Below are positions 1-20,544 of a stretch of DNA of 20,544 nucleotides, in pieces; positions within the stretch are counted from its first letter, which is position 1; the number at the start of each line of letters is the position of its first letter. Source of the stretch: a virus. A program made the position numbers and the translations under genes. The notes beneath the pieces are model-generated. The model was not told where the DNA came from. It did no database searches and saw only the letters and a list, made by a program, of their open reading frames with translations. The stretch is from the IMG/VR virus record IMGVR_UViG_3300044611_001711, positions 1-20,544 of that record. The stretch is one strand, 5' to 3'.

Positions 1-622
1 TGCTAATATCTGTTTGCGCTTGGCCAACATTTGTAACAAGTGTGGCTGATGTTGTTTGTAATGAGTCTATATCATTTTCTGAGTCTGTTAATCTTATATC
101 AAGATTAGAGATATCTGATGCTAAGCCATAAGCCTGCCCCTTAACAAAAGCAGTTGTAGCAATCTTAGTAGAATTATCTGTCAGTATTGCAGTTGGTGCA
201 AGTGGAACACCTGTTAGTGATGGGCTTGCAAGATTTGCTTTATTTGAAAGTTGTGTTGTTACATATGCTACAAAGTTAGTATCATCATTAATGGATGCTG
301 CAAGTTCATTAAGAGTGTTAAGTGCTTCTGGTGCTCCATCGATAAGATTTCCAAGTTGTGAAAGTGGAACATTTCCTGTTGAGTCAAGTTCCGCTACTCC
401 GTTTACTTGTCCCTTAGTTGTTACTGGAACGTAATCGTCAAGGGATCCACCTAGGTCTTCTAGGTTTTTAAAGTAGGAGAGGTCAGACCAGTTATTTACA
501 CCATCGCCAATTTTGAACTGGTTGGTATCAGTCTCAAATCCAATTTCTCCTGCTGCCAAAATTGGATCTGCATCTGTCCATTGTTCTGCAGTTCCTCTGC
601 GCTGTTGCATTCTAGTTGCCAT
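1..622 (-). CDS. Phage tail fibre protein, Mtd-like N-terminus (partial, runs off left edge)
   Basis: The gene starts at 622 (ATG) behind the strong Shine-Dalgarno AAGGAGA and is open to the window edge, giving about 207 residues of N-terminus. Residues 1-45 read MATRMQQRRGTAEQW, then LAAGEIGFETDTNQFKIGDG. This is the signature of the N-terminal domain of the major tropism determinant and many other phage fibres, which attaches the fibre to the virion. Residues around 85-110 carry the fibre motif GAPEALNTLNELAASI, which recurs in the fibre at 1170-2768. The tail of the visible part (SDISNLDIRLTDSENDIDSL) looks like the start of a coiled coil. It is the last visible gene of the minus-strand fibre operon and is likely a host-recognition fibre. 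The receptor-binding C-terminus is outside the window. The family is clear; the exact role is inferred. Confidence 0.85.
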   Translation of the reverse strand, partial: MATRMQQRRGTAEQWTDADPILAAGEIGFETDTNQFKIGDGVNNWSDLSYFKNLEDLGGSLDDYVPVTTKGQVNGVAELDSTGNVPLSQLGNLIDGAPEALNTLNELAASINDDTNFVAYVTTQLSNKANLASPSLTGVPLAPTAILTDNSTKIATTAFVKGQAYGLASDISNLDIRLTDSENDIDSLQTTSATLVTNVGQAQTDIS

Positions 623-672
623 TTATATCTCCTTAGTGGGGCTGCCACTTATTTTATAGTCTTATTATAACA
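623..672 (-). promoter_or_regulatory. Promoter and leader of the Mtd-like fibre gene
   Basis: On the minus strand an extended -10 (TGT-TATAAT, 672-664) lies about 40 bases upstream of the start codon. The predicted leader contains a small hairpin (AGTGG 635-639 with CCACT 645-649 on the plus strand) directly beside the Shine-Dalgarno sequence at 628-634, so folding could tune ribosome access. No convincing -35 was seen. Confidence 0.45.
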
Positions 673-678
673 TCAATT

Positions 679-1134
679 TTAGTTGAAGTTATCTATTACA
701 GTTCCTCCGTCAAAAACAACTGTCCAGGTTGTTGTAGACGGTCCACCAGCATCGATTCCTGATCCCTGTGGTGCATTAAATGTTGACCCATCATAAAATT
801 GAGATACTATGAATCCAGTTCCATCAATTGCGGTATCGTGAATGTGCTGTGGAAGATTTTGTGTGTCGTCAATGGTTGCTTGGGTATACCAAGATCCGTT
901 GTAATAAAAATTAACTCTATTTGTTAGAGTGTCTAGCCACTGTGTTCCATTAGTTGGTGAAGAAGGAGGAGTTGTGCCTACAGCCATAGACCCTGTCACA
1001 GAATCTACATACTCCTTGGTTGCTGCATGTGCTGCAAGAGTTGGTGCTCCTACTGTTACTGCACCGCCGAATGATCCCCCAAGTGAAACTTGAAGTCCAT
1101 TCTTGACCTTAAAGTCTTTTTCTACTGTTGCCAT
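679..1134 (-). CDS. Small phage tail fibre / virion surface protein
   Basis: A 151-residue protein starting at 1134 with Shine-Dalgarno GGAGAAG. Its opening MATVEKDFKVKNGLQV is nearly the same as that of the next fibre (MATVNKDFKIKYGLIV, 1170-2768), so both probably share an attachment peptide. Residues about 25-45 hold APTLAAHAATKEYVDSV, a widespread short fibre repeat. Residues 55-85 hold PPSSPTNGTQWLDTLTNR followed by VNFYYNGSWY, a small beta element common in phage fibres and adhesins. The C-terminus is Gly/Asp/Thr rich and could bind a ligand. It lies between two other fibre genes in the same operon. The fibre assignment is well supported by motifs; the ligand and the position in the virion are unknown. 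Confidence 0.75.
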   Translation of the reverse strand: MATVEKDFKVKNGLQVSLGGSFGGAVTVGAPTLAAHAATKEYVDSVTGSMAVGTTPPSSPTNGTQWLDTLTNRVNFYYNGSWYTQATIDDTQNLPQHIHDTAIDGTGFIVSQFYDGSTFNAPQGSGIDAGGPSTTTWTVVFDGGTVIDNFN

Positions 1135-1169
1135 TTACTTCTCCTTCTTCCAACTATTTTTATTTTTTA

Positions 1170-2768
1170 TTACGCAAGCAATGTTCCAACAACTGTTACA
1201 ACTGAAGTGTTGTTCGCTGTTGTTACACGAAGTCTTACAGTAGTGCCAACTTCAACATAGTCTGCTGTTATTGTCATTAGGGAACCATTAGTTCCAACCA
1301 TTGCATATTCTGTAATTGATATGTTGTTTGAAGAGTCCATGGTTAGAAGAACTTCTGCAACATCTGTGTGTGAGCCTTGTGCTGTCTTTACTAAGAACTT
1401 TGCTGAACGATATTCTGTTCCAAGGAACTCATATGCTGTTACCTGGCTTGCAGTTGCTACTGAAACTGTTGATGCAACCTGCTTAGCAAGTGAGTTAATC
1501 TCAACTGCCGTAAAGTCTGGAACAACTGCTTCAAGAGCATCTACTGCACGAGCATCTGTGAAGTAAAGGTTTCCTGTGCCTTCTGTTAGGTCATCAGTGT
1601 CAGAATCTGCTACACCGTTTTCTGCGGTAATAGTAAGTCCTGAACCTGAGCCAGTGATTGTAATGTTTGTAAGTGAAGCACCAGTCAAAAGATCTGCTGC
1701 TGAAGTCTTAGCACGAGCATCTGTGAAGTATTGGTTTGTTGCACCCTCTTCAATATCGTCTGTGTCAAGATCATTAATTGCATTTGTAGCAAAAGATTCA
1801 GCATTAGTCTGTGCTGTTGAAGCAGAACCTGCTGCATCGTAGTTGATTGCAAGGCCATCTGCGTAGTCTTCTGCTGCTTCTTGTGCTGCTGCTGCTGCAC
1901 CATACATATCGTATGCTGCTGCTGTTGCTGCAACTGCTGCTGTGTTGAAGTCTGATATATCTGCTGCATCAAGACCAATTACGGAAATTGTTGCCCCTGT
2001 AATATCAATGTTTGAACCTGCAGTTAGTGCATCTTGCTTTCCTGCTGCAATACCCTGAAGATCAGAGATAACATCTGGGTTATCCTGAAGTGCTGCTGCC
2101 AACTCATTGAGTGTGTCAAGAAGTTCTGGTGCACCATTTACTAGGTCTGCAACTGCCTGATCTGCATGATCCTCCGCTGCTTGTTGTGCAAGTCCAATTT
2201 CTGTGCTTGTCTTGTATGCTGACCAAACCTCTGTTGAAAGGTTTGATGCATCATTGATTAAAGCATCTGCATAGTCTTCTGCATTTTGCTGTGCAGTTGA
2301 TGCTGATCCTGCTGGATCGTAGTTTGATGCTAGACCATCTGCATAAGACTTAGCATCTGCCTCTGCTGTATCTGCATATGACTGATAAGCAGTTGTGATT
2401 GCTCCTTCACGAGTGTCTGTGTAAGCCTTAGCATCTACTTCTGCTGTGTCAGCGTATGACTGGTAAGCAGATGTAATTGCTGTCTCTCTACCATCTGTGT
2501 ATAGGTTCGCTGCTGTTTCTGCTGCTGCAGCATCTCCTGCTGCATCGTAATAAGCATCTACTGTAGCACGATCAATTGAAAGTTCTCCAGCACCGCTTAC
2601 ATCAAATTCATTTGAAACTGACTTTACAAGTGTTTCTCCGCCAATGAGATCAAGGATGTATTGATCTGATGCATCTTCTGTAAGAACCTGATTTCCGTTT
2701 ACGGTTGCATTTGCACCTTCAACGATCAGGCCATACTTAATTTTAAAATCTTTATTTACTGTTGCCAT
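1170..2768 (-). CDS. Alanine-rich long tail fibre protein with repeats
   Basis: A 532-residue fibre starting at 2768 with Shine-Dalgarno GGAGATA. After the shared N-terminal peptide (MATVNKDFKIKYGLIV), residues 70-340 are low-complexity Ala/Asp/Tyr repeats such as YADTAEADAKSYADGLASNYDPAGSA, typical of long trimeric fibre shafts. The motif GAPELLDTLNELAAAL near residue 215 is shared with the Mtd-like fibre at 1-622. Two copies of a DD-(hydrophobic)-(T/E)EG..N.YFTDARA motif lie near residues 340 and 400. The last 90 residues form a beta module (AYEFLGTEYRSAKFLVKTAQ through VVTVVGTLLA) that is repeated, diverged, at the C-terminus of the next protein upstream (2786-3232). It is probably a structural fibre shaft with a C-terminal tip. 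Confidence 0.85.
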   Translation of the reverse strand: MATVNKDFKIKYGLIVEGANATVNGNQVLTEDASDQYILDLIGGETLVKSVSNEFDVSGAGELSIDRATVDAYYDAAGDAAAAETAANLYTDGRETAITSAYQSYADTAEVDAKAYTDTREGAITTAYQSYADTAEADAKSYADGLASNYDPAGSASTAQQNAEDYADALINDASNLSTEVWSAYKTSTEIGLAQQAAEDHADQAVADLVNGAPELLDTLNELAAALQDNPDVISDLQGIAAGKQDALTAGSNIDITGATISVIGLDAADISDFNTAAVAATAAAYDMYGAAAAAQEAAEDYADGLAINYDAAGSASTAQTNAESFATNAINDLDTDDIEEGATNQYFTDARAKTSAADLLTGASLTNITITGSGSGLTITAENGVADSDTDDLTEGTGNLYFTDARAVDALEAVVPDFTAVEINSLAKQVASTVSVATASQVTAYEFLGTEYRSAKFLVKTAQGSHTDVAEVLLTMDSSNNISITEYAMVGTNGSLMTITADYVEVGTTVRLRVTTANNTSVVTVVGTLLA

Positions 2769-2785
2769 TTTTTATATCTCCTTAG

Positions 2786-3232
2786 TTATGCCTTAAGTCC
2801 AATACGAGCATATCGTGCTGTGACTGGCTTGATCGCAGGATCTGGAGTGACTGTAATAGCCACGGTATTTCCAGTGCGAGAGACATTAATGGTGCCAATA
2901 TTCCCATCATTGTCGATTGTTCCATACTCACTGACAGAAACACCGTCTCCGTCAACAAGAATTGTCATTTCAGTTGCGTAGAACTTGTTGTCCCCTGCTG
3001 AAGTCTTTGATATTGAAATAATATACTTCACCATACGCCAAACTGTAGCATCAAAGTTATCAATAACAGTTACGTTTTCAATACCGTTGATTGTATTTTC
3101 ATTGTTACCTGCTGAACCTAAATCTGTAGACTGAGACACAAGAGTGTCAATGAGATCAACGTAGTCTTCTTGTGTTGGTCTATCGCCAGTCTGGAATTTA
3201 GATTTTACTGCTGCTATAGATATCTTTGCCAT
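2786..3232 (-). CDS. Virion protein with fibre-type beta module
   Basis: A 148-residue protein. Residues 1-35 (MAKISIAAVKSKFQTGDRPTQEDYVDLIDTL) form a conserved N-terminal segment often seen in phage structural proteins, followed by a Gly/Asn linker. Residues 60-148 are a beta-rich module (VWRMVKYIISISKTSAGDNK, then EMTILVDGDG, VSEYGTI, IGTINVSRTGNTVAITVTPD). This lines up with the C-terminus of the fibre at 1170-2768: an AKF/VKY strand, a TE(V/M) strand, ITEY/VSEY, then a Gly-rich turn and RL/AI-VT strands. It is probably a short fibre, tip or adaptor. The gene has no Shine-Dalgarno; TATAAT lies exactly six bases before its ATG, so it may also be expressed from a leaderless transcript. Confidence 0.7.
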   Translation of the reverse strand: MAKISIAAVKSKFQTGDRPTQEDYVDLIDTLVSQSTDLGSAGNNENTINGIENVTVIDNFDATVWRMVKYIISISKTSAGDNKFYATEMTILVDGDGVSVSEYGTIDNDGNIGTINVSRTGNTVAITVTPDPAIKPVTARYARIGLKA

Positions 3233-3247
3233 GATGATATTATAACA
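3233..3247 (-). promoter_or_regulatory. Leaderless-type promoter (TGT-TATAAT-N6-ATG)
   Basis: An extended -10 TGTTATAAT ends six bases before the ATG at 3232, so a transcript would start at or next to the start codon. No ribosome binding site is present in the 21-base gap. No -35 was recognised. Confidence 0.5.
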
Positions 3248-3253
3248 CAGATT

Positions 3254-3484
3254 TTAAAGTATATAATTATTGAATCCAACAATTGCGATTCCAATTGGGG
3301 CTGGGGAGTTTGCTGAATAACTGGGAACCCCTATATTTGTAAAACTTATCCTAAATGGCAAAACCTCATTTATTGCTATAGATCTTTGACCAGTTCCAGA
3401 TACATTTAATATGCCATAGGCAAATGCTGTTGCTAGTTTTGCTGTAGCGCTGGAACTTTTTTTATTTATTTCAACAGATGCCAT
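3254..3484 (-). CDS. Small phage protein of unknown function (76 aa)
   Basis: A 76-residue protein whose ATG overlaps the stop of the preceding gene by one base (TAATG at 3484), so it is probably translated by coupling. It begins MASVEINKKSSSATAKLATAF and continues with a strand-turn pattern ending PIGIAIVGFNNYIL. The N-terminal Ser/Ala/Lys segment is polar and the rest is hydrophobic and beta-like. There is no signal peptide and no Cys. It lies inside a fibre operon, so a minor virion or fibre-associated protein is likely, but this rests on context only. Confidence 0.65.
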   Translation of the reverse strand: MASVEINKKSSSATAKLATAFAYGILNVSGTGQRSIAINEVLPFRISFTNIGVPSYSANSPAPIGIAIVGFNNYIL

Positions 3485-3900
3485 TACAGTGATGTAACAT
3501 CTTCAATAATCTTCATACTGCCCTGGGCTACAGTCCACACTAAGGCTCTTTGGTCTGTAGACAGTTCAATGTCAAAGATGTCTCCTGTTTCGAGAAGTTG
3601 TGACTGCTCAGAAGTTAGTGAAACCGTAAACTCCCCATCATCATCATCTGCATCTGCAGTTGGAATTAATGTTAAAATTAAACTTGCCTGATCAGTTACA
3701 TATCCAGCATTAGACTCAAGTGATGGTCTTTTGATCTGCATAAGAATATCCCAATCTGGAATATTTAGCGGGACCTGTGCATCATCAGTAACATAAACTC
3801 TAAACGATGCTGTGTCACCACTAACAACAGTCCAAACAATAATTGGAGGAGTGTTTCCAACATTGTATGAGCCAGACGATACATTTCTTAAGGTTGCCAT
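3484..3900 (-). CDS. BppU/LtfC-like beta-sandwich virion protein
   Basis: A 138-residue protein. The core reads IVWTVVSGDTASFRVYVTDD, then WDILMQIKRP, a DDDDGEFTVSLT segment and a final FDIELSTDQR..VWTVAQGSMKIIEDVTSL. The layout (a W-x-V-x-x-GD-x-x-x-(F/L)-(R/N) opening strand, a middle strand describing allowed input, and a closing V-x-G-x-(I/M)-x-(V/I) strand ending DVT) matches the small beta-sandwich found at the N-terminus of baseplate upper proteins and LtfC-like phage proteins. Two further genes in this window share it (11656-12000 and 13167-13550). It probably joins fibres to the baseplate or to each other. The gene has no clear Shine-Dalgarno; TGATATAAT lies five bases before the ATG. 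Confidence 0.7.
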   Translation of the reverse strand: MATLRNVSSGSYNVGNTPPIIVWTVVSGDTASFRVYVTDDAQVPLNIPDWDILMQIKRPSLESNAGYVTDQASLILTLIPTADADDDDGEFTVSLTSEQSQLLETGDIFDIELSTDQRALVWTVAQGSMKIIEDVTSL

Positions 3901-3917
3901 AGTTTATTATATCACTC

Positions 3918-4433
3918 TTAGGCTAGTCCAGCCTTAAGTGCCCCCCATGTCCCGTTGCCTTTTGCCTCAACAATAATAATTCCATTTGATGCAGCAGAGG
4001 CTGCATGTGCAACAACTCCAACTGCCCCACCTGCTTGAACATTTGTTAATCCTCCACCAGGTGCAACATACAAAACATCTCCACTAACAAACGATGAGGT
4101 GTTGACTCCTTCTAGTATTCCTGCAACAACTACGATTCCTTCTGCATTATTGGCAATTGATGTTTTTGTTAATCCAAGTATTGGTTTTGTTGTAGATGGA
4201 AGAGATACTGCAATTGTTGTTTTTGTTGTATATCCAGTTGCGTAAACTGGTGTTGCTGCTCCAATTGCTGATCCTGAATTATTAATTACTTGAATCTCAA
4301 AGTATGAGACACCTAGTGGTGGTAAAACCACTTCTAGTTTATCCACAAGTTGCTTGATATCTCCATGAACATTAACTGGATTAGTATCTAGTGGATATGG
4401 TAAATTAAATCTATTTGATGAGCCTGTTGCCAT
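3918..4433 (-). CDS. Virion/fibre protein, first gene of the left minus-strand operon
   Basis: A 171-residue protein. Residues 1-35 (MATGSSNRFNLPYPLDTNPV, then a DIKQLVDKLEVVLPP helix) look like a phage attachment segment. Residues 60-171 are beta and Gly rich: GAATPVYATGYTTKTTIAVS, then FVSGDVLYVAPGGGLTNVQA and GAVGVVAHA...AKGNGTWGALKAGLA. The GD-x-LYV-x-x-GG-x-LT plus GxVG pattern is the kind of small beta-barrel seen in decoration and fibre proteins. Translation has no Shine-Dalgarno and a strong TATAAT lies just upstream, so it is likely the leaderless first gene of the transcript running to position 1. The virion-surface role is inferred from neighbours and composition. Confidence 0.7.
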   Translation of the reverse strand: MATGSSNRFNLPYPLDTNPVNVHGDIKQLVDKLEVVLPPLGVSYFEIQVINNSGSAIGAATPVYATGYTTKTTIAVSLPSTTKPILGLTKTSIANNAEGIVVVAGILEGVNTSSFVSGDVLYVAPGGGLTNVQAGGAVGVVAHAASAASNGIIIVEAKGNGTWGALKAGLA

Positions 4434-4450
4434 AATACTTTATTATACCA
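4434..4450 (-). promoter_or_regulatory. Promoter of the left fibre operon, leaderless type
   Basis: The minus strand reads TGGTATAATAAAGTATTATG, ending in the start codon at 4433-4431. This is an extended -10 (TGG-TATAAT) eight bases from the ATG. The same 20 bases, with one change, precede the first gene of the other structural operon at 13550. It lies back to back with the promoter of the lysozyme-like gene. Confidence 0.65.
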
Positions 4451-4460
4451 CCTTTCAAAG

Positions 4461-4497
4461 TTGACTTTTGGGGAAAATTCATGTTATACTTGGTATA
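4461..4497 (+). promoter_or_regulatory. Sigma-70-type promoter of the lysozyme-like gene, with -10 dyad
   Basis: TTGACT (4461-4466), an 18-base spacer and TATACT (4485-4490) give a near-consensus promoter. The -10 is part of a dyad, TATAC-TTG-GTATA (4485-4497), which resembles the dyads over the -10 of early promoters near 18341, 19381 and 20163. This suggests a common repressor. Confidence 0.75.
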
Positions 4498-4537
4498 GAC
4501 ACCTACCAGGGTGTTATTGTTTTCTAAGGAGGAAACT

Positions 4538-5101
4538 ATGATTAAATTTATCGAAAGAAACAAAGAGATCATTAGCACACTCAGTATCGTGGCACTTGTC
4601 AGTGTATTTTCTAATGCTGCTAATGCTACGCCAGAACTAAGCACGAAGAACAATCTTAGCCTTGAACAGGCTCAGCCGTTGGAAACTACCTCGAAAGAGG
4701 TTTTTTTGGTTTCTAAGGCAAAAAAGTTAGAGAGTTTTGAAAATAAGGTTTCTCTAACTGATTTAGAACTAAAGGAACTGCTTTCGCTAGTAGGCTTCAA
4801 GGGCAAAGACCTTGTAGTTGCTTGGGCAGTGGCTAAAAAGGAGTCAAATGGGCGACCACTGGCTTTTAACGGAAACCACAAGACTGGTGACTCGTCTTAT
4901 GGAATGTTCCAAATAAACATGATAGACAATCTTGGCCCTGATCGTAGAACTAAGTTTGATCTTGAGTCAAATGCTGAACTATTCAATCCCGTCAAGAATG
5001 CAGAGATTGCATACTACATGACAAACGGTGGAGAAGATTGGTCTTCTTGGAAGGGAATTACCCCAAGGACTAAATCTTGGATGGCTAAATTTCCACACTA
5101 A
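4538..5101 (+). CDS. Secreted lysozyme-like (lytic transglycosylase fold) protein, putative endolysin
   Basis: The start is ATG 4538, five bases after AAGGAGG (4526-4532); an in-frame upstream GTG at 4511 is rejected because it precedes that site. The protein has 187 residues. Residues 1-30 form a signal peptide (charged MIKFIERNKE, hydrophobic STLSIVALVSVF, then SNAANA|TPE as a likely cleavage site). Residues 31-75 are a polar linker. Residues 76-187 look like a small lysozyme/SLT-type domain: AVAKKESNGRP with the probable catalytic Glu102, then SYGMFQIN (120-127), the motif that follows the catalytic Glu in transglycosylases, and NPVKNAEIAYYM. It would cut peptidoglycan outside the membrane, either as a Sec-exported endolysin or as a virion enzyme. 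It stands alone on the plus strand with its own promoter and terminator. Confidence 0.85.
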   Translation: MIKFIERNKEIISTLSIVALVSVFSNAANATPELSTKNNLSLEQAQPLETTSKEVFLVSKAKKLESFENKVSLTDLELKELLSLVGFKGKDLVVAWAVAKKESNGRPLAFNGNHKTGDSSYGMFQINMIDNLGPDRRTKFDLESNAELFNPVKNAEIAYYMTNGGEDWSSWKGITPRTKSWMAKFPH

Positions 5102-5144
5102 TATATAAATTTATCGCCCTTTAAAGGCTTTTTAAATTTAAGAT

Positions 5145-5186
5145 AAACCTTTAGGATAGATCTTTTTATTCTAAAGGTTTTTTCTT
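5145..5186 (+). terminator. Rho-independent terminator after the lysozyme-like gene
   Basis: AAACCTTTAG (5145-5154) pairs perfectly with CTAAAGGTTT (5171-5180) across a 16-base loop and runs into TTTCTTTTATTTT. A weaker palindrome, CCTTTAAAGG followed by CTTTTT, lies just before it. The site sits between convergent genes. Confidence 0.75.
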
Positions 5187-5191
5187 TTATT

Positions 5192-5980
5192 TTATTTAAC
5201 ATATTTTTCCTTAAAACTATCTAAAAATATATTTGATAAACCATCGGAATATTTTAGTCCTGGGTGATCTCCATCTCTTGCTATTTCATAGAATGGGTCA
5301 GAGGACTCCTCTTTGTTTTTTGCATTCATAAAAATATCTACATCTTCTAAAAAAACAAAATTTTTAAAATCTAACTTAGAGTATACCTTAGCATCTGCGT
5401 TATTCCATGTTGACCAAATTAATTTAATTCCTGATGCTTCGCAGTATTCCTCTAAAAAGGTTATAGACTTTAGAACTTCAAGCCTTCCCAACTCTAAATG
5501 ACGTCTGTCATAATCAGAATCTATAATAAAATATCTTTTAACAAAATCAACTTTTCTAACAGAGTGTGGCAATAAACAAAATATGGCATCGGGCTTTCCA
5601 AATTCTTTACAGTATAACAATATGTTATAAATGATATTAGACGATACTCCGTTTAAAAACCCTAAAGAAAAATAATCGTCTAGGGTATACAAATCTTTCA
5701 TTTTTTCATAAAGTCTTCCTGACCAGTTTTCTTTATATGGCAGCCCTTCTCCAAAAGTAAATGAGCATCCAGCAAAAAGAATGTGGAATCCTTGATGATC
5801 TTTTACAAAATCACTAGACCTATGTCCATAATTATTTAGAGTGTAGTCCATATTATTTACAGCAGGATCATCACTAACCCTATCTGGAATGTAATCTTCT
5901 CCCCGAGTTTTTTTATACACACGACCTCGCCGCATATTGTAATCTGCTGTTGTAATATTTTGTGTAAAAAAATTAAACAT
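5192..5980 (-). CDS. SGNH/GDSL hydrolase-like protein
   Basis: A 262-residue protein. The segment NNYGHRSSDFV, then FHILFAGCSFTFGEGL (block I, nucleophile Ser73) and FSLGFLNGVSSN (block II Gly107 and a block III Asn) give the SGNH hydrolase pattern. RDGDHPG near residues 235-240 supplies the terminal Asp and His. Members cut ester bonds, for example acetyl groups on cell-wall or surface glycans; the substrate here is unknown. No signal peptide is seen. It is the last gene of the long minus-strand operon and ends the oxygenase/glycosyltransferase cassette. A paralogue lies at 14153-15031. Being in a glycan-handling cassette, it may act on the added sugar, but this is inference. Confidence 0.75.
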   Translation of the reverse strand: MFNFFTQNITTADYNMRRGRVYKKTRGEDYIPDRVSDDPAVNNMDYTLNNYGHRSSDFVKDHQGFHILFAGCSFTFGEGLPYKENWSGRLYEKMKDLYTLDDYFSLGFLNGVSSNIIYNILLYCKEFGKPDAIFCLLPHSVRKVDFVKRYFIIDSDYDRRHLELGRLEVLKSITFLEEYCEASGIKLIWSTWNNADAKVYSKLDFKNFVFLEDVDIFMNAKNKEESSDPFYEIARDGDHPGLKYSDGLSNIFLDSFKEKYVK

Positions 5981-5986
5981 TGATGT

Positions 5987-6550
5987 TTACCAATTTTCTA
6001 AATTCCATTGTGCCTTTGTCATTTTCCCTGTAATTACATCGATGTAACTTGGACCCTTTGTAAAATACCAGTGATCTGGCTCTGCATAATGAAAAAAGAT
6101 CATTGCAACATTTTGAGTTTCTGGGTTTGGAAAGTCTTCTCTCCAATGCATTTGCTCGTTTCCATAATAAGCCAATGCTTGGTTTGGGAATAGGGTATAT
6201 GGTGTATCTTCTACATATAAATCCCAAGGATCATTTTGATAAAGACACAGATCTAAGGTATAAGTGCATGCGTTATCATCTTTGTGTTTGTAAAGGCTTG
6301 CTTTCCCTTCATAGTGTGCAAATAGGGCATATGTTGGCATTAAGGTTTCACTGCTAAAGGCTTTCCTAGCAACATCAACTGTATCTTCAAAGATAGCCTT
6401 AAACTCTTCAGAGTATCCATCCCCTACACAATATCTTCCAAATCTTGGGTCATATGAAAAAGTTTTATAAGAAGATTTCATAGAATTTGTAAAACTATCA
6501 AACGCTTCCCTTTTTAAAACATTTTCAATTATTTTGGGCTCTTGAATCAT
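5987..6550 (-). CDS. 2OG-Fe(II) oxygenase, prolyl-4-hydroxylase-like (copy 1)
   Basis: A 187-residue protein starting at 6550 with Shine-Dalgarno GGAGATA. The double-stranded beta-helix signature is visible: LYKHKDDNACTYTLDLCL carries the HxD iron-binding pair (His89, Asp91), and YYGNEQMHWRED carries the distal His135 with Arg137. The remaining strands read PWDLYVED and NVAMIFFHYAEPDHWYF. Such enzymes use Fe(II), 2-oxoglutarate and oxygen to hydroxylate a substrate; prolyl-4-hydroxylases are the nearest familiar type. It is 187 residues with no extra domain. The paralogue at 7515-8084 shares the HKDDNACTY and EPDHWYF segments. The two flank a glycosyltransferase. The fold is well supported; proline as substrate is inferred. 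Confidence 0.8.
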   Translation of the reverse strand: MIQEPKIIENVLKREAFDSFTNSMKSSYKTFSYDPRFGRYCVGDGYSEEFKAIFEDTVDVARKAFSSETLMPTYALFAHYEGKASLYKHKDDNACTYTLDLCLYQNDPWDLYVEDTPYTLFPNQALAYYGNEQMHWREDFPNPETQNVAMIFFHYAEPDHWYFTKGPSYIDVITGKMTKAQWNLENW

Positions 6551-6584
6551 TTTATCTCCTATATCATACCTTTAGGTGCACATT

Positions 6585-7511
6585 TTAGTTTTTATATATT
6601 GGCTTAATGTAGTCTTTTGATTCAAAGTCAAGGCCCATTTCTTCCTGCAACGCTCTATACTCTTCCATATCATCTTGGAATCCATAAACACCTAAATCTT
6701 CCCCACGAAATAACTGACTAAGCCTAATTCTTGCAGCCTTATCTCTAATTCCCCAAAGTTGGTTGTCAACCCAGTGAAAATCTCTTTTCCCATTATCTCT
6801 GTCATAGTTGGTCCAAATTGCATTTACTGGTGGTGCAACAAGGTTTACACCCTTAACTGATAGCCTAAGTCCCAAACTGATCTCTTCTCCAAGGAAATAT
6901 AAATATGGGTCATAGATAGCCTTTGTAAATGCTTTAACTGATCCAAAAGCAAAATTTGCTGCAAATCCAAAAACTCGATCTCCATATTCAAGATCTTCAA
7001 TATCTTTCCATCTTAGGAGGTAAACACATTCTATGTCATCCCATACTGGAACTACCTTGTGCATAGTTTCGTTATCTAAATTAATCTTGTCTGTTCCAAT
7101 GCCATCTTCATCCCACTCTCTCAAAAATCCGTGTGGGTATTTAGTAAATATATATTCTTCTCCCCATTTTACAGAGCACCTTTCATATTCTTCTATGAGC
7201 ATTGTGTCCCAATTCTTTTTTGCTCTAGAGTGAGAGTCTGTGTGCAAGAAAAATCTATACTTATCAGACAGCAATGAGTTTGCTAAATGTCTTCCAGAGC
7301 AGGCTCCATCTGCAAGTCTATAGTCAATTTTTTGATATGACATCTGGCTTGCTGGAATAAAACTAAAATCAAATGTGCTTTCTGGGTCCTCGTGCGAAAC
7401 TAGAGAAAAAAACAACCTGTCCTTGTGCTCTGCATTTTCATAAAAACTTTTAACTGTATTTATTAAATCTGGATCTCTGTATGCTGCAAGACTAATAAAG
7501 ATTTTATCCAT
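6585..7511 (-). CDS. GlcNAc-transferase-like glycosyltransferase (Skp1-hydroxyproline GT60 type)
   Basis: A 308-residue protein starting at 7511 with Shine-Dalgarno GGGAGATAG. It opens IFISLAAYRDPDLINTVKSF, the typical first motif of the GlcNAc glycosyltransferase family that includes the UDP-GlcNAc:Skp1-hydroxyproline GlcNAc-transferase of Dictyostelium. It continues with CSGRHLANSLLSDKYRFFLH, then TDSH (residues 91-94), the DxH/DxD-like metal and sugar-nucleotide site, followed by WDTML. The second half has GFAANFAFGSVKAF, then FLGEEISLGLRLSVKG, the acceptor/catalytic EE motif of GT-A enzymes. The fold is a cytoplasmic GT-A enzyme. It sits exactly between two 2OG oxygenases and downstream, in the same operon, of a protein with about 67 Thr-Pro units. 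This strongly recalls hydroxylation followed by O-GlcNAc addition. Family call fairly sure; acceptor inferred. Confidence 0.78.
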   Translation of the reverse strand: MDKIFISLAAYRDPDLINTVKSFYENAEHKDRLFFSLVSHEDPESTFDFSFIPASQMSYQKIDYRLADGACSGRHLANSLLSDKYRFFLHTDSHSRAKKNWDTMLIEEYERCSVKWGEEYIFTKYPHGFLREWDEDGIGTDKINLDNETMHKVVPVWDDIECVYLLRWKDIEDLEYGDRVFGFAANFAFGSVKAFTKAIYDPYLYFLGEEISLGLRLSVKGVNLVAPPVNAIWTNYDRDNGKRDFHWVDNQLWGIRDKAARIRLSQLFRGEDLGVYGFQDDMEEYRALQEEMGLDFESKDYIKPIYKN

Positions 7512-7514
7512 GGT

Positions 7515-8084
7515 TTATTCTATCTCCCTTTTTGCACGAATATGACTATAAAGATAATGAGGTCCTTCTGTAAAATACCAATGATCTGGCTCTGTATAAA
7601 AGAAAAATGCATTAGCAACTAAGTTGTGTTCTGGATCAGGGAATTCTTCTCTCCAGTGCTCTTGATCGTTTCCATAAGAGATGACTGCATCATTTTCTTT
7701 TGGACTAAACTTTTCTCCCTCTACGTAAAAATCCCAAGGGGTTTTATGAAAAATAGTATAGTTAATATGGTATGTGCAAGCATTGTCATCCTTATGTTTC
7801 CATAATTTTGCCTTATCGCCTTCATAGATACTGATTAGGCACCAAGATGGAACCAATGTCTCTGATTCAAACTCTTCTCTTGCAAGAGGTAAAAGCATCT
7901 CGTGGAACCTCTTTAATGGCTCTATGTTTTCTTTATGGGTTCCGTCCCATATAGCCCACTGGTGTCTTCCAAAACTTTCATCAAATGTGGTCTTATCATT
8001 TACCCATAAAGACATTGCAAGATTTTGCAAATCTTTGTGATCTTGTGGTGGAAAGACATTTTCTAACAAATAAGGATTTTTCAT
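7515..8084 (-). CDS. 2OG-Fe(II) oxygenase, prolyl-4-hydroxylase-like (copy 2)
   Basis: A 189-residue paralogue of the protein at 5987-6550. Iron ligands are His97 and Asp99 in LWKHKDDNACTYHINYT and His143 in SYGNDQEHWREEF. The shared terminal motif is YTEPDHWYFTEGPHYL. The N-terminal 70 residues differ from copy 1 (FGRHQWAIWDGTH versus FGRYCVGDGY), so the two may act on different sites or substrates. Its ATG follows directly after the stop of the Cys-rich gene (TAAATG), and its own stop is three bases before the glycosyltransferase start, so the three are co-translated. No signal peptide is seen. Confidence 0.8.
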   Translation of the reverse strand: MKNPYLLENVFPPQDHKDLQNLAMSLWVNDKTTFDESFGRHQWAIWDGTHKENIEPLKRFHEMLLPLAREEFESETLVPSWCLISIYEGDKAKLWKHKDDNACTYHINYTIFHKTPWDFYVEGEKFSPKENDAVISYGNDQEHWREEFPDPEHNLVANAFFFYTEPDHWYFTEGPHYLYSHIRAKREIE

Positions 8085-8318
8085 TTACCATTTTCCTAAC
8101 GGACAAGTTGCTAACTCTAACGTTGTTTTTGCTTTCATAAAGCATCCACACTTTTTGCACTGTTTTGTTAATTTAATTAATTCTGGACAGGCTTTACATA
8201 CTTCATACCTTGCTAAAGCGACTTCATCTGAAGCCTTTGGAATTGAAGAATTTACAAGGTCCCAAGGCCTTGTTTCTCCTAAACTTTCTTTATACTTTGC
8301 CCAATTACTCTGTGACAC
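8085..8318 (-). CDS. Small Cys-rich (CxxC...CGCFM) putative metal-binding protein
   Basis: A 77-residue protein if started at GTG 8318 (VSQSNWAKYKESLGETRPWDL); a TTG at 8333 would add five residues. Neither has a clear Shine-Dalgarno and both overlap the upstream gene, so coupling is likely. The C-terminal half has CKACPE, then CKKCGCFMKAKTTLELATCP and a final GKW: paired CxxC motifs that should hold a zinc ion. A close relative at 15157-15357 shares KCGCFMK.K.TL..A.CP..KW. Both copies lie near an SGNH-like gene (this one at the head of the oxygenase cassette). It could be an adaptor or chaperone; function unknown. Confidence 0.7.
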   Translation of the reverse strand: MSQSNWAKYKESLGETRPWDLVNSSIPKASDEVALARYEVCKACPELIKLTKQCKKCGCFMKAKTTLELATCPLGKW

Positions 8319-8487
8319 TGTATGAGTCGCCAATTGCCAGTTGGTCTGGATTATCTGTAACGTCTACAAATGTTGGATTACTTGTATACAGAGCCCAAGT
8401 GCGCTCATCACACATAATGGTATCTGCTACACTACCGTCAATTATTACGGCTACTTTATAATTAGTTATAACTTGATTTTCTGTCAT
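8305..8487 (-). CDS. Small phage protein, 60 aa, unknown function
   Basis: Starts at 8487 behind a strong Shine-Dalgarno (GGAGGAATAAA). The 60-residue product reads VAVIIDGSVADTIMCDERTWALYTSNPTFVDVTD, a pattern of alternating hydrophobic strands with a central Cys-Asp-Glu-Arg turn. Its end overlaps the start of the Cys-rich gene. It lies directly after the (Thr-Pro)n protein in the operon. No family with a known role is recognised. Confidence 0.65.
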   Translation of the reverse strand: MTENQVITNYKVAVIIDGSVADTIMCDERTWALYTSNPTFVDVTDNPDQLAIGDSYSVTE

Positions 8488-8521
8488 TTTATTCCTCCTA
8501 TATATAGTTTATCATAAAAAG

Positions 8522-10510
8522 TTATGAGGCGCAACATGAATAATACCAGGTTCCAGAAGTATATGCATACCAGGATACAGTTCCACAAGCGCCATTGCTT
8601 ACTGACTGGTTCGATGGATTACTTACAACCCTAGATCCACTGTTTACCTGTGTTCCAGATACACACGTTGCATATGAAGATGCTAGGTCAGGTCCACGGG
8701 TTGTGTATGTTGTTCCTGGTGTAGGAGTTGGTGTAGGAGTCGGTGTCGGAGTAGGCGTAGGAGTTGGCGTAGGTGTTGGAGTTGGTGTCGGAGTTGGTGT
8801 CGGAGTTGGTGTCGGAGTTGGTGTTGGTGTAGGTGTAGGTGTTGGCGTAGGAGTTGGGGTTGGCGTTGGTGTTGTAACTTCATTCCAGGTTGCCTGTATT
8901 GATAGGTTTCCACTGCAATTTAATGAGGCTCCAGTTGGGTATCCACCAATAAATGTTCCATTACAATATACCATCCAACTACCAAGAGTATATCCAGACC
9001 TTGAAGCAGAAGAAGAAGGAATCACGTAGGAGCCATTGTGCGTAGTGTTTGCTGGCATTCCTGTTCCACCATTTGCATCGTAGGTTACATTGTATACTAC
9101 TGGAGTAGGCGTTGGTGTAGGTGTAGGTGTTGGAGTCGGTGTTGGTGTAGGTGTTGGTGTTGGAGTTGGTGTCGGAGTAGGTGTTGTAACTTCATTCCAG
9201 GTTGCCTGTATTAAAAGATTTCCACTGCAACTTAGAGATGCCCCATTAGGGTATCCACCAATAAAGGATGAACCACAAGTTACCATCCAACTTCCTTGAG
9301 TGTATCCAGATCTAGTTGGAGCAGTGTTTGTGATTACGTAAGATCCATTATGTGTTGTATTTGCTGGAACTCCAGTTCCGCCATTTGCGTCATATGTTAC
9401 AGAGTATGAACCTGGTGTTGGCGTTGGAGTTGGCGTAGGTGTTGGAGTTGGCGTTGGTGTTGGAGTAGGCGTTGGTGTTGGTGCTGAAGCGGTTGTAAAG
9501 GATCCTGTTGATGAAGCAGTTGCTCCAGTATAGTTTGCTCCAGCATAAAGTGTTACGGTAACGGAGTATAAAGTTCCTGCCTGAAGGCCAGACAGCAATA
9601 CTGGGAAGTTTGCAGTAGATGATGTTGGCTCATTAACTGCGGTAGCACCGCCGTTTGGAACAACCTTATATGATCCCCAAGTGCTTCCACCCCATGTAAT
9701 ATATGCTGCATTAGAAGTCCAAGTTTGGTTTGGCCCTGCACCATAAGCAGTAATTGATCCAATGTTTGGATATGGTGTTGGGTCAACTGGTGTCGGAGTA
9801 GGAGTTGGTGTTGGAGTTGGTGTAGGAGTAGGTGTTGGTGTTGGTGTAGGAGTTGGTGTAGGAGTAGGTGTTGGTGTTACAGAAGCATTTTCGTAAATGT
9901 CTCCAGATAAAGACCAGGTGTTGGTGTCAAGTTTAATTAGTGTTGCTTTAGAGAATTGACCGTCCAAAGACATTGTGTTATTTTTGCTTTTTACTGATAC
10001 TGAAACACTTTCTGGAGAGATTGTAGTTGATCCAGTTCCAAGTTGAATAATATCTACAGAGTATCCGACTGGTATAGCGGTTGTTGAATTTGCTGGGACC
10101 GTAATTGTAGTTGACGATGAAGAGTCTACAGTAATCACTCTTGAATTATCTGATGCTAACAATGTGTAACTTGAAAGTTTAGAACTAACAGTCTTATATC
10201 CAGAAATATTTTGCCAAACACTTCCATCAAAGTATTGTAATTGATCAACCCTGACAGAGTTTTCGTTTTCTGCGATAAAGCAAACAATACCACGAACTGG
10301 TGAACTTAGTGCTAAATCTCTATGTGCTGGGTTCATGAAGTTATTTACTCCAGCCCTTGCATTTACAACGTCGGTTGCTGTTACCAAATTATCAAACTGG
10401 TGTGCACCATTCCAGGTATAGTTTAGTGCTGTGTTAGCAGACCCAGATAAAGCATACCAAGTCCCATTTTGATAAATATATGCAGTTTTTCCAACATTGT
10501 TAATTGCCAT
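8522..10510 (-). CDS. Large modular virion adhesin with four (Thr-Pro)n linkers and InlB-type repeats
   Basis: A 662-residue protein starting at 10510 (TAATG overlap with the gene before it; Shine-Dalgarno GGAGATAA). In order: residues 1-210 are a fibre-type N-terminus (MAINNVGKTAYIYQNGTWY, then a beta-helical-looking part). A Thr-Pro linker covers 211-241. A fibronectin-III-like domain covers about 242-343 (ANFPVLLSGLQAGTLYSVTV). A Thr-Pro linker follows to about 366. An InlB B-type repeat follows (YDANGGTGVPANTTHNGSYV, closing IQATWNEV), then a third linker, a second InlB-like repeat (about 471-545) and a fourth, longest linker (to about 598). The C-terminus has 64 residues with five Cys, ending SGTWYYSCCAS. 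It should be an extended, multidomain receptor-binding or host-surface-binding protein. The two repeats are near copies, so duplication is clear. The rigid linkers are the most likely substrate of the downstream hydroxylase/glycosyltransferase cassette. Confidence 0.85.
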   Translation of the reverse strand: MAINNVGKTAYIYQNGTWYALSGSANTALNYTWNGAHQFDNLVTATDVVNARAGVNNFMNPAHRDLALSSPVRGIVCFIAENENSVRVDQLQYFDGSVWQNISGYKTVSSKLSSYTLLASDNSRVITVDSSSSTTITVPANSTTAIPVGYSVDIIQLGTGSTTISPESVSVSVKSKNNTMSLDGQFSKATLIKLDTNTWSLSGDIYENASVTPTPTPTPTPTPTPTPTPTPTPTPTPTPTPVDPTPYPNIGSITAYGAGPNQTWTSNAAYITWGGSTWGSYKVVPNGGATAVNEPTSSTANFPVLLSGLQAGTLYSVTVTLYAGANYTGATASSTGSFTTASAPTPTPTPTPTPTPTPTPTPTPTPGSYSVTYDANGGTGVPANTTHNGSYVITNTAPTRSGYTQGSWMVTCGSSFIGGYPNGASLSCSGNLLIQATWNEVTTPTPTPTPTPTPTPTPTPTPTPTPTPTPVVYNVTYDANGGTGMPANTTHNGSYVIPSSSASRSGYTLGSWMVYCNGTFIGGYPTGASLNCSGNLSIQATWNEVTTPTPTPTPTPTPTPTPTPTPTPTPTPTPTPTPTPTPTPTPTPTPTPTPTPTPGTTYTTRGPDLASSYATCVSGTQVNSGSRVVSNPSNQSVSNGACGTVSWYAYTSGTWYYSCCAS
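8718..9878 (-). repeat. Four (ACN-CCN)n tracts encoding (Thr-Pro)n
   Basis: Hexanucleotide tracts at about 8718-8875, 9104-9189, 9414-9485 and 9789-9878 encode roughly 26, 14, 12 and 15 Thr-Pro units. Third codon positions vary freely between units, so the peptide rather than the DNA repeat appears to be under selection. Tract length could still vary by slippage or recombination. Confidence 0.85.
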
Positions 10511-10617
10511 TATTTAATTATCTCCAATGCACGAAGTTCTGACTCTGTAAATCCTAATTCAAGAAGTTTCCCAATCGCTCTTTCTTTTAAAATTTCTTTT
10601 TCAGTTGGCTTTGGCAT
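10510..10617 (-). CDS. Small helical protein, 35 aa
   Basis: Read directly from the sequence: ATG at 10617 overlaps the stop of the preceding gene (TAATG), and its own stop overlaps the ATG of the 662-residue protein (TAATG at 10510). The product begins MPKPTEKEILKERAIGKLLE and continues LGFTESELRALEIIK, a charged amphipathic helix pair. Its 3' end carries the ribosome binding site of the next gene, so it may serve mainly for translational coupling, or be a small fibre-associated protein. No family is recognised. Confidence 0.6.
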   Translation of the reverse strand: MPKPTEKEILKERAIGKLLELGFTESELRALEIIK

Positions 10618-11054
10618 TATGCACCAATCTCTCTCCACCCAATCAATGTATCATATATATACATTTTGAGTGGTGATGAATCTTTATCTACCCACAAAGT
10701 CCCTTGAGAAATTGTTCCTGTCGGTGCTGTGTTTTGATAAAGAGCATTGGGATACTCTGTTAGAGATGGGCTGCTTTGAGAGTCTACCCAAATATAACCA
10801 TTAGGAATATCTGATGGTTCTGTTGCTGAGTATTCTGAACCTGGTCCATTATCTTCAAGGATTTGAACACGTGTCTTTAATGACTTTAAATGCCCTGCTA
10901 CAGAATCTGAAACTATATTTGATTCATTAGTAGTCGAAGTGTCGTAAGTTGAAGATCCATAGTGATATAGTCTTAAGGCTGCCTGAATATCCGCAGCATC
11001 CTCATAACCAGGAATTTGGGTTTTAAAAAGTTGTCCTATTTCAATGGCAGCCAT
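10617..11054 (-). CDS. Phage tail fibre/appendage protein
   Basis: A 145-residue protein starting at 11054 with Shine-Dalgarno GGAGATAT. The start MAAIEIGQLFKTQIPGYEDAADIQAALRLYHYG is a known type of phage fibre N-terminus. A predicted short coiled coil follows (VAGHLKSLKTRVQILED), then two copies of a small strand motif, PNGYIWVDSQSSP and SQGTLWVDKDSSP, each with a WVD core. The last segment, MYIYDTLIGWREIGA, is the usual end of such G-W-REIG fibre modules. It sits upstream of the large Thr-Pro protein and may be its partner. Confidence 0.7.
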   Translation of the reverse strand: MAAIEIGQLFKTQIPGYEDAADIQAALRLYHYGSSTYDTSTTNESNIVSDSVAGHLKSLKTRVQILEDNGPGSEYSATEPSDIPNGYIWVDSQSSPSLTEYPNALYQNTAPTGTISQGTLWVDKDSSPLKMYIYDTLIGWREIGA

Positions 11055-11071
11055 AATATCTCCTACTTAGA

Positions 11072-11656
11072 TTATACCACAGTAATCAATAAATGGACTG
11101 TTTTAGTTCCAGTTAAAGATCTCAAGGCACCCTCATGGAATTCAGAAGCATTAACAGTTATTGGAAGATTAATGATATCTGTGGTGTCAATAGGCAAAAT
11201 ATTAATTGATGAAGCGGTTGGCGTAGAACCAATGATTTGGCATTGAATGCTAAAGTTTAGTTCTGAAATATTTGTGACCTCTGTGGTAGAAGAAAGAATG
11301 TCAAAGATAGGGATGGTAATTGTTGCTAGTCCAGAAACAAAGTTTGTTATTTTATTTGTTGCATATATTGATGGGGTTAACTTAAGTATATGCTGCCAAA
11401 CTGGTCCTCCTGGCTCAGACTTATATTGATAAAGATATGAAAAGTCCTCACTACTATTTTGCAAGTTAATATATAAATCATTTACCTGCAGTGGAACGCT
11501 ATTTCCAATTACTGTGCTTAAACTGTTAGGATTGCCATTACCTGCAAAAATATAACTACCACGATCACCTTGTGCTCCAAGATCAACTGCTAAATCAATC
11601 TTATCTGGACCACCAATAATTGTAATTTCATCTGTAGATAATAATACCTCTGCCAT
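11072..11656 (-). CDS. Virion structural protein (beta-rich, fibre operon)
   Basis: A 194-residue protein whose ATG overlaps the previous stop (TAATG at 11656). Residues 1-45 read MAEVLLSTDEITIIGGPDKI, then GAQGDRGSYIFAGNGNPN with a remnant of collagen-like Gly-X-Y triplets. The middle (VNDLYINLQNSSEDFSYLYQ, then PVWQHILKL) is the short beta motif often found after collagen-like stretches in phage fibres. The C-terminal 120 residues are beta-strand rich with many Ser/Thr/Ile. Probably a fibre tip or a structural spacer. Specific function unknown. Confidence 0.65.
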   Translation of the reverse strand: MAEVLLSTDEITIIGGPDKIDLAVDLGAQGDRGSYIFAGNGNPNSLSTVIGNSVPLQVNDLYINLQNSSEDFSYLYQYKSEPGGPVWQHILKLTPSIYATNKITNFVSGLATITIPIFDILSSTTEVTNISELNFSIQCQIIGSTPTASSINILPIDTTDIINLPITVNASEFHEGALRSLTGTKTVHLLITVV

Positions 11657-12000
11657 TACGCTACCGTGATATCCTCTGTAACATTAATAGTTCCAGTCAA
11701 TAGGGTGTAAATTTTTGTTGCACCCTTTTTAACTTCTACGTCATAGTAATATGTTGTTCCTGCTACTAACTGTCTTCCAGTTGCAGGCAAAATTGAGCAA
11801 GCAACAAAAGAGTTATTATCGCTAATAAGGGCTGTAGCAATTTTTGCGTTTGAACTTTGTCCTCTTGCTGTATCTATTGTAAACTTTACCTCATACCCGT
11901 CTAGGTCAAATGCGCTGTTGTCATTTAGTTTTGGGTATATGTTAAACTCAAGGGTATCACCTCTGTAATAATTAATATCATAAGTTGCTGGAAATGCCAT
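11656..12000 (-). CDS. BppU/LtfC-like beta-sandwich virion protein (second copy)
   Basis: The start chosen is ATG 12000, five bases after AGGAGG, giving 114 residues (MAFPATYDINYYRGDTLEF); an in-frame start 33 bases upstream lacks a ribosome site and is rejected. The pattern YYRGDTLEFNIYPKLND, then LDGYEVKFTIDTARG and YYYDVEV...LLTGTINVTEDITVA is the same small beta-sandwich as at 3484-3900 and 13167-13550. Likely a baseplate or fibre connector. Overlaps the next gene by one base (TAATG). Confidence 0.7.
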   Translation of the reverse strand: MAFPATYDINYYRGDTLEFNIYPKLNDNSAFDLDGYEVKFTIDTARGQSSNAKIATALISDNNSFVACSILPATGRQLVAGTTYYYDVEVKKGATKIYTLLTGTINVTEDITVA

Positions 12001-12016
12001 AATTCCTCCTGTTTTA

Positions 12017-12745
12017 TTATACCATGCTGACATATATAGATTTAAGAATTACTGAAGCGTCATAGTCAGTTCTAATTTGTGGAACTGCTCCATTACCCCA
12101 GATCTTCTGATTTTCTATAAAAACATGCTGTGTTACTGTTATTGGATATGTATGTTGATATTTTAAAGACCCAATAAATTGAGAGACTTCTAAATCGCTG
12201 TTTTGCGAGTATGTTCTTATCCAAACCTCAGTGTTGCTGCTATAGGTAGTTAGTTCAAAACTGTATGTTATGAATACTTGAGCACCCTCTTCAAGTCCCC
12301 TAAAATTAAAGGCTCTTGCGTGATCATTCCATAATGGGGTGCATCCTTTAGGGATATACTTTTCATTTGACAATCCATCAGATATTAAATATACCGTTGC
12401 CCAACCGTCATCTCCTTCAGATATACCAAGTTTAAATGGTTTTTCAACTTTGTTGTGATAGGATGCCCACCCTGCTTGCTGTCCTGAAGATGACAGAGAA
12501 CTTAGACCGTCTTTCCCTGCTGGTCCTTGTTGGCCCTTTGGTCCCGATTTTCCTTCTGGTCCTTTAGGTCCTTCTTTTCCATCTTTTCCATCTCTACCCG
12601 CTGGGCCCTGTGGCCCTACTGGTCCAGGGACTGGAAGAAATGACAAAACGTTGTCTTGTGTAAATGATGACTGGCTTTGTTCTACTTGCTCAGCATAAGA
12701 TGTTTTTTTGGGGGCAGGAAAGTCCATAGATTTAGAAACAGCCAT
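12017..12745 (-). CDS. Collagen-like tail fibre protein
   Basis: A 242-residue protein. Residues 1-40 are polar, with Lys/Ser/Gln. Residues 41-80 form about 13 Gly-X-Y triplets (GPVGPQGPAGRDGKDGKEGP and on), enough for a short collagen triple helix, and therefore a trimer. Residues 95-242 are a globular beta domain (WATVYLISDGLSNEKYIP, VFITYSFELTTYSSNTEVWI, VSQFIGSLKYQH). Prolines lie almost all in the X position of the triplets, where classical collagen prolyl-4-hydroxylase does not act. It is the third gene of the long operon. Likely a fibre with a collagen shaft and a C-terminal binding head. Confidence 0.8.
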   Translation of the reverse strand: MAVSKSMDFPAPKKTSYAEQVEQSQSSFTQDNVLSFLPVPGPVGPQGPAGRDGKDGKEGPKGPEGKSGPKGQQGPAGKDGLSSLSSSGQQAGWASYHNKVEKPFKLGISEGDDGWATVYLISDGLSNEKYIPKGCTPLWNDHARAFNFRGLEEGAQVFITYSFELTTYSSNTEVWIRTYSQNSDLEVSQFIGSLKYQHTYPITVTQHVFIENQKIWGNGAVPQIRTDYDASVILKSIYVSMV

Positions 12746-12765
12746 GGGTTTATTATCTCACGATA

Positions 12766-13167
12766 TTATACTTGAATGTTTACATCAATAGATGTAATGA
12801 TTCCATTTACAATATTAAAAGTTTGATTTCCAATAGTAAAGGATGAGTTAACACCAATTGGTAGTTCAGCATCTGCACCCTTTGATGCAAGTAAATCCCA
12901 AATAAATCCTTCTGATGGTGTGTCTCCAACATTTCCACCATTTGAGTTCTTGCGATACCAAAGTTGTCCGTCAAATGTTACAACATCTCCAACTGCATAT
13001 CCTGCACCTGGGTTGTATTCACCATTGTAAGACCAAAGTGCATCTGCACCGTTGGTTCCATTATTTCCTGCTAGTCCCTGCGGACCTGTGTTGCCAGTGT
13101 CACCTTTAGGACCTTGTGGTCCAACTACTGCCACTCCAGGCATTGGAACAATCTTAATAACTGCCAT
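12766..13167 (-). CDS. Collagen-like fibre with carbohydrate-binding-like domain
   Basis: A 133-residue protein whose start overlaps the stop of the gene before it (TAATG at 13167). Residues 16-42 form nine Gly-X-Y triplets (GPQGPKGDTGNTGPQGLAG). Residues 45-92 (WSYNGEYNPGAGYAVGDVV, FDGQLWYRKNS, then WDLL) match the W...Y..G..Y..GD.V...G..Y pattern of chitin/carbohydrate-binding type 5/12 modules seen on many phage fibres. A short beta tail follows (SFTIGNQTFNIVNGIITSID). Probably a small trimeric fibre that touches host surface sugars. Confidence 0.78.
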   Translation of the reverse strand: MAVIKIVPMPGVAVVGPQGPKGDTGNTGPQGLAGNNGTNGADALWSYNGEYNPGAGYAVGDVVTFDGQLWYRKNSNGGNVGDTPSEGFIWDLLASKGADAELPIGVNSSFTIGNQTFNIVNGIITSIDVNIQV

Positions 13168-13550
13168 TATAAACTACCTCCTGTTACATCACCAGAAACT
13201 GATATAGTTCCAACTACTGGTGTCCAAACTGTATTGTTATCAATTGTTACTTGTAAATCAAACATCAGTTCCGCAACTGTCTGCCTGTATCCACTTCCCC
13301 AATGTTGAGTGATGCTCGGTGATGCTAGAATCTCAACATATCCAGGATACGAGACTATGCTCAATGGATCTATAATGTCAGTTTTTGGATCATAACTTGT
13401 TGCCAGGTATGTCCAACTAGATGTGTCAAAAAATGTTACTTCGTCGTCTTCTAGAAATTCAATTCTTAACGGAGAAGAGTCGCCACGAACCACGTTCCAT
13501 TTAATTCGAACGGGATCTGCACCAAATATTTCGGGTCCACATAGAGTCAT
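13167..13550 (-). CDS. BppU/LtfC-like beta-sandwich virion protein (third copy), operon head
   Basis: A 127-residue protein. The core IKWNVVRGDSSPLRIEFLED, the middle WTYLATSYDPKT and the closing LMFDLQVTID...VVGTISVSGDVTGG match the beta-sandwich of 3484-3900 and 11656-12000. It probably links fibres to the tail. No Shine-Dalgarno is present. The gene follows a TATAAT at eight bases and is the first gene of the long minus-strand operon that ends near 5192. Confidence 0.7.
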   Translation of the reverse strand: MTLCGPEIFGADPVRIKWNVVRGDSSPLRIEFLEDDEVTFFDTSSWTYLATSYDPKTDIIDPLSIVSYPGYVEILASPSITQHWGSGYRQTVAELMFDLQVTIDNNTVWTPVVGTISVSGDVTGGSL

Positions 13551-13567
13551 AATACTTGATTATACCA
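13551..13567 (-). promoter_or_regulatory. Promoter of the long structural operon, leaderless type
   Basis: The minus strand reads TGGTATAATCAAGTATTATG up to the start codon at 13550-13548. This differs by one base from the promoter at 4434-4450. The -35 position falls inside the inverted repeat at 13578-13624, which may therefore be an operator. Confidence 0.65.
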
Positions 13568-13577
13568 TAATAATAAT

Positions 13578-13624
13578 ACTGGCTCTCAGGTCGGTGGGTA
13601 TACGAGATAGGCCTGAGAACCAGT
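13578..13624. repeat. Long inverted repeat upstream of the structural operon
   Basis: ACTGGCTCTCAGG (13578-13590) and CCTGAGAACCAGT (13612-13624) pair over 13 positions with one mismatch around a 21-base loop. It is clearly more GC rich than its surroundings. It lies just upstream of the TATAAT of the operon that starts at 13550. No T-run follows on either strand, so it is more likely an operator or a recognition site than a terminator. Confidence 0.7.
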
Positions 13625-13849
13625 AAATAAAGTATATCATATTTGGACATTTAAGACATCAAGATAACGAAAAGTTATATAATGTTATTACAAAAAGTTA
13701 TAAAGTAAATTGTTAGTAAATTGTTATAATCGACGGAAGTAAAAACTATAAAATCAAGGTCTTAATGGTGTATACTTAAATATATATAAGAGAAAAGAGT
13801 ATCTTTAAGTTAGTTTTTAATATATCTTATATATAGTATATAGAGTAAA
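13625..13849. other. AT-rich intergenic region with 11-bp tandem repeat and a plus-strand promoter-like site
   Basis: No gene is seen here. AGTAAATTGTT occurs twice in tandem (13704-13725) and merges into TGT-TATAAT (13722-13730), an extended -10 facing right. Downstream, ACTTAAA (13774-13780) can pair with TTTAAGT (13804-13810), followed by TAGTTTTT. A short RNA of roughly 80 bases is conceivable; in such AT-rich DNA the signals are weak. Confidence 0.35.
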
Positions 13850-14119
13850 TTATTTATTATCAACTTTGGCAATATGATCAATTAAAATTTTATACATTTC
13901 GTCAAGTTTCTTCTCTTGTCTTTCTCGTGACATTATAGAGTCGACTCTTTGTTCGTCTAAAGCACTTTCTAATCTTGAAACCTGGTCTTTTAAACTTGAG
14001 CCAGAATTGGGCTTAAGTTCGCTTAGATAATGCTTAACCATCCATTTAATTGCAAAAGCAATAGATGATATAATTGTTAGTATTGCGACGATTAATGATG
14101 CCCAGTCCTGAATTGTCAT
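13850..14119 (-). CDS. Holin-like small membrane protein
   Basis: An 89-residue protein. Residues 7-28 (ASLIVAILTIISSIAFAIKW) form a single transmembrane helix after a short N-terminus MTIQDW. Residues 42-85 are a charged coiled coil (KDQVSRLESALDEQ, then a Lys/Glu-rich helix). One membrane helix plus a cytoplasmic coiled coil, at this size, matches a class of actinophage holins and other small phage membrane proteins. Its partner could be the secreted lysozyme-like protein at 4538-5101. It is a lone minus-strand gene, divergent from 14153-15031, with no Shine-Dalgarno and TATAAT nine bases before its ATG. The holin role is inferred. Confidence 0.6.
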   Translation of the reverse strand: MTIQDWASLIVAILTIISSIAFAIKWMVKHYLSELKPNSGSSLKDQVSRLESALDEQRVDSIMSRERQEKKLDEMYKILIDHIAKVDNK

Positions 14120-14134
14120 AACTAGATTATTATA
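14120..14134 (-). promoter_or_regulatory. Leaderless-type promoter of the holin-like gene
   Basis: TATAAT on the minus strand (14134-14129) lies nine bases before the ATG at 14119, with AATCTAGTT between and no ribosome binding site. Confidence 0.45.
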
Positions 14135-14152
14135 AGGGGAGTATTTTAAAAT

Positions 14153-15031
14153 ATGAAACGCTATGATCCTTTACTTGGTAGAAACAACGAAGGTCTCATA
14201 TCCTTAATTCAAACAGACGTAATCGGTAAGGTTTTAGAATATAACACAACCTATGACCAGGTTTGCCAAGACTGTATCCATCCTGAATGCTTTGAACTTT
14301 ATGGAGATAAGAGAGACACCACGTATGACTTTTATGAAAACCACCCTATATCTTTTAAAATAAATAATCACGGATTTAGGTCTGATGATTTTTCTAAAGA
14401 ATCTGCTAAAAATAATTTTGTATATTTTGGCTGCTCAAATACTTTTGGCCTAGGGGTTCCCGTAGAGGGTGTTTGGTCTCATCAATTAAATAGATCTTTA
14501 GGCGGTGAGCAACACCTTAATGTAGGGACACGTGGAGGAAATATTGAAACTATTACTTATAACTTCTTTAAGTTTATAGAAAAATTTGGAAACCCTAAAG
14601 GGGTTTTTATATACTTTCCCAACTTAACCAGACAGTTAAAGTTTTATGGGCTAAATAAAGATAAGCATATAAGCATGACATATATAAACCAACCCGCTAC
14701 CGTTGACGAATTGATATTTAGATCTGCCCTGCTAATTAAGTCAATCGAGTTATACTGTGAATCAAATAAAATACCTTTGGTCTATTCGTCTTGGGATCCA
14801 CAAATGCTCAGTGCCGTTAGCAAATTAGTAAAAGAAGGCATTTTGAGTAAAAAATATTTTGTAGATAGAATGGATTTATCCATACTTGAAAAAGAAAATG
14901 AACAAATACCTGACGAGTTATTAAACGGAAAATATTGGAACAATTCAAGAGACGGCCACGTCCCAGTTTCGGATCACTGGCTTACGCATCAGATCCTTAA
15001 GGCTAAGTTCAAAAATACATATGGCCTTTAA
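14153..15031 (+). CDS. SGNH/GDSL hydrolase-like protein (second copy)
   Basis: A 292-residue protein starting at ATG 14153, eleven bases after GGGGAG. Residues 70-100 read KINNHGFRSDDF, then NFVYFGCSNTFGLGVP with nucleophile Ser95. LNVGTRGGN (122-130) gives the block II Gly and block III Asn. SRDGHVPVSDHW near residue 266 gives the terminal Asp and His, one residue shorter than the DGDH of the paralogue at 5192-5980. The N-terminus has CQDCIHPEC (residues 38-46), a Cys cluster absent from the paralogue. Likely an esterase of unknown substrate. It is followed by a CGCFM Cys-rich gene, as this family is also near one in the minus-strand cassette. Confidence 0.75.
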   Translation: MKRYDPLLGRNNEGLISLIQTDVIGKVLEYNTTYDQVCQDCIHPECFELYGDKRDTTYDFYENHPISFKINNHGFRSDDFSKESAKNNFVYFGCSNTFGLGVPVEGVWSHQLNRSLGGEQHLNVGTRGGNIETITYNFFKFIEKFGNPKGVFIYFPNLTRQLKFYGLNKDKHISMTYINQPATVDELIFRSALLIKSIELYCESNKIPLVYSSWDPQMLSAVSKLVKEGILSKKYFVDRMDLSILEKENEQIPDELLNGKYWNNSRDGHVPVSDHWLTHQILKAKFKNTYGL

Positions 15032-15035
15032 TTCG

Positions 15036-15140
15036 ACGGGATATAAGGCGTCGCCGAAATAGAGGCTTTCCAAACCCCCATAAAGACAATCTATGGGACA
15101 AAGCCCCAAACTGTCTGATAGGGGCCTTTAAACCTTTTTT
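15036..15140 (+). terminator. Structured 3' region with alternative hairpins (terminator or regulatory RNA)
   Basis: CGACG...CGTCG forms a first stem. GGCTTT (15064-15069) pairs with AAAGCC (15100-15105) around an inner stem CCCATA/TATGGG (15077-15097). The last bases of that outer arm also belong to a competing stem GCCCC (15103-15107)/GGGGC (15121-15125), followed by CTTTAAACCTTTTTT. Loop AGACA (15084-15088) is complementary to loop TGTCT (15112-15116). It ends the SGNH-like transcript. Confidence 0.5.
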
Positions 15141-15144
15141 AGGC

Positions 15145-15156
15145 TATAATTAGAGT
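15145..15156 (+). promoter_or_regulatory. Leaderless promoter of the CGCFM gene
   Basis: TATAAT (15145-15150) is followed by exactly six bases and then ATG at 15157. There is no Shine-Dalgarno. The six-base spacing equals that at 3233 and 16578. Confidence 0.55.
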
Positions 15157-15357
15157 ATGCCAGATGATGTCAAATTTACAGATTTGTTTGATCCGAGTCA
15201 ACCACGAAGTGACAAAGATCTGATAGAATATAGGTTAGGCATTTGCAATGGTTGTGAATGGTTTAATAAGCGTTTAGTCAAGTGTAGGAAATGCGGATGT
15301 TTTATGAAGTTAAAATCTACGCTTAAACAGGCTAAATGCCCTATAGAGAAATGGTGA
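15157..15357 (+). CDS. Small Cys-rich (CxxC...CGCFM) putative metal-binding protein (second copy)
   Basis: A 66-residue protein. CNGCEW and CRKCGCFMKLKSTLKQAKCP...KW match the protein at 8085-8318 along the whole Cys-rich half, and a DLxxxSxP..D segment in the N-terminal half is also shared. The four CxxC-type Cys probably bind zinc. It has a leaderless promoter. The next gene begins at its stop. In both places this family occurs close to an SGNH-like gene, so a shared role in surface modification or fibre assembly is possible but unproven. Confidence 0.7.
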   Translation: MPDDVKFTDLFDPSQPRSDKDLIEYRLGICNGCEWFNKRLVKCRKCGCFMKLKSTLKQAKCPIEKW

Positions 15358-15362
15358 GTATT

Positions 15363-15530
15363 ATGGAAAAGCAAGATATTATTGATGCAGTTGTTGAAGT
15401 TGTAGAAGGTCAGATGAAAATCGATGCTCCAAAAGAACTAACATCAGAGCAAATTGAGGCTGCGCTTGTATTAGGTAGACCTTCTTTGACTGAGACAGCA
15501 AGTAAGATTGCAGATAAGTTGTTAGGATGA
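15363..15530 (+). CDS. Small helical phage protein, 55 aa
   Basis: Start chosen at ATG 15363 with GGTGAG (15353-15358) as ribosome site; a GTG at 15354, overlapping the previous stop as GTGA, is a fair alternative. The product (MEKQDIIDAVVEVVEGQMKI, then LTSEQIEAALVLGRPSLTE) is helical and acidic. Its stop overlaps the next ATG (ATGA at 15527). No function is recognised. Confidence 0.6.
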   Translation: MEKQDIIDAVVEVVEGQMKIDAPKELTSEQIEAALVLGRPSLTETASKIADKLLG

Positions 15531-15694
15531 GTGATTTTAAAGATCCTTTTTGGCTTGAAGATGCATATGTCCATCAGAATATGTCCCCTGCGGAAATAGC
15601 CAAATTGTGTAAAACCTCCGAATACGAAGTAAAATATCATTTGGAGATGTATGGTATTTCTAAAGAAGACTTGAGCGAAAACTTTTTTAAGTAA
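15527..15694 (+). CDS. Small protein with helix-turn-helix-like segment, 55 aa
   Basis: Joined at both ends to neighbours: ATGA overlap at 15527 and TAATG overlap with the methyltransferase at 15694. The product begins MSDFKDPFWLEDAYVHQ, then NMSPAEIAKLCKTSEYEVKY and HLEMYGISKEDL. The segment SPAEIAKLCKTSEYEVKYHL fits a helix-turn-helix of the kind used by small phage regulators. It has no other domain and is directly in front of a DNA methyltransferase, so it could regulate that gene or act as a DNA-recognition partner. Both are inference. Confidence 0.6.
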   Translation: MSDFKDPFWLEDAYVHQNMSPAEIAKLCKTSEYEVKYHLEMYGISKEDLSENFFK

Positions 15695-16398
15695 TGGATG
15701 TAGAGTTTTTCTGCAATGACGCTAGAACTAAATTTCTACAGCCAAACAGTGTAGATATGTTCTTGTGTCATCCACCATATATCACAACTGATAAACAGGT
15801 ATATGGCGGAGACGCAAATAGGCAAATCCAGAATCAGGAATATGATGATTACATCAAAGGTTATATAGAATCTATTAAGCATATTGAGTATGCGTTAAAG
15901 GACACTGGATCTGCCCTCGTAATTTTGAAAAACCATAATTCCTCGTTTGATGTTATTTCAAAAATCAAAACCGAGACAAATTTAATTATTACAAAAACCT
16001 TAATTTGGGATTATTCAGATAGTAAGATTTTTGAAAATGTTAAAGAAAGAACTGGCGATGAATTTGCACTTATCCTGCTATTGCACAAACAGATAAACGT
16101 CCCTAGATACGAAAAAATGAGAAACTTTATTATTAAGGCTCATTGGGATACTCAAGAAGAAGTTATTCAAAACCTTCAAGAATACCAAGATCGTGGCTAT
16201 GTATGGGATTGCTTTACTGAGAAACTTGCTGAGATATTAATTGATAACTATTCGTTACCTGGTCAAGTTGTGGCAGATATCTTTGGAGGAACTGGCACTA
16301 CCGCAAAAGTTGCTCTGCGTATGGGTCGTAAAACCATTTACAATGATGCTTCGCATCAACAGTATCTTATTGCCAAGAAGAGAGTCTTAGATGCTTAG
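15694..16398 (+). CDS. Orphan DNA methyltransferase, N4/N6 beta-class
   Basis: A 234-residue protein. Near the N-terminus FLCHPPYI (His26-Pro-Pro-Tyr29) is motif IV, with His in place of the usual Asp or Ser. A QNQEYDDYI segment follows. The C-terminal 45 residues hold motif I, VVADIFGGTGTTAKVALRMG followed by RKTIYNDAS, the S-adenosylmethionine site. Motif IV before motif I is the beta-class order for N6-adenine or N4-cytosine methylation. No restriction gene is adjacent, so it is probably an orphan phage enzyme for protecting DNA from host restriction. It is the last gene of the plus group and overlaps the convergent gene by four bases. Confidence 0.85.
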   Translation: MDVEFFCNDARTKFLQPNSVDMFLCHPPYITTDKQVYGGDANRQIQNQEYDDYIKGYIESIKHIEYALKDTGSALVILKNHNSSFDVISKIKTETNLIITKTLIWDYSDSKIFENVKERTGDEFALILLLHKQINVPRYEKMRNFIIKAHWDTQEEVIQNLQEYQDRGYVWDCFTEKLAEILIDNYSLPGQVVADIFGGTGTTAKVALRMGRKTIYNDASHQQYLIAKKRVLDA

Positions 16399-16577
16399 CA
16401 GTTGCAGTTATCGCAACATTGTTCTTTAAATATCTTTAGTGCCAAACCATCATTATCAGGACGACCTAGATCTTCCCAAAACTTCTCTTTGCCCATATTG
16501 TCTGTATCAGCAATAGGCTTAGACTCGAATGAGAAATCCTCATCCCAGGCGTTTTCAAAATTATCTAATATTCCCAT
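16395..16577 (-). CDS. Small acidic protein with Cys-rich tail, 60 aa
   Basis: Start at ATG 16577 (MGILDNFENAWDEDFSFE), six bases after TATAAT; an in-frame upstream start at 16619 is rejected because the promoter lies inside it. The product is strongly acidic and ends EQCCDNCNC, four Cys in seven residues, a likely metal-binding tail. The stop overlaps that of the methyltransferase gene in a tail-to-tail arrangement. No family is recognised. Confidence 0.55.
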   Translation of the reverse strand: MGILDNFENAWDEDFSFESKPIADTDNMGKEKFWEDLGRPDNDGLALKIFKEQCCDNCNC

Positions 16578-16593
16578 GAATTCATTATACCCC
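16578..16593 (-). promoter_or_regulatory. Leaderless promoter (GGGG-TATAAT-N6-ATG)
   Basis: Minus strand GGGGTATAATGAATTCATG: TATAAT is exactly six bases before ATG 16577, with no Shine-Dalgarno. Confidence 0.55.
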
Positions 16594-16670
16594 AAATCTG
16601 AAAAAATTTGTAAAACCAAATTGACTAAAATCTGAATATTTTATCCAAGTGTATGATACAGGTTTATAAG

Positions 16671-16733
16671 AAAAATAAAGTAAAAATATAGTGAGCACAT
16701 CATAGCGCAAACTTTTCTTCTTACTTTATTTTT
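16671..16733. terminator. AT-rich inverted repeat, possible bidirectional terminator
   Basis: AAAAATAAAGTAA (16671-16683) is the exact reverse complement of TTACTTTATTTTT (16721-16733), with a 37-base loop. T-runs occur at the 3' side on both strands. It lies between two minus-strand genes, and no gene was found between 16594 and 16803. Confidence 0.45.
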
Positions 16734-16774
16734 TATTTTATCTTATTTATCTATTTAAAACCTAGTGATAAGTA

Positions 16775-16797
16775 GGGGGGCGATCTCTCACACCCCC
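16775..16797 (-). terminator. G5/C5 hairpin after the small membrane protein gene
   Basis: GGGGGG (16775-16780) can pair with CCCCC (16793-16797) over a 12-base loop, just downstream of the stop at 16804 on the minus strand. No T-run follows directly, so it could instead be a transcript-end stabiliser. Confidence 0.4.
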
Positions 16798-16803
16798 ACC
16801 ACC

Positions 16804-17094
16804 TCACTTTGCTTTGGATATCATTGGCACCACTACCCTGTCGTAGTGTTGTCTTAATTGCTTAGTTTCGCTTACTGTATCTCTAGCGATTTTATCAAGA
16901 CCTAAGTCTCTGACTATCTTGCTAGTTTCTACCACTATAGTTTTAGCGAATGCAACACCTAATAATTTTAATCCAATAGGTATTGCAACAACCGCACCAA
17001 TAGTTAGGACTACAATAACAATAGCCATAAAAATCAGTGAGTATTGGACGATATTGGCAAACCACTCAAAAGGGCTACTTAAAAAATCTAACAA
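16804..17094 (-). CDS. Small membrane protein, unknown function
   Basis: A 96-residue protein. The start is TTG at 17094 with Shine-Dalgarno AGAGGAG seven bases upstream; no ATG fits better. Residues 16-50 (VQYSLIFMAIVIVVLTIGAV, then VAIPIGLKLLGVAFA) are two hydrophobic stretches forming a membrane hairpin or one long helix. Residues 55-96 are an amphipathic charged helix (SKIVRDLGLDKIARDTVSET). It is the last gene of the small minus-strand operon. A holin-like or superinfection-type membrane role is possible; no family is recognised. Confidence 0.6.
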   Translation of the reverse strand: MLDFLSSPFEWFANIVQYSLIFMAIVIVVLTIGAVVAIPIGLKLLGVAFAKTIVVETSKIVRDLGLDKIARDTVSETKQLRQHYDRVVVPMISKAK

Positions 17095-17106
17095 TATAAA
17101 ACTCCT

Positions 17107-17310
17107 CTAGTCTGATGTAGTAAGTGATGATGTAGGTGTAAGTGAGTCTAGATATTCTTGACGCACCTTAGACATAACTCTATCTATCTGTGCGTATGCG
17201 TTAGCACACTTATAGCAATAGGTTTCTGTGTTAATGCCTAGCATAAAGGCGTCTGTGCCACTATAAACTAGTTCTGTTGATTCGCAGTTAATTACCTGAC
17301 ATGTTTTCAT
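17107..17310 (-). CDS. Small C4 zinc-ribbon-like protein, 67 aa
   Basis: Starts at 17310 with a GA-rich ribosome site (AAAGAGAT). Cys pairs CQVINC (residues 4-9) and CYKC (32-35) are spaced like a small zinc ribbon. The rest is a polar helix ending in Ser/Thr (LTPTSSLTTSD). It lies in an operon of very small proteins. Many such phage early proteins bind host enzymes, but no target can be named from the sequence. Confidence 0.6.
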   Translation of the reverse strand: MKTCQVINCESTELVYSGTDAFMLGINTETYCYKCANAYAQIDRVMSKVRQEYLDSLTPTSSLTTSD

Positions 17311-17314
17311 TTAT

Positions 17315-17419
17315 TTATCTCTTTTCTTTAGTGCAATTACAAGGGTTAATGTTAATGTGTTTACCTGATTGGGTAACTATTGCTAATGTGTTACATTGTG
17401 AACATAAAAAGATGTGCAT
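17315..17419 (-). CDS. 34-aa Cys-motif microprotein
   Basis: Found by reading the minus strand: ATG 17419 overlaps the previous stop (TAATG), and the stop is four bases before the next ATG at 17310. The product is MHIFLCSQCNTLAIVTQSGK, then HININPCNCTKEKR. CSQC and CNC would make a C4 zinc knuckle. The tight coupling on both sides supports it as a real gene. Confidence 0.55.
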   Translation of the reverse strand: MHIFLCSQCNTLAIVTQSGKHININPCNCTKEKR

Positions 17420-17511
17420 TAGAATTCACTATCCTTTTCTAGTATTGTAGGGATAAGGGCTACTAGTGTTACCACTAGGGCAGACGCAATAACGATAATG
17501 TAGAGGGTCAT
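17419..17511 (-). CDS. 30-aa membrane microprotein
   Basis: ATG 17511 overlaps the stop of the gene at 17511-17717 (TAATG), and its stop overlaps the next ATG. The product MTLYIIVIASALVVTLVALI, then PTILEKDSEF, is one transmembrane helix with a short charged tail. Too short for family recognition; membrane location is clear. Confidence 0.55.
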   Translation of the reverse strand: MTLYIIVIASALVVTLVALIPTILEKDSEF

Positions 17512-17717
17512 TAGTTATTTTCCTCTCTAGTTAGAACAAAATCACGATTGTGCTTATTTAACTCAAAAATAGCACCATTAGAACAGATAACACGCATTGC
17601 GCTACCATTCCATTTTCTAATTTTAACAATGACCCCTGATTTAACAAGGTTCATAGATGTAGGTAGGGTAATGGTATCGCCTACCTCAATGTTAGAGTAG
17701 TTACTTAATGTAGTCAT
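17511..17717 (-). CDS. Small beta-rich protein, 68 aa, first gene of the minus early operon
   Basis: Starts at 17717 with a strong Shine-Dalgarno (AAAGGTGG). The product reads YSNIEVGDTITLPTSMNLVK, then SGVIVKIRKWNGSAMRVICS and NGAIFELN. The VGDTI...G.I..I pattern suggests a small SH3-like or KOW-like barrel. It is the first gene after the leader with the TGAGC..CAAATAA repeats and the GTTAGCAA palindrome, and so is controlled by the promoters at 17879-17907 and 18049-18077. No known function is recognised. Confidence 0.6.
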   Translation of the reverse strand: MTTLSNYSNIEVGDTITLPTSMNLVKSGVIVKIRKWNGSAMRVICSNGAIFELNKHNRDFVLTREENN

Positions 17718-17742
17718 TTATAGACCACCTTTCTTTTAATGT

Positions 17743-17759
17743 GTTAGCAATTTGCTAAC
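17743..17759. repeat. Perfect 17-bp palindrome GTTAGCAA-T-TTGCTAAC
   Basis: GTTAGCAA and TTGCTAAC flank a single T. It lies in the leader of the first minus-strand gene, about 26 bases before its ATG, beside the ribosome site at 17726-17733. It may be an operator or a short RNA hairpin. It contains TAGCAA, a part of the leader repeat. Confidence 0.6.
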
Positions 17760-17786
17760 GCTTTCCTTGCCTAGGTTATTTGCTGT

Positions 17787-17832
17787 TTATTTGCTACGCT
17801 CACCCTATTGCTAGGTTTATTTGGTAGGCTCA
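17787..17832 (-). repeat. Leader repeats (TGAGC..CAAATAA), pair 1
   Basis: On the plus strand the copies read TTATTTGCTACGCTCA (17787-17802) and TTATTTGGTAGGCTCA (17817-17832). On the transcribed minus strand they are TGAGCGTAGCAAATAA and TGAGCCTACCAAATAA, downstream of the promoter at 17879-17907. A minus-strand frame through both encodes SLPNK and SVANK. Confidence 0.65.
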
Positions 17833-17878
17833 ACAGGCTCACTAGGATTTATCTTTATTTAATTTTTCTTACTATGTA

Positions 17879-17907
17879 AGTGTAACACATAAAACCCCTA
17901 CTGTCTA
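17879..17907 (-). promoter_or_regulatory. Leftward early promoter, proximal
   Basis: On the minus strand TAGACA (17907-17902), a 17-base spacer and TACACT (17884-17879). A leader beginning near AAGAAAAATTAAATAAAG follows, like that of the rightward promoters. A Crp/GlxR-like site centre lies 71.5 bp from the -10. Confidence 0.5.
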
Positions 17908-17947
17908 GTATACTGGCTAGTAGTCTCACTATGTGGAGCGTGGGCTA

Positions 17948-17963
17948 TGTGATTTAGGTCACT
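17948..17963. promoter_or_regulatory. Crp/GlxR-like site 1
   Basis: TGTGATTTAGGTCACT matches TGTGA-N6-TCACA with one mismatch and has TA at the centre as in GlxR sites. It is upstream of the proximal leftward promoter and abuts a leader repeat. Confidence 0.55.
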
Positions 17964-18011
17964 TATTTGCTACGCTCATATAACATTTCGTTATCTTATT
18001 TGGTAGGCTCA
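17963..18011 (-). repeat. Leader repeats (TGAGC..CAAATAA), pair 2
   Basis: Identical 16-mers to pair 1: TTATTTGCTACGCTCA (17963-17978) and TTATTTGGTAGGCTCA (17996-18011) on the plus strand. They follow the distal leftward promoter. On the minus strand an ATG at 18012 opens the small frame MSLPNKITKCYMSVANK with AAAAAGG just upstream. Confidence 0.65.
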
Positions 18012-18048
18012 TTGACCTTTTTATCCCTATTTAATTTTCTATAAGAGA

Positions 18049-18077
18049 ATAATAACATATATAAGCCTAAAAGTCAA
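18049..18077 (-). promoter_or_regulatory. Leftward early promoter, distal
   Basis: Minus strand TTGACT (18077-18072), exactly 17 bases, then TATTAT (18054-18049). A strong sigma-70-type promoter. The Crp/GlxR-like site at 18099-18114 is centred 52.5 bp upstream of the first base of the -10. Confidence 0.7.
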
Positions 18078-18098
18078 GTCCTAACACGGCGTGTCGTG

Positions 18099-18114
18099 TG
18101 TGATTCGCATCACA
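18099..18114. promoter_or_regulatory. Crp/GlxR-like site 2
   Basis: TGTGATTCGCATCACA is a perfect TGTGA-N6-TCACA palindrome. It directly follows GGCGTGTCGTG (18088-18098), whose exact reverse complement occurs at 19337-19347 near another such site. Confidence 0.65.
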
Positions 18115-18142
18115 GGGGCCCGAGAAAATGACCATTTATACG

Positions 18143-18246
18143 CATATACGCCTAAGACTAGTCATATACATATGCGCCCATGATCAGTCATGTGCATATA
18201 CGCCTATGACCATACATGGGTAGGGGTGCCTATGACCAGTCATATA
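18143..18246. repeat. Four tandem 26-bp imperfect repeats (iteron or operator array)
   Basis: Units begin at 18143, 18169, 18195 and 18221 with exactly 26-base period. Consensus is about CATATACGCCTATGACCAGT plus CATATA. Inside each unit lies a dyad or its remnant, best TATGAC-CA-GTCATA in unit 4. A weaker half unit precedes at about 18128-18142. The array sits between the leftward and rightward promoters. It could bind a repressor or a replication initiator. Confidence 0.75.
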
Positions 18247-18259
18247 TACCTCGGCGAAA

Positions 18260-18291
18260 TGTGGCCTACATCACATATGACCTACATCACA
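18260..18291. promoter_or_regulatory. Crp/GlxR-like sites 3 and 4, directly adjacent
   Basis: TGTGGCCTACATCACA (18260-18275) and TATGACCTACATCACA (18276-18291) are abutting 16-mers with one and one mismatch to TGTGA-N6-TCACA. They lie upstream of the rightward promoter at 18325-18356, centred 73.5 and 57.5 bp from its -10. Confidence 0.6.
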
Positions 18292-18324
18292 ATGTCCGAT
18301 TTACCCTATTTATACCCTCCAAAA

Positions 18325-18356
18325 TGTCAGACCCCCCTGCTATACTTACTAGTATA
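18325..18356 (+). promoter_or_regulatory. Rightward early promoter, RecA-NDp/PafBC-like, with -10 dyad
   Basis: TGTCAGAC (18325-18332), eight bases, TATACT (18341-18346): the spacing of the actinobacterial TTGTCRGTG-N8-TAnnnT damage promoter, with AC in place of TG. The -10 is in the dyad TATACT-TACT-AGTATA (18341-18356), a likely operator. Confidence 0.6.
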
Positions 18357-18362
18357 AAGAAA

Positions 18363-18383
18363 GTTAAATAAAGGTTATTTAAC
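18363..18383 (+). other. Leader hairpin of the first rightward early gene
   Basis: GTTAAATAA (18363-18371) and TTATTTAAC (18375-18383) pair perfectly over a 3-base loop just after the predicted transcription start, which may stabilise the transcript. Confidence 0.55.
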
Positions 18384-18406
18384 GAAAAAAGAAAGGTTAG
18401 GTCAAA

Positions 18407-18604
18407 ATGACTAACACTAAAAAAATAGACACAATGAGTTTCCTCATTGACAATGACATCTGCGTAATGGATAACATCTGCGTATTCTGCTCAATCCGTA
18501 TGGATGGATGGGATAGATTCTGCCCTAAGTGTAAAGACTATAAAGGCGTTATGGATGTCTATCAAGCCGTAGAAAACTACGGAATAGAAATCCTAGGATT
18601 TTAA
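18407..18604 (+). CDS. Small zinc-ribbon-like early protein, 65 aa
   Basis: Starts at 18407 after AAAGAAAGGTTAGGT. The segment CVFCSIRMDGWDRFCPKCKDY (residues 25-45) has two CxxC pairs about 12 residues apart, the spacing of a small zinc ribbon. The rest is polar, ending VYQAVENYGIEILGF. It is the first gene after the rightward promoter at 18325-18356. Host-takeover roles are common for such proteins, but no target is recognisable. Confidence 0.65.
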   Translation: MTNTKKIDTMSFLIDNDICVMDNICVFCSIRMDGWDRFCPKCKDYKGVMDVYQAVENYGIEILGF

Positions 18605-18671
18605 TAAAAACTTAATAAAATAAAAACTTAATAAATAAAAATTAACTAACAAAAAAGAAAGGTTGTCAAAA

Positions 18672-18851
18672 ATGATAACACTAGAAAATAAAAAGTGCGT
18701 AGAGCACAATCCAATGAAATCTGCTATCTCAGAAATTGGAGATGAACAATTTACTTTCTGCCAAGATTGTGAACAAAATATTGAGCGTTGGTATAACGAT
18801 ACTGACCCAGAGCGTCTACCTATGTGGACAGATTGGAAGGTGTCAAAGTGA
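18672..18851 (+). CDS. Small Cys/His-motif early protein, 59 aa
   Basis: Start chosen at ATG 18672, nine bases after AGAAAGG; a TTG nine bases upstream is rejected. CVEH (residues 9-12) and FCQDC (residues 29-33 or near) form a possible CxxH/CxxC metal site, followed by ERWYNDTDPERLPMWTDW. Its stop overlaps the next start as GTGA. No family is recognised. Confidence 0.6.
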   Translation: MITLENKKCVEHNPMKSAISEIGDEQFTFCQDCEQNIERWYNDTDPERLPMWTDWKVSK

Positions 18852-19015
18852 GCACACTTTACCCTTTAGTTTCCGTATGTGGAAACAAAACATCTTATGT
18901 GGACGCATTTGATGTAAACTTTAACCCTCACGGCTCTATCTGTTGTGATAATTGCGAAAGCATTTTAATTTGCCGTAAGGCGTGGGACTTTCTATACAAA
19001 GGAGTAAAAAAATGA
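18848..19015 (+). CDS. Small Cys-motif early protein, 55 aa
   Basis: Start chosen at GTG 18848 (overlap GTGA with the previous stop), five bases after GGAAGGTG; an ATG at 18824 inside the previous gene has no ribosome site. The product (VSTLYPLVSVCGNKTSYVDA, then GSICCDNCESILICRKAWDF) has a CCDNC motif with a distant Cys pair, probably metal binding. Its stop overlaps the next ATG (ATGA). Confidence 0.6.
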   Translation: MSTLYPLVSVCGNKTSYVDAFDVNFNPHGSICCDNCESILICRKAWDFLYKGVKK

Positions 19016-19158
19016 TAAAAGATGAATTGCGTGATGAAGCCGTTAAATTGGCTAAAGAAAAATATGGAGATAACTATCTCGCAGGTCTTTGGGGTTGCGC
19101 TGGTGCGCTACTAACAGAAAAAGATTTTCAAATAATTATAAATGTAATGGAGAGTTAA
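19012..19158 (+). CDS. Small early protein, 48 aa
   Basis: Read directly: ATG 19012 overlaps the previous stop and follows GGAG (19001-19004). The product MIKDELRDEAVKLAKEKYGD, then NYLAGLWGCAGALLTEKDFQ and IIINVMES, is helical with a charged N-terminus. No family is recognised. The next start is one base after its stop. Confidence 0.55.
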   Translation: MIKDELRDEAVKLAKEKYGDNYLAGLWGCAGALLTEKDFQIIINVMES

Positions 19159-19159
19159 A

Positions 19160-19261
19160 ATGAATTTTTATCAAACCTTTTTTGAAAGTGGTAACGCACT
19201 GTTTTGGTTTTCTATGATCTGTTTAGGTTATGGATTTTATTTATTCGTAAAGAGTGAATAA
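19160..19261 (+). CDS. 33-aa membrane microprotein
   Basis: ATG 19160, with GGAGAG about five bases upstream. The product MNFYQTFFESGNALFWFSMI, then CLGYGFYLFVKSE, is one aromatic-rich transmembrane helix with a charged end. It is the last gene before the hairpin at 19266-19285. Confidence 0.55.
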   Translation: MNFYQTFFESGNALFWFSMICLGYGFYLFVKSE

Positions 19262-19265
19262 AAAT

Positions 19266-19285
19266 CCCCGAGATTTTCCTCGGGG
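19266..19285 (+). terminator. Hairpin CCCCGAG/CTCGGGG
   Basis: CCCCGAG (19266-19272) pairs perfectly with CTCGGGG (19279-19285) over a 6-base loop, five bases after the stop of the microprotein gene. No long T-run follows, so it may stabilise the 3' end rather than terminate alone. Confidence 0.6.
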
Positions 19286-19306
19286 TTATCCACAGGCTGT
19301 GTATAA
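19286..19306. promoter_or_regulatory. Pair of DnaA-box-like sites in inverted orientation
   Basis: TTATCCACA (19286-19294) is a perfect consensus DnaA box; TGTGTATAA (19298-19306) is the reverse complement of TTATACACA, another known box form. They are three bases apart and follow the GC hairpin at once. A nearby role in phage replication start, or in using host DnaA, is possible. Confidence 0.5.
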
Positions 19307-19310
19307 CTTA

Positions 19311-19326
19311 TGTGAGGTTAATCACA
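19311..19326. promoter_or_regulatory. Crp/GlxR-like site 5
   Basis: TGTGAGGTTAATCACA is a perfect TGTGA-N6-TCACA. It is centred 62.5 bp upstream of the -10 at 19381. Confidence 0.65.
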
Positions 19327-19364
19327 AAAATAGTTTCACGACACGCCCGTAAAACAGGTCAAAA

Positions 19365-19396
19365 TGTCAGTGGTGCCTGCTATACTTACTAGTATA
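19365..19396 (+). promoter_or_regulatory. Rightward early promoter, RecA-NDp/PafBC-like, with -10 dyad
   Basis: TGTCAGTG (19365-19372), eight bases, TATACT (19381-19386): an exact fit to TGTCRGTG-N8-TAnnnT. The dyad TATACT-TACT-AGTATA (19381-19396) is identical to that at 18341-18356. Confidence 0.7.
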
Positions 19397-19439
19397 AAGA
19401 TTGAAAAAGAAGTAAATCTCTAAAAGAAAGGAATTCAAA

Positions 19440-19688
19440 ATGAATTCACTAAAAGTAAAAGGATTTAAATTATCCTATCGTGTGGAGTTAGACACTAACC
19501 CACGCTATCCTCTAATGAAAGAGTTTAGCACTTGCCTAGGAGTTATCTTTAACTCAGAAATTGAGGCTAACAATTACTTAGACCTCGTAGCCCTTAGAGG
19601 CACAATTCTAGAAACTAATCTAGAAGAAATTGAATACACTCCACGCAATAGCGTAGTGTATGCTACTACTAGAAGTTGGGAGCGTTAA
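19440..19688 (+). CDS. Early protein, 82 aa, unknown function
   Basis: ATG 19440 follows AGAAAGGAATTC. The product MNSLKVKGFKLSYRVELDTN, then FNSEIEANNYLDLVALRGTI and LEEIEYTPRNSVVYATTRSW, is a mixed alpha/beta chain with no Cys pair and no signal peptide; two strands around a central helix are likely. It heads the group that ends at 20069, under the promoter at 19365-19396. No family is recognised. Confidence 0.6.
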   Translation: MNSLKVKGFKLSYRVELDTNPRYPLMKEFSTCLGVIFNSEIEANNYLDLVALRGTILETNLEEIEYTPRNSVVYATTRSWER

Positions 19689-19693
19689 TCTCA

Positions 19694-19804
19694 ATGGATA
19701 AAATTCAAAAACTAGAATTAGAAAACTATCTCGCAGACGAGCAGATAGACCCACTAGCAAAAATGCTAGATGAAGCAATAAAGAAAGGTAGTTACACTAA
19801 ATGA
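19694..19804 (+). CDS. 36-aa acidic early protein
   Basis: ATG 19694, six bases after the previous stop; the ribosome site (GGGAG) is rather distant, so coupling is likely. The product MDKIQKLELENYLADEQIDP, then LAKMLDEAIKKGSYTK, is a helical acidic peptide. It overlaps the next gene as ATGA at 19801. Confidence 0.5.
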   Translation: MDKIQKLELENYLADEQIDPLAKMLDEAIKKGSYTK

Positions 19805-19923
19805 ACTTAGATGAATACAAACAAATGGTAGAGGCTCAACGCCTTTCCTCATTAGGTAAAGGCTTAGAAGCCCTAATGAAATCAAAAGCAATTCAAGAAA
19901 AAATGAAAGAGGAAAATAAATGA
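19801..19923 (+). CDS. 40-aa helical early protein
   Basis: ATG 19801 overlaps the previous stop and follows AAAGAAAGG at some distance. The product MNLDEYKQMVEAQRLSSLGK, then GLEALMKSKAIQEKMKEENK, is a long charged helix. It overlaps the next gene as ATGA at 19920. Confidence 0.5.
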   Translation: MNLDEYKQMVEAQRLSSLGKGLEALMKSKAIQEKMKEENK

Positions 19924-20069
19924 AAAAGCATAATGTTTTAATTTCGTATGTATGCGAATCAGAAACTGAGTTAGAAGCAATCTTTGCTTTAAATAAAACA
20001 CTAAGACCACTTAGTGAAAATGAATTAGAAAAGTTTAATGCTTTTCTAGTTGAGGAGATCGCAGAATAA
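19920..20069 (+). CDS. 49-aa early protein
   Basis: ATG 19920 overlaps the previous stop and follows GAGG. The product MKKHNVLISYVCESETELEA, then IFALNKTLRPLSENELEKFN and AFLVEEIAE, has an opening strand and two helices. Its stop codon lies in the loop of the terminator at 20058-20081. No family is recognised. Confidence 0.5.
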   Translation: MKKHNVLISYVCESETELEAIFALNKTLRPLSENELEKFNAFLVEEIAE

Positions 20070-20081
20070 CTGCGATTTTTT
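20058..20081 (+). terminator. Rho-independent terminator overlapping the stop codon
   Basis: ATCGCAG (20058-20064) and CTGCGAT (20070-20076) pair perfectly over AATAA, followed by TTTTT. The loop contains the TAA stop of the 49-residue gene. This is the clearest terminator in the window. Confidence 0.85.
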
Positions 20082-20092
20082 CTCGGGGAAAA

Positions 20093-20108
20093 TGTGGTGT
20101 AAATCACA
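20093..20108. promoter_or_regulatory. Crp/GlxR-like site 6
   Basis: TGTGGTGTAAATCACA fits TGTGA-N6-TCACA with one mismatch and the central TA of GlxR. Centre 62.5 bp upstream of the -10 at 20163. Confidence 0.6.
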
Positions 20109-20139
20109 TAGAAAATGTCCGATTTGTGCGTGTCTAAAC

Positions 20140-20178
20140 TTGACTTTTTGAGATTTCTCTGCTATACTTCTAGGTATA
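20140..20178 (+). promoter_or_regulatory. Rightward sigma-70-type promoter with -10 dyad
   Basis: TTGACT (20140-20145), 17 bases, TATACT (20163-20168). The -10 is in the dyad TATAC-TTCTAG-GTATA (20163-20178). Downstream AAAAAAATTAAATAAAGG resembles the other early leaders. No gene of normal size lies before the next promoter at 20273; only short frames such as MSLSK at 20210 are seen. Confidence 0.7.
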
Positions 20179-20210
20179 GAAAAAAATTAAATAAAGGACA
20201 AATTGGCTAA

Positions 20211-20263
20211 TGAGCCTAAGCAAATAAATGTGATGTAAATCACAGTGAGCCTTAGCAAATAAG
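20211..20263 (+). repeat. Leader repeats (TGAGC..CAAATAA), pair 3, around a Crp-like site
   Basis: TGAGCCTAAGCAAATAA (20211-20227) and TGAGCCTTAGCAAATAAG (20246-20263) run in the same direction 35 bases apart. They match the minus-strand leader repeats at 17787-17832 and 17963-18011. Each can be read as a five-codon frame, (M/V)SLSK-stop. Confidence 0.65.
20229..20244. promoter_or_regulatory. Crp/GlxR-like site 7
   Basis: TGTGATGTAAATCACA matches the GlxR consensus TGTGA-NNTANN-TCACA exactly. Centre 52.5 bp upstream of the -10 at 20289. Confidence 0.7.
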
Positions 20264-20272
20264 TGGCCAAAA

Positions 20273-20304
20273 TGTCAGACCCCTCTGATAAGATAGTCTT
20301 ATCA
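20273..20304 (+). promoter_or_regulatory. Rightward early promoter, PafBC-like, with dyad
   Basis: TGTCAGAC (20273-20280), eight bases, TAAGAT (20289-20294), which is TAnnnT. A dyad TGATAAGA-TAG-TCTTATCA (20286-20304) covers the -10. It drives the gene at 20328. Confidence 0.6.
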
Positions 20305-20327
20305 ACTTAACGAAAGGAAGTCTAAAA

Positions 20328-20525
20328 ATGACTTACACTGTAACACTAGAAACCTTTAACGGTTCTGTAAAAAAAATCAGCCTGCCCTCAAGAGGTGCGG
20401 TTGCTCAATTCGTATCCACTTACCCTAACACTTTACCTGTTGGCGTATCTGTAAAAATCGCTTGCGATACCCTTGGAATTAGTGGCACACTTCGTGGCAC
20501 TTCAAAACTCACTTACTCAAATTAA
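20328..20525 (+). CDS. Early protein, 65 aa, unknown function
   Basis: ATG 20328 follows AAAGGAAG. The product MTYTVTLETFNGSVKKISLP, then SRGAVAQFVSTYPNTLPVGV and SVKIACDTLGISGT, is beta-rich with a short helix, one Cys, no signal peptide. It follows the promoter at 20273-20304 and ends 19 bases before the window edge; AGGAAATAAATAAA at the edge may be the ribosome site of a further gene. No family is recognised. Confidence 0.6.
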   Translation: MTYTVTLETFNGSVKKISLPSRGAVAQFVSTYPNTLPVGVSVKIACDTLGISGTLRGTSKLTYSN

Positions 20526-20544
20526 AGAATAGGAAATAAATAAA

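Follow-up and report, generated by a model that had tools for sequence, protein, structure and literature searches.

A putative hydroxylation and glycosylation cassette next to a Thr-Pro-rich tail fibre gene in a probable actinobacterial phage

Gene content of the locus

The window, i.e., the whole stretch of 20,544 nucleotides that was analysed (IMG/VR record IMGVR_UViG_3300044611_001711), carries a gene for a tail-fibre-like protein followed by a cluster of smaller genes (Table 1). For comparison, 173 non-redundant related loci were collected, 104 with and 69 without an oxygenase gene. A sequence-only reading had described two oxygenases flanking a glycosyltransferase with a TDSH motif, together with a protein containing about 67 Thr-Pro units, and all of these, including the positions of the open reading frames, were confirmed on the minus strand. 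The gap between the end of OxB and the start of GT is 3 bp, and the spacing of the cassette genes is compatible with a single operon, past whose last gene the stem-loop likely serves as terminator; promoter-like sites were no more frequent than in shuffled sequence. The zinc-ribbon gene lies directly 5' of the first oxygenase gene in 85 of the 104 oxygenase loci, the SGNH-like gene is found in 20 of the 173 loci, and OxA lies away from GT in some relatives that are 97% identical.

Table 1. Features of the cassette and the fibre gene, with positions in the window.
Feature	Position	Strand	Remarks
Stem-loop	5145-5180	none	16 pairs and T tail; past the last gene, between the convergent cassette and a lysozyme-like gene
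SGNH/GDSL-like protein	5192-5980	-	Recurs in cassettes
OxA	5987-6550	-	Second oxygenase, 43% identical to OxB
GT	6585-7511	-	PF11397/GT60-type glycosyltransferase, TDSH motif
OxB	7515-8084	-	2OG-Fe(II) oxygenase; proposed prolyl hydroxylase
Zinc-ribbon protein	8085-8333	-	DUF6171-like, sub-threshold
60-aa ORF	8305-8487	-	Between fibre and zinc ribbon; similar short ORFs at that spot in some relatives
Fibre ORF	8522-10510	-	662 aa, tail-fibre-like, proposed substrate; phrog_8780 minor tail, E=1e-13
(TP)26 run	8717-8872	-	
(TP)14 run	9101-9184	-	
(TP)11 run	9413-9478	-	
(TP)15 run	9788-9877	-	

The fibre protein contains 67 TP dipeptides, 66 of which fall within four runs (15, 11, 14, and 26 units) that are separated by globular modules, two List_Bact_rpt (PF09479) repeats among them. 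Within the runs the codons are mixed (Thr ACA/ACT/ACG/ACC and Pro CCA/CCT/CCG) and the DNA is, therefore, not a clean hexamer repeat. DNA slippage alone was rejected as the origin of the runs on this basis, although imperfect periods of 6-36 bases are still detected in their DNA by TRF.

Both OxA and OxB possess an HKDDN...H motif, and the iron triad (H97, D99, H143) is invariant among 80 relatives. The confident model of OxB (pLDDT 94.8) shows the double-stranded beta-helix of a 2OG-Fe(II) oxygenase, with fold matches to PHD2, P4H, AlkB, and IDO (E about 2e-7), a comparison in which prolyl hydroxylases were not separable from AlkB-like enzymes. The assignment to prolyl hydroxylases implied by the sequence-only reading was not borne out at the level of profiles: curated prolyl-hydroxylase (P4H) profiles and sequences matched neither OxA nor OxB, the profile of their family (Ox) scored Prob 0.5% and E=0.12 against that of a group of P4H-like phage enzymes, and a search of solved structures with the Ox profile gave no significant match. 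Weak Pfam matches in the Ox family were to the AlkB-type PF13532 in 12 of 80 members (best E=0.002) and to PF05118 in one. Binding of 2OG usually involves a Lys or Arg roughly 10 residues C-terminal to the distal His; the Ox alignment has no conserved basic residue at about that distance, and, as read by eye, has an invariant Arg145 at position +2 from the distal His.

The glycosyltransferase had been placed with the Skp1-type GlcNAc-transferases from its opening sequence and TDSH motif, and the profile comparison upheld this placement, with a match to PF11397 ('GlcNAc') far above the cut-off (111 bits against 21; E=1.1e-31). In the motif, Asp92 and His94 are invariant and Ser93 nearly so among 22 relatives. 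The metal-binding DXD/DXH motif of GT-A enzymes is conserved and the fold matches are also of the GT-A type, the top ones being polypeptide (Thr/Ser) GalNAc-transferases, with GlfT2 and KfiA scoring nearly equally. The sequence evidence supports assignment to the Skp1-GlcNAc/GT60 type and does not favour a lipid or polysaccharide family. A search of solved structures with the GT60 profile gave no significant match, and in annotated phage genomes GT60 enzymes were only distant (26% identity), in three jumbo-phage records.

Co-variation of repeat, oxygenase, and transferase

An alternating (T/A/S/V)-Pro run is present in 73 of the 74 loci with an Ox-family gene, the remaining one having VTP repeats, and in only 2 of the 69 loci without an oxygenase. 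In a subset sampled by anchor genes, i.e., with loci drawn regardless of oxygenases (the 80 top-scoring loci of each scan rather than a random sample), the run was present in 48 loci with and 2 without an oxygenase and absent from 16 and 67, respectively. Phylogeny-aware comparison of independent pairs gave the same picture, with 14.6 pairs changing the same way and 0 the opposite way for the run and Ox (median p=6e-5), and 9.7 vs. 0.1 for the run and any oxygenase (p=0.002); when restricted to the anchor-sampled loci (again the best 80 per scan) the p values were 0.001 and 0.016, respectively. A looser definition of the repeat weakened the link (55/13 vs. 9/56 for the anchor-sampled best 80 loci per scan; pair-test p about 0.03), and Phe-Pro tracts were found in loci that have a P4H-like enzyme and also in loci that lack one. 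A GT-like gene accompanies the oxygenase in 84 of 104 loci and occurs in 7 of the 69 oxygenase-less loci (Ox vs. GT-like in the phylogeny-aware pair test, p=0.001), so that oxygenase and transferase genes are gained and lost together. The presence of GT60 alone showed no association with the oxygenase in the pair test because other glycosyltransferase families occupy its slot. The co-occurrence of oxygenase, glycosyltransferase, and proline repeat in related phages, raised as a question by the sequence-only reading, is thus observed.

The enzymes themselves are replaced as well. In loci L004-L009 a PF13640 gene takes the place of OxB, in the order zinc ribbon-PF13640-GT60, next to a GT that is 78% identical to that of the window. 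With the profile of this PF13640 group, solved prolyl 4-hydroxylases were the top matches (E=9e-12), and its sequence identifies it as prolyl-4-hydroxylase-like. Similarity to protein O-fucosyltransferases is seen in the alternative transferases (POFUT2, E=3e-4; sub-threshold matches to PF10250 in 13 of 24), and these O-fucosyltransferase-like genes occur together with GDP-mannose-3,5-epimerase (2e-91 to the solved enzyme) in all 37 of 37 loci. The HxRRG-type motifs behind the FT24 and c19 clusters were read by eye. Downstream genes in relatives encode a GDP-sugar epimerase, a carbamoyltransferase, or a sulfotransferase-like protein. Outside phages, a PF11397 GT60 gene adjoins a PF13640 gene with a P4H signature in SAR86 bacteria (11 of 11 loci found), and coupling of an oxygenase gene to a GT60 gene is thus seen in the window, in L004-L009, and in SAR86.

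Candidate substrate and acceptor residue

We consider it likely that the cassette is a modular set for hydroxylation and glycosylation that acts on the phage's own fibre. OxB would hydroxylate prolines of the Thr-Pro tracts during or after translation, using Fe(II), O2, and 2-oxoglutarate, and OxA probably does so as well. The GT60-type enzyme would then add a sugar, judging by its family most likely an alpha-HexNAc such as GlcNAc, to the new hydroxyproline and possibly to Thr. The zinc-ribbon protein, possibly a recruitment module, may bring the enzymes to the fibre, and the downstream genes, here the SGNH-like protein as a possible glycan acyl-modifying enzyme, may vary the glycan. Repeat type, oxygenase, and transferase would be exchanged as a unit among relatives, by which the fibre surface would be diversified. 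The modification may perhaps also stiffen the tracts, protect them from proteases, or help to evade host defence. The sequence of proline hydroxylation and glycosylation proposed in the sequence-only reading is in part strengthened by the type of GT, by the co-variation of the set, and by the substitution of a PF13640 enzyme for OxB, and in part weakened by the lack of a P4H profile match. More tentatively, and as slightly less likely than not, we propose hydroxyproline-linked protein glycosylation in prokaryotic viruses, in which extensin- or mucin-like fibres of actinobacterial phages combine a repeat, a proline hydroxylase, and a glycosyltransferase (GT60-type, or O-fucosyltransferase-like with GDP-mannose-3,5-epimerase) exchanged as matched modules, with a related hydroxylase-GT60 pair in SAR86.

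Hydroxyproline as the acceptor is a less secure part of the earlier proposal. Four oxygenase-less GT60 loci (L185, L257, L353, L358) have fibres with Thr/Ser-rich, mucin-like tracts, and two others (L342, L284) combine TP runs with a zinc ribbon fused to GT60, again without an oxygenase. As such loci exist, hydroxylation before glycosylation should not be assumed. GT60 may instead glycosylate Thr directly, as in a mucin, with proline hydroxylation as a separate modification of the same fibre that shapes or stabilises the tract. The T. cruzi pp-alpha-GlcNAc transferase places GlcNAc on Thr (PMC3769586) and belongs to GT60 together with the Skp1 enzyme Gnt1 (PMC6939170), and Thr/Ser GalNAc-transferases are, as noted, the top fold matches of GT. 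We regard this as rather unlikely, since the oxygenase-less GT60s fall outside the immediate clade of the window GT, the GT60s nearest to it adjoin OxB or a P4H-like enzyme, and both the pairing in SAR86 and Skp1 point to hydroxyproline.

It is less probable still that the cassette is cargo of a hypervariable tail region with a role in changing host surface glycans, free amino acids, or free sugars, or in preventing superinfection. Such a role has been proposed for glycosyltransferases that pelagimyophages encode in their hypervariable tail regions (PMC7029224), and polysaccharides can also be the targets of GT8-like, epimerase, and SGNH gene products, but over the tree a change of repeat type goes with a change of oxygenase and transferase, and the GT60 and O-fucosyltransferase-like families resemble protein-modifying transferases. 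A role of the oxygenases on the two collagen-like proteins encoded in the same tail region (12017-12745 and 12766-13167), with an incidental link to the TP fibre, is highly improbable. Collagen is the classic substrate of prolyl hydroxylases; however, collagen-like genes accompany an oxygenase in 95 of 104 loci and also occur in 58 of the 69 loci that lack one, and they are thus no predictor of the enzymes, unlike the X-Pro repeat. Being common in both, collagen-like genes are not the correlate, and collagen as driver of oxygenase presence was rejected, as there is no association across the 173 loci. Equally remote is DNA hypermodification, with a base hydroxylated by the oxygenases and then glycosylated by GT, for which the weak PF13532 matches, AlkB among the fold neighbours of OxB, and the GT60 gene of jumbo phage XacN1 (a few genes from DNA polymerase and adjoining a carbamoyltransferase) could be cited, but the cassette goes with the fibre gene and the type of its repeat, and shows no such tie to replication genes.

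Relation to known systems

The proposed fibre modification resembles the Skp1 pathway of Dictyostelium and Toxoplasma (PhyA and Gnt1, GT60), where a 2OG oxygenase is likewise followed by a PF11397/GT60-type transferase and Gnt1 requires the hydroxylated proline of Skp1 (PMC6939170). It differs in that a single proline of a ubiquitin-ligase subunit is modified there, against many sites of a repetitive phage fibre here, and in that the window oxygenases are not members of P4H profiles. The T. cruzi mucin transferases share the GT60 family, and the fibres of the four Thr/Ser-rich loci are similar to their substrates, which are Thr-rich repeats, but they act on Thr (PMC3769586) and no oxygenase partner is described there. 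Repetitive proline tracts are hydroxylated and then glycosylated in plant and algal hydroxyproline-rich glycoproteins, i.e., extensins and arabinogalactan proteins (PMC8724618), although these are secreted wall proteins with different transferase families and sugars. That a virus can itself encode the hydroxylation and subsequent glycosylation of one of its repeat proteins has been demonstrated biochemically for the Mimivirus lysyl hydroxylase-glucosyltransferase L230 (PMC9614988), which differs in acting on Lys of Gly-X-Y collagen, as a single bifunctional protein, in a eukaryotic giant virus. Cyanophage 2OG-Fe(II) oxygenases (phrog_2954 'ferrochelatase' and phrog_61) are relatives of the cassette oxygenases in sequence and fold, and annotated phage genomes yielded only weak cyanophage matches to the oxygenases; the resemblance of such phage oxygenases to EGLN3 was noted earlier (PMC12774648), and we found no report of their substrate or of a paired glycosyltransferase.

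In the open-access literature we found no description of hydroxyproline together with tail fibre glycosylation for any phage, the only match being a paper on collagen-like prophage proteins of E. coli. If the proposal is correct, phages would make hydroxyproline- or mucin-type O-glycosylation, usually deemed eukaryotic, on a part of the virion that contacts the host, and the loci would provide a naturally occurring collection of substrates with their matching enzymes, including compact, bacterial-style enzymes for the production of glycosylated proline-rich polymers. Functions would also be predicted for phage oxygenases of the families annotated as 'ferrochelatase', and the prokaryotic hydroxylase-GT60 pair of SAR86 would bear on the origin of the Skp1 pathway. 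The related phages that carry the cassette are freshwater phages, and the carriers are probably actinobacterial phages.

Fibre and cassette in the window

The window derives from an IMG/VR virus record. On the minus strand, its tail region closes with a fibre-like protein of 662 aa that contains four Thr-Pro runs. About 67 Thr-Pro units upstream of two oxygenases and a glycosyltransferase had been proposed in the sequence-only reading; 67 TP dipeptides were indeed counted, and the genes come in the order fibre, 60-aa ORF, zinc-ribbon protein, oxygenase OxB, glycosyltransferase (GT), oxygenase OxA and an SGNH-like protein. Between the last of these genes and a convergent lysozyme-like gene is a strong stem-loop that carries a T tail. 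The codons for Thr and Pro vary within the TP runs, which makes selection at the peptide level likely, despite a residual imperfect periodicity of the DNA. Elsewhere in the window, the cassette pair is mirrored by another SGNH-like gene with another zinc-ribbon gene after it.

Features of the window
Feature	Position	Strand	Remark
SGNH-like protein	5192-5980	-	
OxA	5987-6550	-	
GT	6585-7511	-	
OxB	7515-8084	-	
Zinc ribbon	8085-8333	-	
60-aa ORF	8305-8487	-	
Fibre-like protein	8522-10510	-	
Tail protein	11072-11656		resampling anchor
Two collagen-like tail proteins	12017-13167		CBM_5_12-like stretch (below cut-off) in the shorter one
Second SGNH-like and zinc-ribbon genes	14153-15357	+	
DNA-methyltransferase-like gene	15694-16398		resembles CcrM and further adenine methyltransferases below threshold

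Association of the repeat with oxygenases

IMG/VR relatives of GT, OxA and OxB share a recurrent layout: a collagen-like protein, two tail proteins, a repeat fibre, a zinc ribbon, oxygenase(s), variable sugar genes and a lysozyme-like gene. In many loci a PF13640 oxygenase precedes OxA, and the profile of this group ranks solved prolyl 4-hydroxylases (P4H) first (E=9e-12). Since these loci had been gathered via the enzymes, we resampled with enzyme-independent anchors, namely the tail protein (two alignments) and the lysozyme-like protein, taking the best-scoring 80 loci per scan. A run was defined, before anchor sampling, as at least four alternating T/A/S/V-Pro units.

The gene set and its co-variation with the repeat, a check that the sequence-only reading had suggested for related phages, are well supported. 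Among 173 non-redundant complete intervals, a run occurred in 73 of the 74 loci with an OxA/OxB-family oxygenase (the 74th carries VTP repeats) vs. 2 of the 69 without oxygenase. The anchor-only subset (n=133) comprised 48 loci with run and oxygenase, 2 with a run only, 16 with an oxygenase only and 67 with neither. Independent pairs on the anchor-protein tree that differed in the run also differed in this family in the same direction 14.6 times and oppositely 0 times (median p=6e-5), and in any oxygenase 9.7 vs. 0.1 times (p=0.002); with a looser Pro criterion the association weakens to p~0.03. GT-like genes were found in 84/104 oxygenase loci vs. 7/69 without oxygenase; collagen-like genes did not discriminate (95/104 vs. 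58/69).

Enzyme families and the sugar acceptor

The window GT is a member of PF11397 (E=1.1e-31, above the cut-off), the family that includes the Skp1 hydroxyproline GlcNAc-transferase, in agreement with the sequence-only reading. The nearest folds to its AlphaFold model (pLDDT 88) are polypeptide GalNAc-transferases, with GlfT2 and KfiA not far behind. PF11397 genes also occur in the jumbo phages XacN1 and RAS14 (the latter confirmed); a carbamoyltransferase adjoins the XacN1 gene, a context possibly unrelated to fibres.

OxA and OxB are 2OG oxygenases by fold and by an HxD...H triad that is invariant among the relatives aligned; this part of the earlier proposal stood, but several profile searches and a profile comparison gave no placement in the P4H family. 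The OxB model (pLDDT 94.8) matches IDO, AlkB, PHD2 and P4H with similar scores. The top viral match of OxB is a cyanophage "ferrochelatase," and the phage families matched by the two proteins, phrog_2954 and phrog_3531, carry the same name; it looks wrong, as their members have the HxD...H motif and resemble 2OG-Fe(II) oxygenases.

The known GT60 enzymes include one GlcNAc-transferase that acts on hydroxyproline (PMC6939170) and one that acts on threonine (PMC3769586). Threonine would fit four oxygenase-less GT60 loci with Thr/Ser-rich, mucin-like fibres; however, GT60s from loci without oxygenase fall outside the window's clade, which holds oxygenase-paired members only. This grouping, in a tree with several long branches and an unsure deep order, favours hydroxyproline as the probable window acceptor, threonine being less favoured. 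A radical SAM/SPASM protein adjoins GT60 in Thr-rich fibre loci (L353:8612-9613 and relatives).

By inference, the cassette would hydroxylate and glycosylate the fibre, much as the Skp1 or extensin pathways treat their targets. It shares PF11397 with the Skp1 pathway, whereas its oxygenases lack a P4H profile placement.

Module exchange, bacterial relatives and hosts

The nearest relatives of the window GT with another oxygenase partner (L004-L009; GT 78% identical) carry a PF13640 P4H-like gene in the exact slot of OxB. GT60 gives way in other loci to a family that resembles protein O-fucosyltransferases (PF10250 sub-threshold; POFUT2 E=3e-4) and occurs with GT60 in one locus only and with a GDP-mannose-3,5-epimerase (2e-91 to the solved enzyme) in 37/37. 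Sulfotransferase-like and carbamoyltransferase genes were also seen. Beside Phe-Phe-Pro-tract fibres, four loci (L191, L199, L217, L248) have about six consecutive PF13640-like oxygenase genes, with no GT recognised. A zinc ribbon-GT60 fusion in two TP-fibre loci without oxygenase (L342:7607-8791, L284:11380-12579) ties the zinc ribbon to glycosylation.

One genome-collection scan yielded 31 bacterial-assembly loci with GT relatives. In the Magnetococcales loci the profiles used found no P4H-type neighbour. In all 11 SAR86-type loci (L410-L417, L419, L431, L435) a divergent P4H-signature gene directly adjoins the GT relative; the PF11397-PF13640 pair, confirmed by Pfam for L410, may be a prokaryotic equivalent of the paired Skp1 enzymes. 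Of 24 large related contigs, 14 carry WhiB genes, which are typical of Actinomycetota and their phages; the window itself being a fragment, this suggests actinobacterial hosts for the phage group.
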